In this document: piece by piece, positions 1 through 64,000 of the stretch | How positions within the stretch are numbered: the stretch's first letter is position 1 | Layout: the number at the start of each line of letters is the position of its first letter | Assembly: GCA_011051655.1 (NCBI GenBank) | Contig: DRKS01000045.1 | Location: forward strand, 1-64,000 | DNA from: Sedimenticola sp. | Lineage (GTDB): Bacteria; Pseudomonadota; Gammaproteobacteria; Chromatiales; Chromatiaceae | Length of the DNA: 64,000 nt | Reading direction: 5' to 3' | Program-made: the position numbers and the translations under genes | Notes under the pieces: generated by a model | The model's database searches: none | What the model was told of the DNA's origin: nothing | What the model saw: only the letters and a program-made list of their open reading frames with translations

Positions 1-207
1 CACAGCCCCGGCGTCCTCGCCATACTTTGGCAAATCCAGGCGGCCCGGCGGCTTGGATTGCCCTGGCTGTATCTCGGCTACTGGGTGCCCGGCTGTAAAA
101 AAATGAGCTACAAGGCGCAGTACCGTCCCCTGCAGCTCTTCAGCCAAGGGCAATGGCAGGAATTCACCCGCGCAGACAGCATTCAAGTGCCGGGGATCAA
201 TTACTGA
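1..207 (+). CDS. Aminoacyl-tRNA--protein transferase (Bpt/Ate family), C-terminal fragment
   Basis: The gene is cut by the left edge of the window; only the last 68 codons are present, ending in TGA at 205-207. The segment [20 protein letters not shown] is the well-known C-terminal signature of bacterial arginyl/leucyl-tRNA-protein transferases (GNAT-like fold). These enzymes attach Leu or Arg to N-terminal residues and so create N-degrons. The context fits: infA follows directly, and clpS (the N-degron adaptor) and clpA lie within 3 kb. Bpt-type (leucyl) versus Ate-type (arginyl) cannot be decided from this fragment. The family call is firm; the specificity is not. Confidence 0.85.
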
Positions 208-245
208 TATTTTTGTTTTGGGGTAGGCCCGCTGAAGCGGCCTTG

Positions 246-254
246 TGCTATACT
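246..254 (+). promoter_or_regulatory. Extended -10 promoter candidate for infA
   Basis: TGCTATACT at 246-254 is an extended -10 (TGn plus TATACT). It lies 42 nt upstream of the infA start. No good -35 hexamer sits at the usual distance, which is common for extended -10 promoters. Called by eye only. Confidence 0.4.
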
Positions 255-296
255 CCCGCCGCACTCATCCCTTGGCAAGGCAACACAGGAGACCGA

Positions 297-515
297 ATGG
301 CTAAAGAAGATTTTATCGAAATGGAAGGGACCGTGATCGAAACCCTTCCCAATACCATGTTCCGGGTGGAACTCGAGAACGGGCATGTGGTAACCGCGCA
401 TATCTCCGGCAAGATGCGCAAGCATTACATCCGCATCCTTACCGGCGACAAGGTCACCGTTCAGCTGACACCTTATGATTTGACAAAAGGGCGCATCACC
501 TACCGCGCCCGCTAA
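297..515 (+). CDS. infA: Translation initiation factor IF-1
   Basis: This 72-residue protein has the full length of the family and is a single OB-fold (S1-like) domain. It starts [11 protein letters not shown] and contains [19 protein letters not shown], the RNA-binding face that occupies the 30S A site with IF-2 and IF-3 during initiation. The frame is open upstream to 153, but the ATG at 297 gives the exact family length and has AGGAG five bases before it (287-291), so the longer form is rejected. It follows the transferase gene, a common gammaproteobacterial arrangement. The convergent clpA stop is only 39 nt downstream, and I see no clear intrinsic terminator between them. Confidence 0.97.
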
Positions 516-554
516 GGGAGCCTTTACCGGGTTCCCGTTATCCCCTCTTGCGCA

Positions 555-2810
555 TCAGTGGACGGCGCAATCCTCAAGATCGAACACCAGCTCTCCGTCG
601 GACACGCCAATGCGAACCCGGCCACCACCGGCAAGCTCGCCAAACAACAGCTTCTCGGCCAACGGCTTCTTGATCTGCTCGCGGATGACCCGGGCCATGG
701 GACGGGCGCCCATTTTGGTATCATAGCCATGCTCCGCCAGCCAGTCGCGGGCCTCCGGCTCCACCACCAGCGACACCTTCTTCGCCTCCAGTTGGCCTTC
801 CAGCTCAAAAAGAAACTTGTCCACCACGCTCCTGAGAATATCGGGCGAGAGAGGTTTGAACTGGACAATGGCATCCAGCCGGTTGCGAAACTCCGGTGAA
901 AAGATCTTCTTGATCGCCTCCATGCCGTCACTGGAGTGATCCTGGGTTCGAAAGCCGATGGAGGAACGGCTCATCTCCTCGGCCCCCGCGTTCGTAGTCA
1001 TCACGATCACCACGTTGCGGAAGTCGGCCTTGCGCCCGTTGTTGTCGGTCAGGGTGCCGTGATCCATAACCTGCAACAGCAGGTTGAATACATCCGGATG
1101 GGCCTTTTCGATCTCATCCAGCAGCAGCACGGCATGGGGGTGCTTGTTGATCTCCTCGGTGAGCAGACCTCCCTGATCAAAGCCGACATAGCCCGGCGGC
1201 GCCCCGATCAAGCGTGAAACCGTATGCCGCTCCATATATTCGGACATATCGAAGCGAACCAGTTGCATGCCCATGATGCGCGCCAGTTGGCGTGTGACTT
1301 CCGTCTTGCCCACACCTGTCGGGCCGGCAAACAGGAACGATCCCACCGGCCGCTGATCCGTCCCCAGGCCGGAGCGGTTCATGCGGATGGCCGACGTCAG
1401 GGTATCGATGGCCTCTTCCTGCCCAAACACCACCATTTGCAGATTCCTGGAAAGATTCTTCAACGATTCCACATCGGAAACGGACACCGTCTTCGCGGGG
1501 ATGCGTGCGATCTTTGCAACGATATTCTCGATATCGATGACGCTGATGCTCTTCTTGCGCCTCGAGGCCGGCTGTAACTGCACGTTCGCCCCTGCCTCAT
1601 CGATCACATCAATGGCCTTGTCCGGCAAGTGGCGGTCATTGATGTATCTGTCGGAAAGCTCCGCCGCCGTCCGCAGCGCCTTTTGCGAATAGCGCACGCC
1701 GTGATGCTCCTCAAAACGGGATTTGAGCCCTTTGAGGATCTCGAATGTCTCATCCACCGTTGGCTCAGAGATATCGATCTTCTGAAAGCGCCGGGCCAGG
1801 GCCCGGTCCTTCTCAAAGACGCCGCGGAACTCCTGATAGGTCGTGGAGCCGATACAACGCAGGGCTCCGGAGGCCAGCATCGGCTTTATGAGATTGGACG
1901 CATCCATCACCCCGCCCGAGGCCGCACCGGCCCCGATGATAGTGTGAATCTCATCGATGAAGAGAATGGCGTTGGGTTTTTTGTCCAGTTCGGCCAGCAC
2001 CGCCTTGAAACGCTTTTCGAAATCACCGCGGTATTTGGTGCCCGCCACCAGGCTGCCGAGGTCAAGGGAATAGATGGTGCATTCCTTCAAGACGTCCGGC
2101 ACCTCCCCATCGACGATCTTCTTCGCCAGTCCTTCCGCAATGGCCGTTTTGCCTACCCCGGCCTCGCCCACCAGCAGGGGGTTGTTCTTGCGCCGGCGGC
2201 ACAGAATCTGCCCGGTGCGCTCAACCTCGTGCTTACGCCCGATCAACGGATCTATCTTGCCCAGGCGGGCCTGCTCATTCAGGTCCGTGGCATAGGTCTG
2301 TAACGGGCTTTTTGCCGGCGCCTCAGCTTCGTCTCCCTCATTACCCGGAACGCCGCCCTCTTCTTCCGAATCCCCATGGACCTTGGAAATGCCATGGGAA
2401 ATGTAATTGACCACGTCCAGCCGGCTGATGCCCTGCTGGCCAAGGAAATAGACTGCCTGGGATTCCTGCTCGCTGAACATGGCCACGATCACATTCGCCC
2501 CGGTAACCTCCTTGTTGCCCGATGACTGCACATGAAACACCGCCCGCTGCAGCACCCGCTGAAAGCCCAATGTGGGCTGGGTCTCACGGCCGTCATCCTC
2601 CGGAATAAGGGGGGTTGTCTCCTGGATGAAGGCATCGACCTCCTGCCTCAGCCTGTCGGTATCGGCACCGCAGGCCTGGAGCACCCGGGCGGCGGTGGGA
2701 TTATCCAGAAGGGCAAGCAACAGATGCTCGACGGTCATGAATTCATGATGCCTCTCTCGGGCCTGTTTGAAGGCCTGGTTCAGCGTAAATTCAAGTTCTT
2801 TACTCAGCAT
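555..2810 (-). CDS. clpA: ATP-dependent Clp protease ATP-binding subunit ClpA
   Basis: A 751-residue AAA+ unfoldase that threads substrates into the ClpP chamber in the cytoplasm. The N-terminal Clp_N repeat domain (about 1-145) begins [18 protein letters not shown] and docks ClpS. The first AAA module has Walker [16 protein letters not shown] and Walker B ILFIDEIH; the second has [15 protein letters not shown] and [12 protein letters not shown]. An IGF tripeptide in [10 protein letters not shown] marks the ClpP-binding loop. There is no long ClpB-type middle coiled coil, which separates it from ClpB. It lies 84 nt downstream of clpS on the same strand and is probably co-transcribed with it. 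clpP is not in the window. Confidence 0.97.
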
Positions 2811-2894
2811 GGTTGCCTATCCTCGACTGCACTCAGCCGCACCATTCACCAACAAGACCCGGCATCTCCCCTATAGTAAGGGCTGCTCCAACGG

Positions 2895-3215
2895 TCAACT
2901 CTGTTCCATCGTGCAAAGCAAAGGATGCTGATTTTTGCGGGAGAATTCATTCACCAAGGCAACCTTGGTTTCGGCGATATCACGGGTAAAAACACCGCAT
3001 ACGCCCATTCCCCGGGTATGAACATGCAACATCACCTGCGTTGCTTTCTCCCGGTCCATCTGGAAAAAGGACTCCAGCACATGCACCACAAAATCCATCG
3101 GTGTGTAATCGTCATTCAGCAGCATCACCTTATACATCGGGGGTTGCTTCAGCTTCGGCTTCCCCTCCTGAACGGCCAAGCCGTTGTCACTGCTGCATCT
3201 GTGTCGCTTTGCCAT
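2895..3215 (-). CDS. clpS: ATP-dependent Clp protease adaptor ClpS
   Basis: A 106-residue adaptor that hands N-degron substrates to ClpA. The core [20 protein letters not shown] carries the NDDYTPM segment that lines the N-terminal-residue pocket, and the LHVHTRG segment follows the conserved helix. The acidic/polar N-terminal tail (about 1-25) is expected to enter the ClpA pore. It precedes clpA on the same strand and is divergent from cspD, the order seen in E. coli. The start chosen gives [11 protein letters not shown] and lies in an AT-rich leader without a strong Shine-Dalgarno sequence. Confidence 0.96.
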
Positions 3216-3280
3216 TACTGTAGATTTTAGTTGAATTGGCGGTTAATTGGGGCGGGCGCACCCACCCGGAATAATTTCAA

Positions 3281-3297
3281 TGCCCTATTTTAGGGCA
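3281..3297. promoter_or_regulatory. Perfect palindrome, possible operator
   Basis: TGCCCTA-TTT-TAGGGCA is a perfect inverted repeat with 7-bp arms and a 3-nt centre, just upstream of the TTGACA at 3301. Its place between the divergent genes suggests an operator. A small hairpin in the clpS leader is the alternative. No regulator is identified. Confidence 0.4.
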
Positions 3298-3300
3298 ATA

Positions 3301-3328
3301 TTGACAGGGGCTGTTTACCGCATATTTT
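3301..3328 (+). promoter_or_regulatory. Distal cspD promoter candidate
   Basis: TTGACA (3301-3306), a 16-bp spacer and TATTTT (3323-3328) resemble a sigma-70 promoter pointing at cspD. It would give a leader of roughly 225 nt. Confidence 0.4.
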
Positions 3329-3368
3329 ACAATGTAAATAACCTCTTGCTGCAAATGGGCCCTATTAT

Positions 3369-3396
3369 TTGACCAATCGCCATTGACCGCTATAAT
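3369..3396 (+). promoter_or_regulatory. cspD promoter candidate
   Basis: TTGACC (3369-3374) and a perfect TATAAT (3391-3396) are separated by 16 bp. Transcription from about 3403 would give a leader of about 155 nt before the cspD ATG, similar in length to known cold-shock mRNA leaders. Confidence 0.65.
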
Positions 3397-3558
3397 TCAT
3401 CGGTACAGGGCTTGCCGACGTTCGTATCTAAATTTTTTCCGACTGCATGGATTTCAGGTCAAGCCACCTCCGAGAGATTATAATTACTGACTATAACCTT
3501 TTGTGTAGATTGGGAAAACCGGCCGTTTTCCTGCAATGGAGAAGGAGGAGCGCACATC

Positions 3559-3771
3559 ATGTCAACTGGTGTCGTCAAGTGGTTCAACAATGCCAAGGGG
3601 TACGGATTCGTCACACCTGATGAAGGGGAAAAAGACGTCTTCGTCCATTTTTCATCCATCGCGATGGACGGATACAAGACGCTGAAGGAAGGGCAAAAGG
3701 TCCAGTTCGAAATCACCCAGGGCCCCAAAGGGCTGCATGCAGCCAATCTCCAAACAATAACCGACCAATAA
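3559..3771 (+). CDS. cspD: Cold-shock domain protein (CspD/CspA family)
   Basis: A 70-residue single cold-shock domain that binds single-stranded nucleic acid. RNP1 is KGYGFV (13-18) and RNP2 is VFVHF (27-31); W8, F9 and other aromatics form the binding surface. AGGAGGAG lies just upstream of the ATG, a very strong ribosome site. The symbol cspD is chosen because the gene is divergent from clpS-clpA, as in E. coli, where CspD is a stationary-phase replication inhibitor. Whether this copy acts that way or as a general RNA chaperone cannot be told from sequence. The long AT-rich leader suggests post-transcriptional control. Confidence 0.92.
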
Positions 3772-3787
3772 AGCTTTTAGTTTTTGG

Positions 3788-3806
3788 GCCCCGAAATTTT
3801 CGGGGC
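3788..3806 (+). terminator. Hairpin after cspD, possible terminator
   Basis: A GCCCCGAAA/TTTCGGGGC inverted repeat lies 16 nt after the cspD stop. There is no U-tract behind it on the plus strand, so termination is possible but not shown. mRNA 3'-end protection is another role. Confidence 0.4.
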
Positions 3807-3831
3807 AGCCAGCCTTCCTTGGGTTGGCGAA

Positions 3832-3956
3832 CGGAATACGGAACACAGCATGCGGGATCGAGCTGAACAGGAGGGGGACGCCAACCCCCCGCCTGGCAAA
3901 TACGCCTATCCCGCATTCCACTAGCCCTACTGCCCTCCGCTGTGTTTCGTATTCCG
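3832..3956. repeat. 125-bp nested inverted-repeat element between cspD and mnmA
   Basis: The outer arms at 3832-3849 and 3939-3956 match at 17 of 18 positions (CGGAATACGGAACACAGC against its reverse complement with one change). An inner pair ATGCGGGAT (3850-3858) and ATCCCGCAT (3908-3916) is perfect, and a central GGGGG/CCCCC pair sits between. There is no convincing ORF. It looks like a small non-coding palindromic repeat (MITE- or REP-type) or a structured 5' leader of mnmA. Confidence 0.6.
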
Positions 3957-4038
3957 CATTTTATTTCAGGGGGGATTCCTCTCCCGCCCTTCCAGGCCCA
4001 TCGCCATTACTGAACAATGTTCACAGGATTCCTGTTGT

Positions 4039-5145
4039 ATGCGGAAAAAAGCCAAAAGCCGGGTAATCGTCGGCATGTCCGGTGGTGTGGACTCTTCTGT
4101 CGCCGCCTTGATTCTCAAGGAACAGGGCTGGGAGGTCGAGGGCCTTTTCATGAAGAACTGGCAAGAAGACGATACCGAGGAGTACTGTTCGGCCGCCGTT
4201 GATCTTGAAGATGCCCAAGCGGTGGCGGATTGCCTGCAAATCCCTTTAAACAGCGTTAATTTCTCGGCTGAATACTGGGACAGCGTATTTGAATACTTCC
4301 TGGCCGAGTACCGCGCCGGCCGCACTCCCAATCCGGACGTCCTGTGCAACCGGGAAATCAAGTTCAAGGCCTTCCTCGATTATGCCCTGGCCCTTGGAGC
4401 GGATTGTATTGCAACAGGCCACTATGCGCGCATTGTCCGTGAACCTGACGGTTTTCACATGCACTGTGGCGTAGATGAAGGCAAGGACCAGACCTATTTC
4501 CTCTATATGCTCGGCCAGCCTCAGCTCTCCCGCAGCCTCTTCCCGCTGGGGGATCTGAAGAAAACACAAGTGCGGCGCATCGCCGCAGAGGCGGGATTCC
4601 CGAATCACGAAAAAAAGGACAGCACCGGCATCTGCTTCATTGGCGAGCGCAAATTCAGCGATTTTCTCAGCCGCTACCTGCCCGCCAATCCAGGCCCCAT
4701 CGAGACGCCCGAAGGTAAATATATCGGCGAACACCAGGGGCTGATGTATTACACCCTGGGGCAGCGCAAGGGTCTTGGCATCGGCGGCCGGGCCGGGGCC
4801 TCTAAGGCCCCCTGGTTTGTGGTGCGCAAGGACCTGAGGCGCAACCGCCTGCTGGTCGCCCAGCAGCATGATCACCCGCTTCTGCTCGCCAGCGGACTGG
4901 AGGCCGGCCAGCTGCATTGGGTGGCCGGCCATCCACCGGCGGCGATCCCGGGTGCATACAGGGCCCGCATCCGGCACCGGCAACCACTGCAGGAGTGTGA
5001 AATAGTTCATTTGGATGAAGCATGCTGCCGGGTCCATTTCAGCCGGCCCCAGCGGGCCATCACACCGGGACAATCCATTGTCTTCTACCAGGGCGACGAT
5101 TGCCTGGGTGGTGGTATTATCGAAAAAACTCTGGAGCCTTCATGA
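4039..5145 (+). CDS. mnmA: tRNA-specific 2-thiouridylase MnmA
   Basis: A 368-residue PP-loop enzyme that puts sulfur on U34 of Lys, Glu and Gln tRNAs, the s2 step of mnm5s2U. The PP-loop SGGVDSS is at 14-20. The two catalytic cysteines are visible: C103 in [12 protein letters not shown] and C199 in [10 protein letters not shown]. The ATGHYARI segment and the C-terminal beta-barrel region ([12 protein letters not shown] onward) are intact. Length and motifs match E. coli MnmA. Its stop overlaps the hflD start by 4 nt (ATGA), so the two form an operon. In vivo the sulfur comes from the IscS-Tus relay, which is not in the window. Confidence 0.97.
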
Positions 5146-5798
5146 AAACAGACCGTGACCGCATCATCGCCCTGGCCGGGATATTCCAGGCCGCCGCCCT
5201 GACGCGGCAGGTAGCGCAAAAAGGCGTGGCCGATACAAAAGCCATGGAGGCCAGCATCTACAGCCTGTTTCAGATTGACGCCCCATCGGTGGAGGCCGTC
5301 TACGGCGGGGTCAAGGGCGTCAGGACCGGCCTGCAGCAGTTGCATGCACAGCTATCTTCCGCTGCCCTGCAGAACCCGGAAATCGCACGCTACGTGCTGT
5401 CTCTCATGCACCTGGAAAGAAAACTTGCAGCCAACCCCGGCATGATGAAGCAAATCACCGACGCCATCCGGTCGGCCTCCGGGCAACTGGAACACTTCCC
5501 CATGCTGCACAGTAATATCCTGGCCCGGCTGGGAGATCTCTATTCAGAGACCATCAGCACACTCCAACCCCGCATTATGGTCAACGGGGAGCAGATGCAT
5601 CTGCAAAATCCCGATAACGCCAACAAAATCCGCGCCCTGCTGCTGTCCGGAATCCGCTCCGCCATGCTGTGGCGCCAATGCGGCGGCAAGCGGCTCCAGC
5701 TGTTGTTTGGCCGGGGGCGGATGGCGGCACTTGCCAAGAATTTACTGGAAAGTATCCAGGATGAGGCTGCAAAGGACGAGCCCAAGGAGACCTTTTAG
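5142..5798 (+). CDS. hflD: High frequency lysogenization protein HflD homologue
   Basis: A 218-residue, largely helical protein of the HflD family. It begins [28 protein letters not shown], close to the family start (the quoted opening is split here as [16 protein letters not shown] then [12 protein letters not shown]). A longer open frame runs back into mnmA, but the ATG at 5142 fits family length and makes the usual ATGA overlap with the mnmA stop. In E. coli HflD is a peripheral membrane protein that lowers lambda CII activity. Its normal cellular role is unclear, although the mnmA-hflD-purB order is widely conserved in gammaproteobacteria and is repeated here. Confidence 0.9.
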
Positions 5799-5806
5799 CT
5801 ATATAA

Positions 5807-7213
<1,407 letters not shown>

Positions 7214-7355
7214 AGCACAATCTTGTGAACCGGTTCACAGTCACAACCGAACTCTTCTGCCAAGATTAATTCAACAAGCTGGCCTGGAGTCGTCTCCCCC
7301 CAGGATCATTGTCCCCCGGCCGGTTTGTTGCTCTCTCTACTCTCTGCCTCTCATA

Positions 7356-7393
7356 CGGTCTGCCTCCCAAATTGGGCAGACCGTTTTTTTTTT
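7356..7393 (+). terminator. Rho-independent terminator downstream of purB
   Basis: A perfect 9-bp stem, CGGTCTGCC (7356-7364) and GGCAGACCG (7375-7383), with a 10-nt loop is followed by ten T residues (7384-7393). This ends the mnmA-hflD-purB unit and separates it from the next gene. Confidence 0.93.
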
Positions 7394-7437
7394 GCCCATT
7401 GCCCTCCCGCCGTCCCTCTTCTACGCTACCCATAGAT

Positions 7438-8265
7438 ATGGAACTACAGCGCACCCTCCTGTTATTGCTCATCCTGGCCGGCTGCTGCCCCGCCATGGCG
7501 GATGACCCGCTGGAAATCATCCGGCTGAAAGGCCGCACGGCAGACGAGATCATCCCCCTGATCAGACCCTTCGCCGGCCCGGACGGCGCCATCACCGGCA
7601 CAGGCAACCAGCTCATCATCCGCACCTCGCCAGAGCGAATGGCGGACATCCGGAAGATACTGGAGAAAATCGACCGCCCGCCCCGCCGCCTGATGATCTA
7701 TGTCCGGCAGGGACGGCTGACCGACAGTGAACACCAGCGCATCAGCGCCGGCGCCAATGTGGATATCGGGGATCATGCCACTGTGGAAATCGGCGACAAG
7801 GCGCCAAAAGAGACTGTCCGCCTGCGCGCCCGCGACCAGCGCACCCGCAGCAACCTGGATATCACCCAGCGGATTCAGACCCTGGAGGGCAAACCCGCCT
7901 ACATCGCCACCGGCAAGGCCATCCCCATCCAGGAACAGGGCACCGTCATCTCCGGCGGCGTGATTTACCAGCAGGCCACCACCCGGTACCGTGACACCAC
8001 GGCGGGCTTTTATGTCATTCCCCAGCTCAATGGAGACCGGGTCACATTGCGCATCAGCTCCCATCTGGACCGCCCGGGCCAGATCCACGGCACCTTCGAG
8101 GTGCAGCAGGCCCGGACCACCGTCTCCGGCCGGCTGGGTGAATGGCTGCCCATTGGTGGCGCCGACCAGACCGAAGGCCGCACTGGCACAGGTCTCGTGC
8201 GCCGCCATACCACCGCCAGCCGTGATGAGCGCCAGATTTTCCTCCTGGTCGAGGAGATTCCTTAG
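7438..8265 (+). CDS. Small secretin-like lipoprotein, function unknown
   Basis: A 275-residue exported protein. The N-terminus is hydrophobic with a lipobox-like LAGC at 13-16. AMA-DDP just after offers an alternative signal peptidase I site, so lipoprotein versus soluble periplasmic is open. Residues of about 25-85 look like a secretin N-domain (NolW type): IIRLKGRTADEIIPLIRPF, then GNQLIIRTSPERMADIRKIL. The C-terminal half (VTLRISSHLD, GRLGEWLPIGG, FLLVEE) resembles a short piece of a secretin beta domain, but the protein is far too small for a full secretin of 500-700 residues. The frame is open to 7309, but that would read through the purB terminator, so the ATG at 7438 is chosen. pilU lies 95 nt downstream on the same strand. 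Confidence 0.7.
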   Translation: MELQRTLLLLLILAGCCPAMADDPLEIIRLKGRTADEIIPLIRPFAGPDGAITGTGNQLIIRTSPERMADIRKILEKIDRPPRRLMIYVRQGRLTDSEHQRISAGANVDIGDHATVEIGDKAPKETVRLRARDQRTRSNLDITQRIQTLEGKPAYIATGKAIPIQEQGTVISGGVIYQQATTRYRDTTAGFYVIPQLNGDRVTLRISSHLDRPGQIHGTFEVQQARTTVSGRLGEWLPIGGADQTEGRTGTGLVRRHTTASRDERQIFLLVEEIP

Positions 8266-8360
8266 GGACTAATGTATTTCCCCCCTCCGTCGCTATAACT
8301 CCTGCTGAATCAGAAGCTGGGGAGCTCCATCCCCTCCCAATGACAATGTGAGAACCCGCG

Positions 8361-9551
8361 ATGGATTTCAAAGACTATCTCAAGATCCTGGCCGCGAAAG
8401 ACGGCTCCGACATCTACCTGACCACCGGCGCACCCCCCTGTGCAAAATTCCACGGCGTGCTCCGGCCACTGGAAAAAGAGACCCTGAAGCCCGGCCGGGT
8501 AAAAGAGATGGCCGATGCCGTCATGACCGCCGATCAGCGTGAAGAATTCGAACGCACCCTGGAGATGAACCTGGCCATTGCCGAGCCCGGCATAGGGCGG
8601 TTCAGGGTCAACATTTTCAAGCAGCGCAATGAGATCTCCATGGTGGTGCGCAATATCAAGACCGAGATCCCCAACGCCAAGGACCTGAATCTGCCCCCCA
8701 TTCTCACCGAGGTCATCATGGCGAAACGGGGCCTGATCCTGTTTGTCGGCGGCACCGGCTCGGGCAAATCCACCTCCCTGGCCGCCCTTATCGACCACCG
8801 CAACGCCAACAGCGGCGATCACATCATCACCATCGAGGATCCCATCGAATTCGTACACCGGCACAAGCGTTCCATTGTCAATCAACGGGAGGTCGGAGTG
8901 GACACCCTTTCCTACGCCGACGCCCTGAAAAACACCCTGCGCCAGGCCCCGGATGTCATTCTGATCGGCGAAATACGCGACCGGGAGACCATGGAGCATG
9001 CCCTGGCCTTCGCCGAGACCGGCCACCTGGCCATCTCCACTCTGCACGCCAACAACTCCAACCAGGCCCTGGACCGCATTATCAATTTCTTTCCGGAGGA
9101 GCGCCGGGCGCAGCTTTTCCAGGACCTGTCCACCAACCTGCGGGCCTTCATCTCCCAGCGCCTGGTCCCCACCGTGGACGGCAAGCGCGTGGCCGCCATC
9201 GAAATCCTGCTCGGCAGCCCGACCATTCAGGACCAGATCAAAAAGGGGGATTTCAGCGGCATCAAGGAGGTCATGGAAAAATCCGAGGCCATGGGGATGC
9301 AGACCTTCGATGCCGCCCTGTTCAAGCTCTACAAGGAAGGCAGGATAACCCTGGAGGATGCGCTCAAAAATGCCGACTCCCCCAACAACCTGCGCCTGCG
9401 CATCAGCCTTTCGGAGTCGGGGGGGGCGGAAAAAGACAGCACCGGTCTGAGCCTGGAGGAGATCGCCAGCGCGGAGGATGAGCAGGAAGAGGAAGAAGGC
9501 GTCGGCATTATGAATTTTTCAGCCCCCGGCCAGGCCGGTTCAGAATCCTGA
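8361..9551 (+). CDS. pilU: Twitching motility ATPase, PilT/PilU family (PilU-like)
   Basis: A 396-residue hexameric retraction ATPase of type IV pili, acting at the inner membrane. Walker A GGTGSGKST is at 130-138, the Asp box TIEDPIEF near 158-164, Walker B VILIGEIRD at 199-207, and the His box TGHLAISTLHAN follows. The length, and the acidic C-terminal tail (AEDEQEEEEG), fit PilU better than PilT (about 345). No pilT lies beside it, unlike the common pilT-pilU pair, so the other pilus genes are elsewhere. Its 3' end overlaps the convergent Nudix gene by 12 nt. Confidence 0.87.
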   Translation: MDFKDYLKILAAKDGSDIYLTTGAPPCAKFHGVLRPLEKETLKPGRVKEMADAVMTADQREEFERTLEMNLAIAEPGIGRFRVNIFKQRNEISMVVRNIKTEIPNAKDLNLPPILTEVIMAKRGLILFVGGTGSGKSTSLAALIDHRNANSGDHIITIEDPIEFVHRHKRSIVNQREVGVDTLSYADALKNTLRQAPDVILIGEIRDRETMEHALAFAETGHLAISTLHANNSNQALDRIINFFPEERRAQLFQDLSTNLRAFISQRLVPTVDGKRVAAIEILLGSPTIQDQIKKGDFSGIKEVMEKSEAMGMQTFDAALFKLYKEGRITLEDALKNADSPNNLRLRISLSESGGAEKDSTGLSLEEIASAEDEQEEEEGVGIMNFSAPGQAGSES

Positions 9552-10151
9552 CAAGCGGCTGAAACCCTCCCGCAGCCGATCCCGGTGCAGGGCGAGCCAC
9601 TGGAGGGCCATGATCCCCGTGGTGGAATTGATGCGCCCGTCGTAGATCTCAGCAATGGCCTCGTCCGCCCTGAGCACCTCCACCCGGATATCCTCGCCTT
9701 CGTCATCGATGCCGTGGATGCCCCCGGCATTCGCCGCATCCACCCGGCCGCAAAAGAGATGAATACGCTCCCCCGAAGTGCCGGGGGTGACCAGAAACTC
9801 GCCGATCGGAAGCAGCTCCAGAATCTCACAGCCGGCCTCTTCCAGTGACTCCCTGCGGGCCACGTCTTCCGGGGTTTCCCCCGCCCCGATATGCCCGCCG
9901 ATAATCTCCAGCAGCCAAGGATGATCCCGGGACTCCAGCGCGCCGATGCGGAACTGCTCGATCAGCACCACCTCGTCCCGCCCTGGATCATACAGCAGCA
10001 CCGAGACCGCCCGCAGCGGCTCCACCCGCTCACGGACGATCTCGTCACTCCAACCGCCCGCAAAGAGACGGTGGCGCAAACGATAGCGATTCAGCTTTAG
10101 AAAGCCTTTGTACTGCTCTGTTTTTTCTAATATTTTGTACTCGTATTTCAT
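9540..10151 (-). CDS. nudF: Nudix hydrolase, ADP-ribose pyrophosphatase family
   Basis: A 203-residue Nudix protein that likely hydrolyses ADP-ribose to AMP and ribose 5-phosphate. The Nudix box is GHIGAGETPEDVARRE followed by SLEEAGC: G-x5-E-x7-RE-x2-EE-x-G is complete, with Ser and Cys at two positions that are usually aliphatic. EPLRAVSVLLYDP and LIEQFRIGA match the NudF/TrgB start. The frame continues upstream to 10268, but that extension would translate a palindromic repeat, so the ATG at 10151 (MKYEYKILEK) is taken. Substrate is inferred from family only. It converges on pilU and lies downstream of sat. Confidence 0.88.
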   Translation of the reverse strand: MKYEYKILEKTEQYKGFLKLNRYRLRHRLFAGGWSDEIVRERVEPLRAVSVLLYDPGRDEVVLIEQFRIGALESRDHPWLLEIIGGHIGAGETPEDVARRESLEEAGCEILELLPIGEFLVTPGTSGERIHLFCGRVDAANAGGIHGIDDEGEDIRVEVLRADEAIAEIYDGRINSTTGIMALQWLALHRDRLREGFSRLSGF

Positions 10152-10186
10152 GGGCGGGATCAGGCTGTCAGGTAAGCATGGTGCTG

Positions 10187-10249
10187 CTGTCATCGCGGCG
10201 AGGCGCCGCTCTCCTACACGATAATAGGAGCGGCGCTTCGCCGCGACAG
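10187..10249. repeat. REP-like inverted doublet
   Basis: Two copies of a unit near TCGCGGCGAAGCGCCGCTCC lie head to head: one at about 10191-10217 on plus, the other at 10225-10249 inverted. A short TA-rich centre joins them. The pattern resembles gammaproteobacterial REP doublets (BIME-like). It sits in the gap between sat and the Nudix gene and could also act as an mRNA stabiliser or weak terminator. Confidence 0.75.
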
Positions 10250-10299
10250 ATGCCCCACGGAGCCCCAAACCTTTTACCTTTCTCCCTGCCTCTTCAACC

Positions 10300-11487
10300 T
10301 CAATCCAGCGACTGATAATAATCCATCAGGATCCTGGCCACTTCCGGGCGGGAGAACTCCGGCGGAGGCGCAATGCCCTGCCCCAGCATCTCACGCACCC
10401 TGGTGCCGGAGAGCAGAACGAAATCCTCCTTGGTGTGATCCGGCACATCACGCATCATCACTACCTTGTTGAGTTTTTTGGAATAAGCGGTGTGGTCGGC
10501 CTTGAAGATCTCGATCTCCAGGGCCCCCGGGGGCACTTCCTTATCGAAGATGGTCTGGGCGTCGAAGGCGCCATAATAGTCTCCCACGCCGGCATGGTCC
10601 CGCCCGACAATCAGGTGGGTGGCCCCCATATTTTGACGAAACAGGGCATGCAGCACCGCCTCGCGGGGACCGGCGTAGAGCATGTCGAAGCCGTATCCGG
10701 TGATCATTACCGTATTGGGCGGGAAATAGAGTTCCGCCATCTTGCGGATGGCGGCATCACGGACGGGGGCGGGGATATCGCCCTGCTTGAGCTTGCCCAG
10801 CAGCATGTGGATGACGACGCCATCCGCATCGAGGGTCTCCAAGGCCATCTTGCACAGCTCCTCATGGGCGCGGTGCATGGGGTTGCGGGTCTGAAAGGCC
10901 ACCACCTTTTCCCAGCCGTGCTCACGGATCTCGTTGCGGATCTCGACGGCGGTGCGGAAGGTGTCGGGAAAATCGGCCTGAAAGTAGCTGAAGTTCAGCA
11001 CCTGGATGGGGCCGGAGACGGCGAAGCGGCCCTGGCTGTTGAAGGCGGCCACGCCGGGATGGGCCGGATCCGTGGTGCCGAAGACCTTCCCAGTCATGGT
11101 CCGCATCTGCTCGTCGCTGAGCTCCTCGATGGCCTCCACATCCTGGATGGCCAGCACCGGATTGCCCTCCACATTTGGATCCCGCAGGGCAATGCGCCTG
11201 GCGCCGCTGATGGCGCTGATATCCTCCACCAGGTTCAGCACCGGCACCGGAAAAAAGAGGCCGCCGGTGGTGCGCATGTTCTCGGCGCAGCCCAGGGCAT
11301 CCGCGGCATTCATGTAACCGGTCAGCGGGTTGAAGTAACCGGCTCCCATCATGACGGCGTTGGCGGCGCTGGCGGACGACACCACCACCGAAGGCAAATC
11401 CCCGGCCTCATGTATCAGCGCATGGTGCTTCTCGGCGTCGTAGACGAATAGAGGGTTCAGGGTGTCCGAACCATGGGGCTTGATCAT
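10300..11487 (-). CDS. sat: Sulfate adenylyltransferase (dissimilatory-type ATP sulfurylase)
   Basis: A 395-residue single-chain ATP sulfurylase, not the CysDN heterodimer. The nucleotide-binding motif QTRNPMHRAH is at 199-208 and GRDHAG at 295-300; there is no APS-kinase domain. In sulfur-oxidising bacteria this form runs from APS and pyrophosphate to ATP and sulfate, the last step of sulfite oxidation; in sulfate reducers it runs the other way. AGGAGAG lies 7 nt before the ATG. Neither aprAB nor other sulfur genes are adjacent, so the direction is inferred from the gammaproteobacterial setting. Upstream, a terminator isolates it from recD, so it should have its own promoter in the AT-rich gap 11552-11635 or initiate close to its start. 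Confidence 0.95.
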   Translation of the reverse strand: MIKPHGSDTLNPLFVYDAEKHHALIHEAGDLPSVVVSSASAANAVMMGAGYFNPLTGYMNAADALGCAENMRTTGGLFFPVPVLNLVEDISAISGARRIALRDPNVEGNPVLAIQDVEAIEELSDEQMRTMTGKVFGTTDPAHPGVAAFNSQGRFAVSGPIQVLNFSYFQADFPDTFRTAVEIRNEIREHGWEKVVAFQTRNPMHRAHEELCKMALETLDADGVVIHMLLGKLKQGDIPAPVRDAAIRKMAELYFPPNTVMITGYGFDMLYAGPREAVLHALFRQNMGATHLIVGRDHAGVGDYYGAFDAQTIFDKEVPPGALEIEIFKADHTAYSKKLNKVVMMRDVPDHTKEDFVLLSGTRVREMLGQGIAPPPEFSRPEVARILMDYYQSLD

Positions 11488-11506
11488 TTGTTGTCTCTCC
11501 TGAAAT

Positions 11507-11551
11507 CAGAAAAATGCCCCGGCGCAACAAGATCCAGCACTGCACCGGGGC
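11507..11551 (-). terminator. Rho-independent terminator downstream of recD
   Basis: On the minus strand GCCCCGGTGC (11551-11542) pairs with GCGCCGGGGC (11525-11516), one mismatch, followed by ATTTTT. It sits between the recD stop and the sat start. If a sat promoter lies upstream of it, it would act as an attenuator instead. Confidence 0.85.
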
Positions 11552-11635
11552 ACTCATTAAGAATCTTTGGTTATTATCCCACAACTTTAGCTAACAAGTT
11601 GATATAAAGAACTTATAACCATATAAGCAAAAGGA

Positions 11636-13456
11636 TTAATCACGGGTTTCCCACAGCGCCTGCCTCAGGCCCGAGGCGCGGCGCAGCCGCCGCGCCACCG
11701 CGGCGGCCAGGACCCCGGGGGATGCGCTGATCTCAAACCGGCGGCGGGCGCGGGTGATGCCGGTATAGACCAGCTCCCGGCTCAGGATGGGGCTGTCTTC
11801 TTCCGGCAAGACCAACAGCACACGCTCGAACTCCGACCCCTGGCTCTTGTGCACCGTCATGGCGAAGGCGGTTTCATGCTCAGGCAGGCGCGCCGGCGGG
11901 ATCTTGCGTATGACCCCTTCGCTGGTTTGAAAGCAGGCCCGCAGCCGGCCATCGCTCTCCCGGTCAGGCAGGAGAATCCCCATATCCCCGTTATAGAGAT
12001 GCAGCTCATGATCATTGCGGGTGATGATGATGGGACGCCCGGCATAGCAGGCCTCTCTGGCATCGATCAGGCCCTGGCCATCGAGCCGGGCCTCGATCCC
12101 CCGGTTCAACGCCCCCAGGCCCGACGGACCGCCCCGAACCGCACAGAGCACGCGGAAGCGGTTGAAGGCCTCGAAGATCCGCTCCGCCGGGGCGCCACTT
12201 CCCATTCTTTCCAGATAATCCCGGTAGACCCCCGCCGCCCGGCCGGCGATTGCATCCTGCGCCGGGACAACACCGATATCCGGCAGTTGCTCATTTTCGA
12301 GCAGCGCCAGGCAGGCGTCCGCCCGGCCCTGGTTTACGGCAGAGGCCAGCCGCCCGATGCCGCTCTCATGACCAAACCTGAAACTGCGGCGCAGCAGGAC
12401 AATGGCATCGCTGAGGGGCGGCGCGGCGTGGTTCCGCGCCGGAATCTCCTCTCCCGTCAACAGGGTCAGCCGGTTGTGGAAGGCATCGGAAAAGCCAGGT
12501 GCTTCGCCGCAGATATCCGCCAGCACGGCCCCGGCCTCCACTGAAGCCAGCTGGTCCCTGTCACCCAGCATGATCAGGCGGGCCCGCTCCGGCAGCGCCC
12601 GCATCAGCTTGGCCATGAGCGCAAGATCCACCATAGAGGCCTCATCCAGAATGAGCACATCCAGCAGCAGGGGGTTGTTCGCATCATGCCTGAAGTAGAC
12701 CGAATCCAGGCTGCCCCCCAGCAGCCGGTGCAGGGTCGAGGCCTGCTCGGGGATGGCCTCGCGCACTGTCTCATCCACGGGCAGGCCCTGCTTGGCCTGG
12801 TGAATGGATTCCTGCATACGGGCCGCCGCCTTGCCGGTAGGGGCCGCCAGGGCGATCTTCAGTTCCCCTCCTCCCGGCTGTTGGCGCAGCAGGGCCAGGA
12901 TCCGGATGACGGTACTGGTCTTGCCCGTGCCGGGCCCGCCGGAGATCAGGCTGAAGTGGCGCAGCACCGCCGTCGCCGCCGCCAGCTTCTGCCAGTCGGC
13001 CCGCCCGTCCGGGGCCTTCGGGAACAGTTTGTTCAAATCCGCCCGCAGCCGTCGTTCATCCACGGCCTCCACCAGATGCCCGGCCCGCCGGGTCAGCGCC
13101 ACCGCCGCTTCCTGTTCATATTCCCAGTAGCGGTAGAGATAAAGCCGGCCGGCTTCATCCAGGACCAGGGGACGGTAGTCCCCGGGGCGTCCCACCACCG
13201 GACTTTTCAGCAGCGCCCGCTCCCAGCATTCCAAATCGGGGGTTTCAACAAGGCCGGAACCCGAGCGCCAGCGCTTACCGGCCTCCGCCGCCAGATCCAG
13301 GCAGATATGGCCATTGGCGGTCCAGTTGCTGGCCAGGGCCGCCCCCAGGGCCAGCTCTGGTGAGCCACCACCAGACAGGCGGCGCATCAGATGGGCGAAA
13401 TGCACATCCAACTCGGTCAACACCCCCTGCCTATTAAGAATCGTCAGCTCATCCAT
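11636..13456 (-). CDS. recD: RecBCD enzyme subunit RecD (5'-3' helicase)
   Basis: A 606-residue SF1B helicase, matching E. coli RecD (608). Walker A is GGPGTGKTST, Walker B LILDEASMVD, and the C-terminal motif TVHKSQGSEF plus YTGITRARRR are the last helicase motifs. In the RecBCD complex it drives the fast 5'-3' motor and helps regulate nuclease activity at Chi. Its ATG overlaps the recB 3' end by 8 nt, so the pair is translationally coupled. A terminator follows. Confidence 0.96.
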   Translation of the reverse strand: MDELTILNRQGVLTELDVHFAHLMRRLSGGGSPELALGAALASNWTANGHICLDLAAEAGKRWRSGSGLVETPDLECWERALLKSPVVGRPGDYRPLVLDEAGRLYLYRYWEYEQEAAVALTRRAGHLVEAVDERRLRADLNKLFPKAPDGRADWQKLAAATAVLRHFSLISGGPGTGKTSTVIRILALLRQQPGGGELKIALAAPTGKAAARMQESIHQAKQGLPVDETVREAIPEQASTLHRLLGGSLDSVYFRHDANNPLLLDVLILDEASMVDLALMAKLMRALPERARLIMLGDRDQLASVEAGAVLADICGEAPGFSDAFHNRLTLLTGEEIPARNHAAPPLSDAIVLLRRSFRFGHESGIGRLASAVNQGRADACLALLENEQLPDIGVVPAQDAIAGRAAGVYRDYLERMGSGAPAERIFEAFNRFRVLCAVRGGPSGLGALNRGIEARLDGQGLIDAREACYAGRPIIITRNDHELHLYNGDMGILLPDRESDGRLRACFQTSEGVIRKIPPARLPEHETAFAMTVHKSQGSEFERVLLVLPEEDSPILSRELVYTGITRARRRFEISASPGVLAAAVARRLRRASGLRQALWETRD

Positions 13457-16400
13457 ACCAGGCGCTCGTGCAAGCTCTTATCAAATACTCATCCAACGCA
13501 TTAATCAACGCCAGTGACGGCCGGTCCCGGTAAACCCCGGACCCCGCCCCCGGATCCATGCCGCGCAGAAAGAGATAGAACACCCCGCCGAAGTGCCGCT
13601 CGTAGTCATAGCCCGGCAGACGCAGTCCCAGGTGGCGGTGGAGGGCCAGGGTATAAAAAAGGTACTGGAGATAGTAATCCTCACGGGCGATCACCTGGGA
13701 CAAACGCTCGCCGGCATAGGCTCCGATCTCATCGCCCAGCCAGTTTGATTTGTAGTCCGCCAGGTAAAAACGCCCGTCCGCCTGGAATACCAGGTCGATG
13801 TACCCCTTCATGAAGCCGCTCACTCCGGCAAACGCCATCCGCTCGATGGCCTGCCGGATGGGGCCTTCTTCAGCAAAACCCTGCTCCAGCAGGAGGCTGC
13901 GCAGCTCTTCGGCCTTCATCGAGGCCAGGGGGTAATGAAATTCCAGCTCCACCAGGCGCCGGGCCGGACTCACGGATTGCAGGCGCAGTGAGCCGGCCTC
14001 GTCGAGGGGGGTGGCCAGCACCCGCTCCACCATATCCGCCACCACCGGCGCCCAATTCAGATCGAAGCCATGGGCGCGCAGAATATCCCCCGCCAGCGCT
14101 TCCAACCCGGCCCGCCGGAGGCAGGTAAAATCCAGCCGCTCGAAGATGGCGTGCAGGCAACGGCCGGCCCGCGCACCCCGGGGAAATCCGAAAATATCAT
14201 GCCCCCTCCTCCCGGCCGCCGGAGTCATCTGCCGGGCGTCGTAGTCCGGCGGCTCAGCGCCATGCCCGGAGACCAGGGCGGTAAAACTGGTCACCCGGGA
14301 GACGGGACCGAGGGGGCGGCCGAGCTGCCGCGCCGCGCCGGTAACGGCCTCATCCGCCCGCCCTTGAAGCGGCCCGGTCTCTCCCCGGGGCAGCGGTTCC
14401 ACCAGAATGCCTCCGGCGGCCTTCTCCGCCAGCTCGTCGAGGCGCGAACGCAGGGCCTCGTCTCCCAGGCGCTTGAACGACGCCTCGGTCCGGGCCACCG
14501 AGCCCGCCGGATGGAGCAGCCAGGCCAGGGCCGATTTGCCCGCGCCACTGACATTGCCCCAGGCAAGATAGCAGCGATGCTGCGCGCGGGTCAGGGCCAC
14601 GTAGAGCAGGCGCAGGCCCTCCGCGAACTCCTCCTCCATGGCCAGCGCGCGGCCTTCCTCCATGCGGTCGGATCCAAGCTCCAGCACCGGCCGCCAGGCC
14701 TCCGCCGGATCATGGAAGCTGAAGCTCCCGGCCTTTTCGGCATACAGCCTGCCGTCCCAGAGGAAAGGGCAGAACACTACCGGATATTGCAGCCCCTTGC
14801 TCTTGTGGATGGTGACGATATGGACCAGATTCTCATCGCTCTCGAGGCGCAACTCGGTTTCTTCGCCGCCTGGGGCGCCCCCCTGGCGGCGCTGGGAGAA
14901 CCACTTGAGCAGACCTTCCATGCCGGGTCGGCCGCTGCTGTCGTATTTATGCAGCAGCTCTTCGAGATGCAGCAGGTTGGTCATGCGCCGCTCGCCGTCG
15001 GCAAAGCCCAGCAGGCGCACCGCCACGCCGCTGTCGGAGAGCAGATGATGAAACATGCGCACGAATCCCTGCTCCCGCCAGCGGCGGTGGTGCTCGTGAA
15101 AGAACTCCAGGTGGGCCTCCAGCGCCTGCTCATCCCGGCAAAGGGCCTCCATGGCGTTGCCGCTGATCCCCAGCATATCCGTGGCCAGGGCCGCCATTAC
15201 CCGGGACTTCCCGCCCGGTTCCGCCACCGCCCGCAATACCCGTTCCAGCTCTTTGGCCTCATGGGATTGAAAAACATCCTGCCGCGACTGCTGGACACTG
15301 TGGACGCCCAGCGCCCGCAGCCGCTCTCCCACCAGACGCCCCTGGCGATGGCTGCGCACCAGCACGGCGATATCACCGCCGCTCAGTTTGCGCCCGCCGA
15401 TGGAGACCCCGCCCTGCCGGCCCTGATTCAACAACCGGACGATCTCGGCCGCGGTGGCCCGGGTCGCCGCCTGCTCCGCATCGGCCTTGGTCAGGGGTTT
15501 GGCGCCGCCCGCCATGAACCAGATCCTGAAGGGCGCCCCGGCACTACCCGGATCGCAAAGGCCGTCCCGTTCCCTGTCCGCCGCCCCAGCCCTGTGGAAA
15601 GGGATCCAGTGGTGGAAAAAGCTCTCGTGGGGCTGATCGAACAGGGCATTGACGGCAGCCACGAGCCGGGGATCGGAACGCCAGTTCAGGTCCAGGGTGT
15701 ATCGATTCCCGGCGTCCTCCCGGGCCTGGCGATAGGCAAAGATATCCGCGCCCCGGAAGCTGTAGATGGCCTGCTTGGGATCCCCCACCAGAAAGACCGG
15801 CAGGCCGCTGTCCCGGTAGATGCGGGAGAAGATGCGGTACTGGGTGGGGTCGGTATCCTGGAACTCATCGATCAGAACCGCCGAATAACGCCGCCGGATG
15901 GCCTCCCCAAGAGCAGGCCCGTTTTCGCCGGACAGGGCCTGATCCAGGTTCAGCAACAGATCGTCGTAGGATTGAACCCGCTCTTTCGCCTTGCGCGCCC
16001 GCAGCTCCCGGTTGCAGTAAGCCAGAAGGCTCGTCTTCAGGCCGGCCAGGGCCTGCCCGCAGGCGGCCTCCAGGTTCTCCCGCGCCGCCGCCAGGGCCTC
16101 ACAGGCATCGAAGAAGGGGTGCCGGGGCGGCGTGCCGCCCTTTTTCACCGAGGCCGACAGGACACCGGTGGTGAATTTGGTGAAATCCCTGAACCAGGGA
16201 CCGGGCCTTGGGCCCAGACAGGCATCCATCTCCCGGAACCAATTTTCCAGGGAGGATCTGCGATATCTGTTGCCATTCAGGCCGGTGGCCGTGCGCAGCC
16301 GCTCCCGCACCTCATCCCCGGCTTCCAGCCACAGCTCCCTGGCCTGATCGAAGGCATCCTGAAACTCCGCCTCCCGCAGTTCCAGATCCCGCGGCGGCGT

Positions 16401-17015
16401 TCCGCCCCGCACCTCCAGGCAGGGCCGGCCCAGTCCGCCCCGGACGGCCGCCAACAGGCGCCCGGGGGTTATATGCCGCTCCAGCAGAAAATCCGCCAGT
16501 GCCGGTGAAACATCCTGCACCCGGCGGCGCCAAAAATCGTCGGCGATCTCCTGGAGCAGATCATCCTCCTCCGGCGCCAGGGCGGTCTCGAAGGGCATGC
16601 CGCTCTCGAAGGCGCTGTCGCTCAGCACCCGCTGGCAAAAGCCGTGGATGGTGAAAACAGCGGCCTGATCAAAGTCCAGGACGGCGCGCCTCAACCGCCG
16701 CAGCGCCTGGGCCCTGTCCGGGCAACGGGCCAGCAGCCTGCGGCAAAGATCGTCATCACCCGCGCCCGCCTCAAAGGCCTGAAGGGCCTCCACCAGGCGG
16801 CTGCGGATGCGGCCATGCAATTCCGCGGTGGCGGCATTGGTGAAGGTCACCACCAGGATACTGTCCACCTGCCGCTCCCCCTCCAGCACCAGGCGCAGGT
16901 AGAGCCCGGTGATGGTGAAGGTCTTGCCCGTGCCGGCGCTGGCCTCAATCAGATTGAGGCCGTCCAGGCCGGCGTCGAAAAGGTCCAGTTTCTCCATAGG
17001 ATCAGGGGCTGTCAT
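13449..17015 (-). CDS. recB: RecBCD enzyme subunit RecB (helicase/nuclease)
   Basis: About 1188 residues, close to E. coli RecB (1180). The N-terminal UvrD-type helicase has Walker A EASAGTGKTFTI, DEFQDTDPTQ (motif II) and VTIHKSKGLQYPVVF (motif V). The C-terminal nuclease domain carries KGYIDLVFQADGRFYLADYKSNW, with the D...DYK catalytic set (this stretch spans roughly 1035-1060). With RecC and RecD it processes double-strand breaks. I chose the ATG at 17015 (MTAPDPMEKLDLF); other in-frame ATGs are at 17051 and 16997, and none has a strong ribosome site. recC, which normally precedes recB, is not here; the upstream gene is a divergent iron transporter. Confidence 0.95.
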   Translation of the reverse strand: MTAPDPMEKLDLFDAGLDGLNLIEASAGTGKTFTITGLYLRLVLEGERQVDSILVVTFTNAATAELHGRIRSRLVEALQAFEAGAGDDDLCRRLLARCPDRAQALRRLRRAVLDFDQAAVFTIHGFCQRVLSDSAFESGMPFETALAPEEDDLLQEIADDFWRRRVQDVSPALADFLLERHITPGRLLAAVRGGLGRPCLEVRGGTPPRDLELREAEFQDAFDQARELWLEAGDEVRERLRTATGLNGNRYRRSSLENWFREMDACLGPRPGPWFRDFTKFTTGVLSASVKKGGTPPRHPFFDACEALAAARENLEAACGQALAGLKTSLLAYCNRELRARKAKERVQSYDDLLLNLDQALSGENGPALGEAIRRRYSAVLIDEFQDTDPTQYRIFSRIYRDSGLPVFLVGDPKQAIYSFRGADIFAYRQAREDAGNRYTLDLNWRSDPRLVAAVNALFDQPHESFFHHWIPFHRAGAADRERDGLCDPGSAGAPFRIWFMAGGAKPLTKADAEQAATRATAAEIVRLLNQGRQGGVSIGGRKLSGGDIAVLVRSHRQGRLVGERLRALGVHSVQQSRQDVFQSHEAKELERVLRAVAEPGGKSRVMAALATDMLGISGNAMEALCRDEQALEAHLEFFHEHHRRWREQGFVRMFHHLLSDSGVAVRLLGFADGERRMTNLLHLEELLHKYDSSGRPGMEGLLKWFSQRRQGGAPGGEETELRLESDENLVHIVTIHKSKGLQYPVVFCPFLWDGRLYAEKAGSFSFHDPAEAWRPVLELGSDRMEEGRALAMEEEFAEGLRLLYVALTRAQHRCYLAWGNVSGAGKSALAWLLHPAGSVARTEASFKRLGDEALRSRLDELAEKAAGGILVEPLPRGETGPLQGRADEAVTGAARQLGRPLGPVSRVTSFTALVSGHGAEPPDYDARQMTPAAGRRGHDIFGFPRGARAGRCLHAIFERLDFTCLRRAGLEALAGDILRAHGFDLNWAPVVADMVERVLATPLDEAGSLRLQSVSPARRLVELEFHYPLASMKAEELRSLLLEQGFAEEGPIRQAIERMAFAGVSGFMKGYIDLVFQADGRFYLADYKSNWLGDEIGAYAGERLSQVIAREDYYLQYLFYTLALHRHLGLRLPGYDYERHFGGVFYLFLRGMDPGAGSGVYRDRPSLALINALDEYLIRACTSAWYG

Positions 17016-17080
17016 GGGCTCGATGTTATTCGTAATGCGACCGCTTCGCATTTACATACGCATTTTTCTGGGCTATCATC

Positions 17081-17092
17081 CCGGATATCCGG
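17081..17092. promoter_or_regulatory. 12-bp perfect palindrome in recB/iron-transporter divergent gap
   Basis: CCGGATATCCGG is a perfect palindrome, extended by partly symmetric flanks, 31 nt upstream of the transporter start. It may be an operator. It does not look like a Fur box, which is AT-rich. Single occurrence, low certainty. Confidence 0.25.
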
Positions 17093-17122
17093 ATTTCCCC
17101 GCTTTCAGAGGTCAACGATCAC

Positions 17123-18145
17123 ATGCACAGTTGGAAAAAGGCTTTACTCCCGGTGATGGCCGTCACCCTGCTCTCCGGCCCGGTGTATGCGGGCGGCGAG
17201 GTCAATCTCTATTCCGCCCGCAAGGAAAATCTCATCAAGCCGCTGCTGGACAAGTTTACCGGACAAACCGGCATCAAGGTGAACCTGCTCACCGGCAAGG
17301 CCAAGACCCTGTTGCAACGCCTCCGCAGCGAGGGCCGGAACACGCCGGCGGATCTGCTGCTCACCGTCGATGCCGGCAATCTGCACGCCGCCAAGGCCGC
17401 CGGCCTGCTGCAACCGGTGCAAAGTGCCGTTCTCGAGGCCGCCGTGCCGGCAAACCTGCGCGATCCGGACAACCAGTGGTTCGCCCTCTCCACCCGCTCC
17501 CGCGTCATCGTTTACAGCAAGGAGCGAGTCAAGGCCTCCGAGCTTTCCACCTACGAGGATCTGGCCAGTCCGAAATGGAAGGGGCGCATCTGCATCCGCT
17601 CCTCCGGCAATATCTACAACCAGTCCCTGCTGGCGTCGCTGATCGCCCATCACGGCGTCGCCGAGGCCGAAAAGTGGGCCAGGGGAGTGGTGGCCAACAT
17701 GGCCCGGCCGCCGCAGGGCAACGACCGCGCCCAGGTGAAGGCCGTGGCCGCAGGCATCTGTGACATTGCCGTGGTCAACACCTATTACCTGGGGGTGATG
17801 CTGAACAAAGACGCCGCCCAGAAAGAGGCGGCCCGGCAGGTCTCGGTGTTTTTTCCCAACCAGAACGGCCGCGGCGCCCATGTCAACGTCAGCGGCGCGG
17901 GCGTCGTCGCCGGGGCGAAACACAAGGAAAACGCGGTGAAGCTGCTGGAGTTTCTGGTGGGCGACGAGGCCCAGAAATGGTACGCCCAGGCCAACCACGA
18001 GTACCCGGTCAAGGCGGGTATCCCGGTCAGCGCCACCGTCAATGCCTGGGGCTATCCCTTCAGGCAGGACGGCCTCAACGTGAGCGAACTGGGGATACAC
18101 AACGCCGAGGCGGTCAAGGTCTTCGACCGCGCGGGCTGGAGGTAG
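17123..18145 (+). CDS. Ferric-iron ABC transporter, periplasmic binding protein (FbpA/FutA-like)
   Basis: A 340-residue exported protein with a signal peptide (cut likely after GPVYA, residue about 23). The mature start GGEVNLYSARKENLIKPLLD is typical of the Fe(III)-binding FbpA/FutA/IdiA group. Tyr-rich NTYYLGVM (about 219-226) provides the paired tyrosines that hold Fe(III) in this family. It is the first of three transporter genes, with the permease 25 nt downstream. No Fur box was found by eye in the short upstream gap. Iron is the likely substrate by family; other metals or phosphonate-type ligands are less likely. Confidence 0.9.
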   Translation: MHSWKKALLPVMAVTLLSGPVYAGGEVNLYSARKENLIKPLLDKFTGQTGIKVNLLTGKAKTLLQRLRSEGRNTPADLLLTVDAGNLHAAKAAGLLQPVQSAVLEAAVPANLRDPDNQWFALSTRSRVIVYSKERVKASELSTYEDLASPKWKGRICIRSSGNIYNQSLLASLIAHHGVAEAEKWARGVVANMARPPQGNDRAQVKAVAAGICDIAVVNTYYLGVMLNKDAAQKEAARQVSVFFPNQNGRGAHVNVSGAGVVAGAKHKENAVKLLEFLVGDEAQKWYAQANHEYPVKAGIPVSATVNAWGYPFRQDGLNVSELGIHNAEAVKVFDRAGWR

Positions 18146-18170
18146 CGTCTTCGGCGGATCGAGGACAAGC

Positions 18171-19853
18171 ATGACCGCCGCCGCCCTGGCCCCCGCCCCG
18201 CTCCCCCGGCCCCGGGTCCGCCCGCCCTCGGGCTGGACGCTGGCGGCGGCCGCCATCGCCCTGGTCATCGCCACCCCCATTCTCACCGTCCTCGGTTTCG
18301 TCCTCTACCCCAGCACGGAGACCTGGCGGCATCTGGCCGACACCGTGCTGGCGGACTACATCGGCAACTCCCTGCTGCTGATGCTGGGGGTGGCGCTGGG
18401 CGCCGGCAGCATCGGCATCACCACCGCCTGGCTCACCAGCATGTACCGCTTTCCGGGCCGGCGGTTTTTCATCTGGTCCCTGCTGCTGCCGCTGGCCATG
18501 CCCGCCTACATCATCGCCTACACCTATACCGGCATGTTCGAGGCGGCCGGGCCGGTGCAGGGGTGGATCAGGGAGGTCTTCGGCCTGCGCTACGGGGACT
18601 ACTGGTTCCCCGAGATCCGCTCCCTCGGCGGCGCCATGGCCATGTTTTCACTGGTGCTCTATCCCTATGTCTATCTGCTGGCGCGGGCCGCCTTCCTGGA
18701 CCAGTCCGTGTGCGCCCTGGAGGCCAGCCGCACCCTGGGCTGCGGCCCCTGGCGCAGTTTTTTCACCGTCGCCCTGCCGCTGGCGCGCCCCGCCATCGTG
18801 ACCGGCCTTTCGCTGGCGCTGATGGAGACTTTGGCGGACTACGGCACGGTGCAGTACTTCGGCGTCAGCACCTTCACCACCGGCATCTTCCGCACCTGGT
18901 TCGGGCTGGGAGACAGCGCCGCCGCCGCCCAGCTCTCCGGGGTGCTGATGACCTTCGTCTTCGCCCTGGTCCTGCTGGAGCGCTGGTCGCGCCGGCAGGC
19001 CCGCTTCCACCACGCCACCGGCCGCTACCGGGCCCTGCCGAACATAAGACTGGCGCCGCTGACGGGCTGGATCGCGGCCATTGCCTGCTTTCTGCCCCTG
19101 TTCTTCGGCTTTCTGCTGCCGGTGGGGCAGCTCTCGGCATGGGCCCTCATGACCTTCGATGAAATGGTCAACGCCGGTTTTTACCGGCTGGCGCTTAACA
19201 GCTTTCTGCTGGCGGGGGCGACCGCCCTGCTGGCGCTGATCCCCGCCCTCGTCCTGGGCTATGGCAACCGCAATCACGCCACCCCGGTGCTGCGCTTCCT
19301 GACGCGCCTTTCCGGCATGGGTTACGCCATCCCCGGCACCGTCATCGCCATCGGCGTGCTCATCCCCTTCGGCGCGCTGGACAACCGTATCGACGCCTGG
19401 ATGGTGGGGCATTTCGGCTTCACCACCGGCCTGATCTTCAGCGGGACCGTTTTCATCCTGCTGTTCGCCTACCTGGTGCGCTTCTTTACCGTCTCGCTGA
19501 ATACCGTGGAGTCGGGGCTGGGCAAGATCAGGCCCTCCATGGACGATGCCGCCCGCACCATGGGCCATGGCGGCCTGGAGGTGCTGCGCCGCATCCATTT
19601 GCCCATGATGAAAGGAAGCCTGTTGACCGCCCTGATTATCGTTTTCGTGGACGTGCTCAAGGAGCTGCCGGCGACCCTGGTGCTGCGCCCCTTCAATTTC
19701 AACACCCTGGCGGTGCGCGCCTTCGAGCTGGCATCCGACGAGCGGCTCGCCGACTCCTCCACCGCCGCCGTCGCCATCGTGCTGGTGAGCATCGTCCCCG
19801 TGGTTTTGCTCAGTCGCACCATCGCCCAGTCCAGGCCGGGGCGGCGGCCATGA
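18171..19853 (+). CDS. Ferric-iron ABC transporter, permease (FbpB/FutB-like)
   Basis: A 560-residue inner-membrane permease with about 12 hydrophobic helices, made of two fused BPD_transp_1 halves. Both EAA loops are visible: ALEASRTLGCGPWRSFF in the first half and MDDAARTMGHGGLEVLRR in the second. These contact the ATPase. Fused-dimer permeases of this size are standard for the FbpABC group. The 3' end overlaps the ATPase start by 4 nt (ATGA). Confidence 0.93.
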   Translation: MTAAALAPAPLPRPRVRPPSGWTLAAAAIALVIATPILTVLGFVLYPSTETWRHLADTVLADYIGNSLLLMLGVALGAGSIGITTAWLTSMYRFPGRRFFIWSLLLPLAMPAYIIAYTYTGMFEAAGPVQGWIREVFGLRYGDYWFPEIRSLGGAMAMFSLVLYPYVYLLARAAFLDQSVCALEASRTLGCGPWRSFFTVALPLARPAIVTGLSLALMETLADYGTVQYFGVSTFTTGIFRTWFGLGDSAAAAQLSGVLMTFVFALVLLERWSRRQARFHHATGRYRALPNIRLAPLTGWIAAIACFLPLFFGFLLPVGQLSAWALMTFDEMVNAGFYRLALNSFLLAGATALLALIPALVLGYGNRNHATPVLRFLTRLSGMGYAIPGTVIAIGVLIPFGALDNRIDAWMVGHFGFTTGLIFSGTVFILLFAYLVRFFTVSLNTVESGLGKIRPSMDDAARTMGHGGLEVLRRIHLPMMKGSLLTALIIVFVDVLKELPATLVLRPFNFNTLAVRAFELASDERLADSSTAAVAIVLVSIVPVVLLSRTIAQSRPGRRP

Positions 19854-20908
19854 CGGCCCAACTGCGGCTGGAGACAGTTGCCGTGAGGCTGGATGGTCAA
19901 ACCATCGTCAGCGATATCAGCCTGGAACTGGCGGCGGGGGAGATCGGCTGCCTGCTCGGTCCCAGCGGCTGCGGCAAGACCACCCTGCTGCGCGCCATCG
20001 CCGGTTTCGAGCGGCCCGCCGCCGGGGAGATTCATCTGCGCGGCCACCGGGTGGCCAGCCCCCGGACCCTGCTGGCGCCGGAGCAGCGCCGGGTCGGCAT
20101 GGTGTTTCAGGACCTGGCCCTGTTCCCCCACCTCAGCGTCGGCGCCAACATCGCCTTCGGCATGCGGGGCCGGAGCAAAAAAGAGATCGATGAGCGCATC
20201 GGGGAGTTGCTGGAGCTGGTCGGATTACCCGAACTGCGCGACGTTCATCCCCACCGGCTCTCCGGCGGCCAGCAGCAGCGCATCGCCCTGGCCCGCGCCA
20301 TGGCGCCGCGGCCGGACCTGCTGTTGCTGGACGAGCCCTTCAGCAGCCAGGACACCGAGCGCCGGGAGCAACTGGCCCGCGAGGTGGGCCGGATCCTGCG
20401 CCAGGACGGCATCACCGCCCTGCTGGTCACCCACGACCAGCACGAGGCCTTCGCCATGGCGGACCACATCGGCGTCATGCGAGACGGCCGGCTGTTGCAG
20501 TGGGACAGCCCCTACAACCTCTATCATTGCCCCCTGTCACGGGAGGTGGCGGATTTCATCGGCCAGGGGGTGCTGATTCAGGGACGGGTGCTGGAAGAAG
20601 GCAGGCTCGAAACCCCCCTCGGCGTGGTGGCCGGAGACTTTTCCCAGCCCCTACCCCCCGGCGCGGCGGTGGATCTCCTGGTCCGGCCGGACGACATCAT
20701 CCATGACGATCACAGCGACAATGCCGGAACCGTTACGGAAAAGGTCTTCCGCGGCGAGCAATACCTCTACACCCTGGGCCTGCCCAATGGCACCAGGGTT
20801 CTCTGCCTGGCGCCGAGTCATCACGATCACAGGATCGGGGAAAGGATCGGCATCCGGCTCGACCTGGATCACCTGGTCATATTCCCGCGCAAAGCGGCGG
20901 ACGGCTGA
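19850..20908 (+). CDS. Ferric-iron ABC transporter, ATP-binding protein (FbpC-like)
   Basis: A 352-residue ABC ATPase. Walker A GPSGCGKTTLLRAIAG (about 37-52), ABC signature LSGGQQQRIALARAM, Walker B DLLLLDEPFS and the H-loop LLVTHDQHEAF are all present. The C-terminal third carries a TOBE/OB-like regulatory domain (VDLLVRPDDIIHDDHS), as in FbpC and CysA/PotA types. It completes the three-gene iron uptake operon. The palindromic element beginning about 11-22 nt after its stop may serve as its terminator. Confidence 0.93.
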   Translation: MTAQLRLETVAVRLDGQTIVSDISLELAAGEIGCLLGPSGCGKTTLLRAIAGFERPAAGEIHLRGHRVASPRTLLAPEQRRVGMVFQDLALFPHLSVGANIAFGMRGRSKKEIDERIGELLELVGLPELRDVHPHRLSGGQQQRIALARAMAPRPDLLLLDEPFSSQDTERREQLAREVGRILRQDGITALLVTHDQHEAFAMADHIGVMRDGRLLQWDSPYNLYHCPLSREVADFIGQGVLIQGRVLEEGRLETPLGVVAGDFSQPLPPGAAVDLLVRPDDIIHDDHSDNAGTVTEKVFRGEQYLYTLGLPNGTRVLCLAPSHHDHRIGERIGIRLDLDHLVIFPRKAADG

Positions 20909-20918
20909 ATCAGCCCTC

Positions 20919-21103
20919 AAGGCCCTCTCGGAGCCTGTCGGGTTTAGGTGGATTGTAGCGAGGGAGTGGGAGAGTGAGCGCAAATATTCCCGGTTTTGAG
21001 GCGCATAGTGGGCCTACGCAACGAAAAACCGGGGATATTTGAGCCGCTCTCCCACTTGTGCAGCCAGTTCATCCTAAACCCGACAGGCTCCTGGGAGGGC
21101 CTT
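20919..21103. repeat. Palindromic MITE-like element
   Basis: A long imperfect inverted repeat. The terminal 19 bases GGAGCCTGTCGGGTTTAGG (20930-20948) recur exactly, inverted, at 21074-21092. Internal blocks also match across the axis: GTGGGAGAG with CTCTCCCAC, CAAATAT with ATATTTG, and CCGGTTTT with AAAACCGG. Flanking AAGGCCCTC (20919-20927) and GAGGGCCTT (21095-21103) extend the symmetry. There is no ORF of its own. The right end lies in the CheY-like gene and supplies its stop codon. It sits between two convergent genes and may work as a bidirectional terminator. Confidence 0.8.
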
Positions 21104-21463
21104 CCTCAGCAGGGCGTCCAGCTCTTCGATCCGGAAAGGCTTGGTCAGGGTCTTCAGGATATTCAACCCATGGGCCGAGCCGAGCTTGTCCGCTATTTCC
21201 AGGTATTGCTTTCCATAACCGCTGATCAGGATGATGCAAGCCCGGCTGTTCCTTGCCGCCAGTTCCTGCAACACCTCGATGCCGTCCATATCCGGCATGA
21301 CCAGATCGAGAACGATGACGTCCGGCTCCCCATCCAGCGTCTTCATTAATTCTCTGCCATTGGCCACTATCCTGGCATCGAAACCCAGCAGGCCGGCCCT
21401 GCCCTGCACCAAATTGGCGATATCCAACTCGTCATCCACGACGACCAGTCTTGGTTTGTCCAT
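21074..21463 (-). CDS. Single-domain response regulator (CheY-like receiver)
   Basis: A 129-residue stand-alone receiver domain with no output domain. The acidic pair is VVDDE (8-12), the phospho-acceptor Asp lies in VIVLDLVMPDMDG (about 49-61), the switch Ser in LISGYGK, and the Lys in TLTKPFRIEE. The last residues PGACRV and the TAG stop are encoded by the terminal repeat of the adjacent palindromic element, so the native C-terminus may have been altered. Partner kinase unknown; the nearest is the HDOD-GAF kinase at 26852-29005, which already has an adjacent receiver protein. Confidence 0.88.
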   Translation of the reverse strand: MDKPRLVVVDDELDIANLVQGRAGLLGFDARIVANGRELMKTLDGEPDVIVLDLVMPDMDGIEVLQELAARNSRACIILISGYGKQYLEIADKLGSAHGLNILKTLTKPFRIEELDALLRKALPGACRV

Positions 21464-21818
21464 TTCATTCCTTCCCGATCAGGGGGCTCCCCTATCCACC
21501 AAGCCAGATCCGGCCTGAAGTACGGCTTATCAAGCAACCCCGGGATAAAATCTCACAGCCGGTTTCCTGGTGAAAACCGGGCAAGCCCTCCCCTTATTAT
21601 AGGATTTTCCGTCCCAATATTTGGATAATATCCGCCTGTTGTCGGGACCGGATTCCGCTATTCCCCGGAAGATCGTATTACAATATGGCAACCCTGATTC
21701 TTTATTCCGATTCAACAGGTTACAAGAAAGATTTCCGGTGTCTGACAGGGCCTGCCCGAGCCCCGTTACCGGGAATACAGTGATTTCCACCCGTTCCAAC
21801 AACCTCCGGAGAAGCAAC
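21464..21818. other. 355-bp divergent gap between the receiver gene and rapA
   Basis: No protein gene is convincing here. A frame in phase with rapA stays open back to 21621, but its residues do not resemble RapA. An inverted repeat CCGGTTT/AAACCGG lies at about 21557-21578, and TATAGG near 21598 could be a -10 for rapA. Promoters for both flanking genes must be here, but I cannot place them firmly. Confidence 0.5.
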
Positions 21819-24602
21819 TTGCAGCAATTCATCCCTGGCCAGCGCTGGACCAGCAATACCGAGCCCGAACTGGGCCTTGGCACCCTCATCGCCGCCGAAG
21901 GTCGCACTGTCCGCATCATCTTCCTGGCCACCGGTGAAATACGCAACTACGCCATCGGCAATATGCCCCTCAGCCGGGTCCGCTTCGGGCAGGGCGACCG
22001 GATCGAAAGCCATGAGGGCTGGTTCCTGAATGTGGATACGGTGACAGAGGAAGGCGGCCTGCTCATCTACCAGGGAAGACGGGATGACGGCACCGAGGCC
22101 ATGCTCGCCGAGGGCGAGCTCAGCAACTTCATCCAATTCAACAAGCCCCGGGACCGCCTCTTCGCAGGCCAGATCGATGATGACCGCTGGTTCGAATTGC
22201 GCTACGAAACCCTGCGGCAGGTCGCCAAGCTGGAGCAATCACCGGTGCGCGGCCTGTGCGGCAGCCGCACCAGCCTGCTGCCCCACCAGCTCTACATCGC
22301 CCATGAAGTCGCCTCGCGGCACGCCCCCCGCGTCCTGCTTGCCGATGAGGTCGGGCTGGGCAAGACCATTGAGGCCTGTCTCATTCTGCACCATCAATTG
22401 CTCACCGGGCGCGCCCGGCGGGCGTTGATCGTGGTGCCCGGGCCCCTGGTCCACCAATGGCTGGTGGAGCTTCTGCGGCGCTTCAACCTGCGCTTCAGCA
22501 TCTTCGACGAAGAGCGCTGCCGGGCCATCGAGGAGTCCGGCCAGGCGGCGAACCCCTTCCAGGCGGAACAACTGGTGCTGTGCAGCCTGGGCCTTTTCAC
22601 TCAATCCCGGCTGCGCCAGGACCAGGTTGCGGACGGGGACTGGGACCTGCTCATCGTGGACGAGGCCCATCATCTGGAGTGGTCTGAAGAAAAAAGCAGC
22701 CCCGAATACCGGATCATCGAGCGCCTGGCGGAGCGGACCCGCGGCGTACTGTTGCTTACCGCCACTCCGGAACAGCTGGGGCGCACCGGCCATTTCGCCC
22801 GCCTGCGCCTGCTGGACCCGGACCGGTTCTACGATCTCGACAGCTTCCGGCGGGAGGAGGCCCTCTACGAACCGGTGGCCGAGGCGGTGGAAAAGCTGCT
22901 GTCAGGCGAACCCGTGCCCGAGGAGAGCACCCAACAACTCCTGAACAGGCTGGGTGAGGAAGACGCCGCCCCCCTCCTCCACCGGCTGAACGCCCCGGCA
23001 GCCGCCAAGGATCAACGGGAAGAGTCCCGCGCCAGGCTGATCGAAATGCTGCTGGACCGTCACGGCACCAGCCGGGTGCTGTTTCGCAACACCCGCGCCC
23101 GGATAAAGGGGTTTCCCAAGCGGCGGCTATTGTCCTACCCCCTCCCAAGGTCCGGGCAATCCGATCCCCGCGTCCCCTGGCTGATCCAAACCCTGCGCAG
23201 GCTCGCCGGTGAAAAGATCCTGCTGATTTGCGCCAAGCCCGCCACCGTCATGGCGCTGGAAGAGACCCTCCGCACCCGTGAGGGCATCCACAGCGCCCTG
23301 TTCCACGAGGGCATGAGCATCGTGGAGCGGGACCGCGCCGCCGCCTGGTTCGCCGATCCGGAAAAAGGGGCGCAACTGCTGCTGTGCTCGGAAATCGGCA
23401 GCGAAGGGCGCAACTTCCAGTTCGCTCACCACCTGGTGCTGTTCGACCTCCCCCTGGACCCGGACCTGCTGGAACAGCGCATCGGCCGCCTGGACCGCAT
23501 CGGCCAAAGGGAGACCATTCATATCCACGCGCCCTTTATCGAGGGAAGCGCCCAGGAGGTGCTGTACCGCTGGTTCCACCAGGGCCTGAACGCCTTCGAA
23601 GAGATCTGCCCCGCCGGCCACAAGATCTTCAGCGATCTCCGGCCCGCCCTGGCACAGGCCATGGAACATCCGGATGACAAGGCCCGGCTGGATGCCCTGA
23701 TCGAGGACACCCGCGAGCGGCTGGCCAGGGCCAGTGACGCCCTGAAGCGGGGCCGCGACCACTTGCTGGAGCTGAACTCCTGCCGGGAACAGGCCGCCGA
23801 AGCGCTGCGCGCCGCCATCGAAGACATCGACCGCGATCCCGCCCTGGCGAACTACATGGCGCGCCTGTTCGCCTGCTACGCCGTTGAAATGGAAGAGCAC
23901 TCGGCCCACAGCCACATCCTGCGCCCCACCCCTCACATGCGCTGCGACAGCTTCCCCGGCCTGCCGCCGGAAGGGCTCACCTTCACCTACCGGCGGGACA
24001 TCGCCCTCAGCCATGAAGACCGGCACTACCTGACCTGGGAGCACCCCATGGTGCAAGACGCCATGGAGATGGTCCTCAGCAGCGAAACCGGCAACTGCGC
24101 CGTCACCACCGCGCGGCATCCTGCCATCGAGCCGGGCATGCTGCTGGTTGAAACCCTGTTCCTGTTGGAATGCACAGCACCCAGGCGACTCCGCGCCGGC
24201 CGCTTCCTGCCGCCCACCACCCTGCGCCTGCTCCTCAATGAAGAAAACGAAGAGCTCGGCGACCTGTTGCCCCATGCCGAGCTCTCCAAGGAGGCGCTGC
24301 CGATAGACCAGGCCAGCGCCGGGGAAATCGTGCGCAAGCGCCGCTCACGGATCAGCGCCATGCTGTCCGGGGCCGAAGCGCGGGCGACGGAGCAAATGCC
24401 CGCCATTATCCGCCGGGCGCTTGGGCAAACCCTCGCGGCCTATACGGCTGAGATCCGCCGCCTGGCGGCCCTCAAAAAGATCAACCCAAACGTGCGCGAC
24501 GAAGAAATCGAGGTGCTGCAAGAGGAACTGCGGGCCCTGCACCAGCACATCCAGGGCGCCCGCTTGCGCCTGGAGGCGGTGCGGGTGGTGGTGGGTTGCT
24601 GA
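21819..24602 (+). CDS. rapA: RNA polymerase-associated ATPase RapA (HepA), Swi2/Snf2 family
   Basis: About 927 residues (E. coli RapA 968). It binds core RNA polymerase and helps recycle it. The N-terminal tandem Tudor-like part begins with FIPGQRWTSNTEPELGLGT, matching the E. coli start. Motor motifs: ADEVGLGKTIEA (I), LIVDEAHH (II), LLLTATPEQ (III), GSEGRNFQF (V) and LEQRIGRLDRIGQ (VI). I start it at TTG 21819, because GGAG (21808-21811) lies 7 nt upstream and the product then aligns with RapA from residue 1; the frame upstream has no family match. It converges with the GGDEF-EAL gene with no spacer. Confidence 0.93.
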   Translation: MQQFIPGQRWTSNTEPELGLGTLIAAEGRTVRIIFLATGEIRNYAIGNMPLSRVRFGQGDRIESHEGWFLNVDTVTEEGGLLIYQGRRDDGTEAMLAEGELSNFIQFNKPRDRLFAGQIDDDRWFELRYETLRQVAKLEQSPVRGLCGSRTSLLPHQLYIAHEVASRHAPRVLLADEVGLGKTIEACLILHHQLLTGRARRALIVVPGPLVHQWLVELLRRFNLRFSIFDEERCRAIEESGQAANPFQAEQLVLCSLGLFTQSRLRQDQVADGDWDLLIVDEAHHLEWSEEKSSPEYRIIERLAERTRGVLLLTATPEQLGRTGHFARLRLLDPDRFYDLDSFRREEALYEPVAEAVEKLLSGEPVPEESTQQLLNRLGEEDAAPLLHRLNAPAAAKDQREESRARLIEMLLDRHGTSRVLFRNTRARIKGFPKRRLLSYPLPRSGQSDPRVPWLIQTLRRLAGEKILLICAKPATVMALEETLRTREGIHSALFHEGMSIVERDRAAAWFADPEKGAQLLLCSEIGSEGRNFQFAHHLVLFDLPLDPDLLEQRIGRLDRIGQRETIHIHAPFIEGSAQEVLYRWFHQGLNAFEEICPAGHKIFSDLRPALAQAMEHPDDKARLDALIEDTRERLARASDALKRGRDHLLELNSCREQAAEALRAAIEDIDRDPALANYMARLFACYAVEMEEHSAHSHILRPTPHMRCDSFPGLPPEGLTFTYRRDIALSHEDRHYLTWEHPMVQDAMEMVLSSETGNCAVTTARHPAIEPGMLLVETLFLLECTAPRRLRAGRFLPPTTLRLLLNEENEELGDLLPHAELSKEALPIDQASAGEIVRKRRSRISAMLSGAEARATEQMPAIIRRALGQTLAAYTAEIRRLAALKKINPNVRDEEIEVLQEELRALHQHIQGARLRLEAVRVVVGC

Positions 24603-26825
24603 TCAGGCGACCCTGAACCCTCCATAGCCGGGCAGGCATTGGGACATGCCGTCTGCGGCGGGAAATTCTTTCATGATACCATCGGCAAACACCGGGGAAC
24701 CCAACAGGAACCCCTGCGCCTGGGGGCAGCCTATGGAACGCAGGTATTCCAGTTGAACCTCCGTCTCCACCCCCTCTGCAATGACGTTCAACCCCAGGCC
24801 CTTGCCCATGGCCACCACCGCGGTGATGATGGAATGCTGCTCATGGAGAGATTCGATGCGATTCACGAAGGCGCGGTCCAGCTTCAGGGTTGTCAGGGGA
24901 AGCGCCTGCAGATAGCCAAGGGATGAGTAGCCGGTTCCGAAATCGTCCACGGCTATCCTGACGCCGAAGTAGGTAAGCTGCCGCAGCTTCTGCACCACGT
25001 GCTCTATGTCCCGCATGAGGGCGTTTTCGGTAATCTCCAGCTCCAGCAATTCACCGGGCATCCGGTTCTCGTGCAAAATGCCCAATACGGTCTCGACGAA
25101 GTCCGCCCGGTACAACTGGGCGGCGCAGACGTTGACGGATATGCGCACGCCGTTGATTCCCGCCCGGCGCCAGCGGCGGTGGTCGGCGCAGGCGCTGCGC
25201 AACACCCATTCGCCGATATCGGTAATGAGGCCGGTCTCTTCCGCCAGGGGGATGAAATCCCCCGGCGGTATCAGTCCCTCCTGGGGATGCCGCCAGCGGA
25301 TCAGGGATTCAACCCCGGCAATTTCACCGCTGCCGATGTCAATCTGGGGCTGGTATTGGAGCACGAACTGGTTTTCCGACAGGGCCTTGCGCAAACCACT
25401 CTCCAGGGAAAAATGCCTCGATACCCGGCTCATCATGCTGCCGGAAAAGAATTCATAGCCATTCTTCCCCCGGCCCTTGATGTGGTACATGGCCATATCT
25501 GCATTTTTCACCAGTGTCTCCATGTTCTCGCCGTCGTCGGAGTAGAGCGCAATGCCGATACTGAGGCCGATAAAAATCTCATTGCCTTCGAGCAGGAAGG
25601 GGGCCTTCATGGTCTCTATCATCTTTGCCGCCGTCCTTGCTGCATCTTCCCGGCAACCGATCTCCGGCAACAGGAGATTGAACTCATCCCCGCCAACCCT
25701 TGCCAGGGTATCGCTCTGACGGAGACAGCGGCGAAGACGCTGCGCCACCGCCTGCAACAGCTTGTCTCCGGTAATATGGCCAAGGGAATCGTTGATAATC
25801 TTGAAGCCGTCCAGGTCGAGAACCATGACGGCAAGCAACTGGCCGCTGCGCTTCGCCCTGGACAGGGCGGTTTCCAGGCGATCCCAGAAAAGGGCCCGGT
25901 TTGGAAGGGACGTGAGTACATCGTGGTAAAGCTGATAGTTGATGGTCTCCTCCGCCCGCTTACGCTCGCTGATATCCCGGATGACACCGAAAGAGCCTGC
26001 AAAACCGCCGCCTGGATTCGGATGCATCTCTTCATGGATGCCCATCGAGTTCAACTCAACCGTAATGGGGCGGGAACCATAGGGTGAGGCCGGTGCGCCG
26101 TCGCTCTTGCGCACCACCCTGAGTTCAATCTGGTGAGTAAAGTCCTGCTCGGTCCTGTTTATATCGAATGCAAAGTCGGCCTTTTCAATATCTTCCTGGA
26201 AAATGATTTTGGAATAGTGCTCTCCGATCAACTCCTCTTTGGAATACCCCAGCAGCCCCACTATCCTGTCATTGACAAAACGGAAGCAGCCATTCTTGTC
26301 GAGCATGTAGATAATATCGGGGGAGCTATCTACAAAAAAACGGTAGCGCTGCTCGGAGCTGGCCAGGCGTTTTTGCATCAGAAGATTTTCCCTTTCCAAT
26401 TGCTGTTTCCGCATGGAATTTTCAATGGAATGCAGCAGCTCCGCCGTTGCATAGGGTTTTCGTAAAAGGTCGTGCGCCCCCTGTTGCAAAACCCGGATGG
26501 CATCATCCAGGGCGGCTGCGCCAGTCAAAACAATCACATTGGTATGCGGATGATGCTCCTTGATATATTGCAGCACCTGGTGGCCGTCGATTTGCGGCAT
26601 CTTGAGATCCAGCAGAACCAGGTCGAAGGGCCTTTGCTGCAGGCAGCGTATGGCCTTCCCGCCCCCCGAGGCCGTCACGCACTGGTAACCGTTGAGTTCC
26701 AGCAGCCCTTTCAGGCTGTCGCACATGCGAGGCTCGTCATCCACCACCAGAATAGTGGCGTTACAGTCCTCCTTCGGTGTGATGGTTTTATTCTGAAGAT
26801 CACCGTAAAGAACGTAATCAATCAC
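24603..26825 (-). CDS. Response regulator with PAS, GGDEF and EAL domains (c-di-GMP metabolism)
   Basis: About 740 residues. Order: receiver (about 25-140, phospho-Asp about D73 in LVLLDLKMPQIDG), PAS (about 155-290, ending GVIRDISERKRAEE), GGDEF (about 295-460), EAL (about 475-715). The cyclase motif is a true GGDEF (378-382) with an RQSD inhibitory site five residues before it. The EAL motif reads ESL, but the other catalytic blocks are intact: ELEITEN, DDFGTGYSSL, KLDRAF, EGVET. It may both make and break c-di-GMP. I chose GTG 26825, with GGGGGA upstream, since a TTG at 26921 would overlap the kinase gene by 70 nt. It follows the HDOD-GAF kinase, its likely partner. Confidence 0.88.
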   Translation of the reverse strand: MIDYVLYGDLQNKTITPKEDCNATILVVDDEPRMCDSLKGLLELNGYQCVTASGGGKAIRCLQQRPFDLVLLDLKMPQIDGHQVLQYIKEHHPHTNVIVLTGAAALDDAIRVLQQGAHDLLRKPYATAELLHSIENSMRKQQLERENLLMQKRLASSEQRYRFFVDSSPDIIYMLDKNGCFRFVNDRIVGLLGYSKEELIGEHYSKIIFQEDIEKADFAFDINRTEQDFTHQIELRVVRKSDGAPASPYGSRPITVELNSMGIHEEMHPNPGGGFAGSFGVIRDISERKRAEETINYQLYHDVLTSLPNRALFWDRLETALSRAKRSGQLLAVMVLDLDGFKIINDSLGHITGDKLLQAVAQRLRRCLRQSDTLARVGGDEFNLLLPEIGCREDAARTAAKMIETMKAPFLLEGNEIFIGLSIGIALYSDDGENMETLVKNADMAMYHIKGRGKNGYEFFSGSMMSRVSRHFSLESGLRKALSENQFVLQYQPQIDIGSGEIAGVESLIRWRHPQEGLIPPGDFIPLAEETGLITDIGEWVLRSACADHRRWRRAGINGVRISVNVCAAQLYRADFVETVLGILHENRMPGELLELEITENALMRDIEHVVQKLRQLTYFGVRIAVDDFGTGYSSLGYLQALPLTTLKLDRAFVNRIESLHEQHSIITAVVAMGKGLGLNVIAEGVETEVQLEYLRSIGCPQAQGFLLGSPVFADGIMKEFPAADGMSQCLPGYGGFRVA

Positions 26826-26851
26826 CGGCTGTCCCCCAAGTTTTTTTGCTG

Positions 26852-29005
26852 TTAACTTTTCTTCGCTGTCTGAGGAAGCAGGATCCGGAATTCGGTCCCT
26901 TTGTTCCGGCTGCTGCTGCAACTGATGGTCCCACCCAAATCCGTTACCAGTTGTTTGACGATAGTCAGCCCCAAGCCGGAGTGTCCCCGGCCCTTGGTGC
27001 TGGCGACCGGCTTGAACAGATCCTTTATGACATGGTCCGGCATCCCCGGGCCGTTGTCCGCCACGGTCAGCTCGACGAACAGTTCGCCATTGACATTCAC
27101 CTGGCCCCTGGTCCCGATAAAAACGGATCCGCCCTCCGGCATGGCCTCTGCGGCATTCTTGATCAGATTGGTGAGGATCTGCTTCAGGCTGTTTCGGTTA
27201 GTTGAAAGTAGCGGCATCGATTCATCCAGGTTTAGTTCATCCTGGATTGCGCATGCCGAAAAAAGGGATACCCTGAAGATGGAGAGCAAATCCCGTATCA
27301 ATCCGTTCAGGTCCAGTTCCCCTGCCGGCTCCTCTTCAGCCGTGGGCAGATCCCTTAAACGAAGCAGGATGCCCGCCACCCGCTCGATCTCCTCTTTCAG
27401 GATGCTGAATCGAAGCTGGGTCACCCGGTCACCCTTTAACTCGGCGGCAAGGATCTCGAGATAGTTTTTTATAATGCCCAAGGGATTGTTGGCTTCGTGC
27501 ACCAGTTTTCCGATCCGCTCCTGTTGCCGCTCTTGTGCCGATTCCAGGAATTGCTGTTGGACCGCGGCCAAGCGATGGCATCGCGAGATCGCCTGTGCCG
27601 CTTCGGTTGCAAAGCAGGTCACCAGGCCGCCTTGCTGGAGCAGTTCCGGGGGTTGTCCGCAGTCCAGGCCTGCAACCAGCACCCCGATATCCTGCCGCCC
27701 GGCAATGAGCGGGATGCAGAGCAGCCCCTCCGCCCCAAGCAGCCTGATTATCTGCTGGTCGATCACCGAGAGGCTTGCCGTATTTGAAATATCGAACGAG
27801 GAGAACGGGGAGCGCTGGAGAATGGCCTCGGCAACCAGGCTGCGGCCGGCCTTCACAGGGATGGAGATTTGTTCCTGCTTTTCATCACCCGGCAGGCTGG
27901 CGGCGGCAACCGACAACCGCCCGGCTTCAGTGTCGTATAAAAAGCAGAGACTGCGGGAAAGCCCGAAAAGGATATTCAGATCCACCAGGATGGCCCGCAG
28001 GACAGCATCCAGATCGCCATCGTCCTCCATGTTTTGGCGCGCGCCATCGAGCAATGCGATAGTGCGGACCTGTCTGGCCAATTCCAGTTTGGCCCGTTCA
28101 CTCTCTGCCTGAAAAACCGTTTCAACGCTGGAGTCCCTTCCGGCATCCGCCCCGGGATCGAATTTTATTCCCATCGCCTCGGCGGCTTCACAGACTTGCC
28201 GGTCAGCATCCTCGAGCAAATCTTCCAACAAGGGCTGTGTCAGACCAAACAGGAGATCGGCCTGTTGGGATAATTGAATCGGGTCCCCGCTTCCCTGGCT
28301 CAGCTTATGGCCAAGATTGATCAGCCTGGTAAGGCGTGGCGTATCCAGAATCGATTCGGCGACTTCCCGCTGATACAAAATGGCATCACTCAAAAATGAC
28401 CCAAGTCCCCAATCATCGATCAGCATGGCCCCCACTTCGGGGGCGGTTGCACCGAACAGCTCCCGCTCCCCCGCATTCAGTTCCTCTGTGGTTTTCGCGC
28501 TCAGCAGCAACTGTGAATAGCCGTCGGGAGATTCTCTCAGCAGCACCAGTTGGCCAATGTTATGAAGCAGGCCCGTCAGGTAGGCCTCATCCTCCGGCTC
28601 GTAACCCGTGAGCCGCGCCAGGGATTTTGCGCTATAGGCGCAGGTCAGTGAGGTTTGCCAGAATCTCGCCACAAGGCGATCCCCCTCGCCGTCAAACCCC
28701 GAAAAGAATTGATGAACCGCAGAAGTGACAGCGATGGTCCTGATGGTCTTGAGGCCGAGGACGACCAGCAACCGGTTGAAATCCGTTGTATCCCGCCACT
28801 GGGCGTAAACCGGGGAATTGGCCACCGCAACGACCTTCGAGCAAAGGGCCACATCCTTTTTGATAATGCCGGCGAGTTCCTCGAAACCGACATCGGGTCT
28901 ATGGCACGCCTCGATCAGTTTGAGCAAGGCCTGGGGGGCGGAAGGAAGCTTCCCCACATTTATACAGGCGGCATTTTTCTTGGATGGGGTGTTCATAGCT
29001 AACAT
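26852..29005 (-). CDS. HDOD-GAF hybrid sensor histidine kinase
   Basis: A 717-residue soluble protein. HDOD domain about 15-215 (GLLHNIGQLVLL, 145-156, keeps only part of the HD signature, as usual in HDOD), GAF about 320-475, then a histidine kinase: phospho-acceptor H503 in KLVHEANNPLG, N box LTNLIKNAAEA (611-621), G1 DNGPGMP, G2 GHSGLGLTIV. No transmembrane segment is seen, so it senses a cytoplasmic signal, perhaps a small ligand at GAF. It lies 26 nt upstream of the REC-PAS-GGDEF-EAL gene on the same strand, so phosphotransfer to that receiver is the natural inference. Divergent from the FlhG-like ATPase by 32 nt. Confidence 0.87.
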   Translation of the reverse strand: MLAMNTPSKKNAACINVGKLPSAPQALLKLIEACHRPDVGFEELAGIIKKDVALCSKVVAVANSPVYAQWRDTTDFNRLLVVLGLKTIRTIAVTSAVHQFFSGFDGEGDRLVARFWQTSLTCAYSAKSLARLTGYEPEDEAYLTGLLHNIGQLVLLRESPDGYSQLLLSAKTTEELNAGERELFGATAPEVGAMLIDDWGLGSFLSDAILYQREVAESILDTPRLTRLINLGHKLSQGSGDPIQLSQQADLLFGLTQPLLEDLLEDADRQVCEAAEAMGIKFDPGADAGRDSSVETVFQAESERAKLELARQVRTIALLDGARQNMEDDGDLDAVLRAILVDLNILFGLSRSLCFLYDTEAGRLSVAAASLPGDEKQEQISIPVKAGRSLVAEAILQRSPFSSFDISNTASLSVIDQQIIRLLGAEGLLCIPLIAGRQDIGVLVAGLDCGQPPELLQQGGLVTCFATEAAQAISRCHRLAAVQQQFLESAQERQQERIGKLVHEANNPLGIIKNYLEILAAELKGDRVTQLRFSILKEEIERVAGILLRLRDLPTAEEEPAGELDLNGLIRDLLSIFRVSLFSACAIQDELNLDESMPLLSTNRNSLKQILTNLIKNAAEAMPEGGSVFIGTRGQVNVNGELFVELTVADNGPGMPDHVIKDLFKPVASTKGRGHSGLGLTIVKQLVTDLGGTISCSSSRNKGTEFRILLPQTAKKS

Positions 29006-29037
29006 GCTATTTTAAAAGTAGAGCATAACTCTATGAT

Positions 29038-30348
29038 ATGCCATACTTATCTTGTAATTTTTTGGAAGCATCCCTGGATGATCACCAGACAAACCTTCAT
29101 ATGAGCGCGGGAACCACCAACGGGGAGCCGGCTTCCCGGGTTGCACTTCGGGATAAAACGCAAAACACCAGGGCCAGGGTCATCGCCATCACCAGCGGCA
29201 AGGGGGGCGTGGGCAAGACCAACATCGCCGCCAATCTTGGAATTGCGCTGACCTCCCGCGGCAGGCGCGTGTGCGTGTTCGACGCCGATACCAATCTGGC
29301 GAATATCGATATCCTCCTGGGCCTGACCCCTGCCTTCACCCTGGAACACCTGCTCGACGGCGCAAAGGCGATAGAGGATATTCTTTTGGATGGTCCCGCC
29401 GGACTGCATATCGTTCCGGCCGCCTCGGGCATTGCGGAGTTCATCGACCTGGGCAGGGATCAACAGGAGCGGCTGCTGGCGGCGCTGAAAAAGCTGGAGT
29501 CCGATTTCGATTATCTGCTGATCGATACCGCGGCGGGCATCAGCGAGTCCGTGCTTGGCTTCCTCCAGGCCGCACCCTACACCATTTTGGCCATCACCCC
29601 GGAGCCAACCTCTCTCACCGACTCTTTTTCCCTGATCAAGGTGCTGAAGAGGCTCAGGTTTGATCACCCCATCTTTGTAATCGTCAACATGGCCTCCAGC
29701 CAGGACTCCGCCAGCGGCACCTTCAAGCGCTTCAGGGACGCCGTTGCAAAATACCTGCAAATCAAGGTGCATTATCTTGGCTGCATCCTCTCCGACGCGG
29801 ACCTGGGCAACGCGGTGCTCCGGCAGAAAGCCGTCCTGCTGGAATCCCCCGCCGGGCAGGCCAGCCGTTGCATTCAGACGATTTCAGAGCGGCTGGAGCG
29901 GGCCCTTGAATCTGCAAAGAGCAAAGACGGCTTCAGCGATTTCTGGGCCACACTTCTGCAACCCTTCGGCGACGCCTTAACAGAGGCCCCATTGGCGGCC
30001 ACCCCCCTGGAGGAAGGAGGCAATCCCGAAAACATCAAGCAATACCTGCAAGCGAAGGACATCACGGAGGAACAGGCGGAGGCATTGCTCCTGGAGCTGA
30101 TACAGATTTGGATGGAACGTTTCGGACATCCTCCACCCTCCCTTCTCGATATCATTGAACAACCGGCCATCCCGAACGGCGTTGCCAAATCTGGCCACTG
30201 TGCAACAGAGTTGGAAGATGCCGAAAACCGGGCGGCCGTAAAACCGCCAGAGAGGGAGTCGCTTGAGATCCAGGAGGCAGAGGTTGCCGGCCTCCGGCGT
30301 GCTATCCATTATGCCAGATTACTGGCCAGCTCTGAGCATGGACGATAA
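29038..30348 (+). CDS. MinD/ParA-type ATPase, FlhG(FleN)-like, with C-terminal extension
   Basis: A 436-residue deviant-Walker ATPase: SGKGGVGKTNIAANLG (P-loop with the signature Lys), VCVFDADTNLANIDILLG (switch I region) and YLLIDTAAGISESV (Walker B area). TPEPTSLTDSFSLIKVL resembles FlhG/FleN and related MinD-like proteins. FlhG is usually 270-300 residues; here about 140 extra residues follow, rich in Glu and Ala and without a recognised domain. An internal ATG at 29101 (MSAGTTNGEP) is an alternative start, and neither start has a good ribosome site. No flhF is adjacent, and the flagellar block is 17 kb away. It may control flagellum number or position some other polar machinery. Confidence 0.78.
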   Translation: MPYLSCNFLEASLDDHQTNLHMSAGTTNGEPASRVALRDKTQNTRARVIAITSGKGGVGKTNIAANLGIALTSRGRRVCVFDADTNLANIDILLGLTPAFTLEHLLDGAKAIEDILLDGPAGLHIVPAASGIAEFIDLGRDQQERLLAALKKLESDFDYLLIDTAAGISESVLGFLQAAPYTILAITPEPTSLTDSFSLIKVLKRLRFDHPIFVIVNMASSQDSASGTFKRFRDAVAKYLQIKVHYLGCILSDADLGNAVLRQKAVLLESPAGQASRCIQTISERLERALESAKSKDGFSDFWATLLQPFGDALTEAPLAATPLEEGGNPENIKQYLQAKDITEEQAEALLLELIQIWMERFGHPPPSLLDIIEQPAIPNGVAKSGHCATELEDAENRAAVKPPERESLEIQEAEVAGLRRAIHYARLLASSEHGR

Positions 30349-30419
30349 TTGTTGCCGGAGTTTGAGGTAAACGGCAGCGCCAAGCAAAGATTTGATTTGA
30401 GATGGGCATGCAGCACTCC

Positions 30420-30971
30420 CTACTCAGGTATCCGCAGGAAGTGTTCACGGTAGTAGCGGAGTTCCTCAATAGAGTCCCGAATGTCGTCCAGGGCCAGGTG
30501 CTTTGAATCCTTGTTGAATCCCCCGGCCATCTCCGGCGCCCAACGGTTGGCCAGTTCCTTGAGGGTGCTGACATCCAGGTTCCGGTAGTGGAACCAGGCC
30601 TCCAGCCTGGGCATGCAGCGGGCCATGAAGCGCCGGTCCTGGCAGATGCTGTTGCCGCACATGGGGGACTTGCCGGCCGGGACGTACTTCTCCACAAAGG
30701 CGAGGGTTTCGGCCTCGGCCGCGGCCTCATCATACCGGCTTGCGCGCACCCGCCCGATCAGGCCCGATCCCCCGTGCTGCTTCTGGTTCCAGTCATCCAT
30801 GCCGTTCAACACGGCGTCCGGCTGATGAATGGCGATGACCGGTCCCTCCGCCAGGATATCGAGATTGGCATCCGTGACGATGGTGGCGATCTCGATGATC
30901 GCATCCTTCTGGGGGTCCAGCCCCGTCATTTCCAGGTCAATCCAGACCAGGTTGTTGGGATCCTGCGCCAT
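30420..30971 (-). CDS. orn: Oligoribonuclease
   Basis: A 183-residue DEDDh 3'-5' exonuclease that degrades 2-5 nt RNA, and pGpG from c-di-GMP breakdown, in the cytoplasm. Exo motif I is [11 protein letters not shown] (near 11-21); motif III with the catalytic His/Asp is [16 protein letters not shown] near 155-170. Length and start ([15 protein letters not shown]) match the family. In this window, rich in c-di-GMP enzymes, it would finish the pGpG step. It faces an M48 protease gene 81 nt away (orn on minus, protease on plus). Confidence 0.96.
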
Positions 30972-31052
30972 TCAAAACTCCGTATTCAATAATGAAGATG
31001 GTCAGATGAGCCGATTCTAGCAGAGCAGCGCCACAGCCTGTATCCTGTTGTC

Positions 31053-32309
31053 ATGCACTGGTTTACCCAACTGTTTCTGCTCGCCCTCGGTCTTGGCGTT
31101 GCGCTCCAGGCATGGCTGCTTTGGCGGCACCGCCGGCATGTATGGGCCCACCGGGACCAGGTGCCTGCGGCCTTTTCCGGCGCAATTTCGCTCCAGGAGC
31201 ATCAGAAAGCCGCCGACTATACCATCGCCCGCATCAGGCTTGCCGGATTCGAACTGGCGCTTGGCGCCATGCTGCTGTTGGCATGGACCCTTGGCGGCGG
31301 ACTGGGCTGGCTGAGCCGGTTGTGGCAAAACACCGGACTCGATCCCCTGCCGGGCGGAACGGCCTTCATTCTCTCGGTTTTTTTGATCATGGGGCTGCTG
31401 GATATACCCACAGCGGCCTGGAGGACATTCGTGCTGGAGGCCCGTTTCGGCTTCAACCGCACCACTCCCGCCCGCTTCATGACCGATCTTCTGCTGCAAA
31501 CCCTGCTGTTGCTGGCGATCGGCGGCCCCCTCGCCTGGGTTTTGTTGTGGGTGATGGGGAGCGTCGGCCCCCTTTGGTGGCTCGCCGCCTGGGCCGTATG
31601 GGTCGGTTTCATCCTGCTCATGACCTGGGCCTATCCGACCCTCATCGCCCCCCTGTTCAACCGCTTCAAACCGTTGGATGATCCCGAACTGCGCCGGCGC
31701 ATCCAGCAACTGCTGGCGCGCTGCGGCTTTACCAGCAAGGGTATTTTCGTAATGGACGGCTCCCGCCGCTCCAGTCATGGCAACGCCTATTTCACGGGAC
31801 TCGGAAAAAGCAAGCGCATCGTTTTCTTCGACACCCTGCTGGAGAGCCTCTCCGCTGACGAAATGGAGGCCGTGCTGGCCCACGAACTGGGGCACTTCAA
31901 AAAGAAACACGTATTGCAGCGCATGGTCACCATGTCGCTGGCATCCCTTGCCGGACTGGCCCTCCTCGGCTGGCTTTACCAGCAGACCTGGTTTTATGCC
32001 GCCCTCGGCGTCGACCGGCCCTCGGACGCCGCCGCGCTGATGCTGTTTCTCCTGGTCATCCCGGTCTTTGGCCAATTCCTGCAGCCCCTTTCCGCCTGGC
32101 TGATGCGCCGGCAGGAGTTTGAGGCCGACGACTACGCCATCAAACGGACCAGTCCGGAGGCGATGATCCAGGCCCTGGTAAAACTCTACCGGGAAAACGC
32201 CAGCACCCTGACCCCGGACCCCCTCTACTCGGCCTTTCACGACAGCCACCCGCCGGCGCCGGTGCGCATCGGCCATATTTCAACCCGGACAAGCACGCCC
32301 CACGCCTGA
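31053..32309 (+). CDS. M48 family zinc metalloprotease (Ste24/CAAX-protease-like), membrane-bound
   Basis: A 418-residue integral membrane protein with about 6-7 hydrophobic helices. The zinc site is HELGH in AVLAHELGHFKKKH (about 279-292), and EFEADDYA supplies the third ligand Glu. The layout, with long N-terminal helices before the active site, matches Ste24-like M48 proteases more than the shorter HtpX. The role is probably quality control of membrane or exported proteins. The stop overlaps the rsgA start by 1 nt (TGATG). The orn-protease-rsgA neighbourhood is common in gammaproteobacteria. Confidence 0.92.
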   Translation: MHWFTQLFLLALGLGVALQAWLLWRHRRHVWAHRDQVPAAFSGAISLQEHQKAADYTIARIRLAGFELALGAMLLLAWTLGGGLGWLSRLWQNTGLDPLPGGTAFILSVFLIMGLLDIPTAAWRTFVLEARFGFNRTTPARFMTDLLLQTLLLLAIGGPLAWVLLWVMGSVGPLWWLAAWAVWVGFILLMTWAYPTLIAPLFNRFKPLDDPELRRRIQQLLARCGFTSKGIFVMDGSRRSSHGNAYFTGLGKSKRIVFFDTLLESLSADEMEAVLAHELGHFKKKHVLQRMVTMSLASLAGLALLGWLYQQTWFYAALGVDRPSDAAALMLFLLVIPVFGQFLQPLSAWLMRRQEFEADDYAIKRTSPEAMIQALVKLYRENASTLTPDPLYSAFHDSHPPAPVRIGHISTRTSTPHA

Positions 32310-33316
32310 TGGCCAGACGCAGACTGACCCAGCGCCAGCAAGAACGCATCCGCAAGATCCAGGAGCAGCGCCGCCGGCGCCTGGCCCAGCAGGCCGAAAA
32401 AGCGCTGGACCAGGCGGACGCCCGGCCCCGGCAAGGCCTGGTTATCACCCGGCACGGCCGCAACCTCATGGTGGCCGATGCGGAAGGCGGCCTCCATTAC
32501 TGCCTGTGGCGTCAGAATCTTGGGCACATCGTATGTGGCGACCGTGTGGTGTGGCAGGCCACTGGCGACAAAAGGGGTATCGTCACCGCCCTGCTGGAGC
32601 GGGACTCGGTGCTGGCCAGGCCTGATTACAGCGGGCGGGAAAAACCCCTGGCCGCCAACATCAGTCAACTGGTCATCGTGCTGGCCCCCCGGCCCGAACC
32701 CAGCGAATACCTGCTGGATCAATATCTGGTAACGGCGGAAACCATAGGCGTCAACGCCCTGATCGCCTTCAACAAGATGGACCTGCCGGACGAGACCGGC
32801 AAGAAGGCTCTCAACCAGCGTTTCAGCCTCTATGAGGCCATCGGCTATCCCCTGGTGCACATCAGCGCCAAATTCGAACACGGGCTGGGCCCACTGGTGG
32901 AGCGCCTGAAGGGAGAGACCAGCATCCTGGTCGGCCAGTCCGGCGTGGGGAAGTCTTCCCTGATCAAGGCGCTGCTCCCGGACCAGGATATCCAGATCGG
33001 CCGCCTCTCCAATGCGACCGGCCTGGGACGCCATACCACCTCCGCCACAACCTGTTATACCTTACCCACCGGCGGGCGCCTGATCGACAGCCCCGGCGTG
33101 CGCAGCTTCCGCCTGGTTGAACTGAGCCTGGATCAATTGGAACAGGGTTTCCGGGAATTTCGGCCCTTCCTGGGCCATTGCAAGTTCAGCGATTGCCGGC
33201 ACCGGGAGGAACCGGGTTGCGCCCTGCGGGCAGCAGTGGAGGCAGGAAAAATCGATCAGCGCCGGCTGGATAATTTTCTGCATCTCGCGCAGGAGCAGGG
33301 TAAATCTGGTTTCTAG
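32309..33316 (+). CDS. rsgA: Ribosome small-subunit-dependent GTPase A
   Basis: A 335-residue circularly permuted GTPase used in late 30S maturation. The basic N-terminal tail (MARRRLTQRQQERIRKIQEQ) is typical. G4 NKMD comes first (IAFNKMDLPD), then G1 GQSGVGKSSL and G3 DSPGVRSF. The C-terminal zinc knuckle is CKFSDCRHREEPGC. All positions match the family. Start codon overlaps the upstream stop, so it is translated with the protease gene. The next gene converges on it 132 nt away; only a weak CCTCCC/GGGAGG hairpin lies between. Confidence 0.96.
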   Translation: MARRRLTQRQQERIRKIQEQRRRRLAQQAEKALDQADARPRQGLVITRHGRNLMVADAEGGLHYCLWRQNLGHIVCGDRVVWQATGDKRGIVTALLERDSVLARPDYSGREKPLAANISQLVIVLAPRPEPSEYLLDQYLVTAETIGVNALIAFNKMDLPDETGKKALNQRFSLYEAIGYPLVHISAKFEHGLGPLVERLKGETSILVGQSGVGKSSLIKALLPDQDIQIGRLSNATGLGRHTTSATTCYTLPTGGRLIDSPGVRSFRLVELSLDQLEQGFREFRPFLGHCKFSDCRHREEPGCALRAAVEAGKIDQRRLDNFLHLAQEQGKSGF

Positions 33317-33448
33317 GTAATAACTCAGGATGCAGCCAGCCGGGCCAAGCTGTCGATGCACGCCTCCCACCCATGGGGAGGTGGAAGCACGAAGGAATGA
33401 CCATGGACACCGTCCTCACCCCCCCGCCACTCAGCACTCGGCACTATC

Positions 33449-35035
33449 TCAACCACACACCCTGTTCTTGCCCTCCCTCTTCGCTTGATACAGTTTGTCG
33501 TCCGCCCTTTTTATCAGCTCCGTCACGCTGTAGCCGTTTTCCGGAAAACTGGCGACCCCGGCGCTGATTGTGACCTCCCGGTTGGGAAACTCGTATTCCG
33601 CCACGGTCTTGACGAGTCTCTCCGCAAAAGGCAGCACTTGGTCTTTATCGAGCTCCGGCACCAAGATACAAAATTCTTCCCCGCCAAAGCGGCCAACGGT
33701 ATCAGACACCCTGGCCGTCTTTATCAGAAGCCGCGATACGGCCTTCAGGACCTTGTTCCCCTCAAGGTGTCCAAAGCTGTCGTTATAGGATTTGAAGTTG
33801 TCGATATCGATCATCAGGATAGAGAACCGGCCGTTGTGGCGCTTCGCCCTGTCCCCCTCCTTTTCGATCTGCTCCATGAGGCTGTGATGATTCAAAAGAC
33901 CGGTCAGGCCGTCATGCTGGCTTTGGTGCCACAGTTTCTCGATGGACTTGACCCGCTCCACCGTCAGCGCCGCATAGATGGTAAGCAGCGAAAAAAGCGA
34001 TATATCCTCCGTTCTTATCTCTTTTTTCTTGAAATCATTCAAATACAGTATGCCCACCACCGTTCTCTGAATAATGAGCGGCGCCGCGAGCACTGATCGC
34101 ACGCCTTCTGAAACGAGTATGGGATTCGGGTCCGGCAAATCCTCGATATCGGCAAAAAACAGCGGGGTTGTCTGATTCAGCAGAATATCGGTCAGCCCCC
34201 CTTTTCTTATTTTCCATCTATTCGCATCGTTGAAATTCTTGCTGAATCCCTTGGCGGCGGCCAGGATCATTCCCTCGCCCGTGTCGTCACATATGGCCAG
34301 GGAACCGGCCGGCATATTCAGAAGCTTCGAGGCATAGTCGACGATGGCATAGGTCGCGTCCGCCATGCTGTCGATGTTCTCGATGATTTCCCCCAGGTGA
34401 CACAGGCTTTCGTGCTCCCTCAGGGTTCTGTTCCTTTCCGCCAGCCGTTTTCTCCGTTCTTCCGTTATCTGCCACATCAGCATTGCGGACAACCCGCCCA
34501 TAAGCTCCGTCTCGGGGGAGAGCATCTTTCTCAACTCGGCCGTCACCTTCTCCGAGCCGGTTACGTTAACCAGCACATCGACATTTTCCGTCTCGATAAA
34601 AGAGTAATCGGTGAAGAAAGGGATGTTCAGCCGGTTCACCAGCTTCACGCCAACCGCGTCTGGATTGGCGTCCGAGGCAAAAACGATATCGATACAGGGA
34701 TTTTCCTTCAGGATATGAAGCACGGCCACACCACCTCTTCCGCACCCCACGACGCCAACCCTGAGATTTGGCTGTGACGCATCACATTCGCTCGGGACAA
34801 AACTGTTCATAAAGCCCAAGGCCACCGCCCGGTCAACCGCGTGGCCCCGGGTGCGAACATTCAGCTTCTGACGAATGTCTTTGAGGTGTCTCCTTACAGC
34901 CTGCTGTGTCAAATCAAGAGAGGAGGATATTTCGGCGTCCGTTTTGCCTTTTTGAATAGCCTTCAATATAGCAAGCTCAAGGGGGGAAAGCAGTACGCTG
35001 TCAATCGGCAGCATTGCCAAACTGTCATCACTCAT
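33449..35035 (-). CDS. Diguanylate cyclase with LuxR-type HTH, Rossmann and GAF domains
   Basis: A 528-residue protein of unusual build. Residues 15-78 are a LuxR-type helix-turn-helix (LSPLELAILKAI, then KTDAEISSSLDLTQQAVRRH). Residues 91-190 form a Rossmann-like domain, GVVGCGRGGVAVL with a GxGxxG turn at 97-102, then DANPDAVGVKL and NVDVLVNVTG, as in NAD-binding domains that I recall fused to histidine kinases. GAF spans about 215-365. GGDEF is about 370-525: GGEEF at 451-455 with an RVSD inhibitory site five residues before, so cyclase activity with product inhibition is likely. No membrane segment. It is monocistronic by context, with no clear ribosome site at the ATG. Confidence 0.85.
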   Translation of the reverse strand: MSDDSLAMLPIDSVLLSPLELAILKAIQKGKTDAEISSSLDLTQQAVRRHLKDIRQKLNVRTRGHAVDRAVALGFMNSFVPSECDASQPNLRVGVVGCGRGGVAVLHILKENPCIDIVFASDANPDAVGVKLVNRLNIPFFTDYSFIETENVDVLVNVTGSEKVTAELRKMLSPETELMGGLSAMLMWQITEERRKRLAERNRTLREHESLCHLGEIIENIDSMADATYAIVDYASKLLNMPAGSLAICDDTGEGMILAAAKGFSKNFNDANRWKIRKGGLTDILLNQTTPLFFADIEDLPDPNPILVSEGVRSVLAAPLIIQRTVVGILYLNDFKKKEIRTEDISLFSLLTIYAALTVERVKSIEKLWHQSQHDGLTGLLNHHSLMEQIEKEGDRAKRHNGRFSILMIDIDNFKSYNDSFGHLEGNKVLKAVSRLLIKTARVSDTVGRFGGEEFCILVPELDKDQVLPFAERLVKTVAEYEFPNREVTISAGVASFPENGYSVTELIKRADDKLYQAKREGKNRVCG

Positions 35036-35171
35036 TAAAAAAACCCGCTAAACTTTCCCCCTCTCTGTTGGGAAGAGGAGCAAATGGCATCCAGTGTAAA
35101 CTTATTAAAGTATAGACAAAGAATCCGCACTATCATCCGCGGTTATTTGGCCACTTACCGACCCTAACCAT

Positions 35172-36203
35172 ATGGAACCACCCCCGCCCCAAGCGCCGCC
35201 AATCAGTATTTTATTGCCCTTCCACAACGAAGCGGCAATGCTGGAGGCGTGCCTGGATTCTATCCGGGCGCAAAGCTTCTCCGATTATGAACTGCTGGCC
35301 GTGAATGACGCCTCCAGCGACCGGTCCGTGGCAATCCTGGAGCGGCGGGCCCGGGAAGACGACCGCATCCGGCTTCTTCATAATCCCGGCAGGGGGCTGG
35401 TGTCTGCGCTGAATCATGGCCTGAGCCGGGCCCGAGGCAATCTGGTTGCGCGCATGGATGCCGATGACATCATGCATCCTCACCGGCTTCAGCGACAGCA
35501 GGATTTTCTCCGAAGGCGCCCGGAGATCTCCCTGCTGGGGACCTGTGTGCGCCTGTTCCCACAGAGCCGGATACAAAAGGGTTACCGTGAATACATACGC
35601 TGGCAAAACCGCTGTCTTGAACCCCGGGACATCGCCGGCGACATCTATATAGAATCACCCTTCGCCCACCCCTCCGTCATGTTCAGAAAAAAGGCGGTGC
35701 AGGATCTCGGCGGCTACCGGGACGGCCCCTTCCCCGAGGACTATGATCTCTGGCTGCGGCTGCATCATGCCGGCCACCAAATGGCCAAGCTTCCGGACAT
35801 CCTGCTCAACTGGCGGGAGCGCCCCGATCGGGTCTCCCGCGTGGATCAACGCTGCAGCCGCGAGGCCTTTGACCGGCTCCGGGCCCACCACTTGGCGTCA
35901 GACCCCCGCCTGAAGGCGCGCCGGGATGAGCTGGTCATCTGGGGCGCCGGACGGAAAACCCGTAAGCGCTGCCGCCATCTGCTGGGCCATGGCTACCGCC
36001 CTCAGGCCTGGATCGACATAGATCCCCGCAAGATCGGCAACCGCCTGGATGGCGTGCCGGTGGTGTCCCCCGGCTGGCTGGAGCTTGACCGCCGGCCATT
36101 CGTGCTCTGCTACGTGGCCAACCACGGCGCCCGGGATCTGATTGCCGGGCAGTTGCATGCCATGGGATACCGGCGGGGGGAGGATTATCTGATGGTCGGC
36201 TGA
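35172..36203 (+). CDS. Family 2 glycosyltransferase with extra C-terminal domain
   Basis: A 343-residue GT-A fold enzyme. ISILLPFHNEAAMLEACLDS opens the nucleotide-sugar domain, LLAVNDASSDRS follows, and RMDADDIMHP (about 96-105) is the DXD metal site. SPFAHPSVMFRKKAV and FPEDYDLWLRL are typical acceptor-side blocks of GT2. About 85 C-terminal residues (LVIWGAGRKTRKRCRHLL, IDIDPRKIGNRL) look like a small nucleotide-binding Rossmann-type add-on. No other polysaccharide genes are adjacent, so the sugar and the product are unknown. Confidence 0.85.
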   Translation: MEPPPPQAPPISILLPFHNEAAMLEACLDSIRAQSFSDYELLAVNDASSDRSVAILERRAREDDRIRLLHNPGRGLVSALNHGLSRARGNLVARMDADDIMHPHRLQRQQDFLRRRPEISLLGTCVRLFPQSRIQKGYREYIRWQNRCLEPRDIAGDIYIESPFAHPSVMFRKKAVQDLGGYRDGPFPEDYDLWLRLHHAGHQMAKLPDILLNWRERPDRVSRVDQRCSREAFDRLRAHHLASDPRLKARRDELVIWGAGRKTRKRCRHLLGHGYRPQAWIDIDPRKIGNRLDGVPVVSPGWLELDRRPFVLCYVANHGARDLIAGQLHAMGYRRGEDYLMVG

Positions 36204-36209
36204 CCCGGA

Positions 36210-36830
36210 TCAGGATCCCTGGCCGTAAAAAGAAAGCACCTTGCGCACATAGCGCTGGGTTTCCGGGAAAGGAGGAATCCTGTTCCCATGTTTCTTTACC
36301 GCATTCGCCCCCGCATTGTAGGCCGCCAGGGCCAGCCTCAGATCATGGTTGAATTCCTTCAGCAGATCCCGCAGATAGCGCGCGCCGCCATCCAGGTTCT
36401 GCTTGGGATCCCAGCGGTCCCGGACACCATAGCGCCGCGCCGTCGCGGGCATCAGCTGCATCAGGCCGGCGGCCCCGGCGCGGGACAATGCCTTCGGGTC
36501 ATAGGAGGATTCGGCGCGGATCACCGCATGCAATAGCTCGGGCCGCAGGTTGGAACGGCGGGCGGCCGCCTCGATCAAGGGGCTGAAGCGGTTGCGATTA
36601 CGCCTGTACCCGGCCGGATCGAAAGAGGAGGCGCGCTTCGATGTCAGGGTTATCCCCTGAAGCCGGTAGTCCCCTTTAAGCGGACGATCGGTAAAATAGA
36701 CCCTGCCCCGGGCATCGACATACTTATAGATCGCCGCTGCCGCCGGCTGAGCCGCCAGCAGAAAAACAGACCAGCCAATCAGGACGAAAGGCAGCCGCAC
36801 GAATCGTTTTTTCTTTTGTTTCACGCTCAC
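36210..36830 (-). CDS. Lytic transglycosylase (SLT domain) with DUF4124
   Basis: About 206 residues. A signal peptide with a basic start (KQKKKR), a hydrophobic core and AQPAAAA comes first, then a short DUF4124-like piece (IYKYVDARGRVYFTDRP), then a Slt catalytic domain: AVIRAESSYDPKALS with the catalytic Glu, AAGLMQLMPATARRYGV and LAAYNAGANAVKKHG. It cleaves peptidoglycan glycan strands in the periplasm. I chose GTG 36830, with GGGGG six bases upstream. An ATG at 36845 is also possible; the TTG at 36899 is less likely. The gene ends 6 nt from the glycosyltransferase stop (convergent). Confidence 0.87.
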   Translation of the reverse strand: MSVKQKKKRFVRLPFVLIGWSVFLLAAQPAAAAIYKYVDARGRVYFTDRPLKGDYRLQGITLTSKRASSFDPAGYRRNRNRFSPLIEAAARRSNLRPELLHAVIRAESSYDPKALSRAGAAGLMQLMPATARRYGVRDRWDPKQNLDGGARYLRDLLKEFNHDLRLALAAYNAGANAVKKHGNRIPPFPETQRYVRKVLSFYGQGS

Positions 36831-36905
36831 CGATAGCCCCCACATGCTTATGGCAGTATAGATCGGCAAACGCGGGCCGCAATTTAATCCCGTTCCCAAA
36901 ATGGA

Positions 36906-37400
36906 TCAGCGGCCGCAACATTTCTTGTATTTCTTGCCGCTGCCACAGGGACAGGGGTCGTTGCGGCCAACCTTGGGGGCCGCGTTCCTCTGGGTTACGG
37001 GGGGCACCAGCCTGCCGTCCACGTAATACCAGCGGCCGTCCCGGCGGAGGAAATTTCCCACTTCGTGGTGGGAGTGAATCACCCCTTTCTCCCGGTAGGT
37101 TGCGATGAACTCAACCTTGCCTTCGTCACCCTGTTCCTCGGCCTCGACCACCTTTAACCCTATCCAGTCCGAATTCTCCGCCCAGCGCCTGGTGGCGGCG
37201 GGATCATAGTCATCACGATGGTCGGGATGAAGGCTCTCGGAGAGATAATCGAACGCACCTTTCGAATAGGCGCTGTAGCGGGATCGCATCAGGGCCACGG
37301 CTGAATCAGCGCTCTTGGTTCCGGCGTGCAACGGGCCGCAACAGGCGTCATATGCCTGGCCGGAATCGCAGGGACATTGGTTCATATTCATTTTTTTCAT
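36906..37400 (-). CDS. YchJ-like SEC-C motif protein (UPF0225)
   Basis: A 164-residue protein with two SEC-C zinc motifs: an N-terminal one, [14 protein letters not shown], and a C-terminal one, [16 protein letters not shown]. Between them is an NTF2-like YchJ domain ([17 protein letters not shown], then [12 protein letters not shown]). Function is not established for the family. The likely start is the ATG at 37400; ATGs at residues 4 and 6 are alternatives. Unusually, the 56 bases directly before the start are eight copies of a heptamer (see 37402-37457), so no normal ribosome site is present. Confidence 0.87.
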
Positions 37401-37401
37401 G

Positions 37402-37457
37402 GTTTTCAGTTTTCAGTTTTCAGTTTTCAGTTTTCAGTTTTCAGTTTTCAGTTTTCA
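37402..37457. repeat. Eight tandem copies of the heptamer GTTTTCA
   Basis: GTTTTCA is repeated eight times without error from 37402 to 37457; the minus-strand unit is TGAAAAC. The block starts 1 nt before the ychJ-like ATG (37400, minus strand), so it occupies the leader and ribosome-site region. Seven-base units can gain or lose copies by slippage, which would change promoter or leader spacing. Confidence 0.93.
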
Positions 37458-37503
37458 AGTAAAGCTTAGAGGTTACAGGGGGTTATGAGAAGTCACGAAA
37501 GTT

Positions 37504-40500
37504 TCACAACCCCAGCTCTTTCCAGCGTTTGCCGATGCGCTTGAGCGATACCGGGACTGCCGTCTTCAACTCCTGGGCGAACAGTGACACCCGCAGCTCC
37601 TCGAAGCTCCAGCGCAGCTCATCGATACGCTCATCGGGTTTCCCCGCCTTGCGGGCCTTCTCATCCTTCTCCCGCCATTGGCCATAGAGGGGCTCCATCT
37701 CCCGCATCCGCTGGAGGTCACGGCCCGCCGCGTGGTGGAGTTTGTCCCGGCGCATGCGGATGGCCTTCAGGTAGCGCGGGAAATGGACCAGATTTTCCCA
37801 TGGCGTGCTTTGCAAAAATCCCTGGTACACCAGCCGGTCGAGCTGCCGCCTCATGTCCGACACCATGGGTATCCAGTTGACGGGGGTGTCGCCGGCCAGC
37901 GCCTTGCGCGCCTGCTGATATTCGTCCAACAGGCAGCCAACCAGCTTGCAGACCTCATCGGCCACCCTCATCAACCCGCCTTTCCCGGCTGCAAGACGGG
38001 CGGCAAAGGCCTCCCCGTCCCGGATGGGCGGGCGGTTTTCGATAAAGGCCAGGTCCAGGATCAGGCCGGTCAGTTCATCCTCCAGGTCCCGCCGGGCATC
38101 ACTGGCCAGGCCCTCCGGGGCCTCGGGGATCCTGGCGTATTGCAGCCGCATCCTCGCCAGCTCCGGCAGAGTACGCCGGAGATGGCGCATTTCCTGGCCG
38201 AGCTTCAGCATGAACAGGCGGCGCAGCCCGGCGCGCATCGCCCGCCCAGCCCTTTGCCTGGAGTCCAACACCCGGATGGCGACCGTATCACCCCGGTCGA
38301 TCAGGGCCGGATAACCCTGCATGCGGATGCCCGCGCGCTTCAGCGGGACCGTCTCGGGCAGCCCGCCGAAGTCCCAGTCCCTGAGCCCGTCCCGCTCCAG
38401 CTCATGGGTTGGCGGCTGTTGTGAAGCGGCCCCGGCGTCACCGCCATGCTCCTTTCTCAGGCGGGCCAGATCCCGGCCCTCGGCAACAGTCCGCCCCTTC
38501 TCGTCCAGGATCCGGTAGCCCATGCGCAGGTGATCCGGCAGCGCATCGACCCGCCAGGCATCCTCGGGGATGTGCACCCCGGTGAGCCGTTTGAGCTCCC
38601 CGGCCAGCGCCCGGGTCAGGGGTTCGTCCGAGGGCTGCAGCGCCCTGAGGCAGGCATCGGCATAGTCCGGCACCGGCACGAAGGACTTGCGCAACGGCTT
38701 GGGCAGGCTGCGCAGCAAGGCAATGATCTTCTCCCGCAGCAGGCCGGGCACCAGCCATTCACAGCGCTCTGCGGAGACCTGATGGATCAGGGCCAGCGGC
38801 ACCGCCAGCATCAGGCCGTCGTCGGCCTCCCCAGGCTCGAAGCGGTATTCCAGGGGCAGCAGGGTACCCTCCACATCCAGGGCGTCCGGGTAGCGTTCAT
38901 CCGTGACCTCTTGCGCCTCCCGGCGCAGCAGGTCCGACAGCCGCATGTGCAGCAGCTTCGGCTGTTTGCGCGTGGCCTTGCGCAGCCACTGCTCGAAGGC
39001 CGCACCACTATAGATTCCCTCGGGTATGCGGGCCTCGTAGTAGGCATGGATCTGCGCCTCATCCACCAGGATATCCTGCCGCCGCGCCTTGCTCTCCAGG
39101 CGCCGGACCTGGTCGATGAGCTCCCGGTTGTGGCGGAAAAAGGGGGCGCGGGTGTGAAAATCCCCCTCCACCAGGGCGCAGCGGATGAAGATCTCACGCG
39201 CCTCCCGGGGATTGACGGGGCCATAGTTCACCTTGCGCCTGGGCGTCAGGGTGAGGCCGTAGAGGCTGGTCTTTTCATAGGCACCGACCTGGGCGGGGCG
39301 CCTTTCCCAGTGGGGCTCGGAGTAGCTGCGCCGGATGAGATGTCCCGCCACCGCCTCCACCCAGCCCGGCTGAATCCGGGCCACGGTGCGGGCGTACTGC
39401 CTGGCGGTCTCCACCCGCTCCGCCGCCAGGATCCACTTGGGGGCCGACTTGAACAGCCCGGAGCCGGGAAAGATCCGGAAGCGGCCGCCATGGGCCCCGA
39501 GGTACTCCTTGTCCTTGCCCCGGAAGCCGATGTTGCCGAGCAGGCCCGTCAGCAGCGCCTGGTGAATCTCCTCATAGGTGGCGTCCGCCTGGTTGTCCAA
39601 AAACCCCATCTCATGGAGCTGGCCACGCAGCTGCTGGTGGATATCATGCCACTCCTGCACCCGGTTCCAGGAGAAAAACCGTTGCTTGCAGAGCTGGCGG
39701 AACCTGTTCCTCGACAGATGCCGGCGCTGCTCCTCCAGGTAGCGCCACAGGGCCAGGAGGCCGAGAAAATCCGACTCTTCATTCTGGAACTCCCGGTGCA
39801 TCTCATCCGCCGCCTGCCGGTGCTCCAGGGGGCGCTCCCGTGGGTCCTGCACGCTCAGCGCCGCGGCGATCACCGTCACCTCCCGCAGGCAACGGCCGTG
39901 GGCGGCCGCCAACAGCATGCGTCCGATGCGCGGATCCACCGGCAGGGTGGCGAGCTGCCGGCCCAGGCGGGTGATGCGCCTGTCGCCCCCCACGGCCCCC
40001 AGCTCTCCCAGCAGGCGGTAACCATCCCGGATCAGGCGCCGGTCCGGCGGGTCGATGAAGGGGAAATCCCCCACCTCGCCAAGGCCCAGATGCTTCATCT
40101 GCAGGATGACCGCGGCCAGATTGGTGCGCTGGATCTCCGGTTCGGTGAATTCCCGCCGGGCCTGGAAATCCGCCTCCTCATAGAGGCGGATGCAGATCCC
40201 CGCGCCGATGCGCCCGCAACGCCCCTTGCGCTGATCCGCGCTGGCCCGGGAGACGGGCTCGATGGGCAGGCGCTGCACCTGGCTGCGGTGGCTGTAGCGG
40301 CTGATGCGGGCGAATCCGGTATCGATGACATGGCGGATGCCCGGCACCGTCAGGGAGGTCTCCGCCACATTGGTGGCGAGGATGATGCGCCGCCCCGGAT
40401 GGGGTTGAAAGACCCGCGCCTGCTCGGCGGCACCGAGCCGGGCGTAGAGCGGCAGCACCTCGGTCAGGTGCATGCGGTGCTTGCGCAGGGTCTCGGCGGT

Positions 40501-41406
40501 CTCGCGGATCTCCCGCTCGCCGCTCAGAAACACCAGGATATCGCCCCGGTCGGGGCCGGAGAGCTCGTCCACGGCATTGACGATGGCCCGCTGCATGGGC
40601 TCGTCCCGCTCAGTCCCCTCCTCCTCTGGCGGCCGGTAACGCAGCTCCACCGGCCAGGCCCGTCCCGAGATTTCGATCACCGGGGCATTATTGAAGTGGC
40701 GGGAGAAACTCTCCGGGTCGATGGTGGCCGAGGTGATGATGACCTTGAGATCCGGCCGCCTGGGCAGCAGTTGCTTGAGATAGCCCAGCAGAAAATCGAT
40801 ATTGAGGCTGCGCTCGTGGGCCTCGTCGATGATCAGGGTATCGTATTCATTGAGGAAGCGGTCCTGGTGGACCTCCGCCAGCAGGATGCCGTCGGTCATG
40901 AGCTTGATGTGGGTCTGGGGCCGGACATGGTCCTTGAAACGCACCTTGTAGCCCACGGCCGTCCCCAGCTCCCGCCCCAATTCACTGGAGATGCGGTCCG
41001 CCAGGCTGCGCGCCGCAATACGCCGCGGCTGGGTGTGGCCGATGCGCCCCGCAATGCCCCGCCCCAGGGAGAGGCAGATCTTGGGGAGCTGAGTGGACTT
41101 GCCGGAGCCGGTCTCGCCGCAAAGAATCAGCACCTGATGTTTTTCAATGGCCGCCGCGATCTCATCCCGGCGGGCGCTGATGGGCAGCTCTTGGGGAAAC
41201 CGGGGTCGGGGGCACTGCTCACGGCGATGCTCCAGCAGCGCCCGGGATGCCTGGATGTCCCCCACCAGCCGCGCCAGCCCCTGCCCGAAGGGCCGGCCCT
41301 CCCGGCGGCGCCGGCTCAGATCACGCAGGCGCCGGTGCAGGCGATGCCGGTCGGCCAGCATGCAGGCCTCGATATCATCTTTGGTGGGAAACGGCTGGGA
41401 ATTCAC
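37504..41406 (-). CDS. hrpA: ATP-dependent RNA helicase HrpA
   Basis: A 1300-residue DEAH-box helicase, the same size as E. coli HrpA. Motif I GETGSGKSTQLPKI, motif II DEAH in LIIDEAHERSLN, motif III TSATIDPESF and motif VI QRKGRCGRIGAG are all present, followed by HA2, OB and the long C-terminal DUF3418 region. Related proteins act in mRNA processing and, by later work, in stalled-ribosome rescue. The start taken is GTG 41406, since the N-terminal residues align with E. coli HrpA before MLADRHRL. An ATG at 41361, with GAGG upstream, is the alternative. No close operon partner. Confidence 0.95.
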   Translation of the reverse strand: MNSQPFPTKDDIEACMLADRHRLHRRLRDLSRRRREGRPFGQGLARLVGDIQASRALLEHRREQCPRPRFPQELPISARRDEIAAAIEKHQVLILCGETGSGKSTQLPKICLSLGRGIAGRIGHTQPRRIAARSLADRISSELGRELGTAVGYKVRFKDHVRPQTHIKLMTDGILLAEVHQDRFLNEYDTLIIDEAHERSLNIDFLLGYLKQLLPRRPDLKVIITSATIDPESFSRHFNNAPVIEISGRAWPVELRYRPPEEEGTERDEPMQRAIVNAVDELSGPDRGDILVFLSGEREIRETAETLRKHRMHLTEVLPLYARLGAAEQARVFQPHPGRRIILATNVAETSLTVPGIRHVIDTGFARISRYSHRSQVQRLPIEPVSRASADQRKGRCGRIGAGICIRLYEEADFQARREFTEPEIQRTNLAAVILQMKHLGLGEVGDFPFIDPPDRRLIRDGYRLLGELGAVGGDRRITRLGRQLATLPVDPRIGRMLLAAAHGRCLREVTVIAAALSVQDPRERPLEHRQAADEMHREFQNEESDFLGLLALWRYLEEQRRHLSRNRFRQLCKQRFFSWNRVQEWHDIHQQLRGQLHEMGFLDNQADATYEEIHQALLTGLLGNIGFRGKDKEYLGAHGGRFRIFPGSGLFKSAPKWILAAERVETARQYARTVARIQPGWVEAVAGHLIRRSYSEPHWERRPAQVGAYEKTSLYGLTLTPRRKVNYGPVNPREAREIFIRCALVEGDFHTRAPFFRHNRELIDQVRRLESKARRQDILVDEAQIHAYYEARIPEGIYSGAAFEQWLRKATRKQPKLLHMRLSDLLRREAQEVTDERYPDALDVEGTLLPLEYRFEPGEADDGLMLAVPLALIHQVSAERCEWLVPGLLREKIIALLRSLPKPLRKSFVPVPDYADACLRALQPSDEPLTRALAGELKRLTGVHIPEDAWRVDALPDHLRMGYRILDEKGRTVAEGRDLARLRKEHGGDAGAASQQPPTHELERDGLRDWDFGGLPETVPLKRAGIRMQGYPALIDRGDTVAIRVLDSRQRAGRAMRAGLRRLFMLKLGQEMRHLRRTLPELARMRLQYARIPEAPEGLASDARRDLEDELTGLILDLAFIENRPPIRDGEAFAARLAAGKGGLMRVADEVCKLVGCLLDEYQQARKALAGDTPVNWIPMVSDMRRQLDRLVYQGFLQSTPWENLVHFPRYLKAIRMRRDKLHHAAGRDLQRMREMEPLYGQWREKDEKARKAGKPDERIDELRWSFEELRVSLFAQELKTAVPVSLKRIGKRWKELGL

Positions 41407-41487
41407 AAGGAATCGCCGGCGCGGGCCGCGCCGGCAGGCATGATCGGGAGTAACGGGAACAGGACGCCCCGGCGGCGCCCCCGGTCG

Positions 41488-42207
41488 TCAGCAGCTCATG
41501 GCCTCATCGATCCGCGCCCCCATGGCCCCGCTTCCCTTCAGGATGGGCGCCACGCCCTGGGCGTCATGGTTCAGCCAGTCTATGAGGGGCGACCACTGCT
41601 CATGGTCCTTGGCCGCGGTCCTGGGATGCAGCTCATGGATGCCCTGGCCTTCCTCCATGGCGTTCACATAATTCTGGGAATCCCGCAGCCGCGCCACCAC
41701 CGGGATATCATAGCCCCGCAGAAACTCTTCCAGCGCCCGCTGGGAGCGTGAACCCGCCCGCAGGCGGTTGGCCACGATACCCACCTGCTTGCTCAGGGAT
41801 TTTATCTTGCCGACCCGTATGAGGTGGTCGATAAAATCGGCCGTCGCCTGCATGTCCACGAGGGAGGGCATGACCGGGATCAGGATGACATCGGCCTGGC
41901 GCAGCAGCTCGATCATCTGGCTTCCGTTGACGCCGGCCGGGGTGTCCACCACCAGGACTTCGGTGTCCAATCCGGCGCGAAGCTGCCAGCTCCGGGTCAC
42001 CCCGATTTTTTGCCGGACGGCGTCTACGCCGTTTATCGGGGGCAGGTGTTCACCCCGCAGGCTCAGCCATTGGCGGCTGGAGCCCTGGGGGTCGTAATCC
42101 ATCAGAGTGGTCCGGAAGCCCTGCCCGGCAAAATAACTGGCCAGGTTGGTGGCCAAAGTGGTTTTGCCACAGCCACCTTTAGTGTTTACCAAGGTTATTC
42201 TCAGCAT
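41488..42207 (-). CDS. ParA/MinD-type ATPase, orphan
   Basis: About 239 residues. Deviant Walker A NTKGGCGKTTLATNLA is at the N-terminus, followed by LMDYDPQGSSRQWL and VLVVDTPAGVNG. The family includes small chromosomal ParA-like proteins that position cargo. No parB, parS-like repeat or McdB-type partner is visible beside it. The frame runs open to 42396, but homologues begin MLRITLVNTKGG, which points to the ATG at 42207 (an ATG two codons earlier, 42213, is also possible). The 245-nt gap upstream (42208-42452) holds TATACT near the start as a possible -10, but nothing else clear. Confidence 0.85.
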   Translation of the reverse strand: MLRITLVNTKGGCGKTTLATNLASYFAGQGFRTTLMDYDPQGSSRQWLSLRGEHLPPINGVDAVRQKIGVTRSWQLRAGLDTEVLVVDTPAGVNGSQMIELLRQADVILIPVMPSLVDMQATADFIDHLIRVGKIKSLSKQVGIVANRLRAGSRSQRALEEFLRGYDIPVVARLRDSQNYVNAMEEGQGIHELHPRTAAKDHEQWSPLIDWLNHDAQGVAPILKGSGAMGARIDEAMSC

Positions 42208-42452
42208 TGCCATTCCCGCCGCCAGCCTGCGAAACCCTCCTGGCTTGCCCCGGGCGCCCAACGAGAGCGCCTGGATGCATAAAAAGGGGAAGTATAGTGC
42301 AAGTAGGCCATGTTTTTTGGATTCGTGTTTGTAAACGGCCCCGCCCGACAGGCGGCTATTTTTCTGAATACTACTCCTGGCAATAGGGGAATACAACCCG
42401 AATCCCCGGACCAGACTTTCCCCCGTGATTGGCCGGCCGTTTTCAAGATGGC

Positions 42453-43679
42453 CTACTGCCCGAGTTCCAGCTCCAGGGTCACCTCTTCATCCCCGAACAA
42501 AAAGCGCTTGCGCCGCACCACGATGCTGATTTTGTCCCCCGGCTTTTTATCCAGCAGGCCTATCTTCAGATCCGCGATGGAGCCGACGGCCTGCCCGTCC
42601 AGGGAGAGAATCAGGTCCTTCTTTTCCACCCCCCCTTTCTCGGCGGCGCTCCCCGGGCTCACCTTGGTCACTTCGCAGCCGTTGTTGTCGGCCAGTATGA
42701 CGCCCATCTTTCCCTTCGGCGGCAGCCTGGCCTTCTCCGGGAAGAGCAGGAAGTCACTGACGCCCGGCATTACCTCCACGCTGTCCCAAGGCAGCACCAC
42801 GGCGGTTTCCACCGGAATCCGGCGGTGGACGCGCTTGGGAATGCCATAGCCGTGAAACAGGTGTCCGATGCCGGCAAGCACCACCAGCCGTTTGTCGGGG
42901 TTTTTGCCGAGATAGTCGGCGGCCCGGGCCGCCATGCCCTCATCCCACAGCAGCTGCACCTGCAGGAAATGCTCGAAGTCCCGCTCCGTGCTGTGCGGAT
43001 GCTGGGAAAAGATGTCCTTCATCCGCTTGCGGTAGGCCTTGTCGGAGTCATCGATCTCGGAGGGAATCTGGGCCTTTTCCTCTTCCGTCAAGGCATCCAT
43101 CCCCTGGTCTCCCACCTTCCGGGTGATCTCCTTCGGCAGATTGAGGGCGATGAGGGGAATGCCCTGTTCACGGGCATAGCGCAAGATAGGCCGATAAAGC
43201 CGGTAATCGAAGGACCAGCGGCTGTAGTATTCCGTTTTGCGGAGCATTTCGGCTTCTTCCAGCTCCCCTGCGCTGTAGGCATCGAGGTACTTCTGAAAAG
43301 GCTGCTGAAAGAACTCCATGCCAATGGCGATATTCGGGTCGATCTCATACAGGCGCCGTATGATCTCCAATTGGCTCAAATGGTGGCCATAACTGGTGTG
43401 GGCCTCGCCCACGAACACCACCCGCGCCCTGGACAGTTCCGGCATGATGTTTTCGAGGCTGGGGATATTCCGGAGATCCAGCACGAACCCGGCCGCGCCC
43501 TCGGCCGGCGGTTCGCCATCCTCCTCCGGCATGCCCTTGGGATGCTGCTTATCGGACATGGTTTTCGTCTCCCCGGGCTTATAGGGTGCGTGCCCGTGGT
43601 GCTCCCTGACCTGGCAGGCCCCAAGGATGAGGGAGCTCAGAAGGAGAGGGGCGATAAACAGGATTTTCCTTTTTTTCAT
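42453..43679 (-). CDS. ChaN-like lipoprotein with C-terminal PDZ domain
   Basis: About 408 residues. MKKRKILFIAPLLL then SSLILGAC is a lipoprotein signal with the lipidated Cys about residue 22. The middle is a ChaN/DUF399 domain (RARVVFVGEAHTSYGHH, then IAIGMEFFQQPFQKYL); ChaN of Campylobacter binds haem cofacially and is iron-regulated. The last 85 or so residues form a PDZ domain (GCEVTKVSPGSAAEKGGV, then KKDLILSLDGQAV). The frame is open upstream, but the lipoprotein start at 43679 is clear. It is divergent from an M1-like peptidase gene 132 nt away. Haem handling versus envelope quality control cannot be decided. Confidence 0.85.
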   Translation of the reverse strand: MKKRKILFIAPLLLSSLILGACQVREHHGHAPYKPGETKTMSDKQHPKGMPEEDGEPPAEGAAGFVLDLRNIPSLENIMPELSRARVVFVGEAHTSYGHHLSQLEIIRRLYEIDPNIAIGMEFFQQPFQKYLDAYSAGELEEAEMLRKTEYYSRWSFDYRLYRPILRYAREQGIPLIALNLPKEITRKVGDQGMDALTEEEKAQIPSEIDDSDKAYRKRMKDIFSQHPHSTERDFEHFLQVQLLWDEGMAARAADYLGKNPDKRLVVLAGIGHLFHGYGIPKRVHRRIPVETAVVLPWDSVEVMPGVSDFLLFPEKARLPPKGKMGVILADNNGCEVTKVSPGSAAEKGGVEKKDLILSLDGQAVGSIADLKIGLLDKKPGDKISIVVRRKRFLFGDEEVTLELELGQ

Positions 43680-43811
43680 TGAACAACTCGTCTCGTTATG
43701 GAACAAATAGCGGTTCGACTGTCTGATGCAGGGAATAATTCCCCCTCCACCGGCGGCCGCCTCCGGGTGAGCGGAGAATAACCCATTCAAAAAACAAGTG
43801 GAGCCCCCGTT

Positions 43812-45944
43812 ATGCCGTATGCCAAAACCCGGTCAGGGCTGTTTGGACTGGCGCTGGCCCTGTTCTGCCAGGTCTGTCTTGCGAGACCCATTGTCCACCA
43901 TGATCTCCAGGTCAGTCTGCACCCCTCCGGGGGCGCCCTTGCGGTGCAGGATACCATTACCCTGCCGGAGCGGACCTCCGCTGTCGAATTTCTGCTGCAC
44001 GCCAACCTGGAGCCCGAGCCCGCGCCAGGCGTCACGCTAACACCGATCGAATATATAGAGAAGGGATTTCCGGTCCCCGTGCGGCGTTACCGCGCCCGGC
44101 TGGCGCCCCCCGGAAACCGCTTCGGTCTGCGCTATGAGGGGGTGATCCGCCACTCCCTGGAGCAGATATCGAAGGACTATGCGGGCGATCTCAGCCAGAC
44201 GCCGGGGCTCATCCTGCCCGAAGGGGTCTTCCTCAGCGCCGCCAGCCACTGGTTTCCCATCATCGGAAATGAACGCCTGACCTTCAGCCTGCGCCCCACG
44301 CTTCCGGAAGGCTGGAGGCTGGTCAGCCAGGGCAGGGCGCTGGACGGCGGCTGGGAGGAGCAATCGCCCCAGGACGACATCTACCTGGTGGCGGCCCCCT
44401 ACCGGGTCTACCGGCGCCCCGGTCCCATCGCCGAGGCCCTGGTCTACCTGCGCGACGCCGATGAGCCCATGGCCCAACGCTATCTCGAGGCCACGGAACG
44501 CTACCTCGATCTCTACAGCCGGCTGCTCGGCCCCTATCCCTATGCCAAGTTCGCCCTGGTGGAGAACTTCTGGGAAAGCGGTTACGGCATGCCCTCCTTC
44601 ACCCTCCTGGGCCCGACGGTCATCCGGCTGCCCTTCATCATCCACACCTCCTATCCCCACGAGATCCTGCACAACTGGTGGGGCAACGGGGTCTACGTGG
44701 ATTACACCTCCGGCAACTGGAGCGAGGGCCTGACCTCCTACCTGGCCGACCATCTGCTGCGCGAACAGCGGGGAAAGGGCGCCGACTACCGGCGCGCCAC
44801 CCTGCAGCGCTACGCCGATTCCGTGGGGCAGCAGGAAGAATTCCCCCTCACCGCCTTCCGCGGGCGCCATGGCCAGGCCAGCCAGGCCATCGGATACGGC
44901 AAGACCATGATGTTTTTTCACATGCTGAGGCGCCAACTGGGGGACAGGGTTTTCCTGGAGGGGCTGCGACGCTTTTACCGGGACAATCTGTTCCGGAGTG
45001 CCGGCTTCGGCGAGCTGCGGCAGGCCTTCGAGGCCGTGAGCGGGCAAGACCTGTCCGGGCAGTTCCGCCAGTGGACCACCCGCACCGGTGCACCGGCGCT
45101 GCAACTGGGCGAGGTCCGGGTGGAGGAGGCCCCGGCGGGCTTCCGCCTCAGCGCCGTGCTGCGCCAGACCCAGCCGGGACCGGCCTTCCGGCTACAGGTC
45201 CCGATCCTGATCCAGCTGGCGGGTGAACGGCAGCCGCTGCGCCATCTCCTCGGCATGACCGGCAAGCAGGCCCGGCTGGAGCTGGATCTCGGGGCCCGGC
45301 CCCTGCGGATCAAAGTCGACCCCCAGTTCGAGCTTTTCCGGCGGCTCGATCCCAGCGAGATCCCCAGCTCCCTGGGCCAGCTTTTCGGCTCCGAGGAGGT
45401 GGTCATCGTACTGCCCGAAGGGGCACCGCCGGAGCTGAAATCCGCATACCGGAAGCTGGCCGAAGGCTGGGCCCGGCGCGCCCCCGGGCTGAAGATCCTC
45501 TGGGACCGGCAGCTCGACGGCCTGCCCCCGGGCCGCGCCATCTGGCTCTTCGGCATGGAAAACCGGCTGCGGGGCCGCTTCCTGGAGGCGGCCGCCGGCA
45601 AGCCCTTCAGCCTGGGAGAGGACGAGATGAAAATCGGCGGCCGGACCTTTCCCCGCACCGGGCACAGCCTTGTCCTGACCAGCGCCAACCCGGCCGCCCC
45701 CGGCCAGACGCTGGGCTGGCTGGCCGCCCATTCCGCCGCGGCCATCCCCCGCCTGGGGCGCAAGCTGCCCCACTACCAGAAATACAGCTACCTGGTGTTT
45801 GCGGGGGATGAGGCCGGAAATATTCTCAAGAGCCGGTGGCCGCTGGCCGATTCGGCCCTGAACATAACCCTGCCCGCCGGAGCGGGCCGGCCGGACCTGG
45901 AGTTGCCGCGCCAGCCTGCGTTGACCGACATCCTGTCCAACTGA
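43812..45944 (+). CDS. M1-like zinc metallopeptidase, exported
   Basis: A 710-residue protein with a signal peptide (FGLALALFCQVCLA). The M1 zinc site HEILHNWWGN starts at 283, and E305 in GNWSEGL is the third ligand, the usual 18-19 residues on. The GAMEN exopeptidase motif is replaced by GYGMP (257-261), so aminopeptidase specificity is doubtful. The region after about 410 is not recognised. GGAG lies 7 nt before the ATG. A Tyr downstream of the zinc site (IGYGKTMMFFHMLRR) fits the transition-state Tyr of M1 enzymes. Divergent partner: the ChaN-PDZ lipoprotein. Confidence 0.85.
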   Translation: MPYAKTRSGLFGLALALFCQVCLARPIVHHDLQVSLHPSGGALAVQDTITLPERTSAVEFLLHANLEPEPAPGVTLTPIEYIEKGFPVPVRRYRARLAPPGNRFGLRYEGVIRHSLEQISKDYAGDLSQTPGLILPEGVFLSAASHWFPIIGNERLTFSLRPTLPEGWRLVSQGRALDGGWEEQSPQDDIYLVAAPYRVYRRPGPIAEALVYLRDADEPMAQRYLEATERYLDLYSRLLGPYPYAKFALVENFWESGYGMPSFTLLGPTVIRLPFIIHTSYPHEILHNWWGNGVYVDYTSGNWSEGLTSYLADHLLREQRGKGADYRRATLQRYADSVGQQEEFPLTAFRGRHGQASQAIGYGKTMMFFHMLRRQLGDRVFLEGLRRFYRDNLFRSAGFGELRQAFEAVSGQDLSGQFRQWTTRTGAPALQLGEVRVEEAPAGFRLSAVLRQTQPGPAFRLQVPILIQLAGERQPLRHLLGMTGKQARLELDLGARPLRIKVDPQFELFRRLDPSEIPSSLGQLFGSEEVVIVLPEGAPPELKSAYRKLAEGWARRAPGLKILWDRQLDGLPPGRAIWLFGMENRLRGRFLEAAAGKPFSLGEDEMKIGGRTFPRTGHSLVLTSANPAAPGQTLGWLAAHSAAAIPRLGRKLPHYQKYSYLVFAGDEAGNILKSRWPLADSALNITLPAGAGRPDLELPRQPALTDILSN

Positions 45945-45986
45945 CCTTATCCGCATCCAGGCCGCTGACATCGCCTCAATATCCCC

Positions 45987-46018
45987 TTGACCCTAAAGCA
46001 TGCTACAGGGTGTATAAC
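45987..46018 (+). promoter_or_regulatory. MerR-type promoter/operator
   Basis: TTGACC (45987-45992) and TATAAC (46013-46018) are separated by 20 bp, the over-long spacer typical of MerR-family promoters. Inside lies a near-perfect dyad, ACCCT-AAAGCATGCTAC-AGGGT (45990-46011). AAGGAG follows at 46026-46031, so the mRNA leader is very short. Confidence 0.85.
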
Positions 46019-46037
46019 TGAGAATAAGGAGTGAGCC

Positions 46038-46439
46038 ATGCTTCAGATCGGCGAAGTTGCAAAAAGAAGTGGCGTCGGCATCGAAACCGTACGCTTTTAT
46101 GAGCGCAAGGGATTGATACCCAAACCCGGGCGTTCCGCCTCCGGCTACCGCCAATATCCCGAAACGGTGATCAGGCGGGTGCGGTTCATACAGCATGCGA
46201 AAACACTGGGTTTTTCCCTGAAGGAAATCGGGGAGTTGATTGCTTTGAAGAGCATGCCGGGCGCAAGGTGCGAGGACATCCGCACGAAGGCGGAAGCCAA
46301 GGTCGCCGATATCCAGGAGAAAATCGACGCCCTCGAAAAAATGAAAGGGGCGCTCATGCCCCTGATCCATCGATGCCAGTCAACCGACCCCATCGGTGAA
46401 TGCCCTATTCTCGACGCCCTGGACAAAGGCGAGATCTGA
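46038..46439 (+). CDS. merR: MerR-family Hg(II)-responsive regulator
   Basis: A 133-residue regulator: winged HTH (LQIGEVAKRSGVGIETVRFY), then a dimerisation helix. The three metal-binding cysteines of mercury MerR are matched in spacing: C78, C113 and C122 here, against 82, 117 and 126 in Tn501 MerR as I recall it (gaps 35 and 9 in both). This favours Hg(II) over Cu, Zn or redox MerR types. It is the first gene of its own operon, transcribed in the same direction as the transport genes, rather than divergent as in Tn21. AAGGAG lies 6 nt upstream of the ATG. Confidence 0.88.
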   Translation: MLQIGEVAKRSGVGIETVRFYERKGLIPKPGRSASGYRQYPETVIRRVRFIQHAKTLGFSLKEIGELIALKSMPGARCEDIRTKAEAKVADIQEKIDALEKMKGALMPLIHRCQSTDPIGECPILDALDKGEI

Positions 46440-47155
46440 TGACCCATGTGGATTTCATCTATGATCCGGACTGCCCCAATGTGGCAGACGCCCGGGCGCA
46501 ACTGCTCAAGGCCTTTGCCCTGGCGGGGCAACAACCCCGTTGGAAGGAATGGAGCAGCAGGGATCCGGCGGGCCCCGGCCATGCGAGGCATTATGGTTCG
46601 CCCACCATCCTGGTCAATGGCCGCGATGTGGCCGGCGCCCAACAGGCCCCGGATGCGGCCTGTTGCCGCATCTATGAAAATGACCAGGGCGGCTTGCGGG
46701 GTACGCCCACGGCGAAAGCCATCGCGGCAGCGCTGAACGGGCGTTTCGTCCGCCCTCCCAAAAGCGGCTGGAAGACATCCTTGCCCGCAGTCGGCGCCAT
46801 TTTCGTTCCCAAGCTCATCTGCCCCTCGTGCCTGCCCGCGTTAACGGCCCTGCTGGGCAGTATTGGCTTAAGCATCACGGAGATTTCACTGCTTGTTTTT
46901 CCCCTGGCCGTTGCGCTGCTTGGCGTGGCGGTTTTTTCACTCGCCTACAAGGCCCGCCAGCGGCATGGCTATGGGCCCTTTTATGCCGGTTTTTTCTCCG
47001 GCGTGACGGTGCTCCTGAGTCAATTCCATTGGCAATCCGAATATGCCGTCTATCTGGGGATAGCCGGCCTCATCGCCGCGTCCGTATGGAATGCGTGGCC
47101 GGTAAAAGCCACCTGCCCCGCCTGCGCGGCCCCAGCGAAAGGAGAACTGAAATGA
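46439..47155 (+). CDS. Thioredoxin-like/MerC fusion, mercury uptake protein
   Basis: About 238 residues, two parts. Residues 1-100 resemble the small thioredoxin-fold proteins seen beside mercury genes: DFIYDPDCPN with a single C12, GSPTILVNGRDV, and a CC pair at 75-76. Residues 112-225 are a four-helix MerC-like membrane domain with CPSC (128-131) at the first helix, where MerC has its Hg-binding pair. CPAC (226-229) follows near the C-terminus. It would bring Hg(II) across the inner membrane for reduction. The start overlaps the merR stop by 1 nt. No merA, merP or merT is in the window. Confidence 0.78.
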   Translation: MTHVDFIYDPDCPNVADARAQLLKAFALAGQQPRWKEWSSRDPAGPGHARHYGSPTILVNGRDVAGAQQAPDAACCRIYENDQGGLRGTPTAKAIAAALNGRFVRPPKSGWKTSLPAVGAIFVPKLICPSCLPALTALLGSIGLSITEISLLVFPLAVALLGVAVFSLAYKARQRHGYGPFYAGFFSGVTVLLSQFHWQSEYAVYLGIAGLIAASVWNAWPVKATCPACAAPAKGELK

Positions 47156-47415
47156 CGACCAAGCGAAAAATCGAAATCTACAGCGCGGGCTGCCCCGCCT
47201 GCCAGGATACTATCGACCTGGTCAACCGGATTGCCTGCCCCGCTTGTGAAATCAGGGTGCTCGACATGAACGACAAAAAGGTTTCACGGCGGGCCAAAAC
47301 CCTGGGCATTCACCGCGTGCCCGCGGTGGTGGTCGATGGCGTGCCCGCCGATTGCTGCGCAGTCTCCGCGCCGGATGAAAAAAGCCTCCGCGCGGCGGGG
47401 ATCGGGCAGGGATAA
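47152..47415 (+). CDS. Small thioredoxin/glutaredoxin-like CPAC protein
   Basis: An 87-residue protein with CPAC at 14-17, a second CPAC at 29-32 and a CC pair at 68-69, and a thioredoxin-like layout (IEIYSAGCPACQ ... HRVPAVVVDGVP). It starts 4 nt inside the upstream stop (ATGA) with GGAG 7 nt before, so it is translated with the MerC fusion. It probably carries or exchanges Hg(II) thiolates in the cytoplasm, or keeps the partner reduced. Exact role unknown. The frame is open far upstream, but only this start makes sense. Confidence 0.8.
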   Translation: MTTKRKIEIYSAGCPACQDTIDLVNRIACPACEIRVLDMNDKKVSRRAKTLGIHRVPAVVVDGVPADCCAVSAPDEKSLRAAGIGQG

Positions 47416-47457
47416 ACAAGGCCGGACCGCTACGGGCCCAGGGACGGGCCGGGAAAC

Positions 47458-47883
47458 TCAGCGGCGCTGATTCCGCTCGTCCGTTTCCTTTTGTTCCCTG
47501 CTTTCCCGGGTACGGCGCTCTTCGGATTCACAACGCTGCACGACCTTGTCCAGCACCTGGCTGCGCACCCGTTTCTGTTGCCATTCCGCCTGTTTGGCGC
47601 AGCAGTCGGTGTCGCTGGCCTGCACAATGGCCTCTTGCTCGCGGATCGCCAGTTCCAGCTTGGCGATGAAGGCCTGGTATTCCCGCAACTGAGCCGCGCT
47701 CATGCCGCTGCGCGCAGCCACATCGAATCGTTCGAGATATTCCTGGTGGTAACGCCGCAGCTCCTCCAGCCTGGCCTCCTGCTCCCGCATATTGCGCTGG
47801 GAATCGCCAAGCTGCCGGGCCGCCGTGCGTTCCCGGGACTCGGCCACACGCAGGACCGGTTTGAAGCGTTTTGATGGGGCCAT
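47458..47883 (-). CDS. fliJ: Flagellar export chaperone FliJ
   Basis: A 141-residue, almost wholly helical coiled-coil protein, rich in Glu, Arg and Gln (MAPSKRFKPVLRVAESRE start). It sits right after fliI, as FliJ does. FliJ resembles an ATPase gamma-type stalk that inserts into the FliI hexamer. GAGG lies 7 nt before the ATG. In Pseudomonas-type clusters fliK follows; here a convergent mercury-type operon lies there, so the flagellar run ends. Confidence 0.85.
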   Translation of the reverse strand: MAPSKRFKPVLRVAESRERTAARQLGDSQRNMREQEARLEELRRYHQEYLERFDVAARSGMSAAQLREYQAFIAKLELAIREQEAIVQASDTDCCAKQAEWQQKRVRSQVLDKVVQRCESEERRTRESREQKETDERNQRR

Positions 47884-47904
47884 GACTCTACCTCTCGGAA
47901 CAAT

Positions 47905-47922
47905 GGCGGACAGGCGTCCGCC
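47905..47922. repeat. Perfect hairpin between fliI and fliJ (REP-like)
   Basis: GGCGGAC-AGGC-GTCCGCC: 7-bp arms, 4-nt loop, in the 72-nt gap between fliI and fliJ. There is no T-tract, so it is unlikely to be a terminator. It resembles single REP-type palindromes common in gammaproteobacteria and may affect mRNA stability. Confidence 0.6.
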
Positions 47923-47955
47923 CTACTTGGTTATCTTCACTTGCCGGGGATTTCT

Positions 47956-49311
47956 TTAGTCCGGCGGTGGAAACAGGGACTTGAGGTCCGCCAGGCTCTG
48001 CTCCAGGGGCACGGGGCTGTGCATGTCCTGGCGCAGAAAATCCCGCAACGTGGGCATGGCCTCCACGGCGGCGTCGATACGCTCGTCCGTTCCCGCCTGG
48101 TAGGCCCCCACGCTGATCAGGTCCCGGTTCTGCTGATACACGGAATAGAGCTGTTTGAAGGCCGCCGCCGCCTGCTGCTGATTCCGGTCGATAATGTCAT
48201 TCATGGCCCTGCTGATGGAGGCCTCGATATCGATGGCCGGGTAGTGGCCGCTTTCGGCCAGTTGCCTGGAGAGCACGATGTGGCCGTCCAGGATGGCCCG
48301 GGCCGCGTCCGCAATGGGATCGTTCTGATCGTCCCCCTCCGTCAGAACCGTATAGAAGGCGGTAATGGAGCCCTTGCCGGTATCGCCGTTGCCGGCCCGC
48401 TCCACCAGTTGCGGCAGCTTGGCGAATACCGACGGGGGATAGCCCTTGGTGGCGGGTGGCTCATTGATGGCCAGCCCGATCTCGCGCTGGGCCTGGGCGA
48501 AGCGGGTGAGGGAGTCCATCAGCAACAGCACCTGCAGGCCCTGATCGCGGAAGTATTCGGCAATGCTGGTGGCCAGCATGGCGCCGTGCATGCGCCGCAG
48601 GGGGGCGTGGTCGGCGGGCACCGCCACCACCACGGCGCGGGCGAGCCCTTCCTCGCCCAGGTTGTTCTCCACGAACTCCTTGACCTCGCGGCCGCGCTCT
48701 CCGATCAGGCCGACGACGATGACGTCCGCATTGGTATAGCGGGTCATCATGCCCAGCAGGACCGATTTGCCCACCCCGGACCCGGCGAACAGGCCCAGGC
48801 GCTGGCCGCGTCCCACCGTCAGCAGGGCATTGATGGCGCGCACGCCCACATCCAGCGGCTCGCGGATGGGGCTGCGGGCCAGGGGGTTGAAGACCTCTCC
48901 CGAGAGGGTCCGGCGCCGGGTGGCGTGAATGGGACCCTTGCCGTCCAATGGCCGGCCTGCCCCGTCGATCACCCGCCCCAGCAGTTCTTCACCCACCATG
49001 GCCTCGCAGACGCGGCCGGTGGGCACCACCCGGGCGCCCTGCTCCAGCCCGCGGATGTCGCCGGTGGGCATCAGGTAGAGGCTTTCGCCCGAGAAACCGA
49101 CCACTTCGGATTCGATGATATCGCCGCCGCTGCTGATGACATCGCATTGGCCGCCGATGGCGGCGCGGCATCCCACCGCCTCCAGGGTGAGCCCCACCAT
49201 GCGGGTGAGGCGGCCTTCCAGCACCAGGCTGCGGGCGCTGCTGAGCCGCTGGATGTTCCGGCTCAGCCGCTCTTTCCAGATGGCGTTGCGGTCGGTCAGG
49301 GGGCGACTCAC
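47956..49311 (-). CDS. fliI: Flagellum-specific ATP synthase FliI (export ATPase)
   Basis: A 451-residue F1-beta-like ATPase of the flagellar type III export gate. Walker A is [16 protein letters not shown], Walker B lies in [20 protein letters not shown], and [20 protein letters not shown] is the family signature (the two quoted stretches are each within one conserved block). It starts at GTG 49311, overlapping the fliH stop by 4 nt (GTGA). Length matches E. coli FliI (457). Confidence 0.96.
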
Positions 49312-49997
49312 TGGCCCTCCCCGTCCCCGGCCGAATCCTCTCCGCCGCGTTCCCCGCCCAGCATGGGGACAATGAGGCTGCTGAGACGGGATTCCAGGGT
49401 GGCGTCCACCTGGGAGGTGTCGGTCAGCACCCGGCAGCCGCCCCGGGCCAGGACCGGGTCTTCGACGATCTTCCAGCCGAGTTCCGTCTCGGTGGTGGCG
49501 TAGACCTCGCGCACCAGTTCGGCATCCTCGGGATGCAGCACCAGGCGCACATTGCGCGAGGAGACCGGCAGTATGCCGATGGCCTCCCGCACCACCCCCA
49601 GGATCTGGCCGGGGTCCGTCTTGATCTCCCGCCGGACCAGTTGCTTTACAATGGCGATGGCCAGGGTCACCAATTCCTGCTCCACCTGGTCATCGAGCTG
49701 GTCGAAGGGCGTTTCCAGGGCCTGGAACAGGGCCTCCATGCCCTCCACGGTTTCCTGCAGCCGCTTGCGGCCTTCCGCCAGGGCCTCCTTGTGGCCAAAG
49801 CTGAAGCCCTCCTTCTTGCCCCGCTCAAAGCCTTCCTCGTAGGCCTGCTTCTGAATCTGCTCCAGTTGGGCGGCGGTCAGCAGGGATCCGGGGGGCTCCA
49901 GGGACAGGGGCCCGCCATGGCTGATGCCGGGGGGGGTCCACTGCTCCACCCCCTCCAGCTCTTCGCCGGGGATGACCTTAGATGAATTCTTCTCCAC
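49308..49997 (-). CDS. fliH: Flagellar assembly protein FliH
   Basis: About 229 residues. A disordered N-terminus is followed by a charged coiled coil ([20 protein letters not shown]) with the GxxxG-like repeats typical of FliH, then a C-terminal domain ([28 protein letters not shown]) related to the V/F-ATPase stalk. It holds FliI at the export gate. I chose GTG 49997, since GGGAGG is 5 nt upstream; an earlier start at 50027 would overlap fliG by 50 nt. Confidence 0.92.
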
Positions 49998-50991
49998 CCG
50001 AGCCTCCCAGCATGATTTCGCCCGCATCCGCCAGACGCCGCGTGACCGCTAGGATCTCCCGCTGCGCCGCCTCCACATCGCTCAACCGCGCCGGCGGCGC
50101 GGCCTCCAGGTCGTCGCGCAGCATCTCCGCCGCCCGCTTGGACATGTTCTTGAAGATCTTCTCCTTCAGGGCCTCCTCGGCGCCACGCAGGGCCAGCAAC
50201 AGTTGCTCCGAGGCGACCTCCCGCATCAGGGTCTGAATGCCGCGGTCGTCGATATCGATGAGATTCTCGAATACGAACATGTTGTCCTGGATCTGCTGGC
50301 TGAGATCCTGGTCGAGACTGCTGATCTGCTCGATGATTTTGCTTTCGACGGTGCCCTCCACCAGATTCAGGATGTTGGCGGCGGTTCTGACCCCGCCGAG
50401 AGAGGATGATTTGACGTTGTTGGCCCCGCTGAACTGGCTGTCCAGGATCTCATCCAGCTCCTGCAGGGCCGCCGGCTGAATCCCTTCCAGGGTGGCGATG
50501 CGCATGAGGATATCGGCGCGCACGTTTTCCGGGAATGCGGATATCACCTGGGCGGACTGGTCGGGGTCGAGAAACGAAAGCACGATGGCGATGATCTGGG
50601 GATGCTCCAGGCGGATGATTTCGGCGACGGCCTTGGGGTCCATCCACTTGAGCTGTTCCAGCCCCTTGCTGTTGCGACCCAGCAGGATGCGGTCGATGAC
50701 GCCGCCCGCCTTGTCCGCGCCCAGGGCATTGGTCAGAACGTTGCGGATGTAATTGTCCGAATCCAGGCCCAGTGACGTCTGGTCTTTCAGGGTGGTGACG
50801 AAGGAGTGCATCACCTGTTCCATCTGTTCCGTGGAGACATTGCTCAAGGTGGCCATGGACATGCCCACCTCCTGGACCTCCTTCGGCCCCATGTGCTTGA
50901 GGATCTCCGCCGCGTCCGTTTCCCCCAGGGCGAGCAGCAGGATCGCGGCCCGGTTCACCCCGGATAATTTTGAAATTTCATTATCCGGCAT
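49978..50991 (-). CDS. fliG: Flagellar motor switch protein FliG
   Basis: About 337 residues (E. coli 331). NRAAILLLALGETDAAEIL is the FliF-binding N-terminus, EHPQIIAIVLSFLDPDQSA the middle domain EHPQ motif, and EQLLLALRGAEEALKEKIF plus RAAEMLRDDLEA the C-terminal torque helix with its charged residues. The ATG at 50991 overlaps the fliF stop by 11 nt; an earlier in-frame start (51024) is less likely. Confidence 0.96.
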   Translation of the reverse strand: MPDNEISKLSGVNRAAILLLALGETDAAEILKHMGPKEVQEVGMSMATLSNVSTEQMEQVMHSFVTTLKDQTSLGLDSDNYIRNVLTNALGADKAGGVIDRILLGRNSKGLEQLKWMDPKAVAEIIRLEHPQIIAIVLSFLDPDQSAQVISAFPENVRADILMRIATLEGIQPAALQELDEILDSQFSGANNVKSSSLGGVRTAANILNLVEGTVESKIIEQISSLDQDLSQQIQDNMFVFENLIDIDDRGIQTLMREVASEQLLLALRGAEEALKEKIFKNMSKRAAEMLRDDLEAAPPARLSDVEAAQREILAVTRRLADAGEIMLGGSGGEEFI

Positions 50992-52627
50992 CTTCGGCCA
51001 CCCATTTTTTGACCACCTGCGCAACCCGTTTCGGGTCTTCCTTGATCATGCCCCGCGCCGCCTCCAGGGTTTCCTCATAGTTGGCGGGGCCCGGCAAACT
51101 CATCATCTGGTCCTGATCCCCCGCCCCTTCGGGGGCGCCGCCCTCAAGCGCGGGGACGCCCCCCGCCGTGACCACCTGGGGGGGCGGCATGGTCAGAAGG
51201 CGTTTCATGGTGGGCTTCAGCACCACGAAGATCAGCACCAGCACCAGCAGGACGCCTACCACCTTGCGCGCCAGGTCCCAGACCCAGGCCTTCTCCCAGA
51301 TGGGTTCCTCCGGCAGGGATGCCGGGGCCGGAGGCGCCTGGAAGGGGGCGTTGATCAGCTTTACGCTGTCGCCCCGGGCTTCATTGAAGCCGATGGCCTC
51401 CTTCACCAACTGGGTGATGCGCTCCAGCTCTTCGGGGGTGCGCTCCTTTCCCGCCTTGTTCTTGCCGCCCTTGCCCTGGGGCGGCGCATTGTCCACCACC
51501 ACCGCCACCGAGAGACGGCGCAGGCTGGTGGTGGGCATGCGGGTGTGGCTGATGGTCTTGTCCAGCTCATAATTGCGGGTCGCCTGCTTGCTGCTGTTCA
51601 GGGGCTCTGGGGGGACGGCGTTCCCCGCCTCGATCTGCCCCACCCGGGCCGGGGCCACGCCGCCGCCCGGAGGCTGGTTGCTCAGCGCGCCTGGGATGCC
51701 CTGAACGGCGCTCAGCCGGCTCTTCTCCTCATTGATCTGCTCACTGCGCAAGGCCGCGCCCTGGGGATTGAAGGTCTCCTCGGTCTTTTCGACCAGGGTG
51801 AAATCCACTTCCGCCGTCACCTGGGCGCGTACGCTGTCAGCCCCCAATATGGGGGTGAGGATATCCTCGATGCGATTCTTGTAGTGCTCCTCCAACTGCT
51901 TGGTGTAATCGAACTGGGAGGCGGTCAGCATCATCTCGCGGCTGCCATTCTGGCCGCTGAGCATATTGCCCCTTTGGTCCACTACCGTGACCTGGCCGGC
52001 CTCCAGCTCAGGCACGGCGGAAGAGACCATATGGACAATGGAGGCCACCTGCCCCTTGTCCAGCACCCGCCCCGGGTAGAGCTGCACCACCACCGAGGCG
52101 CTCGCCTTCTTGCGCTTGCGTACGAAGACAGACTGTTTGGGCGTCGCCAGGTGGACCCGGGCGGTCTGCACACTGGTAATGGTGCTGATGGTGCGGGCCA
52201 GTTCGCCCTCCAGGGCGCGCTGGTAGCGGGCGGCCTCCACCAAGCGGCTGGTGCCGAAGCCGGTCTCCTGCTGAAGCAGCTCGAACCCCATGCCGTTGCC
52301 GCGCGGCAAGCCCTGGCCGGCAAGCTTCAGCCGCGCCTGATGCAAATCGGCGGCGGGCACCATCACCGCCCCCGTGGCCTGGTCCACCTTGAACTCTATG
52401 CCGCCCTGCTGCAGCGCCGCCACCACCTCGGTGGCGTCCTTCTGGGTCAGGTTGCCATAGAGCAATGTGTAGTTCGGCGTCCAGGCCCAGAGCGCAATGA
52501 CCACACCCAGGGCAATGCTGGCCGCAAGGCTGATCATGACGGCCAGCTGACGTACGGCGGGATTGCTCATCAGCCCGCCAGGCGCGGCGGGCGCCAACTG
52601 GGCGGTTTCGGGATTTGCGGCTGCCAT
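50981..52627 (-). CDS. fliF: Flagellar MS-ring protein FliF
   Basis: A 548-residue membrane protein with two transmembrane helices: one near 28-48 (LAVMISLAASIALGVVIALW) and one near 445-465 (VVGVLLVLVLIFVVL). Between them lie the ring-building motifs (YTLLYGNLTQKDATEVV, then ARVHLATPKQSVFV). The last residues bind FliG. It forms the MS ring in the inner membrane and houses the export gate. It follows fliE after 111 AT-rich bases. Confidence 0.96.
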   Translation of the reverse strand: MAAANPETAQLAPAAPGGLMSNPAVRQLAVMISLAASIALGVVIALWAWTPNYTLLYGNLTQKDATEVVAALQQGGIEFKVDQATGAVMVPAADLHQARLKLAGQGLPRGNGMGFELLQQETGFGTSRLVEAARYQRALEGELARTISTITSVQTARVHLATPKQSVFVRKRKKASASVVVQLYPGRVLDKGQVASIVHMVSSAVPELEAGQVTVVDQRGNMLSGQNGSREMMLTASQFDYTKQLEEHYKNRIEDILTPILGADSVRAQVTAEVDFTLVEKTEETFNPQGAALRSEQINEEKSRLSAVQGIPGALSNQPPGGGVAPARVGQIEAGNAVPPEPLNSSKQATRNYELDKTISHTRMPTTSLRRLSVAVVVDNAPPQGKGGKNKAGKERTPEELERITQLVKEAIGFNEARGDSVKLINAPFQAPPAPASLPEEPIWEKAWVWDLARKVVGVLLVLVLIFVVLKPTMKRLLTMPPPQVVTAGGVPALEGGAPEGAGDQDQMMSLPGPANYEETLEAARGMIKEDPKRVAQVVKKWVAEDAG

Positions 52628-52738
52628 CTGTGCTCACACCTCTGTCACTAACGATTTAATGCTATTTCACGGATAAACGCTTCATCTAATTGATTAAAAA
52701 CAGTTTTTAACCGTCAACTTTCAACTGTAAACTCTCGT

Positions 52739-53056
52739 TCACATTGGCATGTTCATGACATCCTTATAGGCCTCGACCAGCTTGTTGCGGACCTGGACCA
52801 TGGCCTGAAAGGAGATGCTGGATTTCTGCACCGCGATCATCACCTCGGCCAGATCCACATCCTTTTCGCCCGTCTCGAAGGCCCGGGTGAGTTCGGCCGC
52901 CTTCTGCTGGGTCTCGTTGACGCCGTCGATGGACTGCTTGAGAAGATCACCGAAGCTGGTTGAGGGGCCCTGGCCAACCGGAACGGCCTCGCCCCTGGCC
53001 TGGGCCTCCAGCACCCGCATCTGGGTCAGAACCTGGTTGATATCTATAGTGCTCAT
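52739..53056 (-). CDS. fliE: Flagellar hook-basal body protein FliE
   Basis: A 105-residue protein. The C-terminal FliE signature is VMIAVQKSSISFQAMVQVRN, then KLVEAYKDVMNMPM. It joins the MS ring to the rod. It is the first gene of the fliEFGHIJ run and has a sigma-54-like promoter 41-56 nt upstream. Confidence 0.95.
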   Translation of the reverse strand: MSTIDINQVLTQMRVLEAQARGEAVPVGQGPSTSFGDLLKQSIDGVNETQQKAAELTRAFETGEKDVDLAEVMIAVQKSSISFQAMVQVRNKLVEAYKDVMNMPM

Positions 53057-53096
53057 TGCAGGATTACCTCGATTGGTCTGTCGCTTTCAAAGAACA

Positions 53097-53112
53097 AGCA
53101 GTTTTCACACCA
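53097..53112 (-). promoter_or_regulatory. Sigma-54 promoter candidate for fliE
   Basis: On the minus strand TGGTGTG-AAAA-CTGCT: the GG and GC dinucleotides are exactly 10 nt apart, and TGG plus TGCT match the -24/-12 consensus. Weak in the middle of the -24 box. It lies in the 58-nt gap between fleR and fliE, as expected for a FleR-activated unit. Confidence 0.6.
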
Positions 53113-53114
53113 AC

Positions 53115-54446
53115 TCAGCCCGGGATGGCGACCCCCGCCTCCCGCAGCCGCGCAATCTTGTAGCGCAGGGTGCGCTGGCTGATGCCCAGCCGCTCGGCCG
53201 CATCCTTGCGGCTGCCATTGCCGCTCTTCAATGCATCCAGGATCATCTGTTCCTCCACGGATTTCAGATCGTCCATCAGGCCGCCGCCGGCCGCCGCCGG
53301 CCCAGGCAGGCCCGCCCCCCCGGCCTCGATCTCGAAACAGAGATCACCGGGGAGAATCTCATTGCCGGAGCGCAGGATCAGGGCCCGTTGAATGATGTTT
53401 TCCAGCTCCCTGACGTTGCCCGGCCAGCCGTGGCTCAAAAGCCGCTGTTGGGCCGTCGGTGAAAGCTCCGGGGGTGTCTCCCCCGGCCGCAGATGCCTTT
53501 GGGCCAGAAAAGAGGCCAGCGGCAGAATATCCCGCTGGCGTTCCCGCAATGGCGGCAACGTCAGGGGGAATACGTTGAGGCGGTAAAACAGGTCTTCCCG
53601 GAAACGGCCGGCCGCCACCTCTTCCCGCAGATTACGGTTGGAGGTCGCCAGCACCCGCACATCCAGCTCGATGAGCTTGCGGCCGCCCAGGCGTTCAACC
53701 TCCCGCTCCTGCAGCACCCGCAGCAGCTTGGCCTGAAGGGCCAGGCTCATTTCCGAGATCTCATCCAGCAGCAGGGTGCCGCCCTGGGCCTGCTCGAACT
53801 TGCCCGGTGTTGATTGCCAGGCCCCGGTGAAGGCGCCCTTCTCATAGCCGAACAACACCGCCTCCAGCATGTTCTCCGGAATGGCGGCGCAGTTCAGGGC
53901 GACGAAGGGACCGTCGGCGCGGGGGGAAAGCCGGTGGATATAACGGGCGAAGACCTCCTTGCCCGTGCCGCTCTCGCCGCCGATCATCACCGTGGCCTCA
54001 CTCCGGGCCACCCGGCGGGCGAGTTCCAGGATCTCGCGGGTGCGCACATCCTCCGCCACCAGGAACTCCGCCGCGCCGTCCGGCGGCAGGATGGCGCCCC
54101 GGACCTTTTCCAGCAGCGCTTCCGCCTCGAACGGCTTGACCAGGTAATCCACCGCCCCGTCCCGCATCGCCGTCACCGCCTTGTCGATGCTGCCATAGGC
54201 CGTCATCAGCAACACCGGGATCGAGGGATAGCGGGATTTGATTTTTTGCAGCAACCGGTGGCCGTCCATGGGTCGCATCTGCACATCGCTCACCACCATG
54301 CCGATGGCGTGCCGCTCCAGCAGGTTCAATGCCGCCTGCCCCTCCCCGGCGGTGCGCACTTCATAACCCGCCATTTCCAGGGTGTCGCACAGGGTTTCAC
54401 ACAGGGTGGGGTCATCTTCTACAACAAGTACACTTGCCTGACTCAT
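53115..54446 (-). CDS. fleR: Sigma-54-dependent response regulator FleR
   Basis: A 443-residue NtrC-type activator. Receiver 1-120 (VVEDD, phospho-Asp in [12 protein letters not shown]), AAA+ domain with [15 protein letters not shown] and the sigma-54-contact GAFTGA in [10 protein letters not shown], then a Fis-type HTH ([20 protein letters not shown]). It lies directly after the kinase gene fleS with a 4-nt ATGA overlap, and just upstream of fliE. It should activate the middle flagellar genes with sigma-54. Confidence 0.93.
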
Positions 54447-55669
54447 GAAAGACTCCTCGAACAGACCTCGTCCACGCCGGTATCGCCGACAGCGACCGGC
54501 ACCGCCTCCTCACGGCCGGGCCCCCTGTAAAGGGGAAGACGCAATTGAAAACAGGCGCCGCCCAGGGGGGACGGCTTTATGCTTATGCTGCCCTCATGGG
54601 CCAATACCACAGACTGCACCACGGCCAGGCCCAGGCCGGTGCCGTCATTGGTGGTGGTGAAGAAGGGGTCGAAGACCCGCTCCTCCAGTTCTTCGGGTAT
54701 GCCGGGGCCGTTATCACAGAGCCGGATCTCCAGGCTCGCATCCGGGGCAATGCCCAGTATGATTTGCAGCCGGTCCCCCCCATGCTCCAGGGCATTGCCG
54801 GCCAGATTCAGCAGGGCGCCGAGCAGCGCGTCCTGGTTGCCGCGGACAAAAAAATGCCCCCCCGTCCGGTCAATCACCTCGAGACCGGCATTGCGGGCCT
54901 GCAGCAGGGGTTCGAGCATCTGGCCCAGGCCCTCCACCAGGGGACTGGCGGCGACGGGCCCGGCGCCGCCCTGGCCGCCGCGGGCAAAGGCCAGCATGTC
55001 CTTGATCTGCTGCTCCATGTGCCGAAGCCGCGCCCGCAAGCGCTCGCAAAACTGCCGGCGGCGGCCGGCGGAAAGATCGTCACGGGCCAGGTTCGAGGTA
55101 TCCAGCAGGGCGGAAGCCAGCGGCGTCCTGATCTGGTGCGCAAGCTGGGCGGCCATCCTGCCCAGGCTGCTCAAGCGCTCCCGCCGGTTGAGCCGCTGTT
55201 GCAGTTCCCGGGTTTCCGTGACATCCAGCAGCACCATGATACGCCCGGCCTCCGGCGCCAGGTCGCACTCGGAGAGTGTCACCAGACCGCCGTTGCGCAG
55301 CCGGAGCTCATCACCGCTGCGCTCCCCGGTAAAGGCCTCCTGGTAGATCCCGGCCCAGGGACGGCCCGGGGCAAGACCATGGAGCAGCCTGGCGGCGGCC
55401 GGGTTGAATTCATGCACGCGGCCGCCGCCGTCCAGGACCACGACGGCGGCGGGCAGAACATCGAGAAGATGGGACAGACGGTTGGCCAGGCGCTCCTTTT
55501 CGGCCAACTGGCGAAGACGGTCCGTGCGCGCCGCAGCCAGCTCCTCATTGAGATGGACAACCCGCTCCTGCAGCTTTTGGTAGGAGTCGGCAAGTTGCTC
55601 CGACACCTGATTGAAAACCACAAAGGCGTCTTCCAGCTGTTGTTGGCGGGCCAGGTTTTGTGAGGACAT
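54443..55669 (-). CDS. fleS: Flagellar sensor histidine kinase FleS
   Basis: About 408 residues, soluble. An N-terminal coiled coil (QVSEQLADSYQKLQERVV) leads into a PAS domain (about 70-160), then HisKA with H in QLAHQIRTPLAS, G1 DNGPGIPEE and G2 GTGLGLAVVQ. Family and location match FleS/FlrB, the kinase for FleR. I chose ATG 55669 with AAGGTG five bases upstream, over GTG 55675. A sigma-54-like promoter lies 55-70 nt upstream. Confidence 0.92.
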   Translation of the reverse strand: MSSQNLARQQQLEDAFVVFNQVSEQLADSYQKLQERVVHLNEELAAARTDRLRQLAEKERLANRLSHLLDVLPAAVVVLDGGGRVHEFNPAAARLLHGLAPGRPWAGIYQEAFTGERSGDELRLRNGGLVTLSECDLAPEAGRIMVLLDVTETRELQQRLNRRERLSSLGRMAAQLAHQIRTPLASALLDTSNLARDDLSAGRRRQFCERLRARLRHMEQQIKDMLAFARGGQGGAGPVAASPLVEGLGQMLEPLLQARNAGLEVIDRTGGHFFVRGNQDALLGALLNLAGNALEHGGDRLQIILGIAPDASLEIRLCDNGPGIPEELEERVFDPFFTTTNDGTGLGLAVVQSVVLAHEGSISIKPSPLGGACFQLRLPLYRGPGREEAVPVAVGDTGVDEVCSRSLS

Positions 55670-55723
55670 CGGCACCTTCGCTGTTACTCGACAAGGCCCT
55701 GAATGGACCCCTGCCCAAGTAAT

Positions 55724-55739
55724 AGCAATTTACATGCCG
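55724..55739 (-). promoter_or_regulatory. Sigma-54 promoter candidate for fleS-fleR
   Basis: On the minus strand CGGCATG-TAAA-TTGCT: a perfect -12 TTGCT, a -24 box with two changes, and GG-N10-GC spacing. It lies in the fleQ-fleS gap. In Pseudomonas fleSR is FleQ- and sigma-54-dependent, so position and type agree. Confidence 0.75.
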
Positions 55740-55791
55740 AAATATTATTAGCAGTTAATTCAAGGAGTTGCGCAGAAAGAAAAAACCGACG

Positions 55792-57258
55792 TCAAATAAC
55801 CGTCGATTCATTCCCCCGTTGCATGCCATATTTCCGGAGCTTTTCCACCAGGGTGGTGCGGCGCATTTTCAGGCGCTTGGCGGCATGGGCCACCACCCCG
55901 CCCGACTCATCCAGGGCCTGGCGGATGAGATCCTGCTCCAGATGGCTCAGATGCTCCTTCAGGTCGATGCCTCCATGGGGCAGCCGGGCGGCATTGCGCA
56001 CCGCATCCCCACCCGTATCCGCCAGCGTGACCTGGGGCAGGTCAATGCTGGCGCTGCCGATATCCACGCCGGCACGGAATTTTTCCGGCAGGTCCTTGAT
56101 GTCCACCACGCCATAGGGATAGAGAATGGCCAGCCGTTCGATCAGATTGGCCAGCTCGCGCACATTGCCGGGCCAGCGATACTGGCAAAGGACCGCAACC
56201 GCCGCGGGTGTCAGGCGCACGGAGCCGCGTTTTTCGTTCTCGATGCGGGAGATCAGATCCGTGATCAGCAGCGGGATGTCCTCCACCCGCTCCCGCAAGG
56301 GGGGCATATCGATGGGAAAGACATTGAGCCGGTAATAGAGATCCTCCCGGAAGGTGCCCTGCTTGATGGCCTCTTCCAGGTTACGGTGAGTAGCCGCGAT
56401 AATGCGGACATTGCAGTGAATGGTCTTGTTGCTGCCCACCCGCTCGAAAGAGCGCTCCTGCAGCACCCGCAGCAGCTTGACCTGCATGGGCATGCTCATA
56501 TCCCCGATCTCATCCAGGAACAGGGTGCCGCCCTCGGCCATTTCAAAACGCCCCTGGCGGCTGCTGATGGCGCCGGTAAACGCCCCCTTCTCATGGCCGA
56601 AGAGCTCGCTTTCCAGCAGGTCGGCGGGAATGGCGCCGCAGTTGACCGGAACGAAATGCTTGCCGCGGCGCAGCGAATGATAGTGCAGCTTGCGGGCCAC
56701 CACTTCCTTGCCGGTGCCCGATTCACCCAGAATCAATACCGTGGCGTCCGAATCCGCCACCTGTTCGATCATGCGGGTTATGCGCCGGGTGGAGCGGCTG
56801 TTTCCCGACAGACTGCGAAACAGCTCCAGCGGCCGGCAAGACTCCCCCTCCGTCCTGTTGGCCTCGTTATACACCTCGGCCTTGTGCAACAGGTTCGACA
56901 GGATCTCATAACGCGTCGGGATCTCGATGGTCCCAATCAAATTGCCCGACAAGGGCGTGGCCTGTTCATCTCCCGGGGAAACGACTTGCAAGACCGCCGG
57001 TTTACAGGCGGTTCCGGCGACCGCCTCCCGCAAGGCATCAAGGTCTCCGGCGCCCCCCCGGCCCAGGATCACCGCGAGACATGCATCCCCGAGGGACTCC
57101 AGCCGGCTCTTCAGCGCAGGGATATCAGCGGCTGTCTCCACGGAATAATCAATGAATTCAATGACACTCTTCAGATAGGCATCATGCTCTGGATTCCCGT
57201 TGGCCAATATGACACAGGTGTTTTTCTGCCGGTTCTCGGTTAGTTCGTCCTGGGACAT
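55792..57258 (-). CDS. fleQ: Flagellar master regulator FleQ (sigma-54 activator, c-di-GMP-binding type)
   Basis: About 488 residues. The N-terminal receiver-like domain (1-125) lacks a normal phospho-Asp, as FleQ does. LFRSLSG (146-152) contains the LFRS motif that binds c-di-GMP in Pseudomonas FleQ. Walker A GESGTGKE is at 178-185, GAFTGA at 225-230, and the C-terminal Fis-type HTH is [18 protein letters not shown] use ATG 57258, with AAGG 5 nt upstream; a GTG six bases earlier is less likely. It should turn on fleSR and the early flagellar genes and respond to c-di-GMP. Confidence 0.93.
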
Positions 57259-57307
57259 CGCCACCTTCCCTTAATCCAGTAAATTGATGAGGAATGAAAT
57301 CCTTGGA

Positions 57308-57336
57308 AGTAAAGCATCAGAGGCCTGATATGTCAA
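57308..57336 (-). promoter_or_regulatory. fleQ promoter candidate (sigma-70)
   Basis: On the minus strand TTGACA (57336-57331), a 17-bp spacer and TTTACT (57313-57308). The -35 overlaps one of the GACATAT repeats. The leader would be about 43 nt. Confidence 0.6.
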
Positions 57337-57399
57337 AAATATGTCGCAGTAAAAAATATGTCGTAACCGCCGGATTTTGTTTGATTCTCCTTGACATAT
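57328..57399. promoter_or_regulatory. Four ATATGTC motifs in the fleQ/corB divergent region
   Basis: ATATGTC occurs at 57328-57334, 57339-57345 and 57356-57362 as direct repeats, and inverted (GACATAT) at 57393-57399. Two of them overlap the -35 boxes of the two divergent promoters. A regulator that recognises repeated ATATGTC could control both genes; no protein is assigned. Confidence 0.55.
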
Positions 57400-57419
57400 G
57401 CACGGCAGCAGCCTAGAAA
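57391..57419 (+). promoter_or_regulatory. Promoter candidate for the CorB/CorC-like gene
   Basis: TTGACA (57391-57396), a 17-bp spacer and TAGAAA (57414-57419), 37 nt before the TTG start. The -35 lies within the inverted GACATAT motif. Confidence 0.6.
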
Positions 57420-57455
57420 AGACACTGACTTGGCTGATAAAAGGTCCTCCCCGGC

Positions 57456-58739
57456 TTGAGTGACATCCCGTTAGGCGTCTTATTCGGCGCCCTGATTGTT
57501 CTTATTTTTCTTTCCGCTTTTTTTTCCGGTTCAGAAACGGCCCTGATGACGCTGAACCGGTATCGCCTGCGCCACCTCGCCGAGCGCGGGCACCCCGCCG
57601 CATCCCGCGCCAGCCGGCTGTTGAAACGGCCGGACCGGCTTATCGGCCTGATCCTGCTGGGAAACAATTTCGTCAATATCCTGGCGTCATCCCTGGCGAC
57701 CATCATCGCCCTGCGCCTCGGCGGCGAAAGCGCCATCGCCATCGCCGCCGGCCTGCTCACTTTCGTCATCCTCATATTCGCCGAAGTCACACCGAAAACC
57801 CTGGCCGCCCTGCATCCGGAACGCCTCGCTTTTCCGGCGGCCACCATCTATACGCCCCTGCTGAAGATCTGTTATCCCCTGGTCTGGGTGGTCAACATCA
57901 TCGCCAACGGCATGCTGAAGGCCGCCGGCATCTCACCCGACGACATGGAGGATCATTCCCTGAGCCGGGAGGAACTGCGCACCGCCGTCATGGAAGCCGG
58001 GGCCATGATCCCGAAACGCCACCAAAAGATGCTGCTGAGCATATTGGACCTGGAGCAGACCACGGTGGAGGACATCATGATCCCCCGTAACGAGGTGGAC
58101 GGCATCGACCTGAACGACCCGCTGAATGAGGTCGTTCAGCAGTTGCAAAACGCCCAGTATACGCGGCTCCCTGTTTTTGAAGGCGGCATCGACAACATCA
58201 TAGGGACCATCCATGTGCGCCACGCCATGCACGCGCTGATGCATGAGACCCTGACCAAGGAGATGATCAGAAACGCCTGCCGCAAACCCTATTTCATCCC
58301 GAAGGGCACGCCGCTCAACCGGCAACTGCTCAACTTCCAGCATACGAAAAGCCGCATGGGACTGGTCGTGGACGAATACGGCGACCTGATGGGACTGGTC
58401 ACCCTCGAGGATCTGCTGGAGGAGATTGTAGGCGAGTTCACCACGGACCCCTCGGACACCCTGCCCGACCTGCAACCCCAGGATGACGGCAGCTTTCTCA
58501 TCGATGGCGGCGCCAACGTGCGGGAGCTGGTGCGGACCATGCACTGGGAGTTGCCGACCGACGGCCCCAAGACCCTCAATGGCCTGATTCTCGAATACCT
58601 GGAAACCATCCCGGAGGCCGGCACCAGCCTCCTGTTGGAGGGCTATCCCCTGGACATCATTCAAATCAAGGGAAATGCGGTAAAGACCGTGCGCTTCTAT
58701 CCCCAACTGCGCAAAAACAAACCGGATTACAGCATTTGA
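57456..58739 (+). CDS. CorB/CorC-like CNNM (DUF21)-CBS domain membrane protein
   Basis: A 427-residue protein: an N-terminal CNNM (DUF21) membrane domain with 3-4 helices (LSAFFSGSETALMTLNRYRL), a CBS pair (IPRNEVDGIDLNDPL to VTLEDLLEEIVGEF) and a C-terminal CorC_HlyC domain (DGSFLIDGGANVRELV). CNNM/CorB proteins are Mg2+ exporters or regulators. The start is TTG at 57456, aligning with the E. coli YfjD/CorB start; no strong ribosome site is seen. Divergent from fleQ, but function is probably unrelated. Confidence 0.88.
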   Translation: MSDIPLGVLFGALIVLIFLSAFFSGSETALMTLNRYRLRHLAERGHPAASRASRLLKRPDRLIGLILLGNNFVNILASSLATIIALRLGGESAIAIAAGLLTFVILIFAEVTPKTLAALHPERLAFPAATIYTPLLKICYPLVWVVNIIANGMLKAAGISPDDMEDHSLSREELRTAVMEAGAMIPKRHQKMLLSILDLEQTTVEDIMIPRNEVDGIDLNDPLNEVVQQLQNAQYTRLPVFEGGIDNIIGTIHVRHAMHALMHETLTKEMIRNACRKPYFIPKGTPLNRQLLNFQHTKSRMGLVVDEYGDLMGLVTLEDLLEEIVGEFTTDPSDTLPDLQPQDDGSFLIDGGANVRELVRTMHWELPTDGPKTLNGLILEYLETIPEAGTSLLLEGYPLDIIQIKGNAVKTVRFYPQLRKNKPDYSI

Positions 58740-58917
58740 CCCTCGCCACTCACCACTTGATATTGACCTTTCATCCTTTTTGCATTGTACGGCGGAAAAC
58801 GCCGTCTATAGTGAATCAGAGGTGCGCAATTTATTTGGGAACCCTGTGTTGGAGCGCCCATCGGCATGGCGTCCGTTGGGCCAGCGGTATAAGGATTGAT
58901 TGACGAGGTTATGCAAA

Positions 58918-59631
58918 ATGGTGAAGCTCTGCCTGGCATTCAAAGGCCGCCCCATTCAAGCCCACCATCTCGAGGAAAACAGCGAGGCCACCATCGGCAG
59001 CGACCCCGGATGCACCATTGTGATCGACAGCCTTGCGGTGGCTCCCCGCCACGCAAAAATCATCACCACCAGCCGCAACGCCAGGATCATTTCCCTGGAC
59101 CATGCATTTCCAACCCTGGTCAACCATAACCCGGTAACCGATCATCGGCTCTCCCACGGCGACATCATCCAGGTCGGCAAGCACACCCTGGCCTTCTCGG
59201 AAGACAATCAGGCCCTGGGGCTCATGCGCAACCCCTCTCCGGCCCGCCGGCGGGCCGGTAAACCTTTCCAAAATACGCATCCGCCTGGGATGGCGGAAGA
59301 GGCAACAGACGCCGCAGGGGAGCCCCCGCGTTTTGAAAGCTGTGTGCAGATCGTCAGCGGAAAACACTTTGGCCGGGTCGTACCCCTGGATCACGGACTG
59401 GTGCGGCTTGGTTATGCCGGGCAGGCAAGCGCCATAATCGCCCACAGAAAAGACGGCTACTACCTCTCCCACCTGGAAGGCAAGGCGCCGCCCAGGGTAA
59501 ACGGCGAATCCATTGGCGAACAAAGCCGCCGGTTGCGGGACGGGGACAAGATCCGAATCGGCAATGTACGGATGATATTCCATCTGCGCGGCGCAGCGGC
59601 CTCGAGGGCCCCGGCCGCCATAAGGGCCTGA
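58918..59631 (+). CDS. Tandem FHA domain protein
   Basis: About 237 residues. The N-terminal FHA-like domain (about 1-95) has ATIGSDPGCTIVIDSLAVAP with RHAKI, and LSHGDIIQVGKHTLAF. The C-terminal one (about 140-232) keeps GKHFGRVVPLDHGLVRLG and LRDGDKIRIGNVRMIFHL, but its phospho-threonine loop is degenerate. A Pro/Arg-rich linker joins them. It should bind a phosphorylated partner, but no Ser/Thr kinase is nearby. The ATG at 58918 is preferred to 58900; GAGG is about 9 nt upstream. The PilZ gene follows 35 nt downstream on the same strand. Confidence 0.82.
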   Translation: MVKLCLAFKGRPIQAHHLEENSEATIGSDPGCTIVIDSLAVAPRHAKIITTSRNARIISLDHAFPTLVNHNPVTDHRLSHGDIIQVGKHTLAFSEDNQALGLMRNPSPARRRAGKPFQNTHPPGMAEEATDAAGEPPRFESCVQIVSGKHFGRVVPLDHGLVRLGYAGQASAIIAHRKDGYYLSHLEGKAPPRVNGESIGEQSRRLRDGDKIRIGNVRMIFHLRGAAASRAPAAIRA

Positions 59632-59666
59632 GCCGGCCCGGCAACAAGGTTATTTCCGGAGGAGAC

Positions 59667-60038
59667 ATGACAACCAGCAACGACTGCGGAGACAACCGCC
59701 GCCGCTTCCGCCGTGTTTTGTTCGACGCCCCCGTGACACTCACGGACGCCAACGGCGATCACTCAAGCAGCGTGGTCGATATCTCTTTGAAGGGCGCCTT
59801 GATTGCACAGCCAGCCGGCTGGAACGGCGCCGTCGGTGACAGAATAAAAATAGATATTCAGTTGGACGGGACATCCCGTATCTGCATGCAAGGCGCCGTG
59901 GCCCATATCGAGGAAGGGCGGCTGGGCATCCGGTGCGATCAAATCGACATCGACAGCATCAGCCACCTGCGCCGCCTGGCGGAGCTCAACCTGGGTGACG
60001 CGGAATTGGTGGAGCGGGAGCTGGAGGCCCTGGGGTAG
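59667..60038 (+). CDS. PilZ domain protein (c-di-GMP receptor)
   Basis: A 123-residue single PilZ domain. The N-terminal arginine cluster RRRFRRV (11-17) gives RxxxR, and DISLKG (38-43) is the DxSxxG partner motif, so c-di-GMP binding is expected. The C-terminal helix (LAELNLGDAELVERELEAL) is typical of stand-alone PilZ proteins. GGAGGA lies close upstream of the ATG. It follows the double-FHA gene and probably shares its transcript. It faces radA convergently, 10 nt apart. Confidence 0.9.
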   Translation: MTTSNDCGDNRRRFRRVLFDAPVTLTDANGDHSSSVVDISLKGALIAQPAGWNGAVGDRIKIDIQLDGTSRICMQGAVAHIEEGRLGIRCDQIDIDSISHLRRLAELNLGDAELVERELEALG

Positions 60039-60048
60039 CCAGCCCCCC

Positions 60049-61425
60049 CTACAGCAGTGCATCCAGCGCGTCCGAGAGGCGCTCCACTGCAATAACCTCC
60101 AGCCCAGCCGGCGGCTTGCGGGGCGCATTGGCCCTCGGCACGACGGCCCGCCTGAAGCCATGCTTGGCCGCCTCCCGCAGGCGTTCCTGGCCGTTGGGCA
60201 CCGGCCTTATCTCCCCGGCCAGCCCCACTTCGCCAAAGGCCACCAGATCCCGGGCCATGGTCAGGTTGCGCAGGCTGGACAGCACCGCCAGCAGGACCGC
60301 CAGATCCGCCGCCGTCTCGGTGATGCGCACCCCGCCCACCACGTTCACGTAGACATCCTGATCGAACATGGCGATGCCGCCGTGGCGGTGCAGCACCGCC
60401 AGCAGCATGGACAGCCGGTTCTGCTCCAGTCCGAGAGTGACCCGCCGCGGATTGGCCAGGTGGCTCTCGTCCACCAGGGCCTGCACCTCCACCAGCAGGG
60501 GGCGGCTGCCCTCCCGGGTCACCAGGACGATGCTGCCCGGCGCCTGCTCCTGGCCGCGGGAGAGGAAAATGGCCGACGGATTGCTCACCTCCCGCAGCCC
60601 CCGGTCGGTCATGGCGAACACGCCCAGCTCGTTGACGGCGCCGAAGCGGTTCTTGATGGTGCGGATCAGGCGGAACTGGCTGCCCGGCTCCCCCTCGAAA
60701 TAGAGCACCGCGTCCACCATGTGCTCCAGCACCCGGGGGCCGGCCAGAGAGCCGTCCTTGGTGACGTGCCCCACCAGGAAGACGGCCGTGCCCGTCTGTT
60801 TGGCATAGCGCACCAGTTGGGCCGTGGCCTCCCGCACCTGGGCCACGGCCCCCGGGGCGGACTGGAGCAGCTCGGTGTAGAGGGTCTGCACCGAATCCAC
60901 CACCATCACGTCGGGGGCGGCCTGCCGGGTCAGGGGCAGGATGCGCTCGACGCAGGTCTCGGGCAGCAGGCGCAGATCGTCAGCGGGCAGTCCCAGGCGA
61001 TGAGCGCGCAGGCTGATCTGTTCGGGGGACTCCTCGCCGGAGATATAAAGCGTGGACAGCCGGTCCGAAAGCCGGGCCAGGGTCTGGATCAGCAGGGTGG
61101 ATTTGCCGATGCCCGGATCACCGCCGATCAACACCACGGAGCCCGCCACCAGCCCGCCCCCCAGCACCCGGTCCAGCTCGCCGATGCCGGTGGGTGTGCG
61201 CCCCCGGGACTCCGGCTTCACCTCCGACAGGGGCTGCACCCGGTTGCGGCCGGCGTCGCCCGCATAACCGGCAAAGCGTGGATTCTCCCCCGGGGCCTCC
61301 GGGGCAATGATTTCTTCAAGGGTGTTCCAGCCGCCACAACCAGGGCACTGGCCGGACCACTTGGGGAAACGGCCGCCGCAGGCGCTGCAGTCAAAGGCCG
61401 GTTTGCCGGCTGCTTTCCTGGCCAT
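60049..61425 (-). CDS. radA: DNA repair protein RadA
   Basis: About 458 residues. N-terminal zinc finger CSACGGRFPKWSGQCPGC, RecA-like core with Walker A GGDPGIGKSTLL, the KNRFG motif (TIKNRFGAVNELGVF) specific to RadA, and a C-terminal Lon-like domain. It promotes branch migration and recombination-intermediate processing. I use ATG 61425 (MARKAAGKPAFDCSACG); a start at 61446 is possible. The 5' end overlaps the alr 3' end by 35 nt on the same strand, so alr-radA are co-transcribed. Confidence 0.95.
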   Translation of the reverse strand: MARKAAGKPAFDCSACGGRFPKWSGQCPGCGGWNTLEEIIAPEAPGENPRFAGYAGDAGRNRVQPLSEVKPESRGRTPTGIGELDRVLGGGLVAGSVVLIGGDPGIGKSTLLIQTLARLSDRLSTLYISGEESPEQISLRAHRLGLPADDLRLLPETCVERILPLTRQAAPDVMVVDSVQTLYTELLQSAPGAVAQVREATAQLVRYAKQTGTAVFLVGHVTKDGSLAGPRVLEHMVDAVLYFEGEPGSQFRLIRTIKNRFGAVNELGVFAMTDRGLREVSNPSAIFLSRGQEQAPGSIVLVTREGSRPLLVEVQALVDESHLANPRRVTLGLEQNRLSMLLAVLHRHGGIAMFDQDVYVNVVGGVRITETAADLAVLLAVLSSLRNLTMARDLVAFGEVGLAGEIRPVPNGQERLREAAKHGFRRAVVPRANAPRKPPAGLEVIAVERLSDALDALL

Positions 61426-62509
61426 AGGCCACCTGCTCCTCGACAAAATCCACCCGGGCGGCCACCCCGCACAGCAACTGATAGGGGATGGTGCCGGCGG
61501 CCTCGGCCACCTCTTCCACCGGCAGGCCGGCGCCCCACAGGGTGACCGGGTCCCCCACCCGGGCCTGGGGGACGCTGCGCAGGTCCAGGCTGATCATATC
61601 CATGGAGACCCGCCCCACCAGCGGCACGCGTTTCCCCTTCAGCAGCACCGGCGTGCCCGGCGGCGCATGTCGCGGATAGCCGTCCCCGTACCCCACCGAG
61701 GCCACCCCCACGGTCATGTCCTCGGGACAGACCCAGGCGCCGCCGTAGCCGATGGGGTCCCCTTTTTTATAATGGTTCACGGCGATCAGCCGGCTTTGCA
61801 GGGTCATGACGGGACGCAGGCCGGCGTCGGCGGCGCGCCCCCCCTGAAAAGGGGATACGCCGTACAGCATGATGCCGGGGCGCACCCAGTCCCCATGGGT
61901 CTCGGGCCAGCCCAGGATGCCGCCGGAGTTGGCGGCGCTGACCTCCGCCTTCAGCTCCGCCGCCAGCGGCCCCAGGCGCCGCCATTGCTCCGCCGTCAGG
62001 GGATCGCCGGGATCGTCCGCATTGGCGAAATGGGTCATCAGGCGCGGGATGCCCGCCACCGCCGGGCAGGCCGCCAGCTCCCGGCAGGCCGCCGGCGCCT
62101 GCTCCAGGGCGATGCCCAGCCGGTGCATGCCGGTGTCCACCTTGAGCCAGCAGCCAAGGGGCTCCGCCACCGCATGCCGGCGCAGCAGCCGGATCTGCTC
62201 CGGGCTGTGCACCACCAGCTCGAGGCGGTTGGCCGCCGCCTGCTCCAGCTCTTCCAGGTCGCAGCAGCCTTCCAATACCACCAGGGGACGGAAGATGCCG
62301 GCCCGGCGCAAGGCGACGCCCTCGCCGACCCGGGCCACCGCCAGGGCGTCCACCGCCCCCAGCGCGCGGGCCACCCGGATCATGCCGTGGCCGTAGCCGT
62401 TGGCCTTGATCACCGCCAGCACCCGGCTGGCCGGGGCCAGGGCGCGCACCCGCGCCAGGTTGTGGGCCAGCGCCGCGAGGTCGATCAGGGCCCGGGGGGC
62501 GGAACTCAC
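61391..62509 (-). CDS. alr: Alanine racemase
   Basis: A 372-residue PLP enzyme that makes D-alanine for peptidoglycan. The PLP lysine is in VIKANGYGHG (about 35-44), with the catalytic Tyr in SVGYGDGYPR on the opposite face. RPGIMLYGVSPF and GRVSMDMISLD are family blocks. It starts at GTG 62509, with GGAAGG six bases upstream, overlapping the dnaB stop (GTGA). The frame runs on to 63049 inside dnaB, but that part is a shadow. Confidence 0.95.
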   Translation of the reverse strand: MSSAPRALIDLAALAHNLARVRALAPASRVLAVIKANGYGHGMIRVARALGAVDALAVARVGEGVALRRAGIFRPLVVLEGCCDLEELEQAAANRLELVVHSPEQIRLLRRHAVAEPLGCWLKVDTGMHRLGIALEQAPAACRELAACPAVAGIPRLMTHFANADDPGDPLTAEQWRRLGPLAAELKAEVSAANSGGILGWPETHGDWVRPGIMLYGVSPFQGGRAADAGLRPVMTLQSRLIAVNHYKKGDPIGYGGAWVCPEDMTVGVASVGYGDGYPRHAPPGTPVLLKGKRVPLVGRVSMDMISLDLRSVPQARVGDPVTLWGAGLPVEEVAEAAGTIPYQLLCGVAARVDFVEEQVAYGQESSRQTGL

Positions 62510-63915
62510 GGATAGCCTTCCTCGCCGTAGACGTTGTCGATGAAGTTCTCGAACTTGGTGTACTGGCCGAGGAAGGTCAGCTTGGTGGTGCCGATGGGGC
62601 CGTTGCGCTGCTTGCCGATGATGATCTCGGCCATGCCCTTGTCCGGGCTGTCCTCGTTGTAGACCTCGTCCCGGTAGATGAAGACCACCAGGTCGGCATC
62701 CTGCTCGATGCTGCCCGACTCGCGCAGATCCGACATCACCGGACGCTTGTTGGGGCGCTGCTCCAGGTTGCGGTTGAGCTGGGACAGCGCGACCACCGGC
62801 ACGTTCAGCTCCTTGGCCAGGGCCTTGAGGCTGCGGGAGATGAGGGAGATCTCGGTGGCGCGGTTCTCCCCGGCGCCGGGGGCCTGCATGAGCTGGAGAT
62901 AATCCAGCACGATCAGCCCCAGCTCCTTCTGGTCCCGCATCAGGCGGCGGGCCCGGGCGCGCACCTCCATGGGGGTCAGGGCCGGGGTGTCGTCGATGAA
63001 GAGGTTGGCCTCGGACAGGATGCTGACGGCGGAGGTCAGGCGGGGCCACTCGTCCTCGCTCAGCTTGCCCGTGCGCACCCGGTGCTGATCGATGCGCCCC
63101 AGGGAGGACATCATGCGCATGGCCAGGGAGTCCCCCGGCATCTCCATGCTGAACACGGCCACGGCCTTGTCCCCCTTGATGGCCACGTGCTCGGCGATAT
63201 TCATGGCGAAGGTGGTCTTGCCCATGGAGGGGCGGCCCGCCACGATGATCAGGTCCGCCGGCTGAAGCCCGGAGGTCATGTCGTCGAAATCGCTGAAACC
63301 GGTGGCAACGCCGGTGATGGGCTCGTCCTGCTGGAACAGGGTCTCGATGCGGTCCACCGCCTTGGTCAAAAGGCTGCGCACGGAGGCGAAGCCGCCCCCC
63401 GCCCTGGCCCGCTGCTCGGCGATCTCGAACACCCGGCGCTCCGCCTCGTCCAGCAGCTCGGCGCTGGTGCGCCCCTCGGGCTGGAAACCGCTGTTGGCGA
63501 TCTCGGTGCCCACCCGGATGAGCTGGCGGGTGACCGAGTGTTCCCGCACGATATCGGCGTAGGCACGGATATTGGCCGCGCTGGGGGTATCCTTGGCCAG
63601 GGTCCCCAGGTAGGCCAGGCCCCCGCCTTCTTCCAGCTCCCCCTGCCGCTCCAGTTCCTCCGACAGGGTGACCACGTCGAAGGGCCTGTTCAGCTCGGCC
63701 AGGGCCGCTATGGCCCGGAAGATGAGCTGGTGTTCGCGGCGGTAGAAATCCTCCTCCCCCACCCGGTCCGCGATCTGGTCCCAGGCCTGGTTGTCCAGCA
63801 TCAGGCCGCCCAGCACGGACTGCTCGGCCTGGATGGAGTGCGGCGGCACCCGCAGCTCATCCGCGGCGCTGTCGTCAAAGTCCGGGGGGGCGGGCGGAAA
63901 AGCCGATTCGGGCAT
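62506..63915 (-). CDS. dnaB: Replicative DNA helicase DnaB
   Basis: About 469 residues (E. coli 471). DnaB-N domain (VPPHSIQAEQSVLGGLMLDN) about 27-130, then a RecA-like motor: Walker A GRPSMGKTTFAMN, Walker B LIVLDYLQLM, and SDLRESGSIEQDADLV. It is the hexameric 5'-3' helicase at the fork. I start at ATG 63915 (MPESAFPPAP); a TTG at 63951 is an alternative. The order dnaB-alr-radA is common in gammaproteobacteria, normally after rplI, which would lie beyond the window edge. Confidence 0.96.
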   Translation of the reverse strand: MPESAFPPAPPDFDDSAADELRVPPHSIQAEQSVLGGLMLDNQAWDQIADRVGEEDFYRREHQLIFRAIAALAELNRPFDVVTLSEELERQGELEEGGGLAYLGTLAKDTPSAANIRAYADIVREHSVTRQLIRVGTEIANSGFQPEGRTSAELLDEAERRVFEIAEQRARAGGGFASVRSLLTKAVDRIETLFQQDEPITGVATGFSDFDDMTSGLQPADLIIVAGRPSMGKTTFAMNIAEHVAIKGDKAVAVFSMEMPGDSLAMRMMSSLGRIDQHRVRTGKLSEDEWPRLTSAVSILSEANLFIDDTPALTPMEVRARARRLMRDQKELGLIVLDYLQLMQAPGAGENRATEISLISRSLKALAKELNVPVVALSQLNRNLEQRPNKRPVMSDLRESGSIEQDADLVVFIYRDEVYNEDSPDKGMAEIIIGKQRNGPIGTTKLTFLGQYTKFENFIDNVYGEEGYP

Positions 63916-64000
63916 ATTGGGTCTGGGTCTGGGGCTGGAAATACAAACCAAAGGGGAAGGATACGAAAAACCAGCCGCCGGTGGAAGCCGGTTTCCCGGT

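Follow-up and report, generated by a model that had tools for sequence, protein, structure and literature searches.

A LuxR-type HTH and a Rossmann module joined to a predicted diguanylate cyclase in Sedimenticola sp.

Introduction

Which signal would a protein perceive, and which outputs would it control, if one chain of 528 residues held a helix-turn-helix (HTH), a Rossmann domain, a GAF domain and a GGDEF cyclase for the biofilm signal c-di-GMP? This question was raised by one locus in the window, by which we mean the whole stretch of 64,000 nucleotides of Sedimenticola sp. DNA that was analysed. An initial annotation of the letters had read these four domains at 33449-35035 and suggested that a possible NAD(H)-type ligand would link the redox state to lifestyle.

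Such a protein resembles two known systems in part. PdeL (YahA) of E. coli consists of a LuxR-type HTH and an EAL domain; it both binds and activates the region of its own promoter, and this activation is inhibited by c-di-GMP (PMC5052742). Rex has an N-terminal winged HTH followed by an NAD-type Rossmann domain (PMC8836258). A review on trigger enzymes raised the possibility that the direct contact of a cyclase with a target protein could be tuned by control through the input domain or the I-site (PMC5052742).

Results

A maintained gene for four domains

The gene at 33449-35035 is an open reading frame of the minus strand that starts with ATG at 35035 and encodes 528 amino acids, and the plus-strand frame over the same interval is broken by stops. 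The initial annotation had the coordinates right and gave no strand. Orthologues in the same family align over the full length with 75-77% identity. In close orthologue pairs, dN/dS was 0.07-0.16 for the HTH, 0.08-0.16 for the Rossmann domain, 0.03-0.05 for GAF and 0.02-0.05 for GGDEF, and thus purifying selection acts on all four domains. The full-length orthologues and these low ratios (0.02-0.16 in every domain) indicate a maintained gene and rule out a chance reading or an artefact. The features are as follows (all on the minus strand).

33449..35035, minus: coding sequence of the HTH-Rossmann-GAF-GGDEF protein, 528 aa (open reading frame, full-length orthologues)
34802..34996, minus: LuxR/GerE-type HTH, residues 14-78 (Pfam, four-helix model, dN/dS)
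34466..34765, minus: Rossmann (NAD-type) domain, residues 91-190 (profile against PDB and Pfam; predicted fold, Foldseek)
34730..34747, minus: glycine-rich nucleotide loop GCGRGG, residues 97-102 (sequence, module alignment)
34670..34672, minus: acidic residue D122 at the end of the second strand (Asp or Glu in 132 of 132 module copies)
34379..34492, minus: long helix between the Rossmann domain and GAF (coupling helix), residues 182-219 (full-length model)
33950..34369, minus: GAF domain, residues 223-362 (Pfam GAF_2)
33455..33925, minus: GGDEF diguanylate cyclase domain, residues 371-527 (Pfam GGDEF)
33701..33712, minus: I-site RVSD, residues 442-445 (invariant R and D)
33671..33685, minus: A-site GGEEF, residues 451-455 (intact, invariant)

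The four-domain reading was borne out by Pfam, by profiles and by structure prediction. The full-length model (pLDDT 84.6) consists of the four HTH helices, the Rossmann domain, helix 182-219, GAF, helix 342-373 and GGDEF; its pTM was only 0.48, so it does not fix the relative placement of the domains.

The N-terminal HTH

Pfam GerE matches residues 16-69 (E 4e-10, 39.6 bits against a cutoff of 23.5), and residues 18-73 form the four helices typical of GerE in the full-length model. The HTH that had been proposed for residues 1-80 is therefore present. Its dN/dS in close orthologues is similar to that of the Rossmann domain, and its recognition region is unlike between the gammaproteobacterial and the deltaproteobacterial groups. 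The regions upstream of the window gene and of six orthologues were aligned and scanned for imperfect palindromes, with shuffled controls. No palindrome was common to these seven regions, and the counts were about at the shuffled level except in the orthologue L099 (5 against 1.6); autoregulation was rejected as a candidate on these grounds.

Alternatively, the protein might be an ordinary diguanylate cyclase with several sensors, whose HTH-like part has lost specific DNA binding and is now a module for dimerisation or protein contact; c-di-GMP would then be the sole output. The lack of an operator in the upstream palindrome scan would fit this explanation, and so would the degenerate HTH in one tandem copy and the nearest relatives outside the HTH forms, which have Rossmann-GAF-GGDEF and do without an HTH (one of them in the window's genome). 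However, the GerE score is well over its cutoff here and reaches 61.8 bits in the L010 protein, the four-helix fold is predicted, and the HTH has long been kept under purifying selection, and we therefore regard a cyclase with c-di-GMP as its only output as somewhat unlikely.

The Rossmann domain and its candidate ligand

The Rossmann region had no match in the full-length Pfam scan; when scanned alone, it reached DapB_N just at the cutoff (25.7 against 25.6 bits). In the PDB, a profile of 17 relatives retrieved acetaldehyde dehydrogenases at 9e-6 and Rex at 3.7e-4, and the NCBIfam Rex model was matched by 16 of 17 members, weakly and far under its cutoff. AlphaFold2 folded the isolated domain as a Rossmann fold (pLDDT 84.9). 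In a Foldseek search, this model matched NAD(P)-binding domains from acetaldehyde dehydrogenases and from dehydrogenases of the Gfo/Idh/MocA type (best 8.4e-5, with a TM-score of 0.66 by query length). The fold on which the initial annotation had staked its view of residues 91-190 is thus the one predicted.

Across 132 module copies, the glycines of GxGxxG were kept in 99%, 95% and 86%, and position 122 was Asp in 120 and Glu in 12. Among 13 proteins of the same architecture, this position was Asp in 12 and Glu in one, and G97, G99, G101, G102, T159 and S183 were invariant. It is established for Rossmann folds that an acidic residue here, where the second strand ends, forms a hydrogen bond with the adenine ribose and makes NADP(H) a less favoured ligand. 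Because of the fold, the GxGxxG loop and this acidic residue, an NAD(H)-type ligand is plausible, as far as the sequence and the models go. The module has about 120 residues and is without the catalytic half of a dehydrogenase; its small size and its attachment to signalling outputs suggest a sensor rather than an enzyme.

Rossmann domains in general bind many ligands, and weak profile matches to the CoA_binding, PglD_N and NeuD models were also found. The ligand might then be CoA, a nucleotide-sugar or another nucleotide, and the input would be metabolic but not redox. We consider this improbable, since NAD(P)-dependent dehydrogenases and Rex gave the best matches in structure and sequence, and the invariant acidic residue favours an unphosphorylated adenine ribose. 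It could also be argued that GAF is the sole sensor and that the Rossmann domain binds no ligand and serves as a structural adaptor, as dN/dS in close orthologues is lower in GAF than in the Rossmann domain and a few module copies are without some of the loop glycines. This is very unlikely, because few positions are as conserved as the loop glycines and the acidic residue across the 132 copies with their unrelated outputs, and the module is the only recognisable input in some proteins, such as Rossmann-GGDEF and Rossmann-HisKA_3.

Coupling helix, GAF and cyclase

Residues 191-222, in the region of the coupling helix, are 91% identical among close orthologues and 59-62% identical to the deltaproteobacterial ones. 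Pfam GAF_2 matches residues 228-359 (E 4.5e-10) and Pfam GGDEF residues 373-525 (E 6.6e-45); no EAL match was found in the protein by Pfam. The residues predicted for an active cyclase are all there, namely GGEEF 451-455 and the metal and substrate residues D410, K415 and N418. The I-site R442-V-S-D445 is intact and sits five residues ahead of the A-site. D410, K415, N418, R442, D445 and GGEEF 451-455 are also invariant in the 13 proteins of the same architecture.

The Rossmann module with other outputs

Two more proteins with the module are encoded in the window's genome, one of 459 residues (Rossmann-GAF-GGDEF) and one of 914 residues, which has Rossmann, GAF, GGDEF and EAL domains. In genome samples that were not random over all bacteria, the module was found in 99 of 299 genomes of the window's phylum and in 70 of 247 of the phylum of genome G447, and 88 of 198 genomes from the phylum of a Nitrospirae MAG matched the HTH+Rossmann profile, nearly all across the Rossmann part. 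We surveyed its outputs by reading 135 open frames. Some copies were short and stood alone, and the rest were joined to signalling outputs: cyclases (GGDEF; GAF-GGDEF; GGDEF-EAL), kinases (GAF-HisKA-HATPase; HisKA_3-HATPase; PAS-HisKA with two tandem Rossmann domains), an MCP signalling domain, Sigma54_activat with HTH_8 and, apparently, the inside of a receiver domain. The statement in the initial annotation that similar Rossmann domains occur on histidine kinases was correct, with HisKA and HisKA_3 outputs among these frames. Judged by these domain matches, the Rossmann module is a mobile input module that recurs with many signalling outputs. Some copies score above the Pfam cutoff for the generic models GFO_IDH_MocA, NAD_binding_3 or DapB_N, so the module is not invisible; a dedicated Pfam model for it was not found.

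Several arrangements were observed beside the cyclases. In three genomes of the Nitrospirae-type sample, proteins of 275-301 residues combine a receiver with the Rossmann domain (L233:848-1672, L234:648-1550 and L235:727-1629, minus strands). In L233, the Response_reg match reaches as far as profile position 93 of 111 and breaks off at about the start of the Rossmann domain, which is followed by DGVKDFLMKPIGKDRLV. The segment after the Rossmann domain in L233-L235 appears to be the last strand of the receiver, and the Rossmann domain would then be inserted within it. Open frames of 215-279 residues in L180, L181, L183, L184 and L185 have the Rossmann domain and an MCP-type segment (MCPsignal 6.4e-19 in L184), and these short proteins are possibly soluble chemoreceptor-like sensors. 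The Rossmann domain lies ahead of a sigma54 activator (Sigma54_activat, HTH_8) in L218:1498-2799, and two tandem Rossmann domains precede histidine kinase domains in L178, L179, L171 and L167 (PAS and HisKA by Pfam in L178).

Distribution and origin of the architecture

In the order sample of 147 genomes, the full architecture occurs in the window's genome and in five genomes of one other genus of the same family, and it is absent from the 228 other genomes of the gammaproteobacterial class sample. In the class around G447, made up of uncultured 'Deltaproteobacteria' MAGs such as L006, L007 and L010, 16 of the 63 sampled genomes have it, and genome G499 is one more carrier in G447's phylum. 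Among the matches listed for the 198 genomes of the Nitrospirae MAG's phylum, none spans HTH and Rossmann in full. The four-domain architecture is thus neither unique nor common. The initial annotation knew of no such combination and had allowed that it might already be described in many species; about two dozen sampled species have it, and no description of the architecture or of the Rossmann module was found in the open-licence literature searched.

A maximum likelihood tree was built on the Rossmann-GAF part only. All HTH forms fell into one group (100/100), together with one copy without a recognised HTH, a tandem copy in the L010 genome, and the HTH was retained in nearly all descendants of this one origin. 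The simplest reading is that the architecture had a single origin in one fusion event. The window's group of seven copies came out as a clade (100/100), which has G499 as its nearest neighbour (97/95) and is nested among deltaproteobacterial copies. This nesting suggests a later horizontal transfer into the window's family. The G+C content of the gene is 53%, compared to 62% for the window and 43-50% for the other measured orthologues, which is in keeping with a transfer but is no proof of it. Inheritance throughout the gammaproteobacteria was not supported, as none of the 228 other class genomes carried the HTH form and only two genera did so among the 147 order genomes.

Second tandem copies adjoin the gene in two places, L010:7690-9228 and L236:484-2109; their A-sites are altered (GDNRF and HDGEF), and the HTH of the copy in L010 is degenerate. 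They are possibly inactive partners of the first copy.

Genomic neighbourhood

The gene faces rsgA in convergent orientation and has a lytic transglycosylase gene on its opposite side, both in the window and in two relatives. A glycosyltransferase family 2 gene (35172-36203) lies between it and the lytic transglycosylase in the window, and no open reading frame of at least 200 aa lies there in L099 and L101. Genes for a receiver-PAS-GGDEF-EAL protein, an HDOD-GAF-HATPase protein and a MinD/ParA-type ATPase are found at 24603-30348 of the window. The neighbourhood in the window and the two relatives suggests no partner gene; the gene stands alone there, and its neighbours thus point to no target.

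Discussion

A close likeness is to PdeL, which also has an N-terminal LuxR-like HTH and a c-di-GMP enzyme in one chain (PMC5052742). However, PdeL degrades c-di-GMP by its EAL domain and has neither Rossmann nor GAF, whereas the enzyme of the window protein is a predicted cyclase. Like Rex (PMC8836258), the window protein has a DNA-binding-type N-terminus followed by an NAD-type Rossmann domain with GxGxxG, but the profile matches are weak, Rex has no GAF or cyclase, and its winged helix differs from the GerE four-helix HTH found here. The window protein therefore belongs neither to the PdeL type nor to the Rex family, as the former would need an EAL enzyme instead of a cyclase and the latter a winged HTH. 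By analogy, it is best read as a counterpart of PdeL with a Rex-like head.

Other known proteins share smaller parts. Diguanylate cyclases such as 3i5a (WspR-type) and 1w25 (PleD) have a GGDEF domain with A-site and I-site but no HTH or Rossmann module. Regulators of the PucR/MabR type join a GGDEF fold and an HTH in one chain, but their GGDEF-like domain is without A-site and I-site, the HTH is C-terminal and PucR-type, and there is no Rossmann domain (PMC11617747). Fusions of GGDEF with several types of HTH are on record for cyanobacteria, by sequence only, and no Rossmann domain was seen in the part of that paper considered here (PMC1858693). The NAD-binding domains of DapB_N, GFO_IDH_MocA and acetaldehyde dehydrogenases share the fold and the glycine loop, but the module lacks their C-terminal catalytic or substrate domain, and its Rossmann part runs into the long helix and GAF.

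We tentatively suggest, at slightly less than an even chance, that the protein is a 'trigger diguanylate cyclase', by which we mean a one-component regulator that acts in the cytoplasm, is probably a dimer and has two outputs. The Rossmann domain would bind a dinucleotide, most likely NAD+ or NADH, and the signal would pass through helix 182-219 into GAF, which may bind a second ligand, and then through helix 342-373 into the GGDEF dimer. Given its intact motifs, the dimer would synthesise c-di-GMP and be curbed at the I-site. The conformational change, together with c-di-GMP at the I-site, would rearrange the two N-terminal HTHs and alter DNA binding, in analogy to Rex and PdeL. DNA binding, the dual output and the link from redox to lifestyle are what we infer for this regulator. 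In both known examples of trigger enzymes the enzyme is an EAL phosphodiesterase, whereas the window protein has no EAL. The HTH-cyclase fusion would be a cyclase counterpart to PdeL, and a cyclase version of a trigger enzyme would be a new type.

The sensory domains of c-di-GMP signalling were surveyed in a census of 2022, whose main text names heme, hemerythrin, flavin-PAS and disulfides as means of sensing oxygen and redox state (PMC8846402). The words Rossmann and dehydrogenase are absent from this main text, and its passages on NAD concern phenazines and the NADH/NAD+ ratio, with no NAD-binding domain. A wider reading is that the module is a general cytoplasmic NAD(H)-sensing input which various bacterial lineages have joined to signalling outputs of nearly every kind, and that the window protein, as a trigger diguanylate cyclase, couples NAD redox to both c-di-GMP synthesis and transcription; as a whole this is doubtful. 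The widely shared Rossmann module is a more valuable lead than the window protein itself. Should the module bind NAD(H), the NAD pool would become a candidate direct input for many c-di-GMP enzymes, kinases and chemoreceptor-like proteins.
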